DNA of 64,000 bases, from NCBI GenBank assembly GCA_003281415.1, contig QCCC01000002.1, forward strand, positions 1-64,000, given 5' to 3'. Shown in pieces: positions 1 through 64,000 of this stretch. Positions within the stretch are counted from its first letter, which is position 1, and each line of letters begins with the position of its first letter. The notes beneath the pieces were generated by a model. It saw only the letters and a program-made list of their open reading frames with translations. It made no database searches and was not told the origin of the DNA. The DNA comes from Prochlorococcus sp. AG-347-K15. Its GTDB lineage: Bacteria; Cyanobacteriota; Cyanobacteriia; PCC-6307; Cyanobiaceae. The position numbers and the translations under genes are program-made.

Positions 1-108
1 GTCCTCAATATTATTAATTAATTTGTCTAACCATTCTGTATTATCTTCTGGTTTTAAATATTTAATTTTTGGTTGATTAATTTCAAGAGTCTCAAAATCT
101 CCACTCAT
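1..108 (-). CDS. Partial small hypothetical protein (N-terminal 36 aa)
   Basis: Only the first 36 residues are in the window; the frame is still open at base 1. It starts MSGDFETLEINQPK and is acidic and soluble. The start is supported by a good Shine-Dalgarno sequence (AAAAGGAGAATTT before ATG). I do not recognise the family. Its upstream region carries the 57-nt element that recurs at 9116-9172. Confidence 0.6.
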   Translation of the reverse strand, partial: MSGDFETLEINQPKIKYLKPEDNTEWLDKLINNIED

Positions 109-140
109 AAATTCTCCTTTTATATTGGTTTAACTACCTC

Positions 141-199
141 TTTGTTCTAATTGATTTGACTAAAACACTGCGTATCTAATGTGTGCGGGTTGAGGAACA
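141..199 (-). promoter_or_regulatory. Shared upstream element, copy A
   Basis: Read on the minus strand it begins TGTTCCTC, has an AACCCGCACA block, and ends TCAAATCAATTAGAACA. It lies 35 nt before the start codon at 108. A collinear, ungapped 57-nt match occurs at 9116-9172 before an unrelated small gene. Promoter or transcribed leader is inference. Confidence 0.5.
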
Positions 200-334
200 T
201 TTAGGTACGGAAAGAGGTATGTTTTTTTAGCCATTTAAATCTATGGCTGACCTAAATTAGAAATATGGTTGTCATGAGTCGGTTGCGTTGCTGCAACTGA
301 AATCAACCATGAACTTTAAATTGCATTTAATAAA

Positions 335-517
335 ATGACTTACTACAGTTGCTTTGATCAAAAAGGAAACATAATTGCTCGCTGTCAGACTAAAGAAGAT
401 ATAGATGTTCTTAAGAAAATGGGCAGACCAATAATGGAAATAAAAGAAATGAAAAAAGAGGAATCAGTTGTTTGTTCTTTAACTGGTAGTCCATCCGATT
501 ACAATGAAGATTATTAA
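335..517 (+). CDS. Small conserved-looking hypothetical protein (60 aa)
   Basis: Sixty residues starting MTYYSCFDQKGNIIARCQTK and ending in an acidic tail. It has no membrane segment. The N-terminal half, with FDQKGNIIA followed by a KEDIDVLKKMGRP helix, looks like a small folded domain, but I do not recognise the family. There is no clear Shine-Dalgarno sequence. A 43-aa membrane peptide follows 4 nt downstream on the same strand, so the two are probably co-transcribed up to the terminator near 704. Confidence 0.55.
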   Translation: MTYYSCFDQKGNIIARCQTKEDIDVLKKMGRPIMEIKEMKKEESVVCSLTGSPSDYNEDY

Positions 518-521
518 AAGT

Positions 522-653
522 ATGACTCAAAGATCACTTCAATTAAATCAACATGGAAGATCAGTAGTTCTTTTGTTGGTTGCATTGAATAGCATCTGTA
601 CTTTCTTTTTTACTTTTGAAAAAGCATTAACTGATCGCGAAAGAGCGAGATAA
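522..653 (+). CDS. Small single-pass membrane protein (43 aa)
   Basis: Too short for the ORF track. It reads MTQRSLQLNQHGRSVVLLLV, then a hydrophobic stretch to about residue 31 and a charged tail ending DRERAR. It has one predicted transmembrane helix. It starts 4 nt after the previous stop codon and is followed about 50 nt later by a rho-independent terminator, which supports a two-gene unit. No family recognised. Confidence 0.5.
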   Translation: MTQRSLQLNQHGRSVVLLLVALNSICTFFFTFEKALTDRERAR

Positions 654-703
654 AAATATTTAATTATTTGTGGATTAAAAGTAAATAAATAAAATTTAAA
701 ACA

Positions 704-734
704 TAAAAAAAGACCCTTTTAAAGGTCTTTTTTT
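704..734 (+). terminator. Rho-independent terminator
   Basis: AAAGACC and GGTCTTT pair across a short CTTTTAA loop and run into seven or more T residues. The A-run on the other side makes it potentially bidirectional. It ends the 335-653 unit. Confidence 0.8.
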
Positions 735-1119
735 AATGGTGACTACAGAAAGGAGATCTGTTTAATAATCAGATTAAGAATTTTCTTAGAAATTAGTTTT
801 GAATGTAAAAGTGATTACTCACTTCTTCATGCTTTACAAACTACTTTATTTTTTAGATAGTTCTGAATTAATCCCGAAAGATTAATTTCTGATCACTTAA
901 CTTTCTTACCGTAAAGGTTAGATAAGTTAATATACCTTGGTGTTGCAGACCATGGATTAGTGAAGATCTAGTTGGTCAACCTTGGACGAGTCGATCACCA
1001 GAACTGTAGTATTTATAAGGTAATCGGTCATAAATATTTGGCATGAATCCTTAAGAATGATTTAATCATGATTAATTAAATCTTTAATCCGCGGACCACA
1101 TCATCTCTTAGTAAGCATT
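735..1119. other. Intergenic region, possible RNA, no gene seen
   Basis: No convincing ORF on either strand. Bases about 935-1045 are less AT-rich than the surroundings and contain short complementary blocks (GTTGGTCAAC; TGGTG with CACCA). That could be a small structured RNA, but the pairing is weak and I cannot name it. Confidence 0.25.
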
Positions 1120-1475
1120 TTATTTGTTTGTTTTACAAAGAATATAAAGCCAACCAAAGAAAGTAGCAAAAGCAATTATTAAAGCAATATTGTTATTCAA
1201 TGGACTTAAATATCTTTCTATTGAAAGTGGCACATGGAGAATAACAAAATACCAATATAGAACAGATAGTAATCCAAACAATAAAGCTAGAAGAATATAA
1301 AAAGGCAGGATATAAAATCTTCTTTTTTTATTCTTTCCTCTGTAATATTTTCGGCTAAACCAATTCTTGACCAATAACCACCATTTAATTGAAGAAAAAA
1401 CTTTAAAAATATTCCGTAAATATTTATAAAAAACCTAGATAAAGCAAATAACGGTGAAATTATAAATCTTTGCAT
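1120..1475 (-). pseudogene. Small membrane protein gene with an apparent frameshift
   Basis: Two overlapping minus-strand frames look like halves of one gene. The first starts at ATG 1475 (MQRFIISPLFALSRFF). The second runs from about 1434 to 1120 (YKYLRNIFKVFSSIKWW, then two hydrophobic segments and a KTNK tail). The second frame has no ATG start of its own; the track begins it at TTG 1374. They would join near the T6 run in GGTTTTTTATAA if one base were restored, giving about 118 aa. The second half has about two transmembrane helices after a basic GKNKKRR patch. Homopolymer sequencing error is an alternative. Family unknown. Confidence 0.45.
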
Positions 1476-1489
1476 TACTGCTTTAAAAA

Positions 1490-1663
1490 TTAAATTTGTT
1501 CAGTTATGGAAATCTGGCTTATATTATTAACTTTTTTTTCTCTATATTTCGTTAGGAAAAATACCATTGAGCTAAAAACAACTAAAAATCCTATTAATGA
1601 TATTCGATAGAAAAGGTCATCAGACATATCAAAAAAAGCTGATCTTTTAAATTTGTTTCTCAT
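1490..1663 (-). CDS. Small membrane protein (57 aa)
   Basis: Below the ORF-track cutoff. It begins MRNKFKRSAFFDMSDDLFYR, has one hydrophobic helix (ISLIGFLVVFSSMVFFL) and a polar tail. The ATG directly follows a T7 run that belongs to the repeated hairpin element at 1664-1711, so there is no room for a Shine-Dalgarno sequence. A 34-aa plus-strand ORF (1506-1610) overlaps it, but the minus reading has more protein-like composition. Confidence 0.5.
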   Translation of the reverse strand: MRNKFKRSAFFDMSDDLFYRISLIGFLVVFSSMVFFLTKYREKKVNNISQISITEQI

Positions 1664-1711
1664 CAAAAAAAGAGGGTTTTATCCCTCTAAGTTTAGATCG
1701 ACTGTCAATCA
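1664..1711 (-). promoter_or_regulatory. Repeated hairpin/T-run leader element, copy 1
   Basis: On the minus strand: TTGACAGTCGATCTAAACTT, then a perfect 6-bp stem (AGAGGG/CCCTCT) with an ATAAAA loop, then T7, G and the ATG of the 57-aa gene. It resembles an intrinsic terminator placed immediately before a start codon. A near-identical copy lies at 9862-9909. Confidence 0.6.
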
Positions 1712-2299
1712 AGTTATTTTTCCTTGTGATGAGTGTGTTTCTTAGGTATAAGTGGTCTAAGGACTTGTCCTTTTCGTAAGGACTTGAGCCTAGCGGTTTC
1801 AAGGTTAACCCCGCACTCCTACACACGAGTACAAAAACCTTTTTAATTAATGCAGATTACTTCCAAGACACTTAGCTTGCTACTTAATGTAGTTTTTGTG
1901 CTTTGTGTCTTTGTCATTTGAAGACTATTCATCAAAAGAGATTAATAGTTTCAGGGTTTTCTTACTTCGAACCGAACTCAATATCGGTTAGTTTTTTAGT
2001 CTTTAAAAGTTTGAGTAAAGTTTGAGTAAAAAATTACGATTCCCTGAAATCCCAGTAATAGCTAGACGCGCTCACTTTTCATTAGCCAGTAATTAGGTTC
2101 AGTCATAGTCTATAATTTGCGGGAAATAGGGCTGCTGGTATAGTGCTGGTGTGGCATTTTGTTAACTTTTTTCGGAAGTCAGCTTAATCCAAAGCGTTTT
2201 GTTTAGTTTATCGAACATTATTAGTCGAAGAAAGTTTCTATTTAAGAAATAGTATTAGTGGTATGTGTAATTAATTCTTTAAACAAAATTGTTTTTCTA
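1712..2299. other. 588-nt intergenic region with RNA-like structure
   Basis: No ORF of note. Bases 1738-1836 are relatively GC-rich and contain a strong hairpin (GTCCTTTTCGTAAGGAC) plus GTGTGT and ACACAC blocks near the two ends that could pair over long range, so a structured small RNA is plausible. Further on, AAAGTTTGAGT occurs twice in tandem near 2010-2030. I cannot assign any of this to a known RNA family. Confidence 0.3.
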
Positions 2300-2461
2300 T
2301 TATGCTTGTTTTTTGACTCCTACAGCTGGTTTAATATTTTCTTCTTCTTTAACCTTTTCCTTAATGATTAATTTATTTTCGGTTCTTCCAAAATCATCTT
2401 TGCCTGCAATAAAGAAAATAAGTGCACTAATAAAAAAAAGTGCAAAAAGCAAAACTTCCAT
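2300..2461 (-). CDS. Small membrane protein (53 aa)
   Basis: Starts MEVLLFALFFISALIFFIAG, a single N-terminal transmembrane helix, followed by a charged tail (KDDFGRTE, then KEKVKEEE) ending VKKQA. Typical short Prochlorococcus membrane peptide architecture. No family recognised; no operon partner on this strand within 600 nt upstream. Confidence 0.55.
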   Translation of the reverse strand: MEVLLFALFFISALIFFIAGKDDFGRTENKLIIKEKVKEEENIKPAVGVKKQA

Positions 2462-2707
2462 TTGCTAATACCATTTAATTAAATCCAAATTAGTTTAGAG
2501 GTCTAATTTTAATCAACATCAAATAATACAACTCACGGTAAATTTAGTTCAATCAAATTAAAAATATATAATTCTGTAATATCAAACTATGATAATTGGT
2601 CGAGGAAAGTTTGGAAAAAAATATAGAAATAGATTGCTTGATCAAGACTTTTTATTTTTGGAATAATTGACAGTAGATCTAAAATTGGAATGGTATTTAA
2701 GTATTAA

Positions 2708-2803
2708 ATGATTGGAAGTTTACCAAAATTAATTGCACTTCTTATGGTCTTACTTCTCGTAGGAAGTACTTTTGTTGGTGGAATTTTTTACTTTCTAAAA
2801 TGA
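2708..2803 (+). CDS. Small single-helix membrane protein (31 aa)
   Basis: MIGSLPKLIALLMVLLLVGS followed by TFVGGIFYFLK, almost entirely one transmembrane helix. Its stop codon overlaps the start of the next gene (ATGATGG), which argues for co-translation and that both ORFs are real. Function unknown. Confidence 0.6.
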   Translation: MIGSLPKLIALLMVLLLVGSTFVGGIFYFLK

Positions 2804-2988
2804 TGGCGAAGCCAGATCAGAAAACAATATTGCTTGAGCAAGCTTATGACGAAATTAAAGTCATTTGTACTAAGTTTCAAGATGAATCTGGAGCTACAGA
2901 TATGGAGGTTAAAACTCTACTAAGAGAACTTGCTAGGGTGTGGGAAAAAGATATTGATGAAGATTATGATATAGATTGGGAAGTTTAA
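2800..2988 (+). CDS. Small acidic hypothetical protein (62 aa)
   Basis: A soluble, helical, acidic protein (QAYDEIKVICTKFQDESG, then a DIDEDYDID tail). Two in-frame ATGs overlap the upstream stop (2800 and 2803); either start keeps translational coupling to the 31-aa membrane peptide. No family recognised. The 3' end overlaps the end of the convergent broken gene at 2933-3231. Confidence 0.65.
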   Translation: MMAKPDQKTILLEQAYDEIKVICTKFQDESGATDMEVKTLLRELARVWEKDIDEDYDIDWEV

Positions 2989-3231
2989 AAAAACTTCTAA
3001 AAATACTGGTCTTTTCCCAACCCTGCTCTAATAGTTCCCTATATTCCTTTCTCGCATTTTCTATAGTCTCAACCCTGCTACCTTTCATAACTGGATTACT
3101 ACTTCTCTTAAAAAACATCCATAGTAGATCATCATTGCATTAATACTAGGACTAGGTTTAGATAAATCTTCAAATGGTTCAAAGACTTTTATACTACTCC
3201 TTTTGTTATTTAAAATAGTAAATTTCTTCAT
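2933..3231 (-). pseudogene. DUF1651-like gene split by a frameshift
   Basis: The first part starts at ATG 3231 (MKKFTILNNKRSSIKVF) and runs out of frame near 3115. The second frame continues as MFFKRSSNPVMKGSR and then the DUF1651-type segment ENARKEYRELLEQGWEKT. The span is one base short of a multiple of three, consistent with a single-base deletion near GGATG. The 5' end overlaps the stop of the upstream gene as TAATG, the layout of a functional operon partner, so this was probably an intact gene of about 99 aa. Sequencing error is the alternative. Confidence 0.5.
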
Positions 3232-3482
3232 TACTCCCCTTTGGATAAAATATAATTTAAAAAGACACCTCCAGAAACCAATAAACCACCCATAGCTACA
3301 AATCCAAGTAAATCTAATATTGATTTATCAGTGTTTATTTTCAGAAAAGTTAAAGCAAAAGCTATTGGAGGGAATAATAATATTACTTTTGGGATAAGTG
3401 CCTGATTCCATTTCTTTATAACAGTATCTTCTTCATTTAGTTCTTGATACAACTTTTCTAACTTTTTTCTTTCTTCTTCCAT
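3231..3482 (-). CDS. Two-helix membrane protein (83 aa)
   Basis: An N-terminal charged, coiled-coil-like segment (residues 1-25, EEERKKLEKLYQELNEED) is followed by two hydrophobic helices (about 30-48 and 58-78). It resembles small membrane proteins of unknown function. The stop overlaps the start of the DUF1651-like reading frame (TAATG), suggesting co-translation. Confidence 0.6.
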   Translation of the reverse strand: MEEERKKLEKLYQELNEEDTVIKKWNQALIPKVILLFPPIAFALTFLKINTDKSILDLLGFVAMGGLLVSGGVFLNYILSKGE

Positions 3483-3709
3483 TAAATAATCAATAAGTAA
3501 ATAATTGTTCTTATACTAAAAATTAGGCTTGATCCCTGCGAGTTAATAGTCATTCAAAACACTTTTTCCCCTTTCAAAGAATATTTTTTTGAGTCAGCTA
3601 GTAATTAAACAGGATGGTTTTTTACAAAAATATCTTTTAATTTATAAGTTTGATATATGCAAAATTAGTTTTTTGTATTTAAATAAATTAAGACTGAAAA
3701 ATTTAGCTA

Positions 3710-4102
3710 TTGTATAAATTTTTGAGAAGAAATAATCAACAAATACTTAGATTTTTTGTATCAGGACTTATTGCATCAAGTTTTAATTTTATATCTTATA
3801 GAGCTTTATACCTCCTTTCAGAAGATTTATTATTTGCTTCCATATCTGGTTATTCTATAGGGATATTAGTTTCTTTTATTTTTGCAAAGTCATGGGTTTT
3901 CAAAAATAGTTCTAGTCCACCTTTAGTAAAATCTTTTTTTTTATTTTGCTTGATCTATTTGTTTGGAGGAATAGAAATGTCATTAATAATTTTGGTCCTT
4001 AATCAATTAATAGACAACTACAAAATTGCTTGGTTATTTGGTGCTTTTATTGGATCTTTAAATAATTACTTTGGATCTAAATACCTTTCATTTAAGAAAT
4101 AA
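3710..4102 (+). CDS. GtrA-like family membrane protein
   Basis: At 130 aa it has the family's usual length, with four predicted transmembrane helices (about 13-33, 40-60, 78-98, 105-125). It shows the typical N-terminal FLRRNNQQILRFFVSGLIA, the FAKSWVFK segment between helices 2 and 3, and a NNYFGSKYLSF ending. GtrA-like proteins are thought to flip polyprenyl-phosphate-linked sugars across the inner membrane. The start is TTG; an in-frame stop lies just upstream. A GT2 and a GT39 glycosyltransferase lie convergently next to it, the usual partners of this family. Confidence 0.85.
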   Translation: MYKFLRRNNQQILRFFVSGLIASSFNFISYRALYLLSEDLLFASISGYSIGILVSFIFAKSWVFKNSSSPPLVKSFFLFCLIYLFGGIEMSLIILVLNQLIDNYKIAWLFGAFIGSLNNYFGSKYLSFKK

Positions 4103-4200
4103 TTATATTTATTAAATCAGTTATTTTATAAAAGTCACTTGATTGTCTAAATCAATCAAAAAAAATTTTTAAAAAATAAATAATCAAGAAATAATTTAAT

Positions 4201-5292
4201 TTAAAAGTCTGAAACTAAATAAATTAAGCATACTTTGAGAAGTTTCAAGCCATCAATCCATCTTGATATATTTGGAGCACCTGATTTTCTTGCGTAGTAT
4301 CTAACAGGATAATTAAGTATTTTTATGTTGTTATTAGCTGCTTCAAAAATAATTGTAAAATCACCAAATGGATCAGATTTAGAATCCCAACTTCCATTTT
4401 GCTTCATAAGATTAAAAAACCTCCTTGAAAATACTTTTGTTCCACAAAGTGAATCAGATACTTGCTTATTAATAATGATTGATATAAATATTGCAAAACA
4501 TCTATTGCCAATATAATTCGCCCATCTCATTGCATTTTTTTCCATAGGAAAAGTTGTTCGAGAGCAATTAATTAATATATTTTCATTCTTCTTTGCCTCC
4601 ATTATTGCTGCGATACTGTCATCAATATCCACTGTAAAATCACTATCTACTATCGCAAGTGTTTCTCCTTTAGATATATTGCAGCCATCAACAACTGCAT
4701 TCTTCTTGCCTTTACCACTTTGTTTTAAAAGAGAAATTTTTAAAGAATTAGAGAAATTTGCTTTTAAATCCTCGAGCATAGAAAATGTATTATCCCTGCT
4801 ATTGCCTTCAACAAAAATAATTTCAATATTATTAGACAGTTGTTTGAATTTCCTTAGTGCTTTTATGAAAAGTTCCTTATTACCTTCTTCATTTCTTGCT
4901 GGAATAATTATTGAAATTAATTGCTCAGAATTATTTTCGATATATCTATAAAAAACTATCTCTAGCTCATAAGCTAAATGTTTGATAATTGGTAATTTAC
5001 GAAAAATATTTTTTATTGTTTGTGGGACAAATTGTGTGGGTAAAGGGGTTATTTTTTTTGCTTTCCATCTGATGGACCTATAGTTATAAATTTCTGCTAA
5101 AGATTCGATATCACATAATGTAATTCTTGGTCTATTTGTTGTCTCTTTAAAAATTCTAGAATCTAATCTTAACCATCTTGATACTGGCTCCCAAGTGTTA
5201 CCTCTTACTTTTATGGAAATAAATTTGTTTTTATCTTTGAATAATTCGTGAAGTTGATTATTTGTTAAATTCCAAGTATTGAAAGACTGCAT
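4201..5292 (-). CDS. Family 2 glycosyltransferase with an unusual N-terminal extension
   Basis: Residues about 126-340 form a GT-A fold: ISIIIPARNEEG at the nucleotide-binding strand, VEGNSRDNT near 161, and the metal-binding DSD at 216-218. This is the dolichyl/polyprenyl-phosphate sugar synthase type (compare GtrB, ArnC). The first 125 residues are not part of that fold; the stretch IYNYRSIRWKAKKITPLP followed by FRKLPIIKHL resembles the C-terminal tail of class I SAM methyltransferases, so the gene may be a fusion with, or remnant of, one. It starts 43 nt after the GT39 gene on the same strand and probably makes the lipid-linked donor that GtrA flips and GT39 uses. Confidence 0.85.
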   Translation of the reverse strand: MQSFNTWNLTNNQLHELFKDKNKFISIKVRGNTWEPVSRWLRLDSRIFKETTNRPRITLCDIESLAEIYNYRSIRWKAKKITPLPTQFVPQTIKNIFRKLPIIKHLAYELEIVFYRYIENNSEQLISIIIPARNEEGNKELFIKALRKFKQLSNNIEIIFVEGNSRDNTFSMLEDLKANFSNSLKISLLKQSGKGKKNAVVDGCNISKGETLAIVDSDFTVDIDDSIAAIMEAKKNENILINCSRTTFPMEKNAMRWANYIGNRCFAIFISIIINKQVSDSLCGTKVFSRRFFNLMKQNGSWDSKSDPFGDFTIIFEAANNNIKILNYPVRYYARKSGAPNISRWIDGLKLLKVCLIYLVSDF

Positions 5293-5334
5293 TAAAGTCT
5301 ATGGATTTCTAAAAGACAACCTATTATAGCTAGA

Positions 5335-6888
5335 TCATCTTTTTAATATTAATCTCCAAGGTTTTAAAGTATCATTTTTAAATAAAATCTCGTAAGACTT
5401 ATCATTGATACTATTTTCTGAGGATTCGCTAAACCAAGCTAATTCTCCAGGATTTAAATCATTAATACTATTCAAACCCTCTCCTAGATCAGGAGTTAAT
5501 ATGGCAATTCTGATGATTTTTGACTGCGCCGCTATGTTTTTTATTCCACTTTTATCAACTTTGATAGGTTGATTTTTAACGATATCAAGAGATGAAACAT
5601 ATTCCATAGTTTCTCTTAATTCTCTTGATCTATCAGTGAATAATCCTGATCCTAGAAGTAATGAAGTAAGTAGATAAGGACCAATTATTAGCATAATTAA
5701 GAGATTCTTGAAATTAGTTTTATTTTCTATAAATGACCAACTTAATCCAAATAAAACCAATCCTATAAAGAGAAATGTATTTTCCTTAAAGTTAAAACTA
5801 TTTATATTCTTAAAGAAAAAATAGTATAAGCAAGCTATGCAAATTAAAAATAGTGGAATTATTTTTGAAGTTATAAAAATAAAAATTGACTTATAAATTT
5901 TAGAGTTAAATAAATATTTGATACCTAAAAAACTATTTAGAGTCATGATTGAAGATATTTGTAAGGGGTAGTAAGGAGTTTTTGTAGAAAAAAAGCTGAT
6001 TATAATTATGAAAGTTAGGGGGAAAAAAGTTAATATAAATTTCTGATCTTTCTTCTCTGATTTATAAAATATTATTCCAATAATTGAGAATAAACTCCAT
6101 GGTAAGAATGTTAATGGGATGTTCCATAAATAATAATAAAAAGGATTTGTAAAGTTATTTTTGTTTGAGAGACTTTTGAATTTTTCAAATAAATAAAAAA
6201 TTATATTTTGATCTAAATATGGGTCGATAGATATTGTCCAAATTAAATAAGGAATAAAACCGATTAGTAATCCCAACCAGAAAAATTTTGTTAAAAGAAA
6301 TTTCTTTTTAATAACCAAATATGGTGCTATTGATACGAGAGGTACTGCTATTAGAAAGGTTTTCATCATAAAAGCTAAACCAATCCAAATACCAAAAAGA
6401 AAAATATAAAGATTGTTATTTCTGCTTTTTATTTTTACTATTGAAAATAAACCAATAGTGACTAAGCTGGCAAAAATAATATCTTGAGTGGCCAAGTGAG
6501 AATAATCAAACCACAAATAAGTGGTTGAAAGAATAAGAGGCGATACGAATGCAAACTCTTTATCAATTAATTCTTCATGTAATTTATAAGTTACAAATAG
6601 CATTATGATTGCAGCTATTGTTGTTGGTAAATACGCCCAAAATATATTTCTCCCAAAGATTTCTTGGGATTTCGCCATTAAAAACTGTAATCCTATAGTT
6701 CTGTCCAAAACATAATTATCAAACCATAAAGGAATTGTCCAATTCCCTTTATCTAGTATCCACTTTGCTTGAAGTGCATAAAATCCCTCATCAAAAGCAA
6801 TGTAACTTCTATTGCCAAAATAAAAAATGAGAGGAACAAAAATTAATAGTTTTAAAAGTGTTCTGAATCTAGAAATTATATTCATCAT
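5335..6888 (-). CDS. GT39/ArnT-like membrane glycosyltransferase
   Basis: A 517-aa polytopic protein with about 11-12 hydrophobic segments and a polar C-terminal domain from about residue 430. The first periplasmic loop has the family's acidic pair (YIAFDEGFYALQAKWIL, D33-E34), followed by PLWFDNYVLDRTIGLQFL, as in ArnT and protein mannosyltransferases. These enzymes move a sugar from a polyprenyl-phosphate donor to lipid A, a glycan or a protein outside the inner membrane. It lies directly upstream of the GT2 gene; GtrA is close by on the opposite strand. The acceptor cannot be told from sequence. Confidence 0.85.
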   Translation of the reverse strand: MMNIISRFRTLLKLLIFVPLIFYFGNRSYIAFDEGFYALQAKWILDKGNWTIPLWFDNYVLDRTIGLQFLMAKSQEIFGRNIFWAYLPTTIAAIIMLFVTYKLHEELIDKEFAFVSPLILSTTYLWFDYSHLATQDIIFASLVTIGLFSIVKIKSRNNNLYIFLFGIWIGLAFMMKTFLIAVPLVSIAPYLVIKKKFLLTKFFWLGLLIGFIPYLIWTISIDPYLDQNIIFYLFEKFKSLSNKNNFTNPFYYYLWNIPLTFLPWSLFSIIGIIFYKSEKKDQKFILTFFPLTFIIIISFFSTKTPYYPLQISSIMTLNSFLGIKYLFNSKIYKSIFIFITSKIIPLFLICIACLYYFFFKNINSFNFKENTFLFIGLVLFGLSWSFIENKTNFKNLLIMLIIGPYLLTSLLLGSGLFTDRSRELRETMEYVSSLDIVKNQPIKVDKSGIKNIAAQSKIIRIAILTPDLGEGLNSINDLNPGELAWFSESSENSINDKSYEILFKNDTLKPWRLILKR

Positions 6889-7134
6889 TTTTTTCGTTAT
6901 TTATATTGATTATTGAGTTAATTGTAATTGAATCTATGCTCTTAACTTTTAAGAAAGTTTCTATTCTCTAGCTATAAGATAAATGCTATTAAAAATAAAT
7001 GAATTTTAAAGTTCTTTACTAAGTTTTACTAATATTTTAAAAGCTATTCAGGGAGCCATATTGATTAATTTTCCCACAAACATAAATTCTGATATTTAAT
7101 GGCCTCTATACTTTTTAATTTTTATAGTATGATT

Positions 7135-7995
7135 TCATTTTTTTGATGACTTGATAATTTCCCATGCTTCACAGGCAGTATCTGCGTAATCAAAAAGATT
7201 TAAGTTTTCATCTGATATTAATCCAAGATCTGCTAGATGTTGGAAGTTAATTATCTTATTCCAATATTCTCTACCAAAAAGTATGATTGGGATTTTAGTT
7301 TTCATGCCTGTTTGACAAAGTGTCAATAGTTCAAATAATTCATCTAGTGTTCCAAAACCGCCAGGAAAAAATACAGCAGCTACTGATCTCATAACAAAAT
7401 GGATCTTTCTTAATGCAAAATAATTAAATTTAAAGCAAAGACCGGGAGTTATAAAAGCATTTGGGATTTGTTCATTAGGGAGACTGATGTTTAATCCTAT
7501 AGATTTACAATTCGCTTCGAATGCACCTCTATTAGCAGCTTCCATAATTCCTGGACCCCCACCTGTCACAATCACATGAGAATTACAGTTTTTATTTTGA
7601 TTACTAATTGAAGCAAGTTGAGAAAACTCTCTTGCAGATTGATAGTAATGACTCATTAAAAGCAAATTTTCTAATCTATTTAAATTTCGTTTTAGAAGAA
7701 TCGATTTGGGATTTTTTTTAATTAAATCTTCTATATTTTTAATTCTCTTTTTTGTATTTGATTCTTCTGTAATGCTCGCGCCTCCAAAAATAATTATGGT
7801 TGAAAGAATTTTATTTTCTTCAAGGATTAAATCTGGTTTAGTAATTTCAAGAAGCATTCTGACTCCACGCATTTCATTTCGGCTAAGTAAATCAATATCT
7901 TCGTGAGCCAATTTATAAGTATCAGAATTAATAATTAAATTCAGGTTTTTAAAACTATTTTTTCTAGGCGAAATATGCTTTTTTGTTTTTTTCAT
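7135..7995 (-). CDS. LOG-family nucleotide 5'-monophosphate nucleosidase
   Basis: Contains both family hallmarks: GGGPGIMEAANRGA (about 145-158) and PGGFGTLDE (211-219), the phosphate-binding and catalytic motif of 'lysine decarboxylase-like' (LOG/TIGR00730) proteins. Those hydrolyse nucleoside monophosphates at the N-glycosidic bond; they are not decarboxylases. At 286 aa it is longer than plant LOG because of an N-terminal helical region, as in several cyanobacterial members. It follows the cupin gene by 1 nt, so the two are one operon. Substrate unresolved. Confidence 0.85.
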   Translation of the reverse strand: MKKTKKHISPRKNSFKNLNLIINSDTYKLAHEDIDLLSRNEMRGVRMLLEITKPDLILEENKILSTIIIFGGASITEESNTKKRIKNIEDLIKKNPKSILLKRNLNRLENLLLMSHYYQSAREFSQLASISNQNKNCNSHVIVTGGGPGIMEAANRGAFEANCKSIGLNISLPNEQIPNAFITPGLCFKFNYFALRKIHFVMRSVAAVFFPGGFGTLDELFELLTLCQTGMKTKIPIILFGREYWNKIINFQHLADLGLISDENLNLFDYADTACEAWEIIKSSKK

Positions 7996-7996
7996 T

Positions 7997-8515
7997 TCAA
8001 TAAAGAGTTTTAACTTTTCTTTCGAAAGGATTAAAACTGACTCTTTTGATTTTGTTGTTTTCGTAAATCCAATAAACAGGTGTACTTTTTCTTGCCTTAA
8101 TTAAATTAATTTTGTCTAATTTTTGAGGGATAAATTCTTTGGCAGGATCAAAAAATTTATCTCTTTTAGGTTGATTTAAAACAATACTGCCTTCTTTCCC
8201 TGAGATTGATCTGTGATAAGTTCCAATAGGAATTTCTAATGCTCCCATAGATCTATTCAAAAAAATCACATGATGAGGTTCATCCCATGAAGGATTTATC
8301 AAAACAAATTTCCTTTCCCCGGTAATAACTAAATTATGATCAATTTGATGATTATGAACGTAATATTGTTCATTTTTTAAATCATCTGGAGGAGATATAG
8401 CTTCCCCAGAGTGGATCACAACATCAGAACCATTAGAACTATCTATGCCTGCATCGAAGAATGTGACCTTTGGAGTCTCTCTAAAAACATTTATTGGGAA
8501 GAATCTTAATTCCAT
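7997..8515 (-). CDS. RmlC-like cupin hypothetical protein (172 aa)
   Basis: Beta-rich. The segment YYVHNHQIDHNLVITGERKF followed by HHVIFLNRSMGALEIPIGTY looks like a cupin barrel: an H-x3-D-H site, then a G-E pair, then a second His-containing strand. I cannot assign a substrate. It ends 1 nt before the LOG-family gene, so they are likely co-transcribed, and the pair may act on a common sugar or nucleotide metabolite. Confidence 0.6.
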   Translation of the reverse strand: MELRFFPINVFRETPKVTFFDAGIDSSNGSDVVIHSGEAISPPDDLKNEQYYVHNHQIDHNLVITGERKFVLINPSWDEPHHVIFLNRSMGALEIPIGTYHRSISGKEGSIVLNQPKRDKFFDPAKEFIPQKLDKINLIKARKSTPVYWIYENNKIKRVSFNPFERKVKTLY

Positions 8516-8589
8516 AGTCCTAACTCCCTTTAAGAAAATTTATAAATACTAAAAAAATTTATTTACTTTTAAAAACAACTATTTTTTTC

Positions 8590-8736
8590 TTAATTGCAAC
8601 AAACCAAGCAATCTTCTTGATTTGGATAATCTATACATTCTTTATTTAAAGTTTCTTCTAAAAAATCCACTTTCTTAACATAATCAAGATCTTTGAATTC
8701 TTTGTTTGGAACCGTGAATTGTGTTTGTAGTTTCAT
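8590..8736 (-). CDS. Small cysteine-ended protein (48 aa)
   Basis: Starts MKLQTQFTVPNKEFKDLDYV and ends ECIDYPNQEDCLVCCN, with four cysteines in the last 16 residues. The C-terminal C-x8-C-x2-CC pattern could bind metal or form disulfides. A good AGGAG Shine-Dalgarno lies 7 nt before the ATG. It lies 15 nt after the 33-aa gene on the same strand. Family unknown. Confidence 0.6.
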   Translation of the reverse strand: MKLQTQFTVPNKEFKDLDYVKKVDFLEETLNKECIDYPNQEDCLVCCN

Positions 8737-8751
8737 TTTCTGTTCTCCTAA

Positions 8752-8853
8752 TTAATACTGTTTTTTGAATCCATTCCAAGTTTGAGAAAACCTTAATCCC
8801 AAATAAGAAATTAAAATTGTCCAAAATAAAATCTCTATACCTAAATTAGTCAT
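8752..8853 (-). CDS. Small single-helix membrane protein (33 aa)
   Basis: MTNLGIEILFWTILISYLGL followed by a short basic tail (KKQY). It has a very strong Shine-Dalgarno (AAAGGAGG) 8 nt before the ATG, one of the best in the window, which supports translation despite the size. First gene of a pair with the cysteine-ended 48-aa protein. Confidence 0.6.
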   Translation of the reverse strand: MTNLGIEILFWTILISYLGLRFSQTWNGFKKQY

Positions 8854-8907
8854 TTGCTTGGCCTCCTTTCTATCTGATTATTCTTTACTACGGGTATTAT
8901 GTAAAAA

Positions 8908-9090
8908 TCAAGCGTAAGAATACCTAAAAGTTAAGATATTAATCATAAAAAATATTTCAATGGCTCTTCCTAGGATGCTCTGCAAATTTGTTATGCCAAT
9001 AAGCATCAATTTTTTTAGCTTAGTAACATATGAAAAGTCTTTTTTATCCAAATTAATTTCCTGGATAGTAAATGTGTAATTTAGTGCCAT
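8908..9090 (-). CDS. Small hypothetical protein (60 aa)
   Basis: The track ORF begins 12 nt upstream, but ATG 9090 gives MALNYTFTIQEINLDKKDFS, a more natural start. It has a basic middle (KLKKLML) and a hydrophobic C-terminal half. No family recognised. The upstream element at 9116-9172 is shared with the gene at the left window edge although the two proteins are unrelated. Confidence 0.45.
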   Translation of the reverse strand: MALNYTFTIQEINLDKKDFSYVTKLKKLMLIGITNLQSILGRAIEIFFMINILTFRYSYA

Positions 9091-9113
9091 AATACTTACC
9101 ACTTGACTAAACC

Positions 9114-9172
9114 TATGTTCTAATTCATTTGAATAGTAAATTTAAATTTTTATATGTGCGGTTAGAGGAACA
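9114..9172 (-). promoter_or_regulatory. Shared upstream element, copy B
   Basis: Minus strand: TGTTCCTC, then TAACCGCACATAT, and 40 nt from its start TCAAATGAATTAGAACA. It aligns without gaps to copy A over 57 nt; the two ends are nearly identical and the middle has diverged. It lies 26 nt upstream of ATG 9090. Confidence 0.5.
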
Positions 9173-9326
9173 AAATTATACGGATTAAGGATCAAAAAAA
9201 TCACAAATTAAAAATAATTACAAGGAAAATATCTTCAAAAAATTTATTCCAACTTTTAAAAAATTTGTATAAATTTTGCCTAGAAATTATATTATCTTAA
9301 TACCTTCTTAGCGTTACCTTTAGCTA

Positions 9327-9452
9327 TCATTCATCTAATCTATCTGCGTATTCTCTTAAAATCTCAGCCATCTTCTGAGGTGGAATTTCTTGTTGATATT
9401 CTCTACATAAATCAAAAAATTTATCTAAGAAATCTTTCATTGAAGAGGACAT
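9327..9452 (-). CDS. Small soluble helical protein (41 aa), micro-operon last gene
   Basis: MSSSMKDFLDKFFDLCREYQ, then IPPQKMAEILREYADRLDE: two amphipathic helices separated by a PP turn. A second in-frame ATG 12 nt downstream could also be used. It starts 4 nt after the stop of the 31-aa gene. The length and pattern look like a conserved small Prochlorococcus protein; function unknown. Confidence 0.6.
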   Translation of the reverse strand: MSSSMKDFLDKFFDLCREYQQEIPPQKMAEILREYADRLDE

Positions 9453-9456
9453 AAAA

Positions 9457-9552
9457 TTAGCGTTTCATTTTGAAAGTTAAGTATGCAAACCCACCAAGTA
9501 ATAAAAGGCTCACAACCCCATAGGTAATCGCTATGCCGTACATGTGCGTCAT
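9457..9552 (-). CDS. Small membrane protein (31 aa)
   Basis: MTHMYGIAITYGVVSLLLLG followed by GFAYLTFKMKR: one transmembrane helix and a basic end. The ATG overlaps the preceding stop (ATGA), so translation is probably coupled. Fourth cistron of the micro-operon at 9327-9861. Confidence 0.6.
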   Translation of the reverse strand: MTHMYGIAITYGVVSLLLLGGFAYLTFKMKR

Positions 9553-9689
9553 TTATTTATAAAGACATAAGCAGAATATAAATAAACCAAGAAAACTCCA
9601 ATAGCAATGGAACTTCCATAAAGAAGAAAGTTCCAAAATCTAAATAATTTAGGTTTTTTAAATTCTTTTTCTTCTTCTTTAGTAATCAT
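9549..9689 (-). CDS. Small membrane protein (46 aa)
   Basis: A charged N-terminus (MITKEEEKEFKKPKLFRFWN), then one hydrophobic helix (LLYGSSIAIGVFLVYLY). Both ends overlap neighbouring cistrons by ATGA, which strongly supports that this reading frame is used. No family recognised. Confidence 0.65.
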   Translation of the reverse strand: MITKEEEKEFKKPKLFRFWNFLLYGSSIAIGVFLVYLYSAYVFINK

Positions 9690-9802
9690 TTAGTTTCTTT
9701 TTCTTTTTTGGCAGCATTACCTTTTGCTCTTAATACCAAAGTTATCGTAAGGGCAGCGCTTAATATTACAGCATCAATTAATAGGTGCGGGGAAATATTC
9801 AT
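9686..9802 (-). CDS. Small membrane protein (38 aa)
   Basis: MNISPHLLIDAVILSAALTI, then TLVLRAKGNAAKKEKETK: one helix and a strongly basic tail. Its start overlaps the stop of a 19-codon upstream ORF (TGATG) and its stop overlaps the next start (ATGA). Possible stator-like or assembly peptide; function unknown. Confidence 0.6.
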   Translation of the reverse strand: MNISPHLLIDAVILSAALTITLVLRAKGNAAKKEKETK

Positions 9803-9861
9803 CAGCTGAAAAGAGAAATAAGAAGAGTCATTATCTTTTCAGCAATAAATCTATTAAACAT
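9802..9861 (-). CDS. Possible 19-aa leader peptide, first cistron of the micro-operon
   Basis: MFNRFIAEKIMTLLISLFS. The ATG follows the T-run of the repeated hairpin element, exactly as the start codons do at 1663 and 12996, and the stop overlaps the next ATG (TGATG). It may be a coupled leader or an independent micro-protein. Confidence is limited by the length. Confidence 0.4.
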   Translation of the reverse strand: MFNRFIAEKIMTLLISLFS

Positions 9862-9909
9862 TAAAAAAGAGGGGTTTATCCCTCTAAGTTTAGATCGACT
9901 GTCAATCAC
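9862..9909 (-). promoter_or_regulatory. Repeated hairpin/T-run leader element, copy 2
   Basis: Minus strand: TTGACAGTCGATCTAAACTT, a hairpin (AGAGGG, ATAAAC, CCCTCT), T6, A and ATG. It is nearly identical over about 41 nt to copy 1. Here it also lies about 70 nt downstream of the 9955-10110 gene, so it could act as that gene's terminator. Confidence 0.6.
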
Positions 9910-9954
9910 TGTCTATTTTAGTTTTTTAGTTTCTCTTAAAAAACAGTATTTTAT

Positions 9955-10110
9955 TTAGCCAGAGCAAGAGAAGGCACCTGCAAGAATATTTTTAAAAATT
10001 GGTGCTTGACCCAAGGCATACAAGAAAAAAGTTGATGATGCGAGAGTAATACCTATTTTAGAAGCCCTGTTAAATTTCAAATTTGAGACTTTTGCAAATG
10101 CAGAGTTCAT
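9955..10110 (-). CDS. Small membrane protein (51 aa)
   Basis: MNSAFAKVSNLKFNRASKIG, a hydrophobic centre (ITLASSTFFLYALG), and an ending AGAFSCSG. Possibly membrane-attached; the cysteine near the C-terminus is notable. No recognised family. The hairpin element at 9862-9909 lies downstream. Confidence 0.5.
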   Translation of the reverse strand: MNSAFAKVSNLKFNRASKIGITLASSTFFLYALGQAPIFKNILAGAFSCSG

Positions 10111-10186
10111 TTTTTTATTAATATAGTTAAATTATATTAGATGAATATTTAAAATATTAAGCATCAATATTTACCAAAGAATAATT

Positions 10187-10390
10187 TTATTGCTCCTTTT
10201 TCTCGGCTTGCATTTTTATAAGTGCAAATTCTTTTTTAGAAACTATTCTGATTTTGTATGCTGGATATCTTGTCTTCCACCATTTATTGATCGATATAGC
10301 TACTCCTTCTAAATCTTGGGCACAAATATTAACCCATAAAATCTTGGTTTCAACTTCTTTGTAGAATTCCCAACTAGTAGGTGATGACAT
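10187..10390 (-). CDS. Small soluble hypothetical protein (67 aa)
   Basis: ATG 10390 gives MSSPTSWEFYKEVETKILWV, more plausible than the upstream MLFI start. Mixed alpha/beta composition with a WWKTRYPAYKIRIVSKKEF segment and a basic C-terminus; no membrane helix. Family not recognised, but composition and length look like a conserved protein. Confidence 0.55.
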   Translation of the reverse strand: MSSPTSWEFYKEVETKILWVNICAQDLEGVAISINKWWKTRYPAYKIRIVSKKEFALIKMQAEKKEQ

Positions 10391-10631
10391 TATGAATAGC
10401 AAATGAAAAATTCCATAATTTTTGAAAAAAAGTATATAAATTTAGATATATCATATGGTCCATTGTCTCAAAATTTTATTTTTTTAATGAGATGATTTAG
10501 TTGAAGATATAGGGTTTTCATAAAGTGGTAATAACAAACATTAAATAAAAGATTTAAACCACTTTTGTCTTCTAGGAAAGTATTATTTTTATTTTGAACG
10601 AGTTTAAATTAAAAAAATATCTCCGAAAAGA

Positions 10632-10652
10632 AGGGGCCAAAAATTGACCCCT
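10632..10652 (-). terminator. Candidate terminator on the minus strand
   Basis: AGGGG pairs with CCCCT across an 11-nt loop; on the minus strand a T-rich stretch (TCTTTT) follows. It lies about 90 nt after the stop of the 69-aa gene at 10742. Confidence 0.4.
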
Positions 10653-10741
10653 CTTGGTGAAACTCTTCCAAAGAAACACCATTAGAATCTTACTCTGAAA
10701 TATGCAAATTTAAACAAATTAAGAAAATTAAGATTAACAAT

Positions 10742-10951
10742 TTATGCGGCCTTTTTAAAAGGGTTCATATTCCTTAAAAAGTTATTACTTTTGGTAGCAC
10801 TCATTTTTCTATATCTTTGATTTATCTCTAAGATATATTTTCTGGCTTTCTTATTACTTTCAATTTTCTTTTTTCTAAGACGTAAAGCCCTTAAATCTTC
10901 TATTGACATGAGGCCACCATCTTCGTTGGAATTTAAATGATCAAAATGCAT
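10742..10951 (-). CDS. Small basic hypothetical protein (69 aa)
   Basis: Acidic start (MHFDHLNSNEDGGLMSIEDL), then a strongly basic, helical body (LRALRLRKKKIESNKKARKY). The composition suggests nucleic-acid binding, but no motif is recognised. The second half is compatible with one long helix plus a short tail ending FKKAA. Confidence 0.55.
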   Translation of the reverse strand: MHFDHLNSNEDGGLMSIEDLRALRLRKKKIESNKKARKYILEINQRYRKMSATKSNNFLRNMNPFKKAA

Positions 10952-11950
10952 CAGTTTAAGAAATTAAGTATCTTCTTTAAGTGCAAGTTAACAACCTTAT
11001 TTTTATTTGCAATAGAGATATTTAACTAAATTAACTCAAATAAGTTATTCAATTTTCAGAAAGTAATTAATTTAAATATTAAAACCTTCAAAAAAAACTT
11101 AAAAAAATCAAGAAAAATTTTTAATTGAATTAGATGGAACTTCTATTGATACCAGTGACTCGCCATAATGAGATTCTGCTGATCTTATTAGTAACCAGTA
11201 AAAAAAGTTAACTAAAGCTTTCTCCACGAGGATTTAGTAACTAATTTAAATAACCTAATAATTTTTGTAATAGCAATATACAAAATAAAATTATCAAGCA
11301 ATCAAGATATTTATCTCATAATAAGTTTAGATTAATATTAGTTAAGAAAAATTTGCTTCTAAGGCTTTAGGCAGCGTATTAAATCCACCTGGTTTATTAG
11401 ACTTTAGCCTGCTCTATTTTTTAGCAAAAGAAAAACAAAACTACAAGGGCGCTTAATTGCCAATTACTATAATTCATTCTGAACTATCCTTTATTCATAA
11501 ATTAGATCAAGATTATCTGAGCATATGTTGGAGTAATTTATTGTATAGCTTTGCTACAAGACTGTAGTTATATCAATCGATTCAGTATTTTTGCTCATTG
11601 ATATATTCATACTTGGAATAATATTATTATTGATGCCTAAGGAAGGTTCGACTTTGAAAAAAATAATTAAATATCTGAAATTATTGAAGTTGAGAATTGA
11701 TATTCTCAATGCAGAGACTGAATTAAAATTTATATTGGAAAATCCATAATGGGATTCCCACATTGCCCGATTTGTGTAGTTTTAGCATTTGTTTCAGTTT
11801 TTATGGGAGTTACTCGTAGTTATATGTTCTATATTCTTTTTAGGGAGTTTGTACTAGCAGAATATAATTTTAAATCGAAGTTTAGTTTCTATTGATTATT
11901 GACTTCTAAGTATAAATACTTTATAAATAGATTGTAGTGATAACTACAAA
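10952..11950. other. About 1 kb with no convincing gene
   Basis: The longest gene-free stretch of the window. It holds only weak ORFs: a 69-aa minus ORF in the track (11554-11763), and on the opposite strand a 31-codon ORF from TTG 11654 (KKIIKYLKLLKLRIDILNAE) with more protein-like composition. Neither has a Shine-Dalgarno sequence. Probably eroded sequence, or regulatory sequence for the riboswitch-like leader that follows. Confidence 0.4.
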
Positions 11951-12030
11951 ATCGTCCAATCTACCATCTGATAGACCGCAGTACGACTCAAGCCATAGGA
12001 CGGGGACTTGAGCAAGTTAAGGAGCTGCAT
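11951..12030 (+). promoter_or_regulatory. Candidate glutamine-II (Downstream-peptide) riboswitch
   Basis: The layout matches the glutamine riboswitch family of marine cyanobacteria. P1 is CGTCC at 11953 against AAGGAGC at 12019. A short P2 pairs TCTA (11960) with TAGA (11972). A conserved-looking ACCGCAGTACG follows (family pattern close to ACGGAAGTAGG). P3 pairs CTCAAG (11987) with CTTGAG (12007). The 3' P1 strand contains the Shine-Dalgarno AAGGAG of the next ORF, so ligand-stabilised P1 would hide it. This class sits before short ORFs in Prochlorococcus and Synechococcus. Matched by memory of the consensus, not by a covariance search. Confidence 0.6.
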
Positions 12031-12031
12031 C

Positions 12032-12133
12032 ATGGTAAACATGTATTTCAATGGAAAATCATTCGTATATTGTAGAAAACAAGAAGAAAAGGTGATAAAG
12101 CTTACTTATAGAGGATCTATATACTTGAAATAA
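12032..12133 (+). CDS. 33-aa DUF4278-like downstream peptide
   Basis: MVNMYFNGKSFVYCRKQEEK followed by VIKLTYRGSIYLK. The KLTYRG-x2-Y core is the DUF4278 signature seen in many small cyanobacterial proteins. An AAGGAG Shine-Dalgarno lies 7 nt upstream, inside the candidate glutamine riboswitch. Length and position fit the short ORFs that follow 'Downstream-peptide' RNAs, so it is probably nitrogen-responsive. Molecular role unknown; a regulator of nitrogen assimilation is one possibility. Confidence 0.7.
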   Translation: MVNMYFNGKSFVYCRKQEEKVIKLTYRGSIYLK

Positions 12134-12609
12134 AACTTCTAATTTCTTTATAAAAAAGTTTGGATACTTATTGAAGTTTTTGGAAATAAGTATTTATTAA
12201 TACGTTATAAGAAAAACTTATTCTAAAGATATTTTTTGCCTATTTAAAAATTCATATATTCGTATATTTAGTAACGGGAAATTCATTTTAAAATAACTAT
12301 TTTTTAATTAGTTTTTTAAATGGTATGCAACCTATTTCTGAAGAACTTTACAAAAAAATAGTTGAGAGTTCTAAAAAATGAGTAAGTTACTAATTGCTTT
12401 ATTGGCTTTAGATATAGGCGTTAGTCTGTCTAAAGTGTTTATTTTTACCTGAAAATTAAATTAATTAGCAAAAAAAGAGCAATTGTTTTCTAAAAAAAAG
12501 GAATTAGTTACTGGGCATTCTTTATTTGATTTATTTATTTTAATAAATAATTTAACCAACAAAGGAGCTACTAACGAGAAGTAAAACCATTAAAAGGCTA
12601 TTAACTTCG
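12134..12609. other. Intergenic region with two tiny coupled ORFs
   Basis: Mostly AT-rich noncoding sequence. Two plus-strand micro-ORFs overlap by ATGA: 12325-12381 (MQPISEELYKKIVESSKK) and 12378-12452 (MSKLLIALLALDIGVSLSKV). The overlap and sensible composition make them worth noting, but 18 and 24 codons are too short to call with confidence. Confidence 0.3.
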
Positions 12610-12996
12610 CTAGTCCCATAATAATAAATCCGAATTTCCGGTAGATCTTTGCATCCAGTGAATTTTCCAAACATTATTTACTTTTTTAAAAATTGACGTA
12701 ACTGTTGGTAAGTCGTCATTTGGTGTCCCTTTAAAAGTAAATTTTGAACCTAGTGTAAAGATGCACATTACTATATTTTCGCTTAAAAATTCGAATCGGT
12801 GAATTTTGGTTATTTCTGCCTTTTCTTGAACTATATCACCAGTAATCATTTGTTCGAATCCTTTTGCATCTATAGGATTACCACTCGGTCTTATGAATAA
12901 AAAATCTGGAGTTGCATTTTCAATAAAAAATGAAGCCATTTTTTTTGGATTAGCAAACTCATCTAATAATGAAATTATTGTTTCTTTATCATTCAT
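12610..12996 (-). CDS. SnoaL/NTF2-like protein (128 aa)
   Basis: An N-terminal helix with FANPKKMASFFIENATPDFL, then strands ending in a W-K-I-H-W-M element (VNNVWKIHWMQRSTG). This is the cone-shaped alpha+beta NTF2/SnoaL fold used by small ligand-binding or isomerase-type proteins. The active-site residues are not diagnostic, so no substrate is assigned. The ATG directly follows a T8 run with the third, degraded copy of the repeated leader element. Confidence 0.7.
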   Translation of the reverse strand: MNDKETIISLLDEFANPKKMASFFIENATPDFLFIRPSGNPIDAKGFEQMITGDIVQEKAEITKIHRFEFLSENIVMCIFTLGSKFTFKGTPNDDLPTVTSIFKKVNNVWKIHWMQRSTGNSDLLLWD

Positions 12997-13037
12997 AAAA
13001 AAAAGGGGAGTAACACTTCTAGTTTAGATCTACTGTT
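12997..13037 (-). promoter_or_regulatory. Repeated leader element, degraded copy 3
   Basis: Minus strand: ACAGTAGATCTAAACTAGA, then GTGTTACTCCCC, T8 and ATG. The 5' block matches copies 1 and 2 (ACAGTCGATCTAAACT) but the hairpin is not conserved. The T-run abutting the start codon is kept. Confidence 0.45.
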
Positions 13038-13119
13038 TTAAATGTACAAATCGAAATAGGATAATTTTTAAAAAAAATTCGTTAGGATGTTTGAAAAAAA
13101 TAGATTTTTAATGTAAATC

Positions 13120-13242
13120 ATGATCAATTCATTGAACAAATTATTACCCGTTGGCAAAAAAGTCAAAAAATATTTGCCTTTCTTTATTGGATTTAAATTA
13201 CTTACATTTACTGGGTTTCTAACTTATTTAATGAATCGCTAA
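13120..13242 (+). CDS. Small membrane protein (40 aa)
   Basis: MINSLNKLLPVGKKVKKYLP followed by a hydrophobic helix (FFIGFKLLTFTGFLTYLM) and NR. A basic patch precedes one transmembrane helix. No family recognised, and no strong Shine-Dalgarno. Confidence 0.45.
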   Translation: MINSLNKLLPVGKKVKKYLPFFIGFKLLTFTGFLTYLMNR

Positions 13243-13285
13243 TTGATAAAACCTTAAAAATAAATTTTAAATAAATTAAGATCTA

Positions 13286-13480
13286 GTGAATAAAAAAGAA
13301 CGAATTAAACTATTCAAGTCTATGTCGAGTAGTGAAAGACAAGAATTGATATTAAAGAAGATGAAAGAGAGAGGCATAGAGGTTGGAAGTGGAATTCCCA
13401 ATAAAAAATACGATAGCAAAGAGGTTTATGAATTAATTCATATTGCTAATTGCTTCCCGGAATTAAGAGAGAAAAAATAA
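13286..13480 (+). CDS. Small basic hypothetical protein (64 aa)
   Basis: GTG start. Helical and charged (NKKERIKLFKSMSSSERQEL), then KEVYELIHIANCFPELREKK. Soluble. It lies 43 nt after the 40-aa gene on the same strand. Not recognised. Confidence 0.5.
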   Translation: MNKKERIKLFKSMSSSERQELILKKMKERGIEVGSGIPNKKYDSKEVYELIHIANCFPELREKK

Positions 13481-13511
13481 AAAAATTTTTAGGTTTATTT
13501 AATTGAGTTAA

Positions 13512-13892
13512 TTATTTTGGTTCTCTTATTGCAGCAATAATTAATCCACCTATTAATCCGAGATTCATAAATACAGCTCTTTGATGAAAAGGGAATACAT
13601 GAAAAATAATTGTTGTTGGAATAAGAAATAGTAATAAAAAGACTGAACCGATTTTTTGATTTTCTCCAAATATAAAAAATCCAGAACCCAATATAAGACA
13701 TATAATGGCTCCAACTAGAAGGATAGATGAAATTTGTTCAGGAATGCCTTTTGAAGAAATATATGCAACTGTTCTTTCAAAATCATTTATTTTGCCTGGT
13801 GTGGCAGAGATAAATATTGCTGAAATTGATAATCTTGAAAAAAAATCTAAAAAAGATTTGATATTTTTATTTTTCAAAATTGAATTCTTCAT
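13512..13892 (-). CDS. DoxX-family membrane protein (126 aa)
   Basis: Four hydrophobic helices, with the DoxX-like first helix segment (FLDFFSRLSISAIFISA), a K-x-x-x-F-x-x-T linker, and the paired helix 3/4 region ending LGLIGGLIIAAI. DoxX proteins are small integral membrane proteins associated with redox or thiol stress; biochemical activity is poorly defined. A second DoxX gene is at 40228. It stands alone and is convergent with the 64-aa gene. Confidence 0.75.
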   Translation of the reverse strand: MKNSILKNKNIKSFLDFFSRLSISAIFISATPGKINDFERTVAYISSKGIPEQISSILLVGAIICLILGSGFFIFGENQKIGSVFLLLFLIPTTIIFHVFPFHQRAVFMNLGLIGGLIIAAIREPK

Positions 13893-14090
13893 TATCTTAT
13901 TATAAGAAAAAAATTTTATAAATTTGATAAATACTTAATTAGTCCTAAATACTTTTGAAGTCTTCTCAAAGAGGTTTAGCTCAATTAATAGAAATCTTTT
14001 TAATTAATGTGAATCTTTTTAAGGTAATTAATAGTAATTTATGAATTGTCTTTTTAATTTTATATAATACGAAATCAAATTAAATTAAAA

Positions 14091-14567
14091 ATGTTTAAAA
14101 AATTTCTTTTAACTTCTTTTTTATTTTTAAGTTCGCTCATAATTATATATCCTTCAAAAAAAGAAAATACTAATTTTTTCGAGTATTGTTATTCTTTAGA
14201 AAAAATAATTTCTAGAAATACAGTAGAAAAAGGTAAAAATCTATCTAATAATTTTAAGCCTTTAGCAAAAGATATTACTCTATTTGGTACTAAAAAAACT
14301 AAAGGTATGTTCGCTAATAAGATAATTGATCAATATAAAAATTCTAAAAAATTATTTATTATTAAATATGTTCCAAACCAAATTTATTGTCTAGCAGGAT
14401 ATTGGATTGAGGTGGCAAATCCAGGAAAATTTGAATCGATATTCTATAAGAAAACCATAAAAAAAATAAATGAATATAAGAATACTAAAAAAGAAGTAGA
14501 TAAATTTATTAAAGAAATTAATTTAGAATTTAACTCTATAAAAAAGGGAATTAACGATTTTTTTTAG
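14091..14567 (+). CDS. Secreted or membrane-anchored hypothetical protein (158 aa)
   Basis: N-terminal signal-like helix (MFKKFLLTSFLFLSSLIIIY) followed by a lysine-rich soluble domain with two cysteines (EYC and IYCLAGYW). The C-terminal 50 residues are helical and basic. The high Lys/Asn content matches the local AT bias. It overlaps the convergent gene by 4 nt. Family unknown. Confidence 0.55.
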   Translation: MFKKFLLTSFLFLSSLIIIYPSKKENTNFFEYCYSLEKIISRNTVEKGKNLSNNFKPLAKDITLFGTKKTKGMFANKIIDQYKNSKKLFIIKYVPNQIYCLAGYWIEVANPGKFESIFYKKTIKKINEYKNTKKEVDKFIKEINLEFNSIKKGINDFF

Positions 14568-15022
14568 AAAATTGAAATGCTTTTTAAAACAATTGGTTTA
14601 TTTATTATTTTTGAGTCATTTTTTTTAGATTGGGAAATAAAAAACAATAGAAATCCTAAAATGAATATTAAACTAAAAATTGATAAAGAATAAATAATTT
14701 TTTTTGTGAGCTTATTTTTAAGTTTGCTTTTTGTCTGTTTTTCAAATAAAAGAAATTTTTCAATTGATAATTGATTATTTTTATCTGAATTATTTTCAAG
14801 ATTATTTTTGTTAAATATTTCTTTTTTATTTACTTTGATTTCTAATTGCAAGTTATTTTCAGAAGCACCAACTTTGTAATTGGATTGCTCATAAAAAAAT
14901 TCATGCATATTATTTGAAATAGTTTTTATTTTTTTATTTTTAACATCAAGTTTAGTTTTTTTTAAATTATCATCAAACCATTCGTCATAGATAATGAAAT
15001 TAGGCTTTGCGAAATAAGACAA
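14564..15022 (-). CDS. Hypothetical protein with a C-terminal membrane anchor (152 aa)
   Basis: A polar, Asn/Lys-rich N-terminal 110 residues (MSYFAKPNFIIYDEWFDDNL) precede one transmembrane helix (IIYSLSIFSLIFILGFLLFF) and a short tail. A tail-anchored layout. Low complexity and very AT-rich; probably lineage-specific. Confidence 0.5.
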   Translation of the reverse strand: MSYFAKPNFIIYDEWFDDNLKKTKLDVKNKKIKTISNNMHEFFYEQSNYKVGASENNLQLEIKVNKKEIFNKNNLENNSDKNNQLSIEKFLLFEKQTKSKLKNKLTKKIIYSLSIFSLIFILGFLLFFISQSKKNDSKIINKPIVLKSISIF

Positions 15023-15190
15023 ATTTTTTTTAAAAAGTACATCTAAAAGATAAGACTAATAAAAAAAGAAAGTTATTTTTGTTCGCAAATTTTATTAATG
15101 ATGTTTTTAAATAATCATTTATTGTCAATTTCTTTCTTAACTTAATTTTATAGATTTACAAGTTGCTTATTATTAGATTATTTTTTGGAG

Positions 15191-15367
15191 TTAATTAACT
15201 GAAAAAATTAATAATTTTGACTTTCTAGTGCCTCCATATGAATAATTTTTATGTTTTGAAATTTGATCCCAACATTTTTTACAACAAAAAATCCAATTCT
15301 TATGAATTATGGATTTAACCCTGTAATGAGTTTTATCTGGATTATGACATAAATCACATTTTTTCAT
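15191..15367 (-). CDS. Small zinc-ribbon-like protein (58 aa)
   Basis: MKKCDLCHNPDKTHYRVKSI, then NWIFCCKKCWDQISK: a C-x2-C pair and a second C-C-x2-C cluster about 22 residues later, the spacing of a four-cysteine zinc ribbon. The C-terminus is basic. Cyanobacteria have similar small zinc-finger proteins of unknown function. Nucleic-acid binding is inference. Confidence 0.65.
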   Translation of the reverse strand: MKKCDLCHNPDKTHYRVKSIIHKNWIFCCKKCWDQISKHKNYSYGGTRKSKLLIFSVN

Positions 15368-15458
15368 GCATAAGTAACTTTAGTAAATAAATTTTAGTAA
15401 AGGAAAAGTTTGATTTAAAAAGATTCACGAAAAGTTTTTTATCTTGTCATTATAAAAA

Positions 15459-15503
15459 TGCACTCTACACATCCTGAAGCAAAGCATTGGTTTTGTTGAG
15501 TGC
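15459..15503 (+). other. Hairpin region with a 13-codon ORF
   Basis: GCACTC at 15462 pairs with GAGTGC at 15499, and CAAAGC can pair with GTTTTG inside. The same stretch reads as a 13-aa peptide, MHSTHPEAKHWFC. Either a small structured RNA or a micro-ORF; I cannot decide. Confidence 0.25.
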
Positions 15504-15706
15504 GAACTTTTTAATTGATTAAAAAATTTCTAGTCTTATTATTTATAATTCTGAATGTTACATCATTATTTATATGTAATTTATTTGGCATTTATTTGGC
15601 ATTAATTAAAAAAATTATCGATTATACATGTAAATTAGAACTTTAAAAAGAAACTCGCAAATATCGTTTAATTAATTTTAGTATTATTTCAATTATTTTT
15701 AATATT

Positions 15707-15850
15707 ATGAACATTTACCTATTCTGGATATTATTTTTAGCTCTATGGGCAACAGTTCCCTTAATGATTATTAAAGGTAGAGTTGATGAAGCGCCTAAGA
15801 TTCAGACTTCACCAAAAGTTAAAGCAAAGAAGAAAGGTTGGTTTAACTAA
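15707..15850 (+). CDS. Small membrane protein (47 aa)
   Basis: MNIYLFWILFLALWATVPLM, a single helix, then IIKGRVDEAPKIQTSPKVKA and a KKKGWFN tail. One-helix protein with a long basic cytoplasmic tail. It lies 85 nt before the DUF1543 gene on the same strand. Not recognised. Confidence 0.55.
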   Translation: MNIYLFWILFLALWATVPLMIIKGRVDEAPKIQTSPKVKAKKKGWFN

Positions 15851-15935
15851 ATGCATCTCTGACTGAGTAACAAAAATCTGTAAGGTAAATCTTGATAATT
15901 TGAATTAAAGTCTACGTAAATTTTATTTATCAAAA

Positions 15936-16529
15936 GTGAAAAAATTAGAAAATAACTTTCTCTATTTAGTTGTTCTTGGAGGTAGAGCAAAGAAAGCTAA
16001 TATTGAAATACATGATGTTAGATGGGTTGTTGGATCTAAAATTGAGGATACTTACGATACCTTAAGAAAGGATTGGTTTGGATCCTCAAAAGGTTTGCAT
16101 ATTGATAGCTATAAAAAAATAAAATATATAGATGGCTATAAGATTAATTTAATAAAATTGGAAAAGGATAAAATAGAAAAAAAGCAATTAGTCAATAATA
16201 GGCCAAAAAAATATTTATGGTTTGTTAATATTGGGGGTTATATTCCAACCTCTATGCAGGAAAAACATGAGTTTGGATTAGTTATAGCTTCAAATAAATT
16301 AGAAGCAAAAAATATAGCTAAATCTAGATGGCTAATTGGCTGTAAAAAAAAGCATAAAGATGATATCGCTTCTTTAGAAATTTTAATTAGTTGCGATGAT
16401 TGTGAACTAATAAAAAAGATAGGTAATTGGGAAATAGAATTAACTCCAGATAATAATTTTATTGAAGAAAAAATTTATCCTGATTGGTATGGTTATCAAA
16501 GAATAGATAAGATTCAAAAAAGTTTATAG
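15936..16529 (+). CDS. DUF1543-like protein (197 aa)
   Basis: The N-terminal repeat (FLYLVVLGGRAKKANIEIHD, then VRWVVG and a DSYKKIKYIDGY end) is diagnostic of DUF1543. A second, diverged copy follows around residues 93-180 (WFVNIGGYIPTSMQEKHEFG, then KSRWLIGCKKKHKDD). The family is found in proteobacteria and marine cyanobacteria with no assigned activity. GTG start at 15936. Confidence 0.75.
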   Translation: MKKLENNFLYLVVLGGRAKKANIEIHDVRWVVGSKIEDTYDTLRKDWFGSSKGLHIDSYKKIKYIDGYKINLIKLEKDKIEKKQLVNNRPKKYLWFVNIGGYIPTSMQEKHEFGLVIASNKLEAKNIAKSRWLIGCKKKHKDDIASLEILISCDDCELIKKIGNWEIELTPDNNFIEEKIYPDWYGYQRIDKIQKSL

Positions 16530-16595
16530 CCTAGTTATTAGTAAATAATTTTGCAAAATTTATTTATATTAGTAATGTATTTCACGACATAAAAA

Positions 16596-17801
16596 TTATA
16601 AAGAACTTGATTTTCTTAAGAAATAAATTCCACCTCCCAAAGATATCAAGACTGGCAACCAAGCAGCCAAAATTGGCGTTAATAAACCTTTTACTCCGAA
16701 TGAGCTAAATACAAATGACATTACATAATAAATTAAAATAAGAATTACGCTCAATCCAAAGCCCTGGCTTTTAGATGATCTTAAATTAGATTTAGATCCT
16801 AAACTGCTTCCTATTAAACCGAACACTAAGCATGCGCATGGCAGAGTAAATTTTTCTTGAATGCGAACTTGAATTCTTCTAATTTCTTTTAGATTTCCAG
16901 TTTTTTTATATATCTTTTCTGCTTGTAAAGCTTGCTTCAAAGTCATTTCAGTGGCATCTTTAGGCACTTTTGCTAGCTCCAATGGTCCCTCTACAAATGG
17001 ATATATATATTCTTCAAATTGAATGTTTGTAGTTTGTCCACTTGGTGCCATTGATACAATATTGCCGTCAGAAAATATCCAAGAAGAATTTTTTTTATCA
17101 AATCTAGCAGTATTTGCCTTCAAGATTTGTTGAAAATCTTCTCTGGAAAAATCCAATAATGTAACACCCTGCATAATATTGTTGTCATACTGTGAGGCAT
17201 AGAATATGTGTGTGAGGTAAGTATTTATTTTTGTTGGTTTTTTTGTTTTAGCATTTATCCTTGAACCATATCTGGAAAACATAATATTATCTTTTCCTGC
17301 TTCGCTGCTAAAAGAACTTCCTATTCCTGCTCTTAATGTTTTTTCAGCCAGCTTGTTACTTGCAGGGACCAAGTTATCATTGAAGTAAAAAGTTAATCCC
17401 GTCATAAATATTGAAAGAGCAATTGCTGGAGAAATAATTCTTGAAGTTTTTATACCTAAAGATTTCAATGCTAACAATTCAGAATTGCTTGATAATTTTC
17501 CATAAGCTAACAACGTAGAAAGTAATACTGCCATTGGGAATGATAAAACTAAAAAACTGGGCAAACTAAAAAAAAGTACCTTTAGAGCTAAAAATAAAGG
17601 TAAACCAAATTCAACTATTTTCCTTATAAGATCAAACATTACTCCAACAGATAATGAAATAACAGTAAAAGCGGAAATGGCAAATATCATTGGAGGTATT
17701 ATCTGGCCTAATAACCATCTATCAATTAAAGGTATCGAATACCAATGAGTAGTTAATTTTTTGATAGTATTTTTTATTTGTGATAGGTTTGAAATTTTCA
17801 A
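16596..17801 (-). CDS. LptF/LptG-family LPS export permease
   Basis: A 401-aa YjgP/YjgQ permease. Three or so helices in the first 120 residues (LLGQIIPPMIFAISAFTVIS), a periplasmic beta-jellyroll domain in the middle (about 150-310), and three C-terminal helices (LPCACLVFGLIGSSLG onward). With LptB it pulls lipopolysaccharide out of the inner membrane towards the Lpt bridge. Fits the lipid A genes at the other end of the window. Cyanobacteria often carry a single such gene, so F versus G cannot be chosen. Confidence 0.88.
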   Translation of the reverse strand: MKISNLSQIKNTIKKLTTHWYSIPLIDRWLLGQIIPPMIFAISAFTVISLSVGVMFDLIRKIVEFGLPLFLALKVLFFSLPSFLVLSFPMAVLLSTLLAYGKLSSNSELLALKSLGIKTSRIISPAIALSIFMTGLTFYFNDNLVPASNKLAEKTLRAGIGSSFSSEAGKDNIMFSRYGSRINAKTKKPTKINTYLTHIFYASQYDNNIMQGVTLLDFSREDFQQILKANTARFDKKNSSWIFSDGNIVSMAPSGQTTNIQFEEYIYPFVEGPLELAKVPKDATEMTLKQALQAEKIYKKTGNLKEIRRIQVRIQEKFTLPCACLVFGLIGSSLGSKSNLRSSKSQGFGLSVILILIYYVMSFVFSSFGVKGLLTPILAAWLPVLISLGGGIYFLRKSSSL

Positions 17802-17980
17802 AAGGAATTTATTTAATTTGTACTGTAATTTTCATGCATTATAAAATATCAATGATTTAGAAACCAATAAATATTATTGGTTTAGCAGAATCTTTTTTTG
17901 TTAAACCTCCCAAAAAGATAATTTTTTAAGACTTGCAATAAAAGGGAATATTTGCTTCTCTAAAAGAAACGAGGAGATTG

Positions 17981-18094
17981 ATGAAAAATAAAACTTTACT
18001 TAAACAATGTAAGTGCGAACACTGCCAACAAAAATTAATTCAAATAAATAGTTCGCAATTATATTGGAACAAAATAATTTTAAGTAAAAATTAA
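17981..18094 (+). CDS. Small cysteine-containing peptide (37 aa)
   Basis: MKNKTLLKQCKCEHCQQKLI, then INSSQLYWNKIILSKN. A C-x-C-x2-C cluster near the N-terminus could bind zinc. A good Shine-Dalgarno (GAGGAG) lies 5 nt before the ATG. No family recognised. Confidence 0.5.
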   Translation: MKNKTLLKQCKCEHCQQKLIQINSSQLYWNKIILSKN

Positions 18095-18221
18095 GATTAG
18101 TATTTATCTTATACTTTCTAAAAATTGAAAGAGAATCTTAAATTATAAAGTTTTAATTTATGCAATTGGTGAAAATAAGTCATTAAAAGCTTCCTTTTTA
18201 GTCCTCTATTAAATTTTTAAA

Positions 18222-18323
18222 TTACTTAGCTCTTTGATTTCTTTTGTAGATTCTATTTTCTCTATTTAAAAGAAAAAGTATGATTAAAATACAAGAAGGT
18301 ATCAAAATAAAATCCAAAGACAT
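18222..18323 (-). CDS. Small single-helix membrane protein (33 aa)
   Basis: MSLDFILIPSCILIILFLLN followed by a basic tail (RENRIYKRNQRAK). Helix-plus-basic-tail architecture like the 43-aa gene at 22833. Supported mainly by composition. Confidence 0.45.
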   Translation of the reverse strand: MSLDFILIPSCILIILFLLNRENRIYKRNQRAK

Positions 18324-18436
18324 ATCTTTATTTATCCTACTTTCTGTTTAGCAATAAAATAAAAATCTGACTATTTTTTTTGCCTCCAAGTTTTTTTAAA
18401 TAAGATCAATGTTGTTTATCTATGCTATTTTTTAAA

Positions 18437-18540
18437 ATTAAAAAAGCTTGCAAGTATCCCACCGGCAAGCTCATGACGACATGGTTAATTCAGATAATCT
18501 GAGTTTTACCAGCTAAGCACTTCCTAAATGCTTTCTTTAT
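18437..18540. ncRNA. Candidate structured RNA
   Basis: A locally GC-rich island in AT-rich sequence with three consecutive stems: GCTTGC/GCAAGC, ATTCAGAT/ATCTGAGT, and AAGCA/TGCTT followed by T-rich sequence on the plus strand. It has no ORF. The last stem could be a terminator. No known family is recognised, so function and strand are unassigned. Confidence 0.35.
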
Positions 18541-18563
18541 ATTAATAGGTAATTTTACTTACT

Positions 18564-18583
18564 GTGAGTATAAATGCTTATTT
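18564..18583 (+). repeat. 20-nt repeated motif, copy 1
   Basis: GTGAGTATAAATGCTTATTT; it matches 40133-40152 with one mismatch. Contains a TATAAA core, so a promoter -10 region is possible. It lies about 190 nt upstream of the hli gene. Confidence 0.35.
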
Positions 18584-18666
18584 TTAGTAAATTTATCCAC
18601 AAATTAAATACAGAGAAATAGTTTAAAGTAGAATTTTTATCAAGCCACCAATTTTTTTGACAAAAT

Positions 18667-18685
18667 TGTCACATATTGGTCAAAT
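18667..18685 (+). promoter_or_regulatory. hli upstream direct repeat, locus 1
   Basis: TGTCACAT-N3-GGTCAAAT, an imperfect direct repeat, lying 87 nt before the ATG of hli at 18772. The same motif lies 87 nt before the hli start at 19876. It overlaps a palindrome TGACAAAATTGTCA (18658-18671). Likely a regulator site, possibly of the NblS/RpaB stress pathway, though it differs from the published HLR1 consensus. Confidence 0.5.
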
Positions 18686-18719
18686 AGCCTAAAAATCAAA
18701 GTAATTTAAAAGACATTGG

Positions 18720-18748
18720 TTTACAAAAATTAATATATGTGTTACTTT
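18720..18748 (+). promoter_or_regulatory. hli promoter, locus 1
   Basis: A -35 box TTTACA (18720), 17-nt spacer, and -10 box TACTTT (18743). The other hli locus has TTTACA-17-TATATT in the equivalent place, which supports both. Confidence 0.55.
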
Positions 18749-18771
18749 AATTAACAATTATAAAATTTTTA

Positions 18772-18978
18772 ATGTCAAATTCAGGTGTTACAACAGAATC
18801 AGGTGGAAGACAAAATATGTTCCCTTCCGAAACCAGGCCATATATTGATGAGTCTGTTTCTTACGAAGGCTACCCTCAAAATGCAGAAAAAGTAAATGGT
18901 AGATGGGCTATGGTTGGTTTCATTGCACTACTAGGTGCTTATGTAACAACAGGGCAGATTATACCTGGGATATTCTAA
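18772..18978 (+). CDS. hli: High-light-inducible protein (68 aa)
   Basis: One chlorophyll a/b-binding-like helix with the Hlip core EKVNGRWAMVGFIALLGAYV followed by TTGQIIPGIF. The E-x2-N-G-R motif supplies chlorophyll ligands. Hlips sit in the thylakoid membrane, bind chlorophyll and carotenoid, and dissipate energy or protect new pigment proteins under high light. The N-terminal 35 residues are polar. Monocistronic, with its own promoter and the shared upstream repeat. Confidence 0.92.
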   Translation: MSNSGVTTESGGRQNMFPSETRPYIDESVSYEGYPQNAEKVNGRWAMVGFIALLGAYVTTGQIIPGIF

Positions 18979-19060
18979 AATTTAGTTTATTAATTTACAT
19001 ATAGATTCATTTTTTTAAGAAAAAATATATTTAAAAATTAATTAATCTACCAAAAAAAAT

Positions 19061-19186
19061 TTATTTAACTTGAGAAGAAAAAAACCAAACTAAAGTTAAT
19101 CCATTAAGAAAAAATATTAATCCAAAAAATATGAACGCAAATTTTTTTCCTATAAAAGCAGTATCTGGTTCAAGCTTTACTCTCAT
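19061..19186 (-). CDS. Small membrane protein (41 aa)
   Basis: MRVKLEPDTAFIGKKFAFIF, then FGLIFFLNGLTLVWFFSSQV: one long hydrophobic helix after a charged start. Below the ORF-track limit. It is convergent with the hli gene. The composition looks like a real small thylakoid or membrane protein, but the family is unknown. Confidence 0.5.
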   Translation of the reverse strand: MRVKLEPDTAFIGKKFAFIFFGLIFFLNGLTLVWFFSSQVK

Positions 19187-19569
19187 TATTTACTAAAATA
19201 ATTTTGATAAAGATAGCATCATTTATTGCATAACTCTAAGTATTACAGAAAATTATTCATAAACTATTTATTTTAATTTGGTCATAATTTTTTTACTCAA
19301 TTTAGTTGGGGAAATTATTATGGTATTTTTTAAAACATCTCCTAGTTTGAGTTATTCTTGCGATAATATAAACCAGTTAGGTTAGTCATAATAATAACCA
19401 ATATTACTTTAATTAAATGTTTGAGCTTACATAGGCGAGCACTACAATTCAATTTTTATTATTGCTTTAGAGTTTTTATAGTGTTTATTAGTAAATAACT
19501 TTTGATTTTAATAAAATATTCAGACATCAATTTATTGCGAAAAATTCAATACTTATTAAATAACCAAAC

Positions 19570-19607
19570 AAAAAAAGAACCAAATTTATTTATAAATTTA
19601 GTTCTTT
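19570..19607 (-). terminator. Terminator of the hli pair
   Basis: AAAGAAC pairs with GTTCTTT, with a second AAATTTA/TAAATTT stem inside, and the minus strand continues into a T7 run. It lies 21 nt after the stop of the downstream hli gene. Confidence 0.8.
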
Positions 19608-19628
19608 AGGTGTATTTTAATTGTATTT

Positions 19629-19769
19629 CTAGATAAAACCTGGAATGATTTGACCTGTTGTTAAGTAAGCTCCAACAAGAGCTACGAAACCTAACATAGC
19701 AAATCTTCCGTTTAGTTTTTCAGCTACAATTTTTTCTTTTTCTATCATTTTGGGTTGGTTATTTTTCAT
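19629..19769 (-). CDS. hli: High-light-inducible protein (46 aa)
   Basis: ATG 19769 gives MKNNQPKMIEKEKIVAEKLN, then GRFAMLGFVALVGAYLTTGQ and IIPGFI. It has the full Hlip helix with E-K-L-N-G-R. The track ORF begins further upstream, in a frame overlapping the preceding hli; the true start overlaps that gene's stop as TAATG. The pair is therefore translationally coupled and ends at the terminator at 19570-19607. Confidence 0.9.
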   Translation of the reverse strand: MKNNQPKMIEKEKIVAEKLNGRFAMLGFVALVGAYLTTGQIIPGFI

Positions 19770-19876
19770 TAAAACCAGCCTGGAATAATTTGGCCAGTTG
19801 TTACGTAGGCGCCGACTGCTGCAACGAAACCTAACATTGCCGCCCAACCATTAAAACGTTCTGCTTCTGGAGTCAT
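19769..19876 (-). CDS. hli: High-light-inducible protein (35 aa), first of a pair
   Basis: MTPEAERFNGWAAMLGFVAA, then VGAYVTTGQIIPGWF: a minimal Hlip with the E-x2-N-G-W variant of the pigment-binding motif, and almost nothing outside the single helix. Missed by the track because of its size. Its promoter and upstream repeat mirror those of the hli at 18772. The two coupled Hlips could form a heterodimer. Confidence 0.88.
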   Translation of the reverse strand: MTPEAERFNGWAAMLGFVAAVGAYVTTGQIIPGWF

Positions 19877-19900
19877 TTTGTTTAAGTTAATTTATTAACA

Positions 19901-19929
19901 AATATAACATATTTATTTATTTATGTAAA
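19901..19929 (-). promoter_or_regulatory. hli promoter, locus 2
   Basis: Minus strand TTTACA (-35), 17-nt spacer, TATATT (-10), ending 24 nt before the ATG at 19876. Same architecture as locus 1. Confidence 0.6.
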
Positions 19930-19962
19930 GATAATTATGAAAAATGACCAATTTAGGCATTT

Positions 19963-19981
19963 ATATGACATTAATGTGACA
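19963..19981 (-). promoter_or_regulatory. hli upstream direct repeat, locus 2
   Basis: Minus strand TGTCACAT-N3-TGTCATAT, 87 nt before the hli start at 19876. It matches the locus 1 motif in sequence and in distance from the start codon. Confidence 0.5.
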
Positions 19982-20098
19982 AATACGTTTCAATATACTC
20001 TCTCTTAGTCATGTAACTCACTTTTAAGAGATCTATGAATTCGTAATAGAAAATATAAGTGAGAAGATTTTTCTTTTTAGGATTTAATCCTCATTTAA

Positions 20099-20197
20099 AT
20101 GGAATTTAAATTAAGATATCTTCAAGAGCTAGCTAGTAGGGATACAGGCTGGCTCTTATTAGTTAGAAATTATAATTTTAGGAAAAATTGTTTTTAG
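20099..20197 (+). CDS. Possible small peptide (32 aa)
   Basis: MEFKLRYLQELASRDTGWLL then LVRNYNFRKNCF. Reasonable amino-acid mix but no Shine-Dalgarno and no recognised family; kept as a weak call. Confidence 0.3.
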   Translation: MEFKLRYLQELASRDTGWLLLVRNYNFRKNCF

Positions 20198-20240
20198 AAG
20201 CTAAATAATTGCTATTAATAAATTATATATATATTTATTA

Positions 20241-20405
20241 ATGTCATTTTCAACCTATTACATGCATTTATTCTTTGCAAGAATTCCTTCTTTATTTAGT
20301 TCTGATTTAATACTATATATCGTGCCTGCTCTAACGGTTTCAATATTATTCTTCAGTTTAAAAATAATTTTCTTTAAGACTCCAAAATTAAGAAAAGCAA
20401 AATAA
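20241..20405 (+). CDS. Small membrane protein (54 aa)
   Basis: MSFSTYYMHLFFARIPSLFS, then a hydrophobic helix (LILYIVPALTVSILFFSL) and a basic end (KTPKLRKAK). It lies 48 nt before the DUF938 gene on the same strand. Not recognised. Confidence 0.5.
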   Translation: MSFSTYYMHLFFARIPSLFSSDLILYIVPALTVSILFFSLKIIFFKTPKLRKAK

Positions 20406-20453
20406 AAAACAATCTCAGAATAACTAATTATTTTAAGATAATTAAGAATTCTT

Positions 20454-21080
20454 ATGATCTTGGATAATAGACTTTTTTTTCCTGCAACTCAACGCAATAA
20501 AGATAGTATTGAAGCTGTTTTATCTAGAATTATTAAAAAAAATGGTTCAATATTAGAAATTGGAAGTGGCAGTGGTGAGCATGGAGTATTTTTTCAAAAA
20601 CGCTTTCCTAAAATTATTTGGCAAACAAGTGATCGAGAGTTAGTAAACAGAAAAAGTATAAGTTCTTGGATTAATTATGAAGATTTAAATAAGAAAATGC
20701 CTCAACCTATTGTTATTGATGTAGAAAAAATTCCTTGGGAAATTTCACCAAAGTTAGTAAATGCTTTGCAAGGTATAGTTTCCATTAATATGATTCACGT
20801 AGCACAATGGAAAAGTACCATATCGCTCTTTAGGGAGGCAGGAAAATTACTCAATAAGGAAAAATTTTTGTTTTTGTATGGACCATTTAAAGTTGGTAAT
20901 AAGCATACGAGTCAAAGTAATTATTTCTTTGATCAATCATTAAAAACGCAAAATCATCTTTGGGGTATTAGAAATCTTGAGGAAGTTAGCTATGAAGGTA
21001 AGAAAAATGGTTTTTTTCAAGAAGATGTTATTAGTATGCCTGCAAACAATTTTTCAATAATTTACAGAAAAGTTTATTGA
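20454..21080 (+). CDS. DUF938-family SAM methyltransferase (208 aa)
   Basis: The N-terminal RLFFPATQRNKDSIEAVL and the SAM-binding loop ILEIGSGSGEHGVFFQKRFP identify the DUF938 family. Later conserved pieces include INMIHVAQW (the aromatic N-I-H-I motif) and YGPFKVGNKHTSQSN. The fold is a class I Rossmann methyltransferase; the substrate is unknown. Full family length, no frameshift. Confidence 0.88.
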   Translation: MILDNRLFFPATQRNKDSIEAVLSRIIKKNGSILEIGSGSGEHGVFFQKRFPKIIWQTSDRELVNRKSISSWINYEDLNKKMPQPIVIDVEKIPWEISPKLVNALQGIVSINMIHVAQWKSTISLFREAGKLLNKEKFLFLYGPFKVGNKHTSQSNYFFDQSLKTQNHLWGIRNLEEVSYEGKKNGFFQEDVISMPANNFSIIYRKVY

Positions 21081-21131
21081 TTAAGAGAAATTAAAATATT
21101 AAAAAGTAATGACAAAGTATTTATTAACTGA

Positions 21132-21293
21132 TCATCCAGTAAGCTTTCTGCTCCATTCTTTATGCTTCTCATCTAAATCTGAAACTTTTTCTCCTAAACT
21201 CAATTGTCTTTCTAACAATTCCACTTTTGTAAGTGTTATTTTCTCTGAATAAAATTTAATAGGTTGCTTACCGTGTAAATTGTCACCACTCAT
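21132..21293 (-). CDS. Small coiled-coil protein (53 aa)
   Basis: MSGDNLHGKQPIKFYSEKIT, then LTKVELLERQLSLGEKVSDL: a charged helix with heptad-like leucines, followed by HKEWSRKL. Soluble. Its start MSGD resembles that of the partial gene at the left window edge, but the rest differs. Family unknown. Confidence 0.5.
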   Translation of the reverse strand: MSGDNLHGKQPIKFYSEKITLTKVELLERQLSLGEKVSDLDEKHKEWSRKLTG

Positions 21294-21401
21294 AAAAATC
21301 ATAAAAATCTAATTATTTTTTAAGATGAAAAAAAGTATATCTCTTATTTTTTTATATTTTTTTCAGATTTCCGTTAATAAAAGTGATACGAAATTTGTTT
21401 T

Positions 21402-22622
21402 TTACGTTTTTAATCTTCTTTTATTATATAAAGATTGCCAGATATATCTACCTTCTTTTTCATCTGATTTAACAGCAACACAATTGCAAGCAATATTCCA
21501 AAGTGCTCTTGGTATTGGATCAGGATTAAAAAGATACGCCTTTTTAAATGCTTTTTTAATTAATACAGTAGCCTTTTTAGCATGATAATGAGGGATGCTT
21601 GGACAGACATGATGAACTACATGGCTCGAACCTATATTATGATGAAGAAAATTCAGGATTTTACCGTAAGGCCTGTCAATAGAAAGAAAGGCTCCCCTCA
21701 TAAATGAAAACCCGTTATTTGATAGATGAGGTACATCTGAATCTGTGTGATGAAGCCATGTGTAAACTACTAACCAACTATTAACTACTAGTAAAGGACC
21801 AACATACATTGTAATTACTGGAAATAATCCATACTTAAAAACTGAGAAAGAAATAACCAATAACGCAATACCTACACCAATATCTGATATCCAAACTTTC
21901 TTAGTCCATATTGATGGCCATAGTGTTTTGGAAAATGGTTTGATTGGCCAAAAATGATTAGAAGTTCCATATTTAATACCTCCGGTACTACCCGTGAGTA
22001 AATAAGCAGGCCAGCCAAAAATTAGATGTAAAACCAGTTGAAGAATTCCGTAATTTTTCTTACCTATGGAATTTGAAAAATGCAATTCTTTTTCTCCTCC
22101 TATCTTCTCTGTTACTCCATTTCCCTCAATGACTAAAGGAACGTGAGTTTCACCATTGGTTACATTATTTGTAAATCGGTGATGAACTGCATGAGAACGC
22201 TGCCAAGAAAAATAAGGCACTAATAATAATGAATGTAGTAAATATCCAGTTATGGTTTCCAAAGTTTTGTTTTTAGAAAATGCGCCATGTCCACATTCAT
22301 GGGCTATTACCCAGAATCCCATAGCTGTGGTACCTGATAGAAATGAGTAAATGATCCAAATTGGGATCATTTTTGGGGTAAATGGAATAGATAACCCTAA
22401 AGCAACTACGAAAAATTGAATTAAAGCTGATTGTAAAAGATACTTTAAAGAAGTTTTTGTATTGCACTTAAAATAGTGAGCTGGGATAACATTCTTAAAT
22501 TCTTTTATGCTTGGAATATCTTTATTATCTATTGCAAGCGCAAGACCTTTAAGACCTGATAATTTTATATTTCTCAAATGTTTGTTAAGTAAGAATTTTG
22601 TTAAATAAAAGTGTATATACAT
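21402..22622 (-). CDS. desA: Membrane acyl-lipid desaturase (DesA, delta-12 type)
   Basis: A 406-aa membrane di-iron desaturase with the three histidine boxes: HECGHG (about residue 110), HAVHHRF (about 145) and HVVHH (about 335), and four hydrophobic segments. The HECGHG/HHRFTN spacing is that of delta-12 (omega-6) acyl-lipid desaturases, which put a second double bond into glycerolipid-bound oleate using ferredoxin electrons, raising membrane fluidity at low temperature. Intact, unlike the desaturase at 24281-25388. The plus-strand ORF at 21325 is its shadow. Confidence 0.85.
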   Translation of the reverse strand: MYIHFYLTKFLLNKHLRNIKLSGLKGLALAIDNKDIPSIKEFKNVIPAHYFKCNTKTSLKYLLQSALIQFFVVALGLSIPFTPKMIPIWIIYSFLSGTTAMGFWVIAHECGHGAFSKNKTLETITGYLLHSLLLVPYFSWQRSHAVHHRFTNNVTNGETHVPLVIEGNGVTEKIGGEKELHFSNSIGKKNYGILQLVLHLIFGWPAYLLTGSTGGIKYGTSNHFWPIKPFSKTLWPSIWTKKVWISDIGVGIALLVISFSVFKYGLFPVITMYVGPLLVVNSWLVVYTWLHHTDSDVPHLSNNGFSFMRGAFLSIDRPYGKILNFLHHNIGSSHVVHHVCPSIPHYHAKKATVLIKKAFKKAYLFNPDPIPRALWNIACNCVAVKSDEKEGRYIWQSLYNKRRLKT

Positions 22623-22832
22623 GTTCCATTATCCAACACAAGGAGGATCTTTTTATGAAAATGATGTAAATATAGTTTGTCTTTTTAATATAATTTTTTA
22701 CAAAAAAATTTATCTTCAAAGAAATTTGAGTCGAAAATTTTAATTTTAATCTTTCATTTAAATCTCATAATTTATACATTTAATTGCTTTTTTAAGCTTA
22801 ACTGTTTTTGTCCTATTTAAATCTGATTTGAT

Positions 22833-22964
22833 TTAAAGGCCGCGTATGTACCTCTTTGGGATACCAGATTGTTTACGTGGTTTTACTAAAATAGGTAAAA
22901 CAATCACTCCAACGGTAAAAACACAGATTGGTGCTACTACCATCAATATAGACTCTAAAGACAT
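22833..22964 (-). CDS. Small single-helix membrane protein (43 aa)
   Basis: MSLESILMVVAPICVFTVGV then IVLPILVKPRKQSGIPKRYI. An N-terminal helix with a basic C-terminal tail; the starting MSL(E/D)xIL resembles the 33-aa peptide at 18222. Below the track limit. Function unknown. Confidence 0.5.
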   Translation of the reverse strand: MSLESILMVVAPICVFTVGVIVLPILVKPRKQSGIPKRYIRGL

Positions 22965-23168
22965 TAAAAAATTTCGAATTTATTTATAAATAGCAGGATT
23001 TTTTTTTAAAGTCATCCGTATTTATATCTATTTTTGCAGAAACTACTTCAAAACTTATATAAATTATTAAGCAAAAAAGAAAAAAAGATTAAAAAATTTC
23101 GATTTTTTCATAATTCATCTTATTAAATTATCCAGTAGTTTTTCCTTATAGAAGAGGTTATTTACTTT

Positions 23169-23309
23169 ATGGATGAAGAAAAAAAATGGATGCTAATTAC
23201 CTATTATTGTCCAACTCATGGCGATTTAGGTATGGTAGAACCGATTGAAATAACGAAAAAAGAAATTAGTAGAAAATTCTTAAAAAAAGGGAATAGTTCT
23301 GAATTTTAA
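23169..23309 (+). CDS. Small soluble hypothetical protein (46 aa)
   Basis: MDEEKKWMLITYYCPTHGDL, then GMVEPIEITKKEISRKFLKK. The short C-P-x-H segment might bind metal. No recognised family; composition is plausible. Confidence 0.5.
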   Translation: MDEEKKWMLITYYCPTHGDLGMVEPIEITKKEISRKFLKKGNSSEF

Positions 23310-23533
23310 TTTTTAAGACTTTAAATATAGACTGGATTAAAAGTGATAAATCTAGATTAAATTTTTTAAAGTAATTCATGAATATCGTATAACAATTTCA
23401 TTATCTATTTTTTAATCAGCAGTATGGTTAATTGAATAGGAAAGTTATTTCAAGATCTTATCTGACTAAATTTTGTTAAAATTTTGTTTAATAGAAATAT
23501 TTTTTATTTTAAATAACTATAGTATTAAGATTT

Positions 23534-23686
23534 TTATATTTGATTAGAATCGCAGGTTAATTCACATTGATTTAGATCACTAGATGACAACTTCTCTAAA
23601 ATTCTTAACATATCAATTTCCGAAAGTTCCCCATTGGAGTTCCACTTTAAGGTTGTTTTTCTTTGCTGGATATTTTTTTTATTCAT
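23534..23686 (-). CDS. Small acidic protein (50 aa)
   Basis: MNKKNIQQRKTTLKWNSNGE, then LSEIDMLRILEKLSSSDLNQ and an ending CELTCDSNQI with two cysteines. Its ATG lies inside the last codons of the twin CX3C gene (8-nt overlap), so the two are co-translated. Function unknown. Confidence 0.55.
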   Translation of the reverse strand: MNKKNIQQRKTTLKWNSNGELSEIDMLRILEKLSSSDLNQCELTCDSNQI

Positions 23687-23837
23687 TTTGATTCTCTCCC
23701 TTTAAATGAATTTCTACACAACGCGTAATACATTCTTGATGACCATCTACAATATTGCATTCAGTAATACATTCAAAGTATGAATTAATAGAATCTATTT
23801 CTGTACTCTGGTTGGAAGAAACAAGTGAATTATTCAT
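23679..23837 (-). CDS. Twin CX3C small protein (52 aa)
   Basis: The core reads FECITECNIVDGHQECITRC: two C-x3-C pairs separated by ten residues, as in helical-hairpin proteins held by two disulfides, or a four-cysteine metal site. The N-terminus is polar with no signal peptide. A good GGGAGAG precedes the next gene. Fold inferred from the cysteine pattern only. Confidence 0.55.
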   Translation of the reverse strand: MNNSLVSSNQSTEIDSINSYFECITECNIVDGHQECITRCVEIHLKGENQNE

Positions 23838-24124
23838 AAATTTGGTATATTTATTTGGAATAGAGATATAGCACGAAATAATGACTAATAATTTAATTTA
23901 TTAAGTTAATTAGAAAAAATAAGTATTATTTACTAAATTAATATTCCTCCTAATTTCCCTTGAAAAGGTAGTAATAATATTATTTTAAAAGATGAAGAAA
24001 TAACAATTTTGATTATTTAATATTAATTGTTTATAAACAAGCTTTCAAAAAAATCAGCATAAAGACTGATTTACTTTGTAGTAATTTAGTTAGATGATAA
24101 AAAAGTACACTTTTAGATTTTCAA

Positions 24125-24277
24125 ATGAAATCATTAATTAATTGGCTTTCGAAAATGTTAGAGAGTATGGCAAATGCTTTTATACATCCTCTGAAGAATG
24201 ACTTGCCCCCATCAATTGGAACACACTCGTATAGCACTATTCCTCTTAGAAGAAAATTCAGAAGAAAGTTTAATTAG
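24125..24277 (+). CDS. Small basic amphipathic protein (50 aa)
   Basis: MKSLINWLSKMLESMANAFI then HPLKNDLPPSIGTHSYSTIP and an Arg/Lys-rich end. An amphipathic N-terminal helix, possibly membrane-binding. It ends 3 nt before the end of the convergent broken desaturase. Not recognised. Confidence 0.5.
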   Translation: MKSLINWLSKMLESMANAFIHPLKNDLPPSIGTHSYSTIPLRRKFRRKFN

Positions 24278-24280
24278 GTA

Positions 24281-25388
24281 TTAATTGATTGGAATTAATT
24301 TTTGGTTCTTATTATCCCAAATAATATATTTAAAGCAGTTAGGGAAATCACTTAATTTTAAGAACTTTGATTGATGAAGCAAATGAATGTTTGCCTTATG
24401 ACAAGCTCTTAAGTTGTAATTTGGTATTCTCTCAGATAGATGATGAATGCTGTGGAATGATATGTCTGCTAAAAACCAATTCAGCCAATTAGGGATATCT
24501 AAATTGCTACTACCTAAAATCGCTCCATCTAAGAGATCCCAATTTTTTGTATTTTTAGCATATGCATTCTCATAGTTATGTTGTACGAAAAAAACACATA
24601 TTAAAATTGCTGCTGATAAGGTTAATACTATGGAATAAAATGATAAGAAAAAAACTAAGCCCAACCATTTACACATAAAAATCCACCCTATTATTACTAC
24701 TATGTTATTGATTATTAATTCACATAGTTCACTGAAATTATCTCCATAATCAGAAAAAGGTGGTCTAATTTTTGAATTAATAGTTAGTATTCGAGAAATT
24801 TCTCTGTTTTTTATTTTAAAAAAAGTCTCTTCCAATATATCTTTAGTGAAATTAAAAATAATAATAACCAGTCCTAATCTGGGTTTTAGAACTAGGTAAA
24901 AAAAAACCGCCAGGGAAAAGCATTATCCAGTTTCGACTCGCTTTATAAAATATTTGCTCTCTTTTTGTAAGGGAATTATAATCTTCAAGACTTAAAACAT
25001 CTATCGGCCCTTTGTAAATCTCCCAATTTCCATTATTTCTATGATGAAATGCATGATCAATTGACCATGACTTCTGGGGAATACCATTAACCAAACCAAG
25101 TAAAAATCCAAAAAAGCGGTTTAATTTCCGTTTTGTAAAAAGAGAATTATGACCGCAATCATGCATTAATGAGAATGTTCGCGAAGAGAATAGAGTTAGA
25201 AGAACTATCAAAGGTATTAATAGAAATCCCTTTATTAATAATGAAAAAGGTTGATTTACTATTTGGTAGACGATTAACCAAATATAAATTATTGGGAAGA
25301 TGGTAGTAATAATTTGATAGGAAGCTCTAATATTATTTCTTTTTAGAAAAGGCTTTGTTAAAAAATCACCTCTATTTACTTTAAGCAT
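24281..25388 (-). pseudogene. Fatty acid desaturase split by a +1 frameshift in a T9 run
   Basis: The first ORF (start 25388) has histidine boxes HDCGHNS and HAFHHRNNGNW, then runs out at the stop near 24852. The second (track 24281-24835) carries the third box HSIHHLSERIPNY and the C-terminus. They join perfectly if one T is removed from GGCGGTTTTTTTTTACC: the fused frame reads GGFFYLVLKPRLGLV with no stop, giving 368 aa, a normal desaturase length. Either the gene is inactivated, or it is expressed by slippage at the homopolymer, or the base is a sequencing error. The box pattern differs from the delta-12 enzyme at 21402, so its substrate is different or unknown. Confidence 0.75.
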
Positions 25389-25469
25389 ATTTCTATTATT
25401 TTTTTGATAGTAACAGTTTTTAAAAAGTATTGATTATTTAATAAACAACAAAATATCTTAAACACCATA

Positions 25470-25625
25470 CTAAAGAATAAATTCTTTAGACATAGTTCTC
25501 AATTGATCTAGATTTAATCTTTCTAAGTAATTTTTGAAGTCACTAAGATTCTTAGTAGAGTCAGAATTTTTACTCTCGTAAAGAAGGCTATTAGAAATTA
25601 ATTCAATAAGATGATCTTTATCCAT
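25470..25625 (-). CDS. Small acidic helical protein (51 aa)
   Basis: MDKDHLIELISNSLLYESKN, then LSDFKNYLERLNLDQLRTMS. All-helical and soluble. Not recognised. Divergent from the 108-aa gene at 25822. Confidence 0.5.
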   Translation of the reverse strand: MDKDHLIELISNSLLYESKNSDSTKNLSDFKNYLERLNLDQLRTMSKEFIL

Positions 25626-25821
25626 AATTCCTTATAGACCATAATTTCTGTTTAAAAAATTAAGGTCTTGAATTCGAGATCATTTATCCATCTCTATTAA
25701 GAGTAATTTTTATAAATTTTTTAAATAAGGTTTATCTTTTTCAAAATTTATAAAAATGAGTAATTGTACAGCTGCCAAAGAATGAATAACTCATAATGAT
25801 TAAAATAGTCAAAGTTCTTTC

Positions 25822-26148
25822 ATGAAGAAATTCGTTAATAAAAAATATAATAAAAATGAGCCATGGTTTAATTGGTTGACAAGAGAACTGAATTCTTATG
25901 AGGCTTTTCAGGATTTTGCTTCGGGTAAAAATCCAGAAGATGTTGCAGAAGATTTTATTTCTAATAATAGACTTGTAATCTCAGAAGTTTTCGAGAATTT
26001 TGATGAAGAAGATAAAGATACTCTCGATCAGTTTCTTAAATTAACTGAATGCGAATTACATGTTTTTAGAATTTTAGAAAAGCAAATAGCGTCAAGAAAC
26101 AAAATAAGATTTGTAGATTTTAAAAAAAGAAAAAAATTAAAGAGTTAA
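25822..26148 (+). CDS. Hypothetical protein (108 aa), paralogue of 36613-36879
   Basis: Contains the pattern WFNWLTRELNSYEAF, then EDVAEDFISNN and LDQFLKLTECELHVFRILEK. The 88-aa protein at 36613 has the same sequence layout (WFSWFYEKW, SQIAERFVNEN, IEFMKLSESELHILK), so the two are paralogues with a longer basic tail here. Soluble, helical, acidic in the middle. No function known to me. Confidence 0.65.
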   Translation: MKKFVNKKYNKNEPWFNWLTRELNSYEAFQDFASGKNPEDVAEDFISNNRLVISEVFENFDEEDKDTLDQFLKLTECELHVFRILEKQIASRNKIRFVDFKKRKKLKS

Positions 26149-26151
26149 TTT

Positions 26152-26487
26152 CTATATAAGTTTATTTCTTCCATTACCGGTCTTACCAAAGCCTAACCAG
26201 ATAAACCACAAAATCCATCCGAAGATAGGTATTAAATTAATAAAGATCCATTTCCAATCTTTCCCAAAATCTCTAATTCTTCTTATATCAATAGCTATTT
26301 GAGGAATGATACAAACTATTCCATAAGCATTGAAACCAAACGTTTTTAAAAAAATTGGGATAGTTAGGAAAGAAATTAAAAGATTCGCAAATTGAACTAA
26401 CCACCAGTCTGATAGAGATGTGAATCCTTTGAAGTCCGTAGCTTTAACCCAAAACTCCTTATATGCATTTAGAAAGTCATTAAGCAT
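26152..26487 (-). CDS. DUF805-family membrane protein (111 aa)
   Basis: Three to four hydrophobic segments, with the family's R-R-I-R-D-F-G-K-D-W (IDIRRIRDFGKDWKWIFINL) between helices 2 and 3. DUF805 proteins are inner-membrane proteins of unknown activity. It overlaps nothing and is convergent with the 108-aa gene. Confidence 0.85.
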   Translation of the reverse strand: MLNDFLNAYKEFWVKATDFKGFTSLSDWWLVQFANLLISFLTIPIFLKTFGFNAYGIVCIIPQIAIDIRRIRDFGKDWKWIFINLIPIFGWILWFIWLGFGKTGNGRNKLI

Positions 26488-26552
26488 AAATTAAAAATTC
26501 AAAGAATTTAAAATTGTCAATTTAACCTTCAATTTAACAAAATGTTATTTAT

Positions 26553-26720
26553 TTACTTAATAGGATCAAATAAATCCATATCATTTGAATCTTGTTTTGG
26601 GAGCTCATTTTGATTTGGTAATGAACAGAATCCGTCTTTGCAAATCATCTTTTCTTTTGCAATACTTGTAGCCTCTGAGAATATATTTTTGTTATTTTTA
26701 GTTGAAGATTCTTTCAGCAT
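26553..26720 (-). CDS. Small hypothetical protein (55 aa)
   Basis: MLKESSTKNNKNIFSEATSI then AKEKMICKDGFCSLPNQNEL. A C-x4-C pair (CKDGFC) in a polar protein with an acidic tail. Not recognised. Confidence 0.5.
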   Translation of the reverse strand: MLKESSTKNNKNIFSEATSIAKEKMICKDGFCSLPNQNELPKQDSNDMDLFDPIK

Positions 26721-26794
26721 TTATATAAAAAAATTAAATCCAATATTAAATTAATAACTCAATTTTTTTTGATAGGCAATAAAATTAATATTAA

Positions 26795-26986
26795 TTATTT
26801 ATTTACTTTTTTTGATTTGGCAAGTCTCTCCAAAATAGAGCCATTATGTAAATAAATAAAGATATAGAAAAAATATAAAGTAAAGAATTTAGATGCATTT
26901 TTATTTATTAAAGCAATTACAAAGAAAGGACCTTTCACAAAAAAAGTAATAAAAATAGATTGGTAATTGTTTAAGTTAACAATCAT
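26795..26986 (-). CDS. Small membrane protein (63 aa)
   Basis: MIVNLNNYQSIFITFFVKGP, hydrophobic stretches to about residue 45, then a basic tail (LERLAKSKKVNK). One to two helices. Lineage-specific in appearance. Confidence 0.45.
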   Translation of the reverse strand: MIVNLNNYQSIFITFFVKGPFFVIALINKNASKFFTLYFFYIFIYLHNGSILERLAKSKKVNK

Positions 26987-27148
26987 ACAAATTCTAGTAT
27001 TTATTTAAGTTTTTTATGCTTTTCCCAAACTTTCAGAAGGAAAAGTTTTTAAATTTTAGAAAATATGTTTTAGTTAGTAAAACATATAAATCTAGGAGTT
27101 TTATAAATTTATTGAAAATTCTATATTTTTAAATGATTTTTGAGATAT

Positions 27149-27289
27149 CTACGATCCACCCTTATTTATATCTGTTAAAGCTTTTCTTCCTTCTTTAAGG
27201 GTTCTTAAAACAAGCCAGGATAGAGAAGAAATTATAAGAATGGTAAGTGTAATTAGGGAAATGAGAGTTGTATTAATATTGTTAATCAA
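27149..27289 (-). CDS. Small membrane protein (46 aa)
   Basis: From TTG 27289: INNINTTLISLITLTILIIS, then SLSWLVLRTLKEGRKALTDI and NKGGS. One hydrophobic helix followed by a basic amphipathic helix. No ATG is available near; the frame stays open further upstream, so the start is uncertain. Confidence 0.45.
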   Translation of the reverse strand: MINNINTTLISLITLTILIISSLSWLVLRTLKEGRKALTDINKGGS

Positions 27290-27336
27290 TTTGCTGAAAT
27301 TATTATTGAGTTTGTAATTTGCAATTAAAAAAGATT

Positions 27337-27537
27337 TTAAATGTTCGGTTTGGAGTATGCTGGTACAAGCATACCGCCATCTTGGTCATCATTATTATCA
27401 TCATCAAACCCACCTCCTAGAAGTAACTCAATAATTACAAGTACAGATATTGGATAGAGGCACCATAGTATTGCTGTAAAAGGACTTACTGAGGAAGAAG
27501 CTGAGTAAAATTCTGTCATAATCTGATAATAATCCAA
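27337..27537 (-). CDS. Small membrane protein with acidic DDQDGG tail (66 aa)
   Basis: MDYYQIMTEFYSASSSVSPF, one helix (LWCLYPISVLVIIELLLGGG), then FDDDNNDDQDGGMLVPAYSK. The acidic DD(N/D)DDQDGG tail after a transmembrane helix is also present in the 44-aa protein at 28654, implying a small paralogous family. Confidence 0.6.
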   Translation of the reverse strand: MDYYQIMTEFYSASSSVSPFTAILWCLYPISVLVIIELLLGGGFDDDNNDDQDGGMLVPAYSKPNI

Positions 27538-27800
27538 AGAAACAATAATTGTGGATCATTTGGGTAGTGTTAATCACTATTTCTAGAAATATTTTTTAAA
27601 ACTTTTCTCTTTCGCACGAATAGATTTTTGGTATGTATTGATATTTTTATTCTTAAAATCGATTTGAATAATAATTTCCTTGAACCTAATTAGAAACTAA
27701 TAATGACATAATGAATCGCGTTATTGTTATTTTTTATACTTAACAATAATTGTACAATTTTGATTCAAAAACTATTATTTATCTTGATTTTATAAATTCT

Positions 27801-27932
27801 ATGTTTTCTTTCACTTTTGATCCTTTGGCTGCGATATTTGGTATATCAGGAATTGTAGGCTTCTTTTTCTTCGTTTCTGCTGCTAAGGGAACTTCCAGTA
27901 TAAATACAAAACCAAAAAAGGAATTAGATTAG
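27801..27932 (+). CDS. Small membrane protein (43 aa)
   Basis: ATG 27801 gives MFSFTFDPLAAIFGISGIVG, then FFFFVSAAKGTSSINTKPKK. The track ORF begins 51 nt upstream without a good start. One helix and a basic tail. Function unknown. Confidence 0.5.
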   Translation: MFSFTFDPLAAIFGISGIVGFFFFVSAAKGTSSINTKPKKELD

Positions 27933-27996
27933 AACTTATTGTGTCAGAAAACTAAATTGAAATTTTAAATTTAGTATTTAAAAGGCTTGTTAATTA

Positions 27997-28167
27997 TTAC
28001 TTATTCCATTGTTTAGAAATAAATTCAAGAAAATCTTTTAGATCCTCTTCAGGACAATTTGTTTGTTTTTGTAAATCAATGCAAATTTGCTTAATATTTT
28101 CAAAGGCCTTTTTTACTATTTCGTTTTTTTCAATAACCTCAAAATATTCTTGATCAGTAAAAGGCAT
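27997..28167 (-). CDS. Small soluble helical protein (56 aa)
   Basis: MPFTDQEYFEVIEKNEIVKK, then AFENIKQICIDLQKQTNCPE and a closing DLKDFLEFISKQW helix. Acidic and well composed for a folded helical protein. Not recognised. Confidence 0.55.
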   Translation of the reverse strand: MPFTDQEYFEVIEKNEIVKKAFENIKQICIDLQKQTNCPEEDLKDFLEFISKQWNK

Positions 28168-28258
28168 AATATGAGTTTCCTTCTTGAAAATTATTTATTA
28201 ACCATATTTTATCTACATTGACTTAACAGTAAAGAAGAAAACATCTTTTTTCTTAAAT

Positions 28259-28534
28259 CTAGCTGCCCAATCGATAATGTTTTTTAATACTTTTGGTTAC
28301 TTCCCATTCGCAGTTAAGTCCAGCAGGAAACTCAACTAGATCTCCAGCTTTAATGACGTAAATGTCACCGTTTTGTGTACTTACTTTCGCTTGACCTTCA
28401 ATAATTAAGCAAATTTCCTTATCATCGTAATTCCACTGAAATTTGCTTGGCTCACATTCCCAAATAGGCCAACTTTTTATTCCATACTGAATTATTACGC
28501 TTGCACTACAAGGGGAAGATATTAGAACTTTCAC
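28259..28534 (-). CDS. Cupin_3 (DUF861)-like protein (91 aa)
   Basis: A single small cupin barrel: WPIWECEPSKFQWNYDDKEI, then CLIIEGQAKVSTQNGD and AGDLVEFPAGLNCEWEV. The W-x-Y-x4-E-x4-I-x-E-G pattern is that of DUF861/cupin_3, found in ureidoglycine aminohydrolase-like and many stress-related proteins. Enzyme activity not proven. Lies alone on its strand. Confidence 0.8.
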   Translation of the reverse strand: MKVLISSPCSASVIIQYGIKSWPIWECEPSKFQWNYDDKEICLIIEGQAKVSTQNGDIYVIKAGDLVEFPAGLNCEWEVTKSIKKHYRLGS

Positions 28535-28653
28535 GAAATAGTTCGGATCTGTTTTTTCATTTTACAAATAAAAGAAATATTTATTTTCGAGAATTTGTAT
28601 TTCTTTACTGTCTTTTATTTTTTTTCGTTTATCATAAAAAAAATTTCTAATTT

Positions 28654-28788
28654 ATGGATGAGCTTTCTGTATTGTCAATTTCGCTATCTATAGCTTCTCT
28701 AGGAATATTTTTTTTATTTTTCGCTTCAAATGATGATGATGACCAAGATGGAGGTAAGTTGATTAAATCATTAGAAAGAATTAATTAA
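28654..28788 (+). CDS. Small membrane protein with acidic DDQDGG tail (44 aa)
   Basis: MDELSVLSISLSIASLGIFF, helix to about residue 25, then SNDDDDQDGGKLIKSLERIN. The DDDDQDGG tail matches the 66-aa protein at 27337. The tail is probably cytoplasmic and could bind cations or basic partners. Confidence 0.6.
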   Translation: MDELSVLSISLSIASLGIFFLFFASNDDDDQDGGKLIKSLERIN

Positions 28789-28790
28789 CT

Positions 28791-28907
28791 CTAAGTAAAT
28801 AAAACATTTAATAGAGATTTATAACCTATAAAGCCTGCATAAATGCAGCTTAAAAAAATAAAATAAACTTCCAATGTGCCGAGTCTTTTTTTCTTTAATG
28901 TTTTCAT
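28791..28907 (-). CDS. Small membrane protein (38 aa)
   Basis: A basic start (MKTLKKKRLG), then one hydrophobic helix (LEVYFIFLSCIYAGFIGY) and a short end. Convergent with the 44-aa gene, 2 nt apart. Not recognised. Confidence 0.45.
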   Translation of the reverse strand: MKTLKKKRLGTLEVYFIFLSCIYAGFIGYKSLLNVLFT

Positions 28908-28984
28908 TGTTTTGAGTGTTTATAGGGTAATTTTATTTAATTTGATTTTTATTAACATGAGTATTTTTTACATTAACTCAGAGA

Positions 28985-29857
28985 TTAAAGAATTATTAAT
29001 GTCAAGCCAAAAAATAAAAAACAAGTAAAAAATATTATTTTTTTGGTAATTTCTCTTTCCTCAGTCTTAGCAAAAAATAAGGAAATTACTGGAGATATGC
29101 TTAATAAGGCCCATCCTATTCCTATGGGAAGGGTTTTAAACACAACTTGTTGTAGAAATATTCCTATATTTGTTCCAAGAAGTATTGAAATAAAAAATCT
29201 TTTTTGTTGTTTTTTGTCTATGTTTTTTAAGAAAAAATTAATCTTAAATCCTTTTAGACTAATCAAAAAAATTATTGCACCTAATAGTCTTATTTCAGTT
29301 GTAAGGAAAGGAGATAAATTGCTTTGAAGGAAAACTATCCTTGATAAGAGACCTCCAAGAACAGCACATAAAACTGATAAAAAAGGAAAAGCAAAAATCT
29401 TAAAGTTATTTTTTTCTGAGAAAGAGGAGTTTTCCTCTTTAAAATCGTTACCTTTTCTGAGAATTATGAATAACGAAATCGTTACTATAATTATTCCAAA
29501 CCATGATTTAGTTGTTAAATTTTCATTAATAAAAAATTCCCCTGACAAAGCTGCCACTAACGGAGAAAGAGTTTCTATAGATAAAGTTTTTCTTGTGCCA
29601 ATTGTTTGTAGTGACTTTAAATAGAAAGTATCACCTAAACCAATACCTATTATTCCACTAATTAGTAGGATAAATATGTTTTTTAATTCAGTTGTAGAAC
29701 TTAGATTGAAAAAAGCAGGTATAAAAATTAAAAAAGCTATTATATTTTTTATTAAATTAATATCTATTGATTTATATTTTTGAGTTTGCGAGCGCCAAAT
29801 AAAGCACGCATATGTCCAAGATGTAGCAGCTCCAAAAGCAGAAAGGATTCCAATCAA
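28985..29857 (-). CDS. EamA/DMT-superfamily transporter (290 aa)
   Basis: Ten predicted helices in two EamA repeats. The first repeat starts IGILSAFGAATSWTYACFIW; the second is around residues 150-285, with a PIGIGWALLSISPVISLF segment. Drug/metabolite transporters export amino acids or metabolites; the substrate is not evident. A charged loop of about 20 residues (FKEENSSFSEKNN) separates the repeats. Confidence 0.85.
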   Translation of the reverse strand: MIGILSAFGAATSWTYACFIWRSQTQKYKSIDINLIKNIIAFLIFIPAFFNLSSTTELKNIFILLISGIIGIGLGDTFYLKSLQTIGTRKTLSIETLSPLVAALSGEFFINENLTTKSWFGIIIVTISLFIILRKGNDFKEENSSFSEKNNFKIFAFPFLSVLCAVLGGLLSRIVFLQSNLSPFLTTEIRLLGAIIFLISLKGFKINFFLKNIDKKQQKRFFISILLGTNIGIFLQQVVFKTLPIGIGWALLSISPVISLFFAKTEEREITKKIIFFTCFLFFGLTLIIL

Positions 29858-29878
29858 AACGAATAATTTTTATAAATT

Positions 29879-29977
29879 TTATTTTATAAATTGAGTAAAT
29901 GCTAAAAAGAATACATAAACAAGAATCAAAATTCCCGGTAAGTACTGAATTAGTGATTTGAAATTATTTTTTTTCAT
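29879..29977 (-). CDS. Small single-helix membrane protein (32 aa)
   Basis: MKKNNFKSLIQYLPGILILV, then YVFFLAFTQFIK. Basic N-terminus and one helix. It lies 21 nt upstream of the EamA gene on the same strand and could be co-transcribed with it. Confidence 0.45.
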   Translation of the reverse strand: MKKNNFKSLIQYLPGILILVYVFFLAFTQFIK

Positions 29978-30002
29978 ATTTACTTAAAATAATTTGTTAA
30001 TT

Positions 30003-30239
30003 CTAAACAGTTTTTTTATTACTAGGGTACAAACTCTCTAACTTCTTTCTTCTTTGAACTTTTGCATTAATTCTTTCTTCTTTTTCTTTTTTCTTGATCT
30101 CATCATTTATCTTGTTTTGTCTGTAACCAAACCAAAGTAAAACCCAAATAACAGAAGTTATTAAAAGAAGAGCCGTATATTGACCAGTCATAGGAAAACT
30201 GGCCTCAGAATATTTGACGTAAGAAAACATTGGACTCAT
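30003..30239 (-). CDS. Small membrane protein with a coiled-coil tail (78 aa)
   Basis: One helix (ALLLITSVIWVLLWFGYRQN) after a polar start, then a Lys/Glu-rich segment (KINDEIKKKEKEERINAKVQ) predicted to form a charged helix. Lies 25 nt upstream of the 32-aa gene on the same strand. Family unknown. Confidence 0.55.
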   Translation of the reverse strand: MSPMFSYVKYSEASFPMTGQYTALLLITSVIWVLLWFGYRQNKINDEIKKKEKEERINAKVQRRKKLESLYPSNKKTV

Positions 30240-30403
30240 TTAATTAAGTTAAAGCATAAAAATAACGACTGCGTTGATTTTTTTTTTGATATTTAAAAAT
30301 TAGTGAATTGCAGCTATTTATTATGAAGTTTTTTATTTATTTTTTTGATAGTTTCGGGATAATTTTTCTTTATAACTCCTTGCTATTATCAGATAGAAGC
30401 ATA

Positions 30404-31663
30404 TTGAATGATAAGTTTTTGGAACTTTTTGATTTAGCAATTGTAGGAGGCGGTGCAGCTGGTTTTATGACAGCAATAACTGCTGCTGAAAATGGAGTAA
30501 AAAAAATAATAATTCTTGAAGGCACTTCAAAACTTATGGAGAAAGTAAGGATTAGTGGAGGGGGAAGATGTAACGTCACTAATGCGACATGGATACCGAA
30601 TGAACTAGTTGAGAATTACCCCAGAGGTGGAATTCAGCTATTGGAATCATTTAATCGTTTTGCTGCTGGAGATGTATATGATTGGTTTGAGAAAAAAGGG
30701 TTAAAATTAAAAATTGAGGAAGATCTAAGAGTTTTCCCAGTATCTAATTCTTCTTCAGATGTTATTGATTGTTTGAGAAAAAGTGCTTTATCAAAAAAAG
30801 TACAGATATTAACAAATTTTTTTGTAAAAGAAATTTCAAAAACTCCAGATAATATATTCAATATTTTTAGTCTTAAAAAAGCAAAGGTAACTGCAAAAAA
30901 TATTATTCTTTCAACTGGAGGTAATCCAAGCGGATATAAATTAGCTCAAAAGCTTGGACACACCATTACTAAACCTGTACCATCGCTTTTTACTTTTTCT
31001 ACAAAAGAACCAAATTTGGATGAATGTAGTGGGGTATCCATAAAGGGCATAGATATAGAAATTAAATTAAACAACAAGAATTTTCAAAATAGAGGCGATT
31101 TACTAATAACGCATTGGGGGTTTAGTGGGCCAGCAGTATTAAAACTTTCATCAATTGCAGCAAGGGAACTTTATAGCCAAAAATATAAATTTAATCTAAT
31201 CATTAAATGGTCTTCTTTAAGTTATGAGGAGTTAAAAGAAAAAGTTAATTATTTAAGATTAAATAAAGGCAAGGTGAATCTTATTAATAGTAGACCTGTT
31301 CCACTATTAACAAAAAGATTATGGATTTTTTTATTAAAGAAAATAGGTATTGATAAAGAGAAAAAGTGGGCTGATTTACTGGCGTATGAAAGAGAGAGAA
31401 TGATAAATACTCTAATCAGGGATAAATATATAATTTCGGGCAAAGGTCCATTTGGAGAGGAATTTGTTACTTCTGGAGGCGTAAAAATTAATGAGGTTAA
31501 TTTTAAAAGTATGGAGAGCTTAATTTGTCCAGGGTTATTTTTTTCTGGAGAAGTTTTGGATGTTGATGGGATCACTGGTGGATTTAATTTTCAACATTGT
31601 TGGACAAGTGGATGGATCGCTGGGATGGCAGTCTCAAAGTTAAACCAATCAATAAAAAATTAA
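30404..31663 (+). CDS. HI0933/BaiN-type flavoprotein (NAD(P)/FAD-dependent oxidoreductase)
   Basis: Dinucleotide-binding start FDLAIVGGGAAGFMTAITAA, followed by the family signature EKVRISGGGRCNVTNA, which identifies HI0933-like (TIGR00275) proteins. The C-terminal FAD segment DVDGITGGFNFQHCWTSGWI is also typical. The track ORF begins 96 nt earlier, but members normally start just before the first strand, so TTG 30404 (LNDKFLELFDLA) is the better start. The substrate is unknown; RdsA and BaiN are related. Full length. Confidence 0.85.
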   Translation: MNDKFLELFDLAIVGGGAAGFMTAITAAENGVKKIIILEGTSKLMEKVRISGGGRCNVTNATWIPNELVENYPRGGIQLLESFNRFAAGDVYDWFEKKGLKLKIEEDLRVFPVSNSSSDVIDCLRKSALSKKVQILTNFFVKEISKTPDNIFNIFSLKKAKVTAKNIILSTGGNPSGYKLAQKLGHTITKPVPSLFTFSTKEPNLDECSGVSIKGIDIEIKLNNKNFQNRGDLLITHWGFSGPAVLKLSSIAARELYSQKYKFNLIIKWSSLSYEELKEKVNYLRLNKGKVNLINSRPVPLLTKRLWIFLLKKIGIDKEKKWADLLAYERERMINTLIRDKYIISGKGPFGEEFVTSGGVKINEVNFKSMESLICPGLFFSGEVLDVDGITGGFNFQHCWTSGWIAGMAVSKLNQSIKN

Positions 31664-31782
31664 TAAGTAATAAATCAGTAAGTAACAATTCAATAAGTTT
31701 ATCTTTTTTTTATTAAGTAATAGACGGAAAAAGTTTTTTGGAGAAACTTTAATTTTAAAGTTTTAATTATTGGTGAAGATTA

Positions 31783-32532
31783 ATGCAGAATCTTGTATCA
31801 AAAAAAGAAGAAGAGGAAAGAAGGTTAAAAGCTTTAGCAGAATATAGGATTTTGGGAACCAAGCCAGAATCATGTTATGACGATATTACAAAAATTGCTG
31901 CTACAACCTGTAATGTGCCTATTTCTTTAATGACTTTGGTAGACAAAGATAAACAATGGTTTAAATCCAAAATAGGACTTCAAATATCAGAAACTAAAAG
32001 AGATTGGTCTTTTTGTACACATGCAATAAAAGAAAATAGTCCATTAATTATTCATGATGCTTTCCAAGATGAAAGATTTATAAATAATCCATTGGTAACT
32101 GGAGATCCAAAGATTCGTTTTTATGCAGGTTTTCCCCTTAGAAATAGTGATGGTAATAAGCTTGGAACTCTTTGTGTAATAGACAGAAAGCCAGGAAATC
32201 TAACTACACAACAATTTAATATTATGGAATTATTATCCAAGCAAATAGTTTCATTTTTAGAGCTTAGAAAAAAGTCATTAAATTTGCTAGATGCTTTATC
32301 TAATTTGCATAAACAGGAAGGGATTTTATCTGTATGTTCATATTGCAGAGAAGTGAAAAATAAGGAGGGCGATTGGATGCATTTAGAAAAATATCTTTCG
32401 AAAATTAGTGATATTAGATTCAGTCATGGGGTTTGTGATAATTGTATGGAAAAACATTTCCCAGATGTAATCGAAGTATGGAATAAAAAGGATTTTTTTG
32501 AAGATGGCCAGAAAAGGTATTTAGAGACTTAG
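31783..32532 (+). CDS. GAF-domain protein with a C-terminal cysteine domain (249 aa)
   Basis: Residues about 25-160 form a GAF domain (PISLMTLVDKDKQWFKSKIG, then FCTHAI and a GFPLRNSDGNKLGTLCVID end), the type found in sensor kinases. After a short helix comes VCSYCREVKNKEGDWMHLEK, then FSHGVCDNCMEKHFPD: a C-x2-C ... C-x2-C module that often accompanies GAF/PAS sensors. There is no kinase or cyclase domain, so it may sense a ligand or metal and signal through a partner. ATG 31783 follows GGTGAAG. Confidence 0.85.
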   Translation: MQNLVSKKEEEERRLKALAEYRILGTKPESCYDDITKIAATTCNVPISLMTLVDKDKQWFKSKIGLQISETKRDWSFCTHAIKENSPLIIHDAFQDERFINNPLVTGDPKIRFYAGFPLRNSDGNKLGTLCVIDRKPGNLTTQQFNIMELLSKQIVSFLELRKKSLNLLDALSNLHKQEGILSVCSYCREVKNKEGDWMHLEKYLSKISDIRFSHGVCDNCMEKHFPDVIEVWNKKDFFEDGQKRYLET

Positions 32533-32619
32533 ATTTAATCCCTTGCTTTTAAGTTATTAATTTATTTCTAAACAAATTCTTCATTTGGTGGTTAGGATTG
32601 TATAAATTTTGACTCGAAC

Positions 32620-33105
32620 ATGTTATTAGGATCTTTATTAACAGGTGAAATTGCTAAAAGTGCATTAGTAGCATATGTTCATTATTTAGGAATTATTTTG
32701 TGTTTCGGTTCTCTTTTGTTTGAAAGATTGACTCTCAAAGTAGGTCTTAATAGAAATGAGACGATCTCAATGATAATTGCAGATGTGGTTTATGGTTTGG
32801 CAGGAGTTGCAATATTAGTTACTGGGATTTTGCGTGTTAAGTATTTTGGTCAAGGAGGTGATTTCTATACAGGTAACCCTGTGTTTTGGATAAAAGTTTC
32901 TCTTTACATTCTGGTGGGATTACTTTCTTTATACCCAACAACCACATATATCTTATGGGCTATTCCATTAAGTAAGAATAAATTACCTGAAATATCTGAA
33001 AATCTAGTAAAGAGGTTCAGACTCATTATTACTACTGAATTAGTAGGCTTTGCAACAATACCTTTGTTTGCCACTCTTATGGCTAGAGGTGTAGGTTTAG
33101 GTTGA
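32620..33105 (+). CDS. DUF2214-family membrane protein (161 aa)
   Basis: Four hydrophobic helices, with YVHYLGIILCFGSLLFERLT near the start and the conserved ADVVYGLAGVAILVTGILRV. DUF2214 members are predicted membrane proteins common in cyanobacteria and proteobacteria; activity unknown. Its stop overlaps the TTG start of the following DUF1643 gene by 4 nt, so they are coupled. Confidence 0.85.
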   Translation: MLLGSLLTGEIAKSALVAYVHYLGIILCFGSLLFERLTLKVGLNRNETISMIIADVVYGLAGVAILVTGILRVKYFGQGGDFYTGNPVFWIKVSLYILVGLLSLYPTTTYILWAIPLSKNKLPEISENLVKRFRLIITTELVGFATIPLFATLMARGVGLG

Positions 33106-33638
33106 AAAATTTATTTCTAGAAAGAAATTGTTTAATAAGTGCTAACAAATTATATAGATGGAGTTTAAGTTATAAGATTTCTAAATCTACAAAGGAAATT
33201 ATTTTTATTGGTTTAAATCCCTCATTATCTGATGAAAATTTCTTAGATAATACAACAAAAAAGATAATCAAAATTTCGAAAAACAATTATTATGGCAAAG
33301 TAAAATTAATCAATCTATTTGCTCTTATTTCAAGCAAACCAGAAAAACTTTTTAATCACAAAGATCCTGTGGGTCATTTAAACAATAATCATATTAATAA
33401 AAACTTAAAACACTGGTCTGAAAATAAAAATTGTGATTTATGGTTAGGTTGGGGTAACAAAGGTAAATTTCTGAATAGAAATAAAAAAATATCAAAAAAA
33501 ATAATGCAATTTAACTCAATTAGGAAAAATAATTTTGATAATCCTCTGGGACCGCTTTTAATTAAGAAAACAATCAAAGATAATCCGATACATCCTCTTT
33601 ACTGTTCTGATAATTCCATCCTCCAATCTTATTTTTAG
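33102..33638 (+). CDS. DUF1643-family protein (178 aa)
   Basis: The pattern RWSLSYKISKSTKEIIFIGL, then NPSLSDENFLDNTTKKIIKI and LINLFALISSKP with a later LWLGWGNKGK is typical of DUF1643. Soluble alpha/beta. Function unknown. Uses a TTG start overlapping the DUF2214 stop. Confidence 0.8.
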   Translation: MKNLFLERNCLISANKLYRWSLSYKISKSTKEIIFIGLNPSLSDENFLDNTTKKIIKISKNNYYGKVKLINLFALISSKPEKLFNHKDPVGHLNNNHINKNLKHWSENKNCDLWLGWGNKGKFLNRNKKISKKIMQFNSIRKNNFDNPLGPLLIKKTIKDNPIHPLYCSDNSILQSYF

Positions 33639-33720
33639 GTAGTAAGGCTCAAATGCAAACCAGTATTTTTAGCTATTCCATTAAATATGTGTTAATTTCT
33701 ATTTGTTAAGTTAACCTTAT

Positions 33721-33849
33721 ATGAAAATTTCAAAGCAACTAAATAAACTAAAAAACTTGAATGTTGAGGCAGAAAAATGTTCTACGAGAGAAGAAGCAAA
33801 AAAAATAATTAATAAAGCAAATAAAGCACAAAGTAAAATTAACAAATAA
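33721..33849 (+). CDS. Small basic helical protein (42 aa)
   Basis: MKISKQLNKLKNLNVEAEKC then STREEAKKIINKANKAQSKI. Lysine-rich single-helix protein, possibly nucleic-acid binding or a coiled coil. Weak evidence beyond composition. Confidence 0.45.
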   Translation: MKISKQLNKLKNLNVEAEKCSTREEAKKIINKANKAQSKINK

Positions 33850-33935
33850 ATAAAAATTAATTTCACTTATTCATAATTTATAATTTTCAAAATATTTAAT
33901 TAAAACAAATACACCATATTTATTTCTTAGTATTT

Positions 33936-34667
33936 ATGTCTTTGAAAATAATTAAAATAAGGAAATCTCACGAAAGATTTAGATCGACTAGAGAATGGCT
34001 AAATTCGATGCATTCATTTTCTTTCGCAGAGCATAGAGATCCAGAATGGGATAATTTTGGGAAAATTAGAGTTATAAACGAAGATATTATTTCTCCTAAT
34101 GCAGGATTTAATACGCATTCTCATGCAAATATGGAAATAATTACTATCGTAACAAAAGGAGCAATAACTCATAGAGACTCGTTAAATAATCTTGGAAAAA
34201 TTCACAAAGATGAAGTACAAGTTATGTCCGCAGGTACTGGAATCTCTCATAGCGAGAAGAATGAAGAAAATGAGACCTGTAAATTGTTCCAGATTTGGAT
34301 ATATCCTCAAAAAGAAAATATCAAACCCCAATATGATCAAATTTCATTAAATGAAAAGTTGTGGGATAATCTTATTTTTAATTACAAAGACGTAAAAAAT
34401 AATAAGCTTTTTCTAAATCAAAGTATTTCCTTATGGCGTTGTAAATATAAGCCAATTAAAGAAAAAAAATTGCCATTAAAAATCGATAAATATAATTGGA
34501 TACAAATAATAGAAGGTAATCTTTTATTAAAAAGTAAAGACTCTAATTCAAATATATATCTCGAATCTGGAGATGGCTTGGGTTTTGAAGTTAATTATTA
34601 TGATGATGTCTCTATAGATACTGAAAAAGAACTGGATTTTCTCTTATTTTCCATGCCTTCCTTGTAA
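33936..34667 (+). CDS. Pirin-family protein (243 aa)
   Basis: Bicupin of the pirin/YhhW type. The N-terminal domain has GFNTHSHANMEIITIVTKGA with the metal-binding H-x-H and E, and the third ligand in GTGISHSEKNE. The second cupin (about 150-240) is degenerate. Related proteins are quercetin dioxygenases or stress-response metalloproteins; the native substrate in cyanobacteria is unknown. Full length and intact. Confidence 0.88.
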   Translation: MSLKIIKIRKSHERFRSTREWLNSMHSFSFAEHRDPEWDNFGKIRVINEDIISPNAGFNTHSHANMEIITIVTKGAITHRDSLNNLGKIHKDEVQVMSAGTGISHSEKNEENETCKLFQIWIYPQKENIKPQYDQISLNEKLWDNLIFNYKDVKNNKLFLNQSISLWRCKYKPIKEKKLPLKIDKYNWIQIIEGNLLLKSKDSNSNIYLESGDGLGFEVNYYDDVSIDTEKELDFLLFSMPSL

Positions 34668-34680
34668 TTTATACGTTACT

Positions 34681-34995
34681 TTACCCATCAAAACCTTTAT
34701 TAAATGCATTTAAAGCTTGCAAAGCCATATTAAGGTGAACTTCCATAGCACCAAGAGCAATTAAAGAATTCGGTGATTTATCTTTTAGTAAATTCTCTTT
34801 TCTTTTTGATAACTCATTAACTACTTTCTTAGTTGATGCTTCCCACTTGTTTATTAACTCTTCAAATTCTCTTTTTTCGGGACTTTCTATTTCTGCTAAT
34901 TCATCAGAAAAATGAGAATCTTTTTGTGCCTTAAGCATCAAGTAACTTAATTTTTTATGGCTTATTGCTTGAGGTAAATTGTTAGATTCACTCAT
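34681..34995 (-). CDS. Conserved-looking helical protein (104 aa)
   Basis: All-helical and charged: MSESNNLPQAISHKKLSYLM, a middle EFEELINKWEASTKKVVNEL, and a C-terminal helix GAMEVHLNMALQALNAF. Soluble; no enzymatic motif. Convergent with the pirin gene, 13 nt apart. The C-terminal helix looks like a conserved motif, but I do not recognise the family. Confidence 0.6.
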   Translation of the reverse strand: MSESNNLPQAISHKKLSYLMLKAQKDSHFSDELAEIESPEKREFEELINKWEASTKKVVNELSKRKENLLKDKSPNSLIALGAMEVHLNMALQALNAFNKGFDG

Positions 34996-35096
34996 TACTA
35001 GTAGTTAATTTATAGTCAAAATCTAACTAATTTAGTGAATATTAGCTAGAGGGGAGACGGTTGTGATGACCGACCTGAAAATTACGAAATGATACT

Positions 35097-36512
35097 TTAA
35101 CAAAAAATGGATTTATTAACCTTTAATTTTTCACTTATTAGTTTCTTGAAATAATCTCCACGTTCTTCATAATTTTTAAATTGATCAAAACTAGAGCATG
35201 AAGGTGAGAATAATAATGTTCCAACCCTATTATTTTGTAAATAATGAAAAACAAAATTTAAAAGCTCTTTTAGTTCTGAAAATTCAAAAATATTTTTTTT
35301 AAATCCTTCATTAATAAGCGCCATTTTTAGGACTTTTGAGCTTTCTCCAAAAAGGAAAACACATTTAACTTTTTTCTCTAAAACTTTTATCCACTCACTA
35401 TATTCATTCCCTTTTAATCTACCCCCAGCAATGATTATTATTTGACCTTCAATTGAATTTATTCCTGCAATAGATGAGTCAAAATTTGTAGCTTTACTAT
35501 CATTAATTATTTCTATATCATTATTTTTATAAATTGTTTCCATCCTATGGGGTAATTGTTTGTAATTAGATAAAGAATCTTTAATCTTCTTCCCAGATAA
35601 TCCAACTTTTCTAGCTGCTGCAATTACCAATAAAAGATTTTGAAGATTATGCATTCCTTTTAAAGAAAAATGTTCAAGTTTGAATAATTTCTTTCCTCTC
35701 TCAAAAATGTATGCTTTATCATCTATCCAATAATCGCATTGAATAAAATTTGATTTATCGAAACTAGTTGTTATCCAAACCCCACTTGATAGCGAACTGT
35801 AGTGATTTCTCAGGTTTTTATCGTCATAATTATAAATTCTAAAATCAGATTTTTCTAGCAAGCTTTTTTTTATGTTGAAATAGTTTTCAAGTGTTTTATG
35901 TCTTTCAAGATGATCTTCTGTGAAGGTTGTCCATATTCCAATATTAGGTTTTACTTCTGGAGATATTTCTATTTGATAACTGCTTAATTCAGCTACAACC
36001 CAATCAATTTTTTCATGTTTTTTGGAGTGAGCATATTTACATAAAGGTGTACCAATATTTCCAGCAAAAGGAGCATTTAATCCAGTATCACAGAGTATAT
36101 GGCTTAGTAAATGAGTAACAGTAGTCTTGCCATTAGTGCCAGTAATACCTATCCAATTTGTGTCTTTTAAAATTTCCCATGCAACATTAATTTCTCCAAT
36201 TACTTTAATTCCCTTTTTTTTTAATTCAATAATAGTTATATGGTCATAAGGTATTGATGGACTTACAACAACAGATTCGATCTCTTTCACAAAAGGTTGA
36301 ATTTCTTCAAATACAAAATCTTTATTCAGAGAAACTAGTATATTAAGCTCTTCTAATTCTGTTTTTCTTTCTAAGAATTCTATCCCATCTTTACTTTCCC
36401 AAACAATTACTCTCTTATTGATGCTTCTCAAATACTTGGCAGCCCAAAATCCAGATTTACCTAATCCAATTACAAGATTAATATTTCCTTTATTAAAATG
36501 ATTATCTATCAT
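35097..36512 (-). CDS. murD: UDP-N-acetylmuramoylalanine--D-glutamate ligase (MurD)
   Basis: ATP-dependent addition of D-glutamate to UDP-MurNAc-L-Ala in the cytoplasmic stage of peptidoglycan synthesis. The N-terminal Rossmann domain begins [16 protein letters not shown]; the Mur ATP-binding loop is [16 protein letters not shown]; the ligase domain has the [19 protein letters not shown]-like stretch typical of MurD ([20 protein letters not shown]). ATG 36512 (MIDNHFNKG) fits the family better than the track start at 36560. Intact, 471 aa. Confidence 0.93.
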
Positions 36513-36612
36513 TAAATTTATAATTGAATTTATATTAATTGTGTTTAAGGGGTAATTCAATCATGAGACCTTTCTTCAGTATTTATAGTATTCTCCAAAG
36601 AAAAATTAATTA

Positions 36613-36879
36613 ATGGAAGAAAATACTGCAAAATATTGGTTCTCTTGGTTTTATGAAAAGTGGGAGAAAAATGCTCCAGGTGAATTAATTGAAAACGGTT
36701 TAACTCCGTCTCAGATTGCTGAGCGCTTTGTTAATGAAAACCATGATAGTTTTATAGAATTGTCAAAAAAAATTGATGAAAAAAATTATGATGCCTTAAT
36801 AGAATTTATGAAGCTCTCAGAGAGTGAATTACATATCTTGAAGTATTTTCTAAAGTTAGTAAAAATGAAAAATTTATAA
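36613..36879 (+). CDS. Hypothetical protein (88 aa), paralogue of 25822-26148
   Basis: YWFSWFYEKWEKNAPGELIE, then SQIAERFVNEN and IEFMKLSESELHILKYFLKL. Same order and spacing of motifs as the 108-aa protein at 25822 but with a shorter N-terminus and no basic tail. Small, helical, acidic. Divergent from murD. Overlaps the SDR gene by 6 nt at the 3' ends. Confidence 0.65.
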   Translation: MEENTAKYWFSWFYEKWEKNAPGELIENGLTPSQIAERFVNENHDSFIELSKKIDEKNYDALIEFMKLSESELHILKYFLKLVKMKNL

Positions 36880-37803
36880 GAAGTTAGTAAGTATTTCAAG
36901 GCTTTTTTCCCATAAATTTTTTCTTTCTTTTTTACTCATAGCGTAAGGAGAAGTAGGGGATAGTTTTGGATGACCTCTGAAATTAAATCTAGGACCATAA
37001 TGGTCGCCGCCTCTTGCATCTGGAGAAGTAGCTGCAAAAAGTTGAGGTAAAGCACCCATCTCAGCAGTTTGAAAAATAGGGCTAAATAATTCCAAGGAGA
37101 AAATTTCTAATGGACTAGGGTTAGGTTTTTGAGCAGTAAAGAGATTTGTTTTTGCAATTCCTGGGTGAGCAGCTAAAGAAAGTATATTTTTGTGCTTTAA
37201 GTTTTCATTTAGTTCCAAAGCAAACATTACATTTGCCAATTTGCTATTGGAGTAAGATTCCCATTTGTTGTAATATTTCTCAGCTTTAAGATTTTCCCAA
37301 CCAACTTTGCCAAAAAATTGTGCTCCAGAAGTAACCGTCACTATTCTAGATTCTTCTTTTTTTTCAATAATTGGAAGTAGCTTTAGGGTCAAAAGCATGT
37401 GAGCTAGATGATTAACTGCAAATTGTATTTCATATCCCTGGGCACTAAGAGTTTTAGGCGGATGCATAATGCCTGCATTATTAATTAGTAAATCCAAATT
37501 TTCAAAATTATCAAAAATTTTGAACTGAACTTCAACAATATTTTTTAAATCTGACAAATCTAATTCTAAAGGTGTAAATAATCCTTCAGGGTTAAGAAAT
37601 TTAAGTTTTTTGATAGTTTGATTAGCTTTTTCAAGCGATCTACAAGCTATAACAACATGAGCATTTTTTTCTGCTAAGGCCTTTGCAGTGTAGTATCCAA
37701 GACCACTATTCGCACCAGTAATTAGCGCTGTTTTACCTGTAAGGTTTGGAATATTAGATGTTTCCCAGTTAGAGATTTTAGGTCTTGAAATAGTGGCAGT
37801 CAT
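36874..37803 (-). CDS. Short-chain dehydrogenase/reductase (309 aa)
   Basis: SDR fold with TGANSGLGYYTAKALAEK (NADPH loop TGxxxGxG), the NNAG element (LLINNAGIMHPP), and the catalytic YSNSK (Y-x3-K). The extended length and FSLELF...GGDHYGP region put it in the retinol dehydrogenase/protochlorophyllide-reductase-like branch. Substrate unknown. Confidence 0.85.
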   Translation of the reverse strand: MTATISRPKISNWETSNIPNLTGKTALITGANSGLGYYTAKALAEKNAHVVIACRSLEKANQTIKKLKFLNPEGLFTPLELDLSDLKNIVEVQFKIFDNFENLDLLINNAGIMHPPKTLSAQGYEIQFAVNHLAHMLLTLKLLPIIEKKEESRIVTVTSGAQFFGKVGWENLKAEKYYNKWESYSNSKLANVMFALELNENLKHKNILSLAAHPGIAKTNLFTAQKPNPSPLEIFSLELFSPIFQTAEMGALPQLFAATSPDARGGDHYGPRFNFRGHPKLSPTSPYAMSKKERKNLWEKSLEILTNFL

Positions 37804-37911
37804 TTAGTAGTCCTGCAAATTGTTTTGGAATTTAACCAAAATTTAGTTACTTTCCCACTGTAAATAATGGAAGTCAGTATCGTGAGATCTTATTGAAGGT
37901 ACTATTTAATA

Positions 37912-38661
37912 TTATTTTTCAATTGCATATTGCCATTCGTTATTTTGAGATAAACTTTTCTCTCTAAGTAACTGTAATTTCCTACTATTTATTTTTATAA
38001 CTATCCCATTAGTTGGATATTTCGCAAATATTTTTTTCTCTAACCAATGTTTTTTATATATTTGGATTTCGCTTGTATGATTTGTGAAGTAACTGTCAGG
38101 GGTGCTGAAGCCACATTTTTTAAGATAGTTAAGGGTTTCGTATTGATTAAGTCTTCCATTAAGTATTTGGAAACAGCAAAGGCGGAGACTTTCTCCAATC
38201 CCTTTCTTATCATTGAGGTATTTTCTTGTAATTCTTTGGGAAATGCCGGCAACTTGGTTTGTAGCGTATAGTTCACCTCTAATTTGAAAATCTCGTTTGA
38301 TAGGAATACAATCGGGGACATTTTTAATTTGTTTAATTTTGCTTGAGACATCAAATCCTTTTTTTGTAATAGCTTTTTTAAACTTGCCATCTAAATATCT
38401 AATTGCAATAGCACAGCCATCAATTTTTGGTTGAATGCTTAATCTTGTTTTTGTTAATAAACTTTCCAAAAATTCTTTATAGTTTTCTTTGGCTAATTTT
38501 GGTAAAAGTTTATTATTTTTTTGATTAAAGTAGTCAGCCTCTGGATCAACAGGAATATAGAGTTTTTGAAGTTGCTTAAATGCATTATCCGAAATTATGC
38601 CTTTACCTATTCTGTATTGTTCATCTAGATACTTAACATCTCTCACTAATAAGTTATTCAT
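37912..38661 (-). CDS. Stand-alone LigA-type adenylation domain (249 aa)
   Basis: Resembles the nucleotidyltransferase domain of NAD-dependent DNA ligase: PKIDGCAIAIRY with the adenylated lysine in KIDG (79-82), RGELY (128-132), GIVIKIN (219-225) and an ending NEWQYAIEK that corresponds to the W-x-I-A-x-K-F motif. The zinc finger, OB fold, helix-hairpin-helix and BRCT domains of a full ligase (about 670 aa) are all absent, and the DGxxGED segment is degenerate. It is either a ligase fragment or a small adenylating enzyme. A shadow ORF in another frame is not real. Confidence 0.75.
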   Translation of the reverse strand: MNNLLVRDVKYLDEQYRIGKGIISDNAFKQLQKLYIPVDPEADYFNQKNNKLLPKLAKENYKEFLESLLTKTRLSIQPKIDGCAIAIRYLDGKFKKAITKKGFDVSSKIKQIKNVPDCIPIKRDFQIRGELYATNQVAGISQRITRKYLNDKKGIGESLRLCCFQILNGRLNQYETLNYLKKCGFSTPDSYFTNHTSEIQIYKKHWLEKKIFAKYPTNGIVIKINSRKLQLLREKSLSQNNEWQYAIEK

Positions 38662-38937
38662 AATAATTTTGATAAATATTTAAAAATCTTTTAGAAAAAA
38701 TCATTAAATAAAGATTGGAAAATTAAAATTAGATCTAAAAAGTAATTGACCACTAAATATCCTCCTACGCAGAGAGCGAGTTAAGAGTATAAAATGTACT
38801 GATCGAGCGTTTAAATTAAATACTTCAATCAAACATATTTACTTAAAAGTGAAGTAGAAAATTTTAAGGATTAATTTGCAGGCAAATTTTTGAAATTTCT
38901 ATCAATACAGAAAAAAATTTTTTAAAGTTATGAGAAA

Positions 38938-40092
38938 ATGTCATTTTTATTAAAAGCTCAAAATACCTGGGAAAATTTTGCGAAATACAAAATTAATGAT
39001 TATGCAAAATTAAGAAATTTTGATTTTGGGCCAAATAATGAAAGTTCAGTTTCAAAATTATCGCCTTTCATTACTCATAGAATATTATCGGAATATGATC
39101 TGATCCATGATATTAAAAGTAAGTACAAAATCAAAAATTCAACTAAATTTGTTGAAGAAATATTTTGGAGAGTTTACTGGAAAGGGTGGATGGAAAATAG
39201 ACCTAAAGTCTGGAGAAATTTTATTTCAGAAAACAATCTCAATTTTGATTATGAGCTATATGAAAGTGCAATTAATGGCAATACAGAATTAGATTTTTTT
39301 AATTCTTGGGTCCATGAATTAAAGCAGTACAACTATTTGCATAACCATACAAGAATGTGGTTTGCGAGTACTTGGATATTTAATTTAGGCCTCCCATGGC
39401 AATTGGGAGCAAAGTTTTTCTTTAAATATCTTTTTGATGGAGATGCTTCATCTAATCTCCTTAGCTGGAGATGGGTCGGAGGATTACAAACGAAGGGAAA
39501 ACAATATCTTTTTTCATCATCAAACCTTAGAAAGTTTTCAAATAATAGATTTAATGTAGAAAAAATAAGTAATCAACAAATTTTTATTGAAGAATCTAAT
39601 CAAATACCATTTGAAGATGAGATTTATAAAAATGATATGGATCCTAAATCAGATAATCTTATTATGTTTGAAAATGATCTGCACCTTGCAACCCTTAAAA
39701 ATTTACTTCCAAGCTATAAAAAAGTATTTATTATCCTTTTAAAAAATGAACAAAGACAAATTAAATTGTCTGAATCTGTTTTGAAATTTAAACAAGATTT
39801 GGTCTCTGAATTTGTAGAGCAATTTGATAATGTTGTACAGATTGATCCTTATTCACTGGAAAATACTTTTAAAAATACCAACGAAATAGACATTATTTAT
39901 CCTGGAGTGGGAGAAAATTATGATTTCATAACTGAGTTTAAAAATTTACACCATAAAAAAATTTTTAATCTTGTGAGGGATGAAGATTTATATGCTTGGA
40001 AATTTGCTAAAAGAGGGTTTTTTAAATTTAAAGAAAATATTCCAAAAATAAATCATAGAATATTAGAAAATTTTTCAAAAAATAATTTTTAA
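38938..40092 (+). CDS. Photolyase/cryptochrome-like FAD protein, possibly permuted (384 aa)
   Basis: Residues about 40-205 match the FAD-binding helical domain of photolyases: FVEEIFWRVYWKGWMENRPK, YLHNHTRMWFASTWIFNLGL and FDGDASSNLLSWRWVGGLQT. The normal N-terminal alpha/beta antenna domain is missing; instead, residues about 240-370 form an alpha/beta segment (NLIMFENDLHLATLKNLL, then KKVFIILLKNEQ) that looks like that domain placed after the FAD domain. Marine cyanobacteria carry such short photolyase relatives; whether it repairs DNA or senses light is unknown. Confidence 0.75.
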   Translation: MSFLLKAQNTWENFAKYKINDYAKLRNFDFGPNNESSVSKLSPFITHRILSEYDLIHDIKSKYKIKNSTKFVEEIFWRVYWKGWMENRPKVWRNFISENNLNFDYELYESAINGNTELDFFNSWVHELKQYNYLHNHTRMWFASTWIFNLGLPWQLGAKFFFKYLFDGDASSNLLSWRWVGGLQTKGKQYLFSSSNLRKFSNNRFNVEKISNQQIFIEESNQIPFEDEIYKNDMDPKSDNLIMFENDLHLATLKNLLPSYKKVFIILLKNEQRQIKLSESVLKFKQDLVSEFVEQFDNVVQIDPYSLENTFKNTNEIDIIYPGVGENYDFITEFKNLHHKKIFNLVRDEDLYAWKFAKRGFFKFKENIPKINHRILENFSKNNF

Positions 40093-40132
40093 TTTAGTTG
40101 AATTCCTAACCAGAAAATAACCCTTTTAGTAA

Positions 40133-40152
40133 GTGAGTATAAATACTTATTT
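40133..40152 (+). repeat. 20-nt repeated motif, copy 2
   Basis: GTGAGTATAAATACTTATTT, one mismatch to 18564-18583, with an internal AGTATAAATACT palindrome. It lies 75 nt upstream of the DoxX gene and may be its -10 region. Confidence 0.35.
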
Positions 40153-40227
40153 AGGCGCGACTTTTGCTCTTTAATCCACGATGGATAATGTGACTAGTTA
40201 TTTTTACTTAAGGATAATTTTTTTATA

Positions 40228-40779
40228 GTGCTTTCAACAATTCTTACCAAGTCGTTTAGCAAAGATACTGCTTTATTAATTCTTAGAGTTATAACAGGAA
40301 CTGTTCTTATTCATCACGGTTATGAGAAACTAGCAAATATAGAAAATTTCGCTGATGCCTTCGTAAGACCGTTACATCTTCCATTCCCTATATTTTTATC
40401 TTACATAGCTGCATTTTCAGAAATAGGTGGTAGTTGGTTACTAATTATCGGCTTAGCCACAAGATTCGGAGCTTTGGCAATAGTTGGAACAATTTCTGTC
40501 GCTATATATCATGCACTTGTTACTTCAGGTTTTAATATTTTCTTACTAGAGCTTTTACTTTTATATTTCGCTTCAGCAACTTCAATTGCATTAACAGGTC
40601 CTGGTAATTTCTCCTTAGATGAAGTCATTATAAGAATTTTGAAATCAGAAGATGAGGAGGAAATTATACCTTCAACAAAATCAAAACCTTCCAAGCAAGT
40701 TGAAGTTAAAGAAGAAACAAGTAAAGGTGGCTTATTTCAATTTTTGCAAGCAAACATACTCTCGGATACTTCAAGCTAA
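40228..40779 (+). CDS. DoxX-family membrane protein (183 aa)
   Basis: Four helices with the classic DoxX start LLILRVITGTVLIHHGYEKL and the FSEIGGSWLLIIGLATRF segment, then a helix 4 followed by a polar, Lys/Glu-rich tail of about 45 residues. GTG start. Family linked to oxidative/thiol stress membrane complexes; exact role unknown. The second DoxX of the window (see 13512). Confidence 0.85.
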   Translation: MLSTILTKSFSKDTALLILRVITGTVLIHHGYEKLANIENFADAFVRPLHLPFPIFLSYIAAFSEIGGSWLLIIGLATRFGALAIVGTISVAIYHALVTSGFNIFLLELLLLYFASATSIALTGPGNFSLDEVIIRILKSEDEEEIIPSTKSKPSKQVEVKEETSKGGLFQFLQANILSDTSS

Positions 40780-40944
40780 CTTTTTAGGATAAAGGTTACT
40801 GATTAGTTCTAACCTTTTCCGATAACTGTTTCTCTTCTCAAGTTTTATCTTAATTGTTGCTTCAGAAAGACTTATAAATAGCCCTATAGCTGTGACCCAA
40901 GATAAAAATATAAAAGGGTTTTCTGGAATTTCTGAGAAATTCAT
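40771..40944 (-). CDS. Small membrane protein (57 aa)
   Basis: MNFSEIPENPFIFLSWVTAI then GLFISLSEATIKIKLEKRNS and a basic tail. One N-terminal helix, then a charged coiled region. Overlaps the 3' end of the DoxX gene by 9 nt. Not recognised. Confidence 0.5.
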   Translation of the reverse strand: MNFSEIPENPFIFLSWVTAIGLFISLSEATIKIKLEKRNSYRKRLELISNLYPKKLA

Positions 40945-41018
40945 GTGAATAATACTTCTTTTTTAAAACTGACTGATTACTATATGTTTTTCAACCTAAA
41001 TATACAATTTAGAAATAT

Positions 41019-41570
41019 TTAAGGATTAATTTCAACTTTTTTCCATTTATTAATCTTTTCCCAAAGATATCGTTTATGAACAGGCTGTTCTAATTTAAGA
41101 AGATCTACTGAATCGATTTCAAAATTTAGAACTACAAAATTTTCTGACTTGGGTAGATTGGATAATATTTCATAATTAAATTGGACTTTTGGGTTTATTT
41201 TCTCTCCAGGAGATCCCCAAAACCAAGAAGATTTTGATTTTTCTGATAATAAATCCCAATAATTTTTGTTATCACTTAATTCATGTATTGTTCCTTTAAA
41301 TCTATATTGTGATTTGGTTTTCAAAAAGAACCATAATATTTCTGCATTAGGATTAGATTTTAAATGCCCAATTTTTTCACTTCTTCTATCTGTAAAAATA
41401 ATCATTGAACTATCTTTATACCATCCTCTGAAAACAACTGTTCTTAATCTTGGCTCATTTTCTTCGCTGACTGTTGCAAGCTGTATCCATTTATTAGAGG
41501 GTGATTTGCCCTCTTTTTTTATAGAAGATTTTAAATCTTGCCTCCAACTGGGTAAGTTGTTATCAGGCAT
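41019..41570 (-). CDS. Pyridoxamine-5'-phosphate-oxidase-like FMN protein (183 aa)
   Basis: Split-barrel flavin fold with PRLRTVVFRGWYKDSSMIIF, then TDRRSEKIGHLKSNPNAEIL and SWFWGSPGE, the pattern of the Alr4036/Npun_R5749 PNPOx-like family of cyanobacteria. Such proteins bind FMN and may act on B6 vitamers or as flavin/heme-related reductases. It overlaps the upstream membrane methyltransferase by 8 nt, so they are co-translated. Confidence 0.8.
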   Translation of the reverse strand: MPDNNLPSWRQDLKSSIKKEGKSPSNKWIQLATVSEENEPRLRTVVFRGWYKDSSMIIFTDRRSEKIGHLKSNPNAEILWFFLKTKSQYRFKGTIHELSDNKNYWDLLSEKSKSSWFWGSPGEKINPKVQFNYEILSNLPKSENFVVLNFEIDSVDLLKLEQPVHKRYLWEKINKWKKVEINP

Positions 41571-42180
41571 TTAATTTAGGCAATATAAGACCACTTTTCT
41601 TTTTGTATTCTTCGAATGAATCATATTTTGAGAGAGATTTATCTTTTTTTATCATTCTTGGTAGAAAAACCATAGAGAAAAATATTGCAAGGATTACCAA
41701 TGGTATGAAACTCATTGAAAGTATGGCGAATGATAGATAAATTAGTATTTCTCCTAGATAATTTGTATTCCTTATATTTTTGAAAAATCCTTCTTTAATT
41801 AGATCTTTTTTTAATTTAAGAGAAAAATATTTTTGGGCATCACTAGCAAAGTGTAGAAACACACCAATTATATTTAAAGATACAGATGCAGCTATTACGA
41901 TATTTGGAACAGATTTCTGAGATGAGATAAGAATGTAGGGAGCTACCCAGTAACTTCCAAGGAAAATAAAACCAGTAACTGAAGTTAAAAAATTGATTTT
42001 TTCTTTAAAATAAGGATCTGGGAATATCTTTTCTTTTAGAAGCCAAAGTAATCCATAAGTACCATGCAGAGCTAAATAAACGTAGGGAGCGATCGTAAAA
42101 TTATCAAAAAAAATCATAAGACCTACTACTACAAATGCAGTGAGCCCCTTATGTAGATTAATTATTTGATTAAGTTTCAT
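41563..42180 (-). CDS. Isoprenylcysteine methyltransferase-like membrane protein (205 aa)
   Basis: Five to six hydrophobic segments. The C-terminal FFKNIRNTNYLGEILIYLSF followed by KYDSFEEYKKKSGLILP is typical of the phospholipid N-methyltransferase/ICMT-like membrane fold (DUF1295-type). The substrate may be a lipid or quinone, not resolved. Overlaps the PNPOx gene. Confidence 0.75.
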   Translation of the reverse strand: MKLNQIINLHKGLTAFVVVGLMIFFDNFTIAPYVYLALHGTYGLLWLLKEKIFPDPYFKEKINFLTSVTGFIFLGSYWVAPYILISSQKSVPNIVIAASVSLNIIGVFLHFASDAQKYFSLKLKKDLIKEGFFKNIRNTNYLGEILIYLSFAILSMSFIPLVILAIFFSMVFLPRMIKKDKSLSKYDSFEEYKKKSGLILPKLNA

Positions 42181-42247
42181 CTTTTTTAATAATCTAAAAA
42201 ATGAAATTATTTTTTGTGGATATAACCTAGGTCGTCAAAAGTTTTAA

Positions 42248-42319
42248 TGGGCGATACTGGATTCGAACCAGTGGCCACTACCGTGTCGAGGTAGTGCTCT
42301 ACCACTGAGCTAATCGCCC
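42248..42319 (-). tRNA. trnV-GAC: tRNA-Val (GAC)
   Basis: Minus strand starts GGGCGATTAGCTCAGTGGTA; the 7-bp acceptor GGGCGAT pairs with ATCGCCC, the D-stem is GCTC/GAGC, the anticodon stem CTACC/GGTAG and the T-stem ACTGG/CCAGT with a TTCGAAT loop. A73 discriminator, 72 nt, no CCA encoded. The seven-base loop is TCGACAC, so the anticodon is GAC (Val) and position 33 is C instead of the near-universal U. Confidence 0.93.
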
Positions 42320-42368
42320 CAATTGAGGAATTTTTAATCCCCCTTATAAGAAAATAGCAGGTTGCGTT

Positions 42369-43160
42369 TCATTTTCTAAGTAATTTAACTTTCCATCGTT
42401 CTCTTTTGGTTATTTCTAAATTTAGAATTTCGATAAATCCTTTATTTTCAAGTTCTAGTTTGTCGCCAATTTTTAGATTAATTGTTGGCTTATTAACTTT
42501 GCTTCCATTTAATCTGAGCATTCCATTTTCTATCCTTTCAATGATTTTGGTTCGTGATACCCTAAAGCCAGCTGATGCTATAGCATCTAATCTTGTTGAA
42601 GCTTCTACTGTATTGACAAGTTTTTTTGATCTTCCAGAAGGTATTTGTAATTCATCTATACCTACTACATTAACTTTTACTTTTACGTCTCTTAAATAAA
42701 AAACCTTTTCATCTAGGTGCTTAATGTCTGAATTATCAATTATCCCTTGTGCTCCCCTATCGCCAATAGTCCATATATCTCCAACTTTTATTTGATTAAC
42801 CCCATTTTCAATTAAGAGGGATCTAAAGTCGTCTTGTGTAGCATTATCAAATAAAAAATTCCCAATAATTTTTATTCCTTTAGCTGGAAAATTACTTTTT
42901 AGCGCATCCTCCTCAGGAATGTTATCTCCTCTAAAGCAAGCTATCCTAGATCTTTGTGAAGAGGAGAATCCTCCATAAATAAAAAATTTGAAATCATTTA
43001 AATTTTCAAAATCTTTTAAAATCTCTTCGCAAACATAAGTTGAATTAAACCCAGTCCAATAAGTTTCCCAGTGCTTGTAAGCTAAGTTAGCAATATTTAT
43101 TAACTCCTCAGTTTCTTTTTTGTAGTTTGAATTTAATAAGATCTCTTTAAGGTCAATCAT
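42369..43160 (-). CDS. Photosystem II S4-domain protein (263 aa)
   Basis: The N-terminal half matches the YlmH-like region (YGGFSSSQRSRIACFRGD), and the C-terminal 75 residues are an S4 RNA-binding domain (STRLDAIASAGFRVSRTKII, then LNGSKVNKPTINLKIGD). This is the cyanobacterial and plant photosystem II S4 protein, thought to act in RNA binding or PSII biogenesis. It ends beside the tRNA-Val gene. Downstream partner of the 188-aa gene (adjacent, 0-nt gap). Confidence 0.9.
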   Translation of the reverse strand: MIDLKEILLNSNYKKETEELINIANLAYKHWETYWTGFNSTYVCEEILKDFENLNDFKFFIYGGFSSSQRSRIACFRGDNIPEEDALKSNFPAKGIKIIGNFLFDNATQDDFRSLLIENGVNQIKVGDIWTIGDRGAQGIIDNSDIKHLDEKVFYLRDVKVKVNVVGIDELQIPSGRSKKLVNTVEASTRLDAIASAGFRVSRTKIIERIENGMLRLNGSKVNKPTINLKIGDKLELENKGFIEILNLEITKRERWKVKLLRK

Positions 43161-43727
43161 TTAGCCTTCTAAAAAAATTATATCTTTTGCTTCTGATTGT
43201 TTTATCAAAGCCCATGGTAATTCAGCTCCAATTTGATTTTCAAGAAGAACAAGCCATTTACCCTCTTTATTTAAATTAATAATTGATCTCAACTCTTTAT
43301 TTTTATTGATGTTAATACTTGCAGAAGAAACAATGCTTCCTAAATAACCTGAACCCATTCCTAAAATACCTCCAATTAATGATTCCCCGATGGTATTTAA
43401 ACCAAGAAAGCTGAAGGTAGATAAATTAGTCATATTAGAAAAAGCTATTCCAGCAATAAAACCAAATGGCATTAGCCATCTACCCATATCTTTTTGTCTA
43501 ATCTTTCTATCAAGTTTAGGATTTAAAAATCTAATATCTTCAAAATTTTGAGATTTGAATAAGATATTTGCTTTTGCATTTAGCAATTCTGTCTGGTCTG
43601 ATGATATTTTCTCACTTATTGGTGGAATCAAAATAGCTTCAGAGAGCACTACTGATTTTTCTTTGAAAACATCAAATAGCTGAACACATTTATCAATGTC
43701 TTCAAATATCACAATACTTTTTGTCAA
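43161..43727 (-). CDS. Conserved-looking hypothetical protein (188 aa)
   Basis: A soluble N-terminal region (MTKSIVIFEDIDKCVQLFDV), then a hydrophobic middle (RWLMPFGFIAGIAFSNMTNL and GGILGMGSGYLGSIVSSA) with two possible membrane helices, and a C-terminal domain. Directly upstream of the PSII-S4 gene with no gap, so a shared operon and perhaps a linked role. Divergent from serA. Not recognised. Confidence 0.6.
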   Translation of the reverse strand: MTKSIVIFEDIDKCVQLFDVFKEKSVVLSEAILIPPISEKISSDQTELLNAKANILFKSQNFEDIRFLNPKLDRKIRQKDMGRWLMPFGFIAGIAFSNMTNLSTFSFLGLNTIGESLIGGILGMGSGYLGSIVSSASININKNKELRSIINLNKEGKWLVLLENQIGAELPWALIKQSEAKDIIFLEG

Positions 43728-43826
43728 ATTTTAGTCCTCAAATGTTTGTGTGTTATTCAAATTAATAAAATAAGATAAATACACTATAGATTAAGTTAAA
43801 GTAAAAGATTAAAGAACCAATCTTAA

Positions 43827-45413
43827 ATGACAAAAGTTCTCATTACAGATCCAATTGATCAAACAGGAATAGATATTCTTTCACAAGTTGCTCAGGTTGA
43901 TCAGAAGATAGGAATCTCAGACGCTGAGTTGGCTTCCATTATTGGAGATTATGATGCTTTAATGATTCGCTCTGGTACTCAAGTAACTGAAGAAATTATT
44001 AACTCTTCAAGTAAACTGAGAATTATTGGAAGAGCAGGAGTTGGAGTCGACAATGTAGATGTTAAGGCTGCCACGCAAAAAGGAGTTCTTGTTGTTAATT
44101 CTCCAGGAGGCAACACAATAGCTGCTGCGGAACATACTATAGCTATGATGTTGGCCTTATCTAGGCATATTCCAGTTGCTAATAGTAGTACTTTGTTAGG
44201 TAAATGGGAAAGAAAGAAATTTGTAGGGAATGAGCTTTACAAGAAAAAATTAGGTGTAGTAGGTTTAGGGAAAATTGGTGCTCATGTAGCGAAAGTTGCT
44301 AATGCATTAGGAATGGAAGTTTACGGATATGATCCCTTTGTTTCAACTGAAAGAGCTCAACAAATACAAGTAAAACTCTCTGAACTAGAGGATTTATTCC
44401 AACAATCCGATTATGTAACTTTGCATTTGCCTCGCACACCAGAGACAGAGAATTTAGTAAACATGGAGGTGCTTAAAAGTATGAAAAGTAGCGCAAAATT
44501 AATAAATTGTGCTAGAGGCGGATTAATTGATGAAGAAGCACTAGCAGAAGCTTTAAATAAATCATTGATTGGAGGAGCTGCAATAGATGTCTTTTCTAAA
44601 GAACCTTTGGAATCTAATTCACCACTTTTGAAAGTTGAAAAAAATCTTATTCTTACCCCGCACCTAGGAGCATCTACTCGAGAAGCACAAGAAAATGTAG
44701 CTGTTGATGTTGCAGAACAAATCAGAGATGTCTTGCTTGGTTTATCTGCTAGAACTGCGGTAAATATCCCAGGTTTGAGCCCTGATATTATGGATAGTCT
44801 AAAACCTCATTTGCAGTTAGCTGAAACAATGGGTCTGCTTATAAGTCAGCTTTCAGATGGGCAGATACAGAAACTAGAAGTAAAGCTTCAAGGTGAATTC
44901 GTTCAACATCCTTCCCAGCCATTAATAATAGCTAGTCTAAAAGGCCTTCTAAGTAAAGCTTTGGGAGATAGGATTAATTATGTGAATGCTTCTCTAGAAG
45001 CAGATTCGAGAGGTATTTCAATAATCGAAAGTAAAGATGAGGCAAGACCTGAATTTGCTAGTGGCTCACTTCAGTTAACTATTTATGGTGATAATGGAGA
45101 CCATAGCGTAGCAGGAAGCATTTTCGCTGATGGAGAATTAAGAATTATTAGTATTGATCAATACCCAGTTAACGTATCACCAAGTAGATATATGTTGGTT
45201 ACTAGGCACAGAGATATGCCTGGTATTATTGGTAAGCTGGGGTCTTTATTAGGTAGCAACAATGTAAATATTGCCTCAATGCAAGTTGGTCGAAAAATTG
45301 TTAGAGGGGAAGCTGTTATGGTCCTAAGTATTGATGATCCAATACCTAATAAGTTGCTAGATACCATTATTGAAGTAGAGGGAATTACCAATGCTAATCC
45401 AGTTACTTTATAA
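43827..45413 (+). CDS. serA: D-3-phosphoglycerate dehydrogenase (SerA)
   Basis: First step of serine synthesis: 3-phosphoglycerate to 3-phosphohydroxypyruvate with NAD. Long type, 528 aa. Substrate domain GRAGVGVDNVDVKAATQKG; NAD loop VVGLGKIGAHVAKVANALG; catalytic elements NCARGGLIDEEALAEAL and the H in LTPHLGAST; an intervening domain; and a C-terminal ACT domain (RHRDMPGIIGKLGSLLGSNN) for serine feedback. ATG 43827. Confidence 0.95.
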   Translation: MTKVLITDPIDQTGIDILSQVAQVDQKIGISDAELASIIGDYDALMIRSGTQVTEEIINSSSKLRIIGRAGVGVDNVDVKAATQKGVLVVNSPGGNTIAAAEHTIAMMLALSRHIPVANSSTLLGKWERKKFVGNELYKKKLGVVGLGKIGAHVAKVANALGMEVYGYDPFVSTERAQQIQVKLSELEDLFQQSDYVTLHLPRTPETENLVNMEVLKSMKSSAKLINCARGGLIDEEALAEALNKSLIGGAAIDVFSKEPLESNSPLLKVEKNLILTPHLGASTREAQENVAVDVAEQIRDVLLGLSARTAVNIPGLSPDIMDSLKPHLQLAETMGLLISQLSDGQIQKLEVKLQGEFVQHPSQPLIIASLKGLLSKALGDRINYVNASLEADSRGISIIESKDEARPEFASGSLQLTIYGDNGDHSVAGSIFADGELRIISIDQYPVNVSPSRYMLVTRHRDMPGIIGKLGSLLGSNNVNIASMQVGRKIVRGEAVMVLSIDDPIPNKLLDTIIEVEGITNANPVTL

Positions 45414-45431
45414 CGAGGCTTGCTCTATATA

Positions 45432-46349
45432 ATGGCAATTAAAGATTGGTATAAAGTAACTTTTCTGATAGAAAGTGATTCAGAAGAAATAGTTATTTGG
45501 AAATTAAATGAGCTGGGAATATTTAGTTTTTCATTTGAATATTTAATTAAAAATGAAAGTAAAAAAGAGGTGAATATATGGCTTCCAATTGATGATTGGG
45601 GCGAGAGTTCTAGAAGTGGTTTCGAAAAAATAATTGGCAAACTTCTAAACATTAATTATCCACTAAATCAATTTTTTGACTGGAGTATTATCAAAGAGGA
45701 AGATTGGTTGACAAGCTGGAAGAAATATTGGGGGCCTGAATTAGTAGGAAATCATTTTTTAATATTGCCTTGTTGGATAACTCTAGATGAAAAATTTAAA
45801 GATAAACAAATCATAAAAATTGATCCTGGAGCAGCCTTTGGCACAGGAAGTCACCCTTCGACTTATCTATGCTTGGAAAAAATGGAGAATAGTTTATTTT
45901 CTGATAAAAAGGTATTAGATATTGGGTGTGGTAGTGGGATCTTGAGCGTTGCCGCAAGATTGCTAGGCGCTACAGAGGTTTGTGCAGTCGATAATGATTA
46001 TTTAGCTATAAATTCAACTAACTCTAATTTTCAACTAAATTTCGGTAATTTAAAAAACTTAAATATATATTTGGGGTCTTTTAATGAGGTAATTTTAAAA
46101 AACCAACTCAAACAATTTGATTTTGTTGTATGCAATATTCTCGCTGAAGTAATAAAAGATATGATACCAAATATTTATAAGTGCTTAAGAAACAATGGGG
46201 AAGTTATTTTTAGCGGGATTCTTAATTCACAAAAAGATGAAATTATAAATATATTAATTCAGAATAACTTGAAATTATTGGATGTATCAACTAGAAAAGA
46301 TTGGGCATGCATTTCTGCGCAAAAAGCCAGCGATCCCACCTATGTATAA
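45432..46349 (+). CDS. prmA: Ribosomal protein L11 methyltransferase (PrmA)
   Basis: Methylates L11. The N-terminal L11-recognition domain is followed by the SAM domain with [37 protein letters not shown] and [14 protein letters not shown], the N-P-P-Y-like loop replaced by N-I-L-A as usual for PrmA. ATG 45432 (MAIKDWYKV) is the better start than TTG 45420 of the track. It lies 18 nt after serA and is probably in its operon. Confidence 0.92.
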
Positions 46350-46413
46350 GTTTTTCTTATAAATACTCATTAATACATTTTATTGTGTCATTTTTTACTT
46401 CAAAATCTCACAT

Positions 46414-46428
46414 ATCGACCTAATCGAT
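46414..46428. promoter_or_regulatory. Inverted repeat upstream of petF
   Basis: ATCGA-CCTAA-TCGAT, a 5-bp inverted repeat 49 nt before the petF start, close to a -10-like TAAAAAT. Candidate regulator site; not matched to a known consensus. Confidence 0.35.
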
Positions 46429-46477
46429 GTTAAAAATGTAGTTGATAGGTATTAATTACCAACAATTTTTTATTTAA

Positions 46478-46777
46478 ATGGCTTCTTACAAAGTTACACT
46501 CATCAACGAAGGTGAAGGTCTCAATTCAACTATCGAAGTACCTGATGATCAGTACATACTCGATGCTGCTGAAGAACAAGGCATCGACCTTCCTTATTCC
46601 TGCAGAGCTGGAGCATGTTCAACATGTGCTGGAAAAGTTACTTCAGGTAGTGTTGATCAATCAGATCAAAGTTTCTTGGATGATGACCAACTAGAAGCTG
46701 GTTTTGTACTTACATGTGTTGCTTATCCAACATCTGATGTAACAATTACAACTCATGCTGAGGAAGAATTGTATTAA
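46478..46777 (+). CDS. petF: [2Fe-2S] ferredoxin (PetF)
   Basis: Plant-type ferredoxin, 99 aa, with the C-x4-C-x2-C ... C cluster ([13 protein letters not shown] and LTCVAYP), the SYRVTL-like N-terminus [14 protein letters not shown] and the EEELY C-terminal. Transfers electrons from photosystem I to FNR, nitrite/sulfite reductase and desaturases. It has its own promoter region and a terminator 46 nt downstream. Confidence 0.97.
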
Positions 46778-46822
46778 TTATAAAAAATTAACTTTTCTAA
46801 GTTGATTATTCATTATTTCTCT

Positions 46823-46850
46823 GCCACCCTCTGTAAAGGTGGCTTTTTTT
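46823..46850 (+). terminator. petF terminator
   Basis: GCCACC pairs with GGTGGC across CTCTGTAAA and runs into T7. It ends 4 nt before the next gene's ATG. Confidence 0.9.
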
Positions 46851-46854
46851 ATGA

Positions 46855-47223
46855 ATGAATAAATTTGAATTTTTCAAGACTGGTAGTGTTCAATCAAGTT
46901 ATGGAGGTCAGTACAGTTATAAGGTAATTGGACCGTGTTGCAGACTTTATGATAGAGAAGAGTTACCCTGGCCCTGTTCAAGACTTGCTTGGAGAAGTAA
47001 GGAGCCTAGTTGGAGAAGAATAGGTTCTAGGTTCGTAGCTGATATGGCTTCACGAAAATGCCCATCTTACTCAGTTCAGATTTTGGAGCCTGGATCAAAA
47101 CCTGTTGAAACAGTTATAACTCTTTTTTCAAAGAAATTTTCTTCTGATATACAAGAATGGTGGTATAGCAAAAAACCAGGCTCAAAAGAGCCTGGTAATA
47201 TCTTCCCATCTGAAGTTAGTTAA
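46855..47223 (+). CDS. Hypothetical protein (122 aa), cyanobacterial type
   Basis: Contains SYKVIGPCCRLYDREELPWP, then CSRLAWRSKEPSWRRIGSRF and the CPSYSVQI segment: four Cys, conserved Trp/Arg, soluble. It looks like a conserved cyanobacterial protein of unknown function. Its 3' end contains a hairpin that acts as terminator for the convergent pentapeptide gene. Starts right after the petF terminator. Confidence 0.65.
   Translation: MNKFEFFKTGSVQSSYGGQYSYKVIGPCCRLYDREELPWPCSRLAWRSKEPSWRRIGSRFVADMASRKCPSYSVQILEPGSKPVETVITLFSKKFSSDIQEWWYSKKPGSKEPGNIFPSEVS
47170..47195 (-). terminator. Terminator of the pentapeptide gene, inside the convergent gene
   Basis: A perfect 8-bp stem, CCAGGCTC-TTTT-GAGCCTGG, followed on the minus strand by TTTTTT. 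It lies 38 nt after the pentapeptide stop, within the coding end of the plus gene. Confidence 0.85.
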
Positions 47224-47232
47224 CTTTAGATC

Positions 47233-47796
47233 TTATGCTTTTGGCTTTGGTGGCATGTAACCTTTTAAGCCTGTGCATTCAAGACTATCAATTGTATTAA
47301 CCCCAGTTTGTGGATTAGTTCCACTAGCTCTTTCACATAATGATTTTCTCTGAGAAAGATCAAGATTTGCATCAGTAAAGTCTGCTCCATCAATAATTGC
47401 TCCATCAAAAACACTTTTCATTAGCTCACCATTTGTAAGATTTGCATCAGATAAATCAGCATTATCAAAACGTACCGCATATGCAATAAGATCTTTCATG
47501 TTGGCGCTTTTGAAACTAGAATTCTTCGCAGTTGTTACGCTCATATAGGCTCCTTGTAAATTAGCCTCTCCTAAATCTTGATAAGATAAATCATATTTTA
47601 CAAATTCATTATTTTGAAGATCTGCTCCATGAAGATCTTCTTTCAATCCATCTACTGATGAAGGATCACTAGGATAAAGTGCATTAGCAGAAATTGGATT
47701 AAGAAGTAAACCAATAATCAATGGAAGAAAAATAAGAAGTCTTTTGAAAGACTTATTAAGTGATGAAAAAATAGAGACCATTTCGATCGACATCAA
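47233..47796 (-). CDS. Lumenal/secreted pentapeptide-repeat protein (187 aa)
   Basis: N-terminal signal peptide (hydrophobic about 20-38, ending PISANA), then about 18 pentapeptide repeats (DLHGADLQNNEFVKYDLSYQ, DLGEANLQGAYM, ANLTNGELMKSVFDGA) forming a quadrilateral beta-helix. Two cysteines near the C-terminus (LCERASG and LECTGLK) may form a disulfide. Similar proteins occur in the thylakoid lumen of cyanobacteria; activity unknown. Confidence 0.88.
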   Translation of the reverse strand: MMSIEMVSIFSSLNKSFKRLLIFLPLIIGLLLNPISANALYPSDPSSVDGLKEDLHGADLQNNEFVKYDLSYQDLGEANLQGAYMSVTTAKNSSFKSANMKDLIAYAVRFDNADLSDANLTNGELMKSVFDGAIIDGADFTDANLDLSQRKSLCERASGTNPQTGVNTIDSLECTGLKGYMPPKPKA

Positions 47797-47867
47797 ATAG
47801 AAAAACCTAAGACTATTATTTCATGGGTTGGTCATTTACAACGCTCCTGCTAACGAACTGTTGCAGT

Positions 47868-48806
47868 TTATTTAATTTCGACAGTTAGAAAATCTTTGGC
47901 GAGGTGAGTATTTGGGAAAACTTTTTGCGCCTCTTTAAGCAAATCAATTGGTGTAATTGGATTTTTATTAGTGTATCTTGGACTTAAATGAGTAATAATT
48001 AATTTTTTTGTATTAGATAATAATGCTGTTTTCGCAGCCATAATTGTTGTGGAATGTAATTTTTCATGGGCCATGCTCTCATCCTCCTGAGAAAATGTTG
48101 ATTCATGTACGAGTAAATCAGCATTTTTTGATAGTGAAACAGCTGATTCGCAAAAGACTGTATCTGTGCAATAAACAAAACTTTCACCATTTCTAGGAGG
48201 TCCACAGAATTCTTTCCCATCGAATATCCTGCCATCCGCTAAAGTGACTTTTTTCCCTTGTTGCAGTTCTGAATAAATCGGTCCAGGTGCTATTTTTAGA
48301 GACTCTGCTTTTTTGATATCAAATATGCCTGGCCTATCTTTTTCACTAACTCGATAACCATAAGCCGGTATTTTATGTTTAAGGCAGGCGCAATTTACTT
48401 TTATCTTGTGGTTTTCAAATAGGATTTTATTGTCTGATGCAAATTTTTCAATTTCCACAAAATGCAATGGGAATGACAATTTGCAAAAACTACTTTTAAG
48501 TACAGAATTTATAAAACTTCTCAACTCTGAAGGACCGTAAATTTCAATACCCTTACTATTTCCTGATAAACCTAAGGAAGCCAAAAGTCCAGGCAAGCCA
48601 TAAATATGATCTCCATGCATATGCGTAATAAATATTTTCTTGATTTGTGAAGATTTAATATTGCTTTTCATTATTTGATGTTGTGTTCCTTCACCACAAT
48701 CAAAAAGCCAAACTTCTGATGATTGCGATAATTTAAGCGCTAGTGAAGAAACATTTCTCGTTAAGGATGGGACTCCTGAGCTGGTTCCTAAGAAGGTGAT
48801 ATTCAC
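47868..48806 (-). CDS. rnz: Ribonuclease Z (tRNA 3' endonuclease)
   Basis: Metallo-beta-lactamase fold with the zinc motif FITHMHGDHIYGLPGLLASL (H-x-H-x-D-H), FVYCTDTVFCESAV and HLSPRYT at the C-terminus. Removes the 3' trailer of tRNA precursors; since the tRNA here lacks an encoded CCA, this activity is required. 312 aa, full length. Minus strand, single gene. Confidence 0.93.
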   Translation of the reverse strand: MNITFLGTSSGVPSLTRNVSSLALKLSQSSEVWLFDCGEGTQHQIMKSNIKSSQIKKIFITHMHGDHIYGLPGLLASLGLSGNSKGIEIYGPSELRSFINSVLKSSFCKLSFPLHFVEIEKFASDNKILFENHKIKVNCACLKHKIPAYGYRVSEKDRPGIFDIKKAESLKIAPGPIYSELQQGKKVTLADGRIFDGKEFCGPPRNGESFVYCTDTVFCESAVSLSKNADLLVHESTFSQEDESMAHEKLHSTTIMAAKTALLSNTKKLIITHLSPRYTNKNPITPIDLLKEAQKVFPNTHLAKDFLTVEIK

Positions 48807-48895
48807 TTATTTATGATATTTTTATTTTTATATCTGGATTAAATCTAGACTTTTAGTCAAACTTAGGCAAATTAAGCATTTGTTTTTTAAACAAA

Positions 48896-50071
48896 GTGAT
48901 ACTTAAATTTAAAAATAATTATAGTAAATGTTGCCTTATTACTATTTTATTTATTTGTGTTTTTCAGAGTGAAAGTGTTTTTGCATCTAGAGAGCCAATA
49001 ATTAGAGTTTTGATATCAAAAAATAACAATTTAAGGATTAGATCAGATAGATCAATTCCTTTAACCATAGAGGGGGAATTTTTTTCAAGTAAAAAAATAA
49101 AAGGCTTAACTTTGAAAAATGAGAAAAATAGAAAAATTTTATATTTTGATAAAAATAAACAAAAAAAATATGACTTAAAAAGTAATCAACAATTTCAAGT
49201 TAGATCTTCTGATGGGAGAGGTATATGGGTAGGTCAGAAGAGATTTTCTGGTAAGCTTAATCTCTTAATATTTGATTCTGAAATATTGGTAGTGAATGTT
49301 TTAGGAATAGAAAAATACCTAAGTAGTGTAGTGGGCTCAGAGATGCCAACAAAATGGCCTATTGAAGCATTAAAAGCACAAGCAATTGCTTCTAGAACTT
49401 ATGCTTTAAAGCAAAAGGGAAATAATTTATTTGATATAGATTCAACCCAGAAAAATCAAGTCTATAATGGCTTGGAGTCAAGAACTTATAAAACTATAAG
49501 AGCCGTGAAAAGTACAAGATCTTTGGTTTTGACATATAAAAATAAATTAATTAATGCTTTGTTTCATAGCAGCTCAGGTGGAATGACAGAAAATAGTCAA
49601 GATGTATGGAAGAATAAATATCCATATTTATCAAGTGTGAAAGATTTTGATAAAAATAATCCAAAATTTAGGTGGCAAAAAAAAATTTCGAGTAATGAAT
49701 TAATAAATTTATTTCCCAAGATTGGAGGTTTAAAAAATATAGAGATTCTAGATATCACTAGTACTGGGAGGGTAAAAAATGTAAAACTTATTGGGGCTTA
49801 TGGTTCTGATCAAATGTCTGGAGTAGTTTTAAGAAAAAGATTAGGCCTCAAAAGCAATTTCGTGAGATTTAAATTTTTTGAGGAAGAATTAAACAACAAT
49901 TTTCATAGAAAAAGAGGTTTGATAGTTTTTGGACAGGGATCAGGTCATGGAGTAGGAATGAGTCAATGGGGTGCTAAATATCTGGCGTCTAGAGGCCAAA
50001 AAGCTGAAAGAATATTAAAGTATTTTTATAGGGGAGTACAGATTAAACCTTTTAGAAAAGATTACCTATAG
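48896..50071 (+). CDS. SpoIID/LytB-domain amidase enhancer protein (391 aa)
   Basis: N-terminal signal peptide (about 1-28), then a central SpoIID domain: VGSEMPTKWPIEALKAQAIA, the ALFHSSSGGMTENSQDVW region and GQGSGHGVGMSQWGAKYLAS near the end. SpoIID-like proteins cleave or bind denuded glycan; in cyanobacteria they probably act in the periplasmic cell wall. GTG start. Convergent with truB, 3 nt apart. Confidence 0.88.
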   Translation: MILKFKNNYSKCCLITILFICVFQSESVFASREPIIRVLISKNNNLRIRSDRSIPLTIEGEFFSSKKIKGLTLKNEKNRKILYFDKNKQKKYDLKSNQQFQVRSSDGRGIWVGQKRFSGKLNLLIFDSEILVVNVLGIEKYLSSVVGSEMPTKWPIEALKAQAIASRTYALKQKGNNLFDIDSTQKNQVYNGLESRTYKTIRAVKSTRSLVLTYKNKLINALFHSSSGGMTENSQDVWKNKYPYLSSVKDFDKNNPKFRWQKKISSNELINLFPKIGGLKNIEILDITSTGRVKNVKLIGAYGSDQMSGVVLRKRLGLKSNFVRFKFFEEELNNNFHRKRGLIVFGQGSGHGVGMSQWGAKYLASRGQKAERILKYFYRGVQIKPFRKDYL

Positions 50072-50074
50072 AAG

Positions 50075-50998
50075 TTATTTAGAATTAAGGACTAATTTTG
50101 GATTTATATTAGATTGATCTTGATTTAAGAAGCCAATTCCAAGTAGTGTTTGTTTTTTATCTATTACTTTTATGGGTTTTTTATAATCAAAAGACTTGCT
50201 TTCTTTGAAGTAATTAATATCAACTTTAATTGCTCTTCCTGTTTGCCAAAAATTGATTTGTTCTTCATTACTTAAGACAAATGATGAAATATGATTTAGA
50301 GCATAAATTGTTGGAATAATAAAATTTTTCGAGTTTTTTTTTCCTTTTTCTTTTTCGATATCAGATATTTTTATCGAGTTTTGTTCGTCAAAGCCACAAG
50401 CTTTAATTCTTTTTAGTTCAAGAAGGCAGCCCTCAGAATTAAGAATTTTTCCTAAATCTCTTGCAATTGCTCTTATATATGTGCCAGCGGAACATTTGAT
50501 TTTTATCTCTATGATTCCTTTTAATTGGTCCCATTTAATTAAAATAAGTTCGTTTATTTTTACTTCTCTTGGTGCTAATTCAAAAATTTCGTTCCTGAAA
50601 GATCTTTTATAAGCTCTCTCACCATTTACATGTACGCTAGATACTTTTGGCGGAATTTGTTTAATTTTTCCTCTAAATGTATTTAAATATTGATCTAATT
50701 TCTCATAATTTATTTTAGGCCAACCTTTTTGATTAATTATTTCTCCATGAATATCATCAGTGTTGGTTCTTATCCCTAATTTAATTTTTCCTATGTAAGT
50801 TTTCTCCTGTGGGAGATATTGAATAAATCTTGTTGCATTGCCTATCGCAATTGGTAATGTTCCCGTTACCTCTGGATCAAGAGTTCCTGTATGGCCAACT
50901 TTTTTTGTATTTAGTAACTTCCTTATTTGTTTAACACAATCATGAGAGGTACAGCCTTTATCTTTATCAATTACTAAGAATCCATCTTTAGTTTCCAT
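50075..50998 (-). CDS. truB: tRNA pseudouridine synthase B (TruB)
   Basis: Makes pseudouridine 55 in the T-loop of tRNAs. The catalytic motif is [20 protein letters not shown] (D in GTLDP), with [14 protein letters not shown] before it and the later [17 protein letters not shown] and [18 protein letters not shown]. 307 aa. No frameshift. Convergent with the spoIID gene. Confidence 0.95.
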
Positions 50999-51073
50999 TT
51001 TTAATATTAAGAATACTTTGAGAAAGATTTATTACCATCTTATTATTTTTGTATTAGATTTTAAAGTAAGAAT

Positions 51074-51814
51074 TTGAAAAACAATAGTTTAATATTAGAA
51101 GAGTTTTTAGATAATGGTTTTAATTTGAAATCACATTTAATGGAATATTTATCTATTAAAGAGTGTGATTTAGATGGATTTCTTGCAAATGCAAAAATGA
51201 ATTTGGCAAATCTGCATCCTGGAGATGCTTTAAGTGATGTCTCAGATTTTTATACTGATATTGTTGGTGATCGGCACGTAGCTGATTTAGCTGCTTGGCA
51301 TATTACAAGCAAAGATTACATCGCTGATACTTTAAAACTCCAGCAGAGATTTGCAAGAGATTTAGTTTTAGACTTTGGAGGGGGTATTGGAACGCATGCC
51401 TTAGCCAATGCTATGTCTGAAAAAGTTAAGCATGTTTTTTTTGTAGACATTAATGAAACAAATAGACACTTTGTTGAATATAGGGCAAAAGAGTTAGGAG
51501 TTGAAAATAAGCTTTCTTTTTGCAGGACAATTGAAGATGCAAAAATATCTAAATTCGATACCATAGTTTGTCTAGATGTTTTGGAACATCTCGCCAATCC
51601 AGCTTTTCAAATTGAGATTTTCAATGATTTTATGGATTGTAATTCTATTGCTTTATTTAATTGGTATTTCTATAAAGGAGAAAAAAATGAATATCCATTC
51701 CATATAGATGATGTTCAAGTAGTTGAAAAATTTTTTAAAACGCTTCAATCAAAATTTTTGGAAGTTTTTCATCCTATCCTTATTACTACAAGAGCTTATA
51801 AGAAAATTAGATAA
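51074..51814 (+). CDS. Class I SAM-dependent methyltransferase (246 aa)
   Basis: SAM loop [20 protein letters not shown], acidic loop [18 protein letters not shown], and motif [13 protein letters not shown] typical of class I enzymes. The first 80 residues are a helical region including [20 protein letters not shown]. Substrate unknown. TTG start. Convergent with rpmA, overlapping by 8 nt. Confidence 0.85.
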
Positions 51815-52067
51815 CTACATTAACTCTTTTTCTATTTCTTAAATTTCTTTTAATGCTTTCGAAACTTACGATTCCTTCTTTGAGTGCAAAAAGAGTGTCA
51901 TCTTTCCCTTTGCCAACATTGATTCCAGGCAAAAAGGATGTACCTCTTTGGCGAATTAATATTGATCCAGCGGTTACTTTTTCTCCACCATAAGCTTTTA
52001 CACCCAATCTTTTGGAATTTGAATCTCTACCGTTTCTTGTAGAACCTGTTCCTTTTTTATGTGCCAT
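51807..52067 (-). CDS. rpmA: 50S ribosomal protein L27
   Basis: [20 protein letters not shown] then [20 protein letters not shown] and [20 protein letters not shown], the bL27 signature with its flexible N-terminal tail reaching the peptidyl-transferase site. The N-terminus is already MAHKKG, so no pre-cleavage extension. 9 nt after rplU; L21-L27 is the usual operon. Confidence 0.97.
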
Positions 52068-52076
52068 TAGAAAAGT

Positions 52077-52517
52077 TTAATTTGTTGGTTTTTCTGATTT
52101 TGGTTTAGTTTCCTTTTTAATAGTTTCCTTTTTCGAAGAAGACTTAGGAGCACTTTTACCTATTGATATGGATTTTACCACAACTCTTGTAAGTTCTTGT
52201 CTGTGACCCATCTTTCTTCTAGTCTTTTTTTTCGGACGCATCTTGTAAACAATAATTTTTTTATCTCTTTTGTGTGAAACAACTTCTAATTCAATTTTTG
52301 CATCTTTAACATAGGGTTTACCTATGGAGATTGAACCTTTATCGTTTAAAAGCAAAACATTATCTATTGTTATTTTATCTTTCTCTTTAGCATTTAATCT
52401 GTCTATGTCATAATATCTATTAACTTCGAACCAAAATTGTTGACCTGAAGTTTCTGCTATTGCATACAATTCATTATTTTTTAAAGAATTGTTTGAAGAG
52501 TTTTTTGAATTTGTCAT
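52077..52517 (-). CDS. rplU: 50S ribosomal protein L21, with a long basic C-terminal tail
   Basis: The bL21 domain spans residues about 15-115 (YAIAETSGQQFWFEVNRYYD, DNVLLLNDKGSISIG, VYKMRPKKKTRRKMGHRQ, ELTRVVVKSI). An N-terminal polar extension and a C-terminal tail of about 28 residues (SSSKKETIKKETKPKSEKP) make it longer (146 aa) than E. coli L21 (103 aa). In many cyanobacteria kaiA lies between this region and kaiB; here only about 145 nt separate rplU from kaiB. Confidence 0.95.
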   Translation of the reverse strand: MTNSKNSSNNSLKNNELYAIAETSGQQFWFEVNRYYDIDRLNAKEKDKITIDNVLLLNDKGSISIGKPYVKDAKIELEVVSHKRDKKIIVYKMRPKKKTRRKMGHRQELTRVVVKSISIGKSAPKSSSKKETIKKETKPKSEKPTN

Positions 52518-52662
52518 ATTGTAAAGACGCTATTAGGCTCAAATTTGTAAATTTGATTAAGCCAAATAAGCAATCATAATAGTTTGTTTATTTTCTTATT
52601 TTGTAGTGTAATAAGTCAAGGGTTATCTTAAATCTTTTATATCAACTTTAGGAACCATAACA

Positions 52663-52980
52663 ATGGCAGCAAGAAAAACATATATTTTAAAACTCTATGT
52701 TGCAGGAAATACTCCTAATTCAATGAGAGCTTTGAATACTTTGAGGGAAATTTTAGAAAATGAATTTAAAGGAGTTTATGCTTTGAAAGTAATTGATGTA
52801 CTTAAGCAACCGCAACTTGCAGAGGAAGATAAGATTTTAGCTACCCCAACCTTATCTAAAATTTTACCTCCACCAGTTAGAAGAATTATTGGTGATCTTT
52901 CTGATAGAGAAAAAGTTTTAATTGGTTTAGATTTACTTTTTGATGAATTAACTGAAACTGAATATAGTGGAGATAAATAA
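52663..52980 (+). CDS. kaiB: Circadian clock protein KaiB
   Basis: [20 protein letters not shown] and the [20 protein letters not shown] segment with [20 protein letters not shown] are the thioredoxin-like fold-switching KaiB. 105 aa, close to the 102 aa of S. elongatus. It binds the phosphorylated KaiC CI ring. No kaiA lies upstream, so timing here should be non-self-sustained (hourglass-like), as established for Prochlorococcus. Confidence 0.97.
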
Positions 52981-53050
52981 CACATAGAAAACTTTTATAA
53001 CTAAAGATAAATTTGATGTTTATTCTTTACTTAATTTTTAAAACAGAACT

Positions 53051-54580
53051 ATGAAAGATAAGAAATTTGGCAAATCAAATAAAATGCAAGTACAAAAATT
53101 GCCTACCGGTATAGAAGGCTTTGATGATGTTTGTAGAGGTGGGCTACCTGTATCTCGAAGTACTCTAGTTAGTGGTACATCTGGAACGGGCAAAACTGTT
53201 TTTTCGCTTCAATATTTACACCATGGAATTTGCAATTTTGATGAGCCTGGGATTTTCGTTACATTTGAAGAATCACCTTTAGACATAATTAGAAATGCTG
53301 CTAGCTTCGGATGGGATTTACAAGAATTAATTGATCAAAATAAGTTATTTATATTGGATGCTTCTCCTGATCCTGACGGTCAAGATGTCGCGGGTAATTT
53401 TGACTTGTCTGGCCTTATAGAGAGAATTAGTTATGCAATAAGAAAATATAAAGCTAAAAGAGTAGCAATTGATTCGATAACTGCCGTTTTTCAACAATAT
53501 GATGCCATTTACGTTGTGAGAAGAGAAATCTTCAGATTAATTGCAAGATTAAAAGAAATAGGAGTTACAACAGTTATGACTACAGAAAGGGTGGATGATT
53601 ACGGACCTATTGCTAGATATGGAGTAGAAGAATTTGTTTCTGATAATGTTGTTTTATTAAGAAATGTTCTAGAGTCAGAAAAGAGAAGAAGAACATTAGA
53701 AGTTTTAAAGTTAAGAGGTACTGTACATATGAAAGGAGAATACCCTTTCACTATGGGTATAGATGGGATAAGTGTATTTGCTCTTGGAGCAATGAGACTT
53801 ACACAAAGATCTTCAAATATTAGGATTAGTTCTGGAGTTAAAGATCTTGACGATATGTGTGGAGGAGGTTACTTCCAGGATTCTATTATCCTCGCTACAG
53901 GTGCTACTGGTACTGGTAAGACAATGCTAGTGTCTAAATTTGTAGAAGATGCTTACAACAACAATGAAAGAGCAATACTATTCGCATATGAAGAATCTAG
54001 GGCTCAATTGCTTAGGAATGCTACAAGTTGGGGAATAGACTTTGAGAAGATGGAAAGTGATGGGTTATTAAAAATTATTTGCGCATATCCTGAATCAACT
54101 GGTTTGGAAGATCACTTACAAATAATAAAAACCCAAATAAATCAATTTAAACCAAAGAGAATGGCAATTGATTCTCTTTCTGCTTTAGCTAGAGGTGTAA
54201 GTTTGAATGCATTTAGGCAGTTTGTAATCGCAGTAACGGGTTATACAAAACAAGAAGAGATCGCCGGCTTTTTTACTAATACTGCAGAAGAATTTATGGG
54301 AAGCCACTCTATTACTGATTCTCATATATCAACAATTACAGATACCATTTTGCTACTTCAATATGTAGAAATAAAGGGAGAGATGGCTAGAGCTTTAAAT
54401 GTTTTTAAAATGCGGGGATCATGGCATGATAAACGAATAAGAGAATTTATTATTACTAATCAAGGTCCTGAAATTAAAGATTCTTTCACTAATTTTGAAC
54501 AGATATTTAGTGGTGCCCCACATAGAATTGTTCCTGATCAAAATGTCCAAAATGTTTTTAAAGGTTTAGATAATAATTAG
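53051..54580 (+). CDS. kaiC: Circadian clock ATPase/kinase KaiC
   Basis: Two RecA-like domains. CI Walker A is GTSGTGKT (42-49) with catalytic glutamates in TFEES (73-74); CII Walker A is GATGTGKT (284-291) with AYEES (314-315). The phosphorylation pair is S427/T428 in SHISTIT, equivalent to S431/T432 of S. elongatus. The C-terminal tail after residue 490 (HRIVPDQNVQNVFKG) is short and lacks much of the KaiA-binding segment, matching the absence of kaiA. 70 nt after kaiB; overlaps the end of nblS by 4 nt. Confidence 0.97.
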   Translation: MKDKKFGKSNKMQVQKLPTGIEGFDDVCRGGLPVSRSTLVSGTSGTGKTVFSLQYLHHGICNFDEPGIFVTFEESPLDIIRNAASFGWDLQELIDQNKLFILDASPDPDGQDVAGNFDLSGLIERISYAIRKYKAKRVAIDSITAVFQQYDAIYVVRREIFRLIARLKEIGVTTVMTTERVDDYGPIARYGVEEFVSDNVVLLRNVLESEKRRRTLEVLKLRGTVHMKGEYPFTMGIDGISVFALGAMRLTQRSSNIRISSGVKDLDDMCGGGYFQDSIILATGATGTGKTMLVSKFVEDAYNNNERAILFAYEESRAQLLRNATSWGIDFEKMESDGLLKIICAYPESTGLEDHLQIIKTQINQFKPKRMAIDSLSALARGVSLNAFRQFVIAVTGYTKQEEIAGFFTNTAEEFMGSHSITDSHISTITDTILLLQYVEIKGEMARALNVFKMRGSWHDKRIREFIITNQGPEIKDSFTNFEQIFSGAPHRIVPDQNVQNVFKGLDNN

Positions 54581-56640
54581 ATGATTTCGCTGATTTTAGA
54601 CCTTGAAAAAAGATCTGTATTATTAATAGTTTGAGTAAATAATTCATCTTTATCAGATTGCGCTAAGGCTAAATCAAACCAAAAGGTTGTTCCTACTCCT
54701 AATTCACTGGCCATACGAATTTCCCCACCATGTTTTTCAATAATCCCTCTCACTATAGATAGACCTAACCCAGTTCCTTGCTCAGTATGAACAGAATTCT
54801 CCACTCTATAAAAACGGTCAAATATTTTTTCTTGATCCGCTTGAGATATTCCTGACCCTGTGTCAGCAATCTCAATTCTTACTTTTGGTAGTGGTGAAAC
54901 TAACTCGCATTGAGGGGCTCCATCATCTTTATTACTTGGGGGTAAAGCAGGACAGGAATCTGGCCAAGTATAAGCTCTTATTATTAGGTTGCTATTTTTT
55001 GGACTAAATTTCAATCCATTTCCAAGTAAATTATCAAAAACTTGTAAAAGTAAATCAAAATTGCCAAGAATTGAAGGGATAGTTTCTTCTATATCATGTG
55101 CCAATGAAACATTTTTTTCGGTGGCATTGAGCCTGTAATTCCTAAGAGCCTGTTCAATTGCTGGTTTTATATCCATTTCCTCTAGTTGAATTATTTTACC
55201 TGACTCCAATCTTGATAAATCTAAAACATCATTCACAAGTCTAGTTAGCCTATCAGTCTCTGAATTTGCAATTCCAAGAAATTCTAGTTGTTCCTCATTA
55301 GAGAGCTGATCTTTTAAATCATGTAAAGTCTCTACGTAACTTTTAATGTTAAAAAGTGGCGTCCTTAATTCATGTGAAACATTGCTAATGAATCTGTTTT
55401 GAGCCGCATTTAATTCTACCTCCCTCGTAAGGTCTTGAATTGTGACGGCAATTCCTTTTAATTCAACTTTGTTTGTATCTAATACTGACTGAAGGACAAT
55501 TCTTAAAGTTCTAGCCGGTTCTCCTAAGCTAAACCTTAAATCATCTTTCTCTTTTTCTCTGTTTAGTATAGATTCTACATTTGTATGCAAGTCATTAGAT
55601 AAAATCTCGGGTATCTCATTTAAAAAATATTTTCCTTCTAAGAATCTTCCTTCCCAACGAAATAATCTTTTTGCTGTTGGATTAGTAAGTACTATTTTTC
55701 CTTGGGAATCCAATAATATTGCACCATCAGCCATAGTTGCTATTAGTGATTGCTGCTTTATTTGCGCAGCTTTAAGTTCTTCAATATTGGCTTCGTCATA
55801 ATTTTCTAGCTGAGTAGCCATTCGGTTAAATCCATTTAACAGTTCGCCTAGATCTCCTGTCATAGGCAAAGAAATGCGTGATTTAAAGTTTCCTTTTGAA
55901 ATTTCTCTAACTCCTCTCACTAATTCTCTTACAGGTCTAGTAATTGTGAGTGCATTAAATACAGCACCAAGTATTACTAAAACCCAAATAGATATAAAAA
56001 CTGCTATTGTTACCTCTCTTGTTAGTGCGGCACTAGCTAAGGCTTTTTTATTAGGTGTAACTCCTAACGCTAAAGTTCCAAGATATTTTCCTTTCCACAA
56101 CATTGGGACAAATACATCTGTTACTTGCCCCTGAGGTGTAACATGCTGCCTGACTAGTGGGAATTGTGGTCTTTTCTTTAGTTCTGATGGTAGTTTTAAT
56201 CTTCTAGTGAGCTGGAACTGACTATCTGAACTTGTTGGAGTAGCACTAATGGGTATTCCAAGTTGAACTATATCTTGAGCATCAGTAAAAAATATGTAAC
56301 GTAGATTTCGACTTGATCTCCAAAACTTTTCAGCTACATTTGAAATCTCTTTTTTTTGGTTATTCGCAACTAATTCTGTGACATTCCCCGATAACAATAA
56401 TCCAAGATCTCGAGCATATCTAGTATCATTCATTCCTGCATCTCTTTGAATACTATTTAGTGCAAAAAACGTTATTCCTGTCATTAGAAGACTAACGACG
56501 AGAGTCGCTATCGCTAATAATTTTGTTCTTAAACTAAACCCACTCCACCAAGCAAGAAGTCTACTTATCCAATAGTTATTAATATCTCCATTACTGGTGA
56601 TATCATTTTCTATACTTTCTCCATTTTTATTATTAATCAT
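54577..56640 (-). CDS. nblS: NblS/Hik33-type sensor histidine kinase
   Basis: 687 aa: transmembrane helix 41-62, a periplasmic sensor region, second helix 211-232, HAMP 233-285, PAS about 296-405, HisKA with H423 in NVSHELRTPLFN, N-box FDNLLGNGLKFSPKNS, and ATPase G-boxes DTGSGISQ and GTGLGLSIVRG. This order and the conserved HELRTP identify NblS, the sensor that with RpaB controls hli, psbA and phycobilisome-type responses to high light and redox stress. It converges on kaiC with a 4-nt overlap, so antisense transcription is possible. Confidence 0.93.
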   Translation of the reverse strand: MINNKNGESIENDITSNGDINNYWISRLLAWWSGFSLRTKLLAIATLVVSLLMTGITFFALNSIQRDAGMNDTRYARDLGLLLSGNVTELVANNQKKEISNVAEKFWRSSRNLRYIFFTDAQDIVQLGIPISATPTSSDSQFQLTRRLKLPSELKKRPQFPLVRQHVTPQGQVTDVFVPMLWKGKYLGTLALGVTPNKKALASAALTREVTIAVFISIWVLVILGAVFNALTITRPVRELVRGVREISKGNFKSRISLPMTGDLGELLNGFNRMATQLENYDEANIEELKAAQIKQQSLIATMADGAILLDSQGKIVLTNPTAKRLFRWEGRFLEGKYFLNEIPEILSNDLHTNVESILNREKEKDDLRFSLGEPARTLRIVLQSVLDTNKVELKGIAVTIQDLTREVELNAAQNRFISNVSHELRTPLFNIKSYVETLHDLKDQLSNEEQLEFLGIANSETDRLTRLVNDVLDLSRLESGKIIQLEEMDIKPAIEQALRNYRLNATEKNVSLAHDIEETIPSILGNFDLLLQVFDNLLGNGLKFSPKNSNLIIRAYTWPDSCPALPPSNKDDGAPQCELVSPLPKVRIEIADTGSGISQADQEKIFDRFYRVENSVHTEQGTGLGLSIVRGIIEKHGGEIRMASELGVGTTFWFDLALAQSDKDELFTQTINNTDLFSRSKISEII

Positions 56641-56644
56641 AAAG

Positions 56645-57976
56645 TTATTTCTCCTTAAAAAAATTTTTTCTCACTTGATGACCTATATCATTTCTAAAGT
56701 AGATACCTTCAAAATTTATTTTTTTTAAATTTTTGTATGCTTTTTTAAAAACAAGATCATAATCTTTTTCTTGACATACAATACTTAACACCCTTCCTCC
56801 ATCAGTGACTAATTCACCATTTTTGTCTAGAGAAGTACCTGAGTCGAAAATTTGACAACCACTTGAGTCGATTTCCCCTATTTTTATTGGAAAGCCAGTT
56901 TCATACTCATGAGGATAACCTTTTGAGGTCGCTATTACACACCCGCTTACTTTATTAGAAATATAAATTTTTTCATCACCAATTAATTTTCCCATTGCGC
57001 ATTTTTCTAAAAGAAATACAAAATTTTGATCCATTAATGGCATTATTGTTTGGCATTCTGGATCACCAAATCTGCAGTTATATTCTATAACTTTGGGCCC
57101 ATACTCTGTGATCATTAAACCAAAATAAATTACGCCTTTATAATCAATATTTTTTTTATTAAGTTCATCTATAGTCGGTTCAATGATCTCTTTGCTGATT
57201 CTTTCAAGATCATCTTCCGTTATAAGTGGAGCTGGAGAATAAGCTCCCATTCCGCCTGTATTTGGTCCTTTATCTTTTTCATTGAGTCGTTTGTGATCTT
57301 GTGCAGTTGGAAGTAATATGTATCGTTCTCCATCACATAGAGCAAAAACTGAAACTTCTGGCCCCTGAATTTTTTCTTCTAAAACAACAATATTTCCAGA
57401 GTCACCAAACTTACCATTGAAGATTGATTCTGCTGCTTTAATACATTCATCTTTTGAATCGGGAATAAAAACACCCTTACCTGAAGCTAGACCATCCGCT
57501 TTAACAACTAGTTGAATTGAAGACAAATGTATAATTTTTTTCGCTTCTTCCAGGGAATTTACTTTCCAAAAGTTGGCAGTTGGTATATTTGCGCCTTGCA
57601 TAAATTCCTTTGCCCATGATTTGCTATATTCCAATTTTGCTCCTTCTTTACCAGGACCAAACACTTTAAAGTCTTTTTCCCGAAGAAAATCTGCTAATCC
57701 GTTTGCTAAAGGTATTTCTGGCCCTATTACAATTAAATCAATTTTTAAGAAATCAAGCTTTTCAACTAATATATTTTTATTGTTTATATCAATTTTTATT
57801 CTTTCACATTTATTTATTCTTTCTGAACCAGCGTTGCCAGGGATCAGATAAACTTTTTTGACTAATTTATTTTTTTGAATAGCCCAAGCTAAAGAATTTT
57901 CTCTTCCGCCATTCCCAATTATTAAAATATTTTCTAATCTATTGAAGCCTTTAGGACTTGAAAAATTAATACTCAT
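56645..57976 (-). CDS. purD: Phosphoribosylamine--glycine ligase (PurD)
   Basis: ATP-grasp enzyme of step 2 in purine synthesis: 5-phosphoribosylamine + glycine + ATP to GAR. N-terminal ILIIGNGGRENSLAWAIQKN, ATP-grasp VVKADGLASGKGVFI, and the GPNTGGMGAYSPAP loop. 443 aa, intact. It lies 4 nt upstream of nblS on the same strand and is divergent from purC. Confidence 0.95.
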   Translation of the reverse strand: MSINFSSPKGFNRLENILIIGNGGRENSLAWAIQKNKLVKKVYLIPGNAGSERINKCERIKIDINNKNILVEKLDFLKIDLIVIGPEIPLANGLADFLREKDFKVFGPGKEGAKLEYSKSWAKEFMQGANIPTANFWKVNSLEEAKKIIHLSSIQLVVKADGLASGKGVFIPDSKDECIKAAESIFNGKFGDSGNIVVLEEKIQGPEVSVFALCDGERYILLPTAQDHKRLNEKDKGPNTGGMGAYSPAPLITEDDLERISKEIIEPTIDELNKKNIDYKGVIYFGLMITEYGPKVIEYNCRFGDPECQTIMPLMDQNFVFLLEKCAMGKLIGDEKIYISNKVSGCVIATSKGYPHEYETGFPIKIGEIDSSGCQIFDSGTSLDKNGELVTDGGRVLSIVCQEKDYDLVFKKAYKNLKKINFEGIYFRNDIGHQVRKNFFKEK

Positions 57977-58114
57977 AAAAATTTGTTTTTTGAAGGTTAT
58001 GAGGTTTCAATGAATAATCAGTTAAAATGAAATTAATTATTTTGAAAAGTTGATCTCTTATAAATATGTTAATTAAAAATCTTACTTTTAGTAATCAAAC
58101 GAGGTCCGAAATTA

Positions 58115-58843
58115 ATGATTAATAACTACAAATTGATTTACGAAGGCAAAGCCAAAAAAGTATTTTCTCATAGTGATTCAGATAAAGTATTAATTGAATT
58201 TAAAGACGATGCTACAGCTTTTAATGCTTTGAAAAAAGCCAAATTTAATGGAAAGGGCAAACTTAATTGCCTTATAAGTGCGAGAATTTTTGAACATCTT
58301 ATTAAAAATAATATCCCAACACATTTTCTTGAACTTAAAAGTGACAATACAATGATCGCAGAAAAAATAAAAATAATTCCCTTAGAAATAGTTGTTAGAA
58401 ATATTGCGTATGGTTCTTTGTGCAAAGAGACGACTATTAAAGCCGGAACAGTCCTGGCAAAACCATTAATTGATATTTATCTAAAAAATGATGAACTTAA
58501 TGATCCGCTTATTACAAAAGAAAGAATTGAATTAATGAACATACTAAGTTCTGAAGATTTAAATTTAATAATAGATTTAACTTTAAAAATTAATGTAATC
58601 CTCAAAAGCTTTTTTAAAAATATTCAGCTACAACTAGTAGATTTCAAGTTGGAGTTTGGTTATGATTTTAAAAACAATATAATTCTTGGGGATGAAATTA
58701 GTCCCGATAATTGTAGATTGTGGGATCTCAATCAAAAAAATGATACAATTGTAAGCTTAGACAAAGATAGATTTAGGAATGATTTGGGTGGTCTAATTGA
58801 AGCTTATAGTGAAATTAACCGAAGAATAAACGATTTCACTTAA
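58115..58843 (+). CDS. purC: SAICAR synthetase (PurC)
   Basis: Ligates CAIR and aspartate to SAICAR. YEGKAKKVFSHSDSDKVLIE, DDATAFNALKKAKFNGKGK, the VVRNIAYGSLCKE-type loop and GDEISPDNCRLWD. 242 aa, the compact bacterial length. Divergent from purD, 138 nt apart. Confidence 0.95.
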   Translation: MINNYKLIYEGKAKKVFSHSDSDKVLIEFKDDATAFNALKKAKFNGKGKLNCLISARIFEHLIKNNIPTHFLELKSDNTMIAEKIKIIPLEIVVRNIAYGSLCKETTIKAGTVLAKPLIDIYLKNDELNDPLITKERIELMNILSSEDLNLIIDLTLKINVILKSFFKNIQLQLVDFKLEFGYDFKNNIILGDEISPDNCRLWDLNQKNDTIVSLDKDRFRNDLGGLIEAYSEINRRINDFT

Positions 58844-58888
58844 CTCAAATTCACCCAATAATGCTTTATTACTATAATTAAAAATACT

Positions 58889-61021
58889 ATGCAAAAACAT
58901 TATTTAAAATTTAATAAGGTTTTTACAAATATTGCTTGTTTCCCTTTAATTTTATTATCAAATAATTCAGAACTAGCTGCGAAGTATTTACTAAGTAATG
59001 TTGATAAATCAATCACTCCATTTGAAATAAAAAACATTAACAACATTTTATTTCAAGGGTTTGATAAGAAACAGGAGAAAAATTTCTTAATTGCAGAAAA
59101 TAAAAAAAATATTAATCAAGAAAAAGTTCTTATTTCTGAAATAATTATTGAAGGTTGGGAAAATCATCCTGAAGGTAGAAAACTTGAATTAGCTGCATAT
59201 GACTCTATGAGTATAAAGCCAGGAAGTATTGTTGATAATCAGATTTTAAATCAAGACCTTAATGCAATATATGCTAGTGGTTGGTTCTCGGGAGTTAAAA
59301 TGAAACCTCAAGATGGGCCATTAGGCGTAAGGTTAATTGTAAATGTAGTACCTAATCCAATTTTAAAGAAAGTTAAGATTAAACCAATAAACTCTGTAAT
59401 CTCTAATGCAGATGTAGATGTTATTTTTAATAATTTTTATGGGACAACTCTTAATCTAAATGAGTTGCAAAGTAAGATCGAAATAATAAAAAAGCGCTTT
59501 GAAAACGAAGGTTATTCTTTAGCTAGAATTAAAGGCCCAGATAGAATTTCAGAAAATGGAATAGTAATATTAAATATTTCTGAAGGCATCATATCTGATG
59601 TAAAGTTAAGATTCCCAGGATCTGATGGGGAATTCATTACTGATGGAAAACCTAGAAAGGGAAAAACGAAGGATTGGGTTATAAAAAGAGAGTTAAAAAC
59701 ACAACCTGGCACTATATTTAACAGAAAAGTTTTAGAAGCTGATATCGGTCGACTCTATGCCACATCATTGTTTGACGATGTGAAGGTGTCTCTTGGTCCT
59801 GATAATACCAATCCTGGTCAGGTTATAATTTTTTTAGATTTGAGTGAACAAAGAACAGGATCATTAACTGGTGGCCTTGGTTATAGTAGTAGTTCAGGTA
59901 TTTTTGCGACAATTGGGTTACAAGAAACCAATGCTTTAGGTAGAGCATGGTCTACTAATCTAAACCTGAATTTTGGAGAATATTCAACAACTTACAATTT
60001 TTCTTTATCTGATCCATGGATTAAAGGAGATAAACATAAAACTTCTTTTAGAACAAATATTTTTCTGAGTAGAGATTATCCACAGGAATTTAAAAGTGAA
60101 AATAATGGGCGGATATATGCTGTAGACGATACAAATACTTCAAGCTCAGATACTTTTTCATCAATAGTTTTAGAAAAAACTGGCGGTGGATTCTCTTTCT
60201 CAAGGCCATTGAATGGTGGAGATCCATTTAAGTTGTCTAAGTGGAGAGTTCTTGCAGGTATGAATTTTAAGAAGGTAAAGATGATTGATGGAGATGGTAA
60301 CAAAAAACCTTATGGTGATATGACTCCAACTACAGGTAATATAAGCGATATTATTTGTATTGGATTTACTCCAAATGATGATTCATGTCCTTCGGAAAAT
60401 ACACTAGTAAGTTTTATCGCAAGTTCATCTAGAAATAATTTAAATAGTTCTGTGAACCCAACTGCAGGAAATAAATTAAGCTTTGGTACTGAACAGTTTG
60501 TTTCAATGGGTAAAAACTCCCCAACTTTTAATAGAATGAGAGCCTCATATTCATTTTTTGTCCCAACAAAATTGATAAATTTAACCAAAGCATGTAAGTC
60601 TAGTTCTGTTACTAGTGAAGATTGTCCTCAAACTATTGGTTTTCAATTTAAGGCTGGAACTATTCTTGGTGAGTTGCCTCCTTATGAAGCATTTTGTATG
60701 GGAGGAACATCATCTATTAGAGGTTGGGGCTCTTGTGATTTAGCGGTTAGTAAAAGTTTTGTTGAGGGTACAGTAGAATATAGATTTCCCGTTTGGAAAA
60801 TGATATCAGGAGCTTTATTTGTTGATGCAGGCAGTGATTTAGGTTCTCAAAAGGATGTCCCAGGAAAACCTGGTAAATTGTTGGATAAATCAGGTTCTGG
60901 TTATTCAATTGGAGGAGGAGTTGGAGTGAAAACCCCAATTGGACCGTTAAGATTAGATATTGCTAGTAAGGATCTAAGTGGAGATTGGAGATATACACTT
61001 GGAGTTGGATGGAAGTTTTAA
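58889..61021 (+). CDS. bamA: Omp85/BamA outer-membrane assembly factor
   Basis: Signal-like N-terminus, then about three POTRA domains (residues roughly 85-320: ISEIIIEGWENHPEGRKLEL; RLYATSLFDDVKVSLG) and a C-terminal beta-barrel with GGLGYSSSSGIFATIGLQET, YNFSLSDPWI, GTSSIRGWGSCDLA (the VRGY-like lid motif as IRGW) and an ending YTLGVGWKF. Cyanobacterial Omp85 is the ancestor of Toc75. Inserts outer-membrane barrels. ATG 58889; directly followed by lpxC with no gap. Confidence 0.93.
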   Translation: MQKHYLKFNKVFTNIACFPLILLSNNSELAAKYLLSNVDKSITPFEIKNINNILFQGFDKKQEKNFLIAENKKNINQEKVLISEIIIEGWENHPEGRKLELAAYDSMSIKPGSIVDNQILNQDLNAIYASGWFSGVKMKPQDGPLGVRLIVNVVPNPILKKVKIKPINSVISNADVDVIFNNFYGTTLNLNELQSKIEIIKKRFENEGYSLARIKGPDRISENGIVILNISEGIISDVKLRFPGSDGEFITDGKPRKGKTKDWVIKRELKTQPGTIFNRKVLEADIGRLYATSLFDDVKVSLGPDNTNPGQVIIFLDLSEQRTGSLTGGLGYSSSSGIFATIGLQETNALGRAWSTNLNLNFGEYSTTYNFSLSDPWIKGDKHKTSFRTNIFLSRDYPQEFKSENNGRIYAVDDTNTSSSDTFSSIVLEKTGGGFSFSRPLNGGDPFKLSKWRVLAGMNFKKVKMIDGDGNKKPYGDMTPTTGNISDIICIGFTPNDDSCPSENTLVSFIASSSRNNLNSSVNPTAGNKLSFGTEQFVSMGKNSPTFNRMRASYSFFVPTKLINLTKACKSSSVTSEDCPQTIGFQFKAGTILGELPPYEAFCMGGTSSIRGWGSCDLAVSKSFVEGTVEYRFPVWKMISGALFVDAGSDLGSQKDVPGKPGKLLDKSGSGYSIGGGVGVKTPIGPLRLDIASKDLSGDWRYTLGVGWKF

Positions 61022-61858
61022 GTGTTTTCTTGGCCTACTAATTATGATTCTTGTTATACCCTAGCTGGTGCTTTCTCCAGAGAAGGAATAGGCCTTCATA
61101 GTGGAGAAAAAACAAAAGTTACTATTTCTTCATACGATAAAGAGGGATATTATGTTTCTTTCAAAGATAAACCTAACAAGATTTATAAGCTAACTCAAGA
61201 TTTAATTGGAAGTACGATGCTTTGTACGGCTGTTAAATTGGGAGGGAGAAATTTATATACTATTGAACATTTATTGTCTTCAATGGCTGGGTGCGGGTTA
61301 AGTTATATACATATTGAGGTTGATGGGAAAGAAATTCCACTTTTGGATGGATCTACAATACAGTGGGTTAAAGATTTTGAAGAAGTAGGGATAAAAAAGG
61401 CACCTAAACCAGATAACTTTTTTCGAGAAGTTAATAAATCAATAATTTTAAATAAAGAAGGATCAGTTATAGCAGCAACTCCTTCTAAAAAGACTACAAT
61501 TATATCTACAATAAGTTTTTCCTATCAAGCAATTGGAAATCAAACTTTTGTGATTGATTTAAATCCAAAAAGTTTTGTTGAAATGATTGCGCCAGCAAGA
61601 ACATTTGGCTTTAAAGATCAATTTCAAGAATTAAGTGAACTTGGATTAATAAAAGGAGGGAGCTTGGAAAATGCACTTGTTTGCGATGGTGATAAATGGG
61701 TTAATCCACCGTTAAGATTTGATAATGAACCAATAAGACATAAAATTTTAGACCTTATTGGGGACTTAGCTTTGGTAGGGTTACCTAAGGCCCAAATTTT
61801 AGTTTATAAAGGATCACATTCTTTAAATGCTTTATTAGCCTCATCGTTGAAAAATTAA
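61022..61858 (+). CDS. lpxC: UDP-3-O-acyl-N-acetylglucosamine deacetylase (LpxC)
   Basis: Zinc deacetylase, committed step of lipid [16 protein letters not shown], zinc ligand motif [18 protein letters not shown], and [17 protein letters not shown] with the second H and D ligands. 278 aa, shorter than E. coli (305 aa) but with all catalytic pieces. GTG start immediately after the bamA stop; first gene of lpxC-fabZ-lpxA-lpxB. Confidence 0.93.
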
Positions 61859-61875
61859 CTTTATCTTTAATTGTT

Positions 61876-62334
61876 TTGGAAAAAAAATTATCAAGTTACA
61901 ATAATCAACTCTCATCTGAGAAGATATTAGGTTTATTACCTCACAGATATCCTTTTGCTCTTGTTGATAAAGTTATAGAGCATATACCTGGGGAGCGAGC
62001 TGTCGCAGTAAAAAATGTAACTATAAATGAGCCTCAATTTCAAGGCCACTTCCCTGAAAGGCCCTTAATGCCTGGCGTTCTCATTGTTGAATCAATGGCT
62101 CAAGTTGGAGGAATTATAGTGACGCAAATGCCCAATCTCCCTAAAGGACTTTTCGTTTTTGCTGGAATTAATAATGTTAAATTTAGAAAACCTGTTGTAC
62201 CTGGTGATCAATTGATAATTTCTTGTGAGTTATTGAGTATTAAAAGACAAAGATTTGGCAAGGTTAAAGGTGAGGCACACGTTGATGGAAACTTAGTTTG
62301 TGCAGGAGAATTAATGTTCTCATTAGTTGACTAA
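61876..62334 (+). CDS. fabZ: 3-hydroxyacyl-ACP dehydratase (FabZ)
   Basis: Hot-dog fold: [20 protein letters not shown], catalytic [20 protein letters not shown] (His and Glu), and [14 protein letters not shown]. Removes water from beta-hydroxyacyl-ACP in fatty acid synthesis and competes with LpxA for hydroxyacyl-ACP. TTG start. 17 nt after lpxC. Confidence 0.95.
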
Positions 62335-62338
62335 GGAA

Positions 62339-63178
62339 ATGGAGAAAAAAAATACTGAATTAAAGTCAAGATTTAATGGTGTTAAAGTGCACTCAAACGC
62401 TTTTGTTGATCCAAATGCAGAATTGCATGATGGTGTCATTATCTCTCAAGGAGCTATTGTAGGACCTAATGTAACTATAGGGAAAGGAACCGAAATCGGA
62501 CCAAATGCCGTTATTACAGGAAGAACTCAAATCGGTAGTAATAATAAAGTCTTCCCAAATGTTTTTATAGGTCTTGATCCTCAAGATCTTAAATATAAAG
62601 GGGCCTCTACTGAAGTAATTATTGGAGATAATAATACTTTTAGAGAATGCGTAACTATTAATAAGGCAACTGATGAAGGAGAAAAAACTATTATTGGCAG
62701 TAATAATTTGTTAATGGCTTACACTCATATAGGTCATAATTGCGAACTTGGAAATGGAATAGTTTTATCAAATAGTGTTCAAGTCGCTGGGCATGTAAAA
62801 GTTGAAGATAAAGCTATTATTGGTGGCTGTTTAGGTATTCATCAATTTGTTCATATTGGGTATTTAGCAATGATCGGAGGAATGACTAGAGTAGATAGAG
62901 ATGTTCCTCCTTTCTGTCTAGCTGAAGGACATCCAGGAAGATTGAGAGGTTTGAATAGAATTGGAATTAAAAGGAGTGGTTTGATGGAAAATAAGGATTT
63001 TGATATAAAACTTTTGCAAAGTACATGGAATTTACTCTTTAAGTCTAATAATGTAATGTCTGAGGCATTGGACATTGCAATAAAAGGCAAATTAGATCTT
63101 TCTTCAACAAAATTATGTGATTTTTTAAAAGATTCAATATCAAAAAAAAGACGTGGCCCAATGCCTTTAGTTAATTAA
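62339..63178 (+). CDS. lpxA: UDP-N-acetylglucosamine acyltransferase (LpxA)
   Basis: Left-handed beta-helix of hexapeptide repeats (VDPNAELHDGVIISQGAIVG; KGTEIGPNAVITG). Catalytic base in AYTHIGHNCELGNGIVLSNS (H of HIGHNC). C-terminal helical domain. First step of lipid A biosynthesis. ATG 62339 (MEKKNTELK) is preferred; the TTG at 62327 of the track would overlap fabZ by 8 nt. The stop overlaps lpxB as TAATG. Confidence 0.94.
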   Translation: MEKKNTELKSRFNGVKVHSNAFVDPNAELHDGVIISQGAIVGPNVTIGKGTEIGPNAVITGRTQIGSNNKVFPNVFIGLDPQDLKYKGASTEVIIGDNNTFRECVTINKATDEGEKTIIGSNNLLMAYTHIGHNCELGNGIVLSNSVQVAGHVKVEDKAIIGGCLGIHQFVHIGYLAMIGGMTRVDRDVPPFCLAEGHPGRLRGLNRIGIKRSGLMENKDFDIKLLQSTWNLLFKSNNVMSEALDIAIKGKLDLSSTKLCDFLKDSISKKRRGPMPLVN

Positions 63179-64000
63179 TGAATAAAAAAATATTTATCAG
63201 TACGGGAGAAGTCTCTGGAGATTTGCATGGGGGTTTATTGTCTAGAGCATTATTTCATGAAGCTAAAAAACATTCAATTAACTTAGAGATCTATGGATTA
63301 GGCGGTGAGAAAATGAAGAACGCAGGAGTGCAAATTTTTCAAGATACTACATCTATAAGTGCGATAGGAATATGGGAGGCTTTACCTCTAATTCTCCCTA
63401 TGATTAAAGTTCAAAAAAAATTTTATAATTGCATAAAGAAATATCGACCAAATTGCTTAATATTAATTGACTATATGGGACCCAATATTAAGATTGGGAC
63501 TCAATTAAAAAGATCGAGAAATAATATTCCAATTTACTACTATATCGCTCCTCAAGAATGGGCATGGAGAGTTGGTAATAATAGCACTACAAATTTAATT
63601 AATTTTTCAGATAAAATTTTTGCAATTTTTAAGAAGGAGGCAAACTTTTATAGAAGGCGGGGTGGAAATGTATTTTGGGTTGGACATCCAATGATTGATT
63701 TGACGAAAAAATTACCTTCTAAGAAAGATGCTAGAGCAATTCTAAAACTTCCAGCAAACCAGAATATCTTACTTTTAATGCCTGCATCAAGACGTCAAGA
63801 ATTGAGATATATATTACCTACCTTCTTGAAAACAGCAAAAAAATTACAGCTAAAAAATCCAAGTCTTGTTGTTTATATTCCTTCTTGTAGGAGAGTTTTT
63901 GATGAAAAATTTAGAAAAGGTTTAGAAAAATATAAAATTAAAGGAAAGGTTATTTCTCAACAAAATAATTCTGAATTGGTGCCTTATATTTATTCATTAA
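63178..64000 (+). CDS. lpxB: Lipid A disaccharide synthase (LpxB), 3' truncated by the window
   Basis: Not in the ORF track because it runs off the end. It starts MNKKIFISTGEVSGDLHGGL, then IYGLGGEKMKNAGVQIF, NCLILIDYMGPNIKIG and IAPQEWAWRVGN, the LpxB signature; 274 of about 390 codons are visible. Condenses UDP-diacylglucosamine and lipid X. Coupled to lpxA by TAATG. Confidence 0.93.
   Translation, partial: MNKKIFISTGEVSGDLHGGLLSRALFHEAKKHSINLEIYGLGGEKMKNAGVQIFQDTTSISAIGIWEALPLILPMIKVQKKFYNCIKKYRPNCLILIDYMGPNIKIGTQLKRSRNNIPIYYYIAPQEWAWRVGNNSTTNLINFSDKIFAIFKKEANFYRRRGGNVFWVGHPMIDLTKKLPSKKDARAILKLPANQNILLLMPASRRQELRYILPTFLKTAKKLQLKNPSLVVYIPSCRRVFDEKFRKGLEKYKIKGKVISQQNNSELVPYIYSL

Follow-up and report, generated by a model that had tools for sequence, protein, structure and literature searches.

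The window, a 64,000-nt stretch of the Prochlorococcus sp. AG-347-K15 genome, carries on its minus strand a head-to-tail chain of five very short open reading frames (ORFs), here called A to E, with a dispersed 5′ element directly upstream.

9862-9908, minus strand: dispersed 5′ element, directly before the ATG of A
9861-9802, minus strand: A, hydrophobic leader peptide of 19 aa (MFNRFIAEKIMTLLISLFS), its stop overlapping the start of B (TGATG)
9802-9686, minus strand: B, predicted single-helix membrane protein of 38 aa with a basic C-terminal tail, ATGA overlap with C
9689-9549, minus strand: C, predicted single-helix membrane protein of 46 aa with a charged N-terminus, ATGA overlap with D
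9552-9457, minus strand: D, predicted single-helix membrane protein of 31 aa
9452-9327, minus strand: E, predicted soluble helical-hairpin protein of 41 aa, an optional member

The first-pass annotation of this DNA had reported five ORFs of 19, 38, 46, 31 and 41 codons at these positions, and its coordinates, sizes and junctions (TGATG for A/B, ATGA for B/C and C/D, and a 4-nt gap, TTTT, for D/E) proved correct to the base; it had missed the element. A-E is the sole chain of more than three small ORFs within the window. Among 200 sequences simulated with an order-3 Markov model to match the window in length and composition, the longest chain comprised two ORFs in 81, three in 113 and four in 6, and never five.

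Two further tiny minus-strand ORFs adjoin the chain (48 aa at 8590-8736 and 33 aa at 8752-8853, the latter predicted to form one helix), and both are kept in most of 80 named relatives with mean identities of 89% and 96%, respectively. On the plus strand, a Glutamine-II riboswitch aptamer lies at 11950-12012 (Rfam RF01704, 60.9 bits, above gathering), and a conserved short ORF (12008-12133) begins at its 3′ end.

Coding signal, conservation and protein properties

A DNA match to the locus is present in 146 of the 151 genomes of the window's genus, which we take to be a high-light (HL) one, and is nearly full length in ~75 of them; the named relatives are all Prochlorococcus or uncultured Synechococcaceae. 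Gene order and overlaps are both kept in HL relatives. The A/B junction is TGATG or TAATG in 109 of 122 Prochlorococcus relatives, and ATGA joins B to C in 117 of 133 and C to D in 107 of 114, counts that include some genomes entered twice under different identifiers (the counts of gene content given below use unique sequences). The D-E gap varies between 3 and 12 nt. Frames A-D are open across close relatives with few exceptions, and the E frame is often broken, mostly by a change of ATG to ATA and a frameshift.

Purifying selection is evident in all five genes. IQ-TREE gave ω values of 0.45 (A), 0.21 (B), 0.24 (C), 0.22 (D) and 0.19 (E) from 44-95 unique intact sequences per gene, which are rough estimates given the short alignments and many sequences, and which were drawn from intact copies only, such that the value for E describes the lineages that retain it. 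Parsimony estimates were 0.33-0.52 in the true frame (z from 3.9 for A to 11.5 for B), compared with 1.06-3.12 in the two wrong frames used as a control. The coding signal of A is the weakest, yet significant (z 3.9, ω 0.45-0.52); a non-coding RNA reading of A, considered since A is often conserved along with the element, was ruled out by this frame test. A-E are real protein genes under purifying selection, and their stop/start overlaps are conserved across relatives. Conserved overlaps together with intact frames characterize a translationally coupled operon, with the coupling itself read from the sequence.

Hydropathy and hydrophobic moment bear out the earlier view that the three middle ORFs encode single-helix membrane proteins and the last a soluble, amphipathic one. 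The best 19-residue Kyte-Doolittle means are 2.17 (B), 1.91 (C) and 1.97 (D), with one hydrophobic segment each, a basic C-terminal flank on B and D and a charged N-terminus on C; E is hydrophilic and amphipathic, with a maximum moment of 0.71. AlphaFold2, run on shallow alignments, predicted a helical hairpin for E (residues 3-19 and 25-40; pLDDT 87.5) and one helix for C (residues 4-45; pLDDT 83). That no family could be recognized also holds across Pfam, NCBIfam, PHROGs, PADLOC and PDB sequences, in which A-E gave chance-level matches only; B-E had no match to the PADLOC phage-defence models. PDB profile searches returned no significant match to any chain, including the small subunits of photosystems, cytochrome b6f and NDH, and no similarity to known complex subunits was found. 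Matches of C to PsbJ (E 0.6) and to TOM5 (E 0.07) were at chance level.

A dispersed 5′ element at start codons

The element includes a near-palindrome, GATTGACAGTCGATC (9907-9893), which largely coincides with a 17-mer, ATTGACAGTCGATCTAA (9906-9890). A TAnnnT box (TAAACT, 9892-9887) follows, and then a hairpin (AGAGGG/ATAAAC/CCCTCT, 9885-9868), a T-run to 9863, one base and the ATG of A. In its general form the 17-mer is followed by two bases and a T that complete TAnnnT, then by the hairpin, the T-run and an ATG. The TTTT before the ATG of E looks like what is left of such a T-tract.

Several properties of this arrangement suggest a function in transcription. In an alignment of 40 diverse copies the T, A and final T of the box are invariant, the final T lying outside the search pattern, and the box stands at a fixed place as expected of a −10 box, consistent with a putative promoter. 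The window copy also has the form of an intrinsic terminator, a G+C hairpin followed by a T-run; its RNA fold has an energy of −13.2 kcal/mol (z −2.9). Across copies the stem is of one of two types, AGAGGG...CCCTCT or AGGGGC...GCTCCT, which keep pairing with different bases, and stems of at least 6 pairs occur in 51% of copies compared with 16% after shuffling; the hairpin has decayed in some copies. A search of 7-13 kb against Rfam gave only a sub-threshold sau-27 match at the element, on the opposite strand and judged to be chance.

We searched for further copies using the 17-mer with up to 3 mismatches, with the reversed 17-mer as control. Two others lie in the window.

1663-1709, minus strand: second intact element copy, directly before a 57-aa ORF (MRNKFKRSAFFD...)
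2666-2682, plus strand: degenerate element copy, 17-mer with 1 mismatch and no clear T-tract or ATG

The window's own, incomplete genome has 10 matches, and six complete HL genomes have 23, 18, 15, 21, 24 and 18, compared with 0-5 control matches in the HL genomes tested. Three low-light genomes (putative SS120, NATL2A and MIT9313) are at background, with 6, 5 and 2 matches and 4, 4 and 3 in the control. We take some of the complete genomes examined to be those of MED4, AS9601, MIT9215, MIT9515, NATL2A, SS120 and MIT9313. In the putative MED4 genome the copies cluster at 347-360 and 1347-1365 kb. Many small genes that are unrelated to one another have the element only 0-2 nt ahead of their ATG. 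Where an exact 17-mer is accompanied by a T5 run (35 distinct contexts), 25 have an ATG 0-2 nt after the T-run, which is true of 53 of the 952 ordinary T5 runs in the window. The ORFs opened after the element (up to 3 mismatches) are mostly 30-250 codons long, those after the control mostly fewer than 25. On one contig (G000:C19, locus L200, 4369-12986) we observed five same-strand element copies, or parts of copies, within 9 kb, several of them directly before a small ORF, in an arrangement resembling a cassette array.

The element is also found in viral sequences. Two IMG/VR contigs (L227 and L228) with T4-like phage genes (UvsX, a DnaB-type helicase and MazG; PhoH and an exonuclease) carry it before small genes; on one T4-like contig it directly precedes E (95% identity), and on one it lies just upstream of uvsX. 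Cyanophages can therefore carry these modules, although such contigs were rare in our search. Five more IMG/VR contigs contain the exact 17-mer. On L224 it is followed by a second-type hairpin, whereas four of the five have no hairpin, T-run or ATG and look like chance matches. Nothing relevant turned up in isolate phages when C, E and the element were searched for, and weak matches in Vibrio and Bacillus phages were judged to be chance.

Two other readings of the element were weighed against a promoter-leader. First, it could be mainly a recombination site or mobile repeat, its place before the ATG reflecting insertion or exchange at gene boundaries; it is multi-copy and clustered with different genes downstream, and repeats have reportedly been found in HL islands (PRE1, attributed to Coleman, 2006). 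We regard this as unlikely given the fixed polarity, the spacing of 0-2 nt to the ATG in most contexts and the conserved TAnnnT box; in addition, a Pfam search of ten neighbouring proteins found no recombinase. Second, the hairpin and T-run could be an attenuator that acts by termination/antitermination control, in a longer leader whose transcription starts further upstream. Such an attenuator would account for the stability of the terminator-like hairpin and for the paired changes that separate its two stem types, but we consider it quite unlikely, as copies show no strong conservation upstream of the 17-mer, no alternative antiterminator fold was seen, and TAnnnT is conserved directly before the hairpin.

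Arrangement of the members in other genomes

The content of the chain differs among genomes. The complete set ABCDE is the commonest arrangement, with 84 unique loci, followed by E (16), D (9), BC (8), ABC (7), AB (6), ABCD (5), C (4), BCDE (3) and rarer forms, and E is full length in 46 of the 87 operons with a recognizable E. Neighbours are the same as the window's in many HLII-type relatives (most neighbours at 64 of 80 named loci), and in other genomes A-E members have different neighbours. Across 35 sampled genera of the order, E reaches 14, B and D reach 2 each, and C is limited to 1, the window's genus. Stand-alone copies of D occur in many HL genomes, distant relatives of D occur in a second genus, and so do some of the distant relatives of B, which are 26-33 aa long. 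The element directly precedes stand-alone copies of E and two stand-alone copies of C.

Some members are also found in micro-operons of different composition. In the putative MED4 genome, E and D belong to a six-cistron, element-led chain at 358.8-359.6 kb (L172 6796-7610, minus strand) in the order element, E, a 61-aa ORF, D, a 51-aa cysteine-rich ORF and one-helix ORFs of 37 and 48 aa, with junctions that are mostly TAATG and ATGA. E stands there at 359,610, and an element-led A-B-C lies elsewhere in that genome, at 816.2 kb. The second genus includes one genome that is putatively NATL2A. In this genus an ATGA overlap links a B-like ORF with a hydrophobic ORF of 53 aa, and a Nif11-domain ORF is joined to a D-like ORF behind it by a TAATG overlap (L161 6733-7091, L164 6903-7252); in one of these genomes (L164), four hli-type ORFs lie near the B-like and D-like genes. 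In several other genera we noticed a conserved protein of ~215-232 aa without a Pfam match ~40 nt downstream of E (L181, L182, L185, L186, L188, L190, L195 and L199). This protein, of ~225 aa, looked recombinase-like, an assignment that we set aside for want of Pfam support.

The first-pass annotation had proposed that A-E are a co-produced set, for example as parts of a single membrane complex or as aids to its assembly. Part of this proposal fits the data: strict overlaps are conserved in most relatives, ABCDE is the commonest arrangement, and B and C usually occur together. However, members of an obligate multi-subunit complex would be inherited together, and the partial sets and stand-alone copies of D, E and C, which are common, speak against an obligate set. 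About half of the operons moreover have a broken or altered E, D and E in putative MED4 and the distant B and D relatives in the second genus have other operon partners, and no member resembles a known complex subunit. We therefore consider a single complex fairly improbable. A selfish or toxic cassette of small membrane peptides (type I toxin-like or holin-like), borne by islands or phages, would suit tiny hydrophobic peptides in mobile modules and the presence of E and other element-led genes on two cyanophage contigs, but it is very unlikely, because most HL genomes keep three different membrane peptides side by side, under purifying selection and as a rule among the same neighbours, and neither an antitoxin pair nor a PADLOC match was recognized.

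Interpretation and relation to known systems

The explanation that we favour, at roughly even confidence, is that A-E form an element-driven, mosaic, translationally coupled operon whose accessory membrane peptides probably serve acclimation to light or stress. The element would be a compact, insulated promoter-leader, in which the hairpin and T-run would halt incoming transcripts and the near-palindrome beside the TAnnnT box would give rise to a new one, whose short leader is rich in pyrimidines. Translation would begin at A with no Shine-Dalgarno sequence and be handed on to B, C and D through stop/start coupling, A being a short leader whose translation feeds that of B. The three one-helix membrane peptides B, C and D would thereby be made together, as accessory or assembly factors whose most likely site of action is the thylakoid or inner membrane when light or another stress sets in, and E would be an optional soluble helper that many lineages are now losing. 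As a whole, the operon would be a mosaic of small mobile gene modules common to genomic islands and, rarely, T4-like cyanophages.

The median 5′UTR in MED4 is ~29 nt (PMC3898218), and initiation at pyrimidine-rich tracts of the S1 type has been proposed for this strain (PMC5607370); both fit the short CU-rich leader of the element. If transcription started 6-8 nt after TAnnnT, the start would fall inside the hairpin, which would then serve upstream transcripts only, and another architecture of the element is possible. A membrane or stress role for the peptides is suggested by genome context and distribution. Light or stress is a likely signal, although this step is weak: outside HL genomes the one-helix families are known here from a single further genus, where hli-type genes lie close by, and putative MED4 element copies fall in or near islands with stress-responsive genes, as described for those regions (PMC2518516).

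More tentatively, and on balance doubtfully, portable cassettes of promoter-leader and start codon may move between islands and T4-like cyanophages and combine into overlapping membrane-protein micro-operons that tune membranes under stress, which would be a cassette and regulon system undescribed before. Prochlorococcus is among the most abundant ocean phototrophs, and its genomic islands carry what are said to be ecological adaptations. Genes of the size of A-E are easily missed by annotation, and the shared 5′ element ties these five to dozens of other small genes; together they point to a common, overlooked pool of small proteins in a very abundant ocean phototroph. If the element is a promoter, a single map of transcription starts would define the whole regulon and name the conditions for protein tests. 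Element-led genes in cyanophage contigs would likewise add unannotated small proteins to the traffic already known for hli genes.

Several known systems invite comparison. Tycheposons are tRNA-associated mobile elements with a tyrosine recombinase; the sole tRNA within the window is a tRNA-Val at 42 kb, and the ten neighbouring proteins searched in Pfam include no recognized recombinase, so within the window A-E do not have the make-up of a tycheposon. PRE1 is reportedly a repeat element of high-light Prochlorococcus islands (Coleman and colleagues, 2006). Like PRE1, the element is short, multi-copy (10-24 matches per HL genome) and clustered in HL strains, its island location being judged by position; the 0-2 nt spacing to start codons and the TAnnnT box are observations made on the element here. 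A 13-mer of the element was not found in the text of the open literature searched, and the element may be the published PRE1, the likeness being one of description rather than sequence. Each ingredient is of a known kind, be it small one-helix proteins, operons with overlapping genes or repeats in HL islands, and it is the combination of a promoter-like element abutting the start codon with interchangeable tiny membrane cistrons that appears undescribed in the open literature searched, which covered few subscription papers.

Among proteins, B, C and D are alike in size (~30-46 aa) and in their one helix to the small subunits of photosystems, cytochrome b6f and NDH-1, for which likeness of a single-helix fold would be uninformative. 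High-light-inducible proteins (HLIPs) are one-helix, multi-copy proteins borne by islands and phages. They share with B, C and D a small size, the one membrane helix and multiple copies, but inspection of B, C and D showed no chlorophyll-binding motif of the NGRxAM type (NGRxAMxGF), which A-E lack altogether, and neither Pfam nor NCBIfam gave a match; hli-type ORFs occur in the same region of the window, at 18.8-19.9 kb, and HLIPs of cyanophages are known (PMC5082946). The cyanobacterial micro-proteins HliR1, Norf1, NsiR6 and Norf4 are likewise under 80 aa and were first overlooked, and HliR1 is a light-induced peptide predicted to be transmembrane (PMC5126843); the likeness to A-E is by description, those proteins having been studied as single genes rather than as members of overlapping operons.
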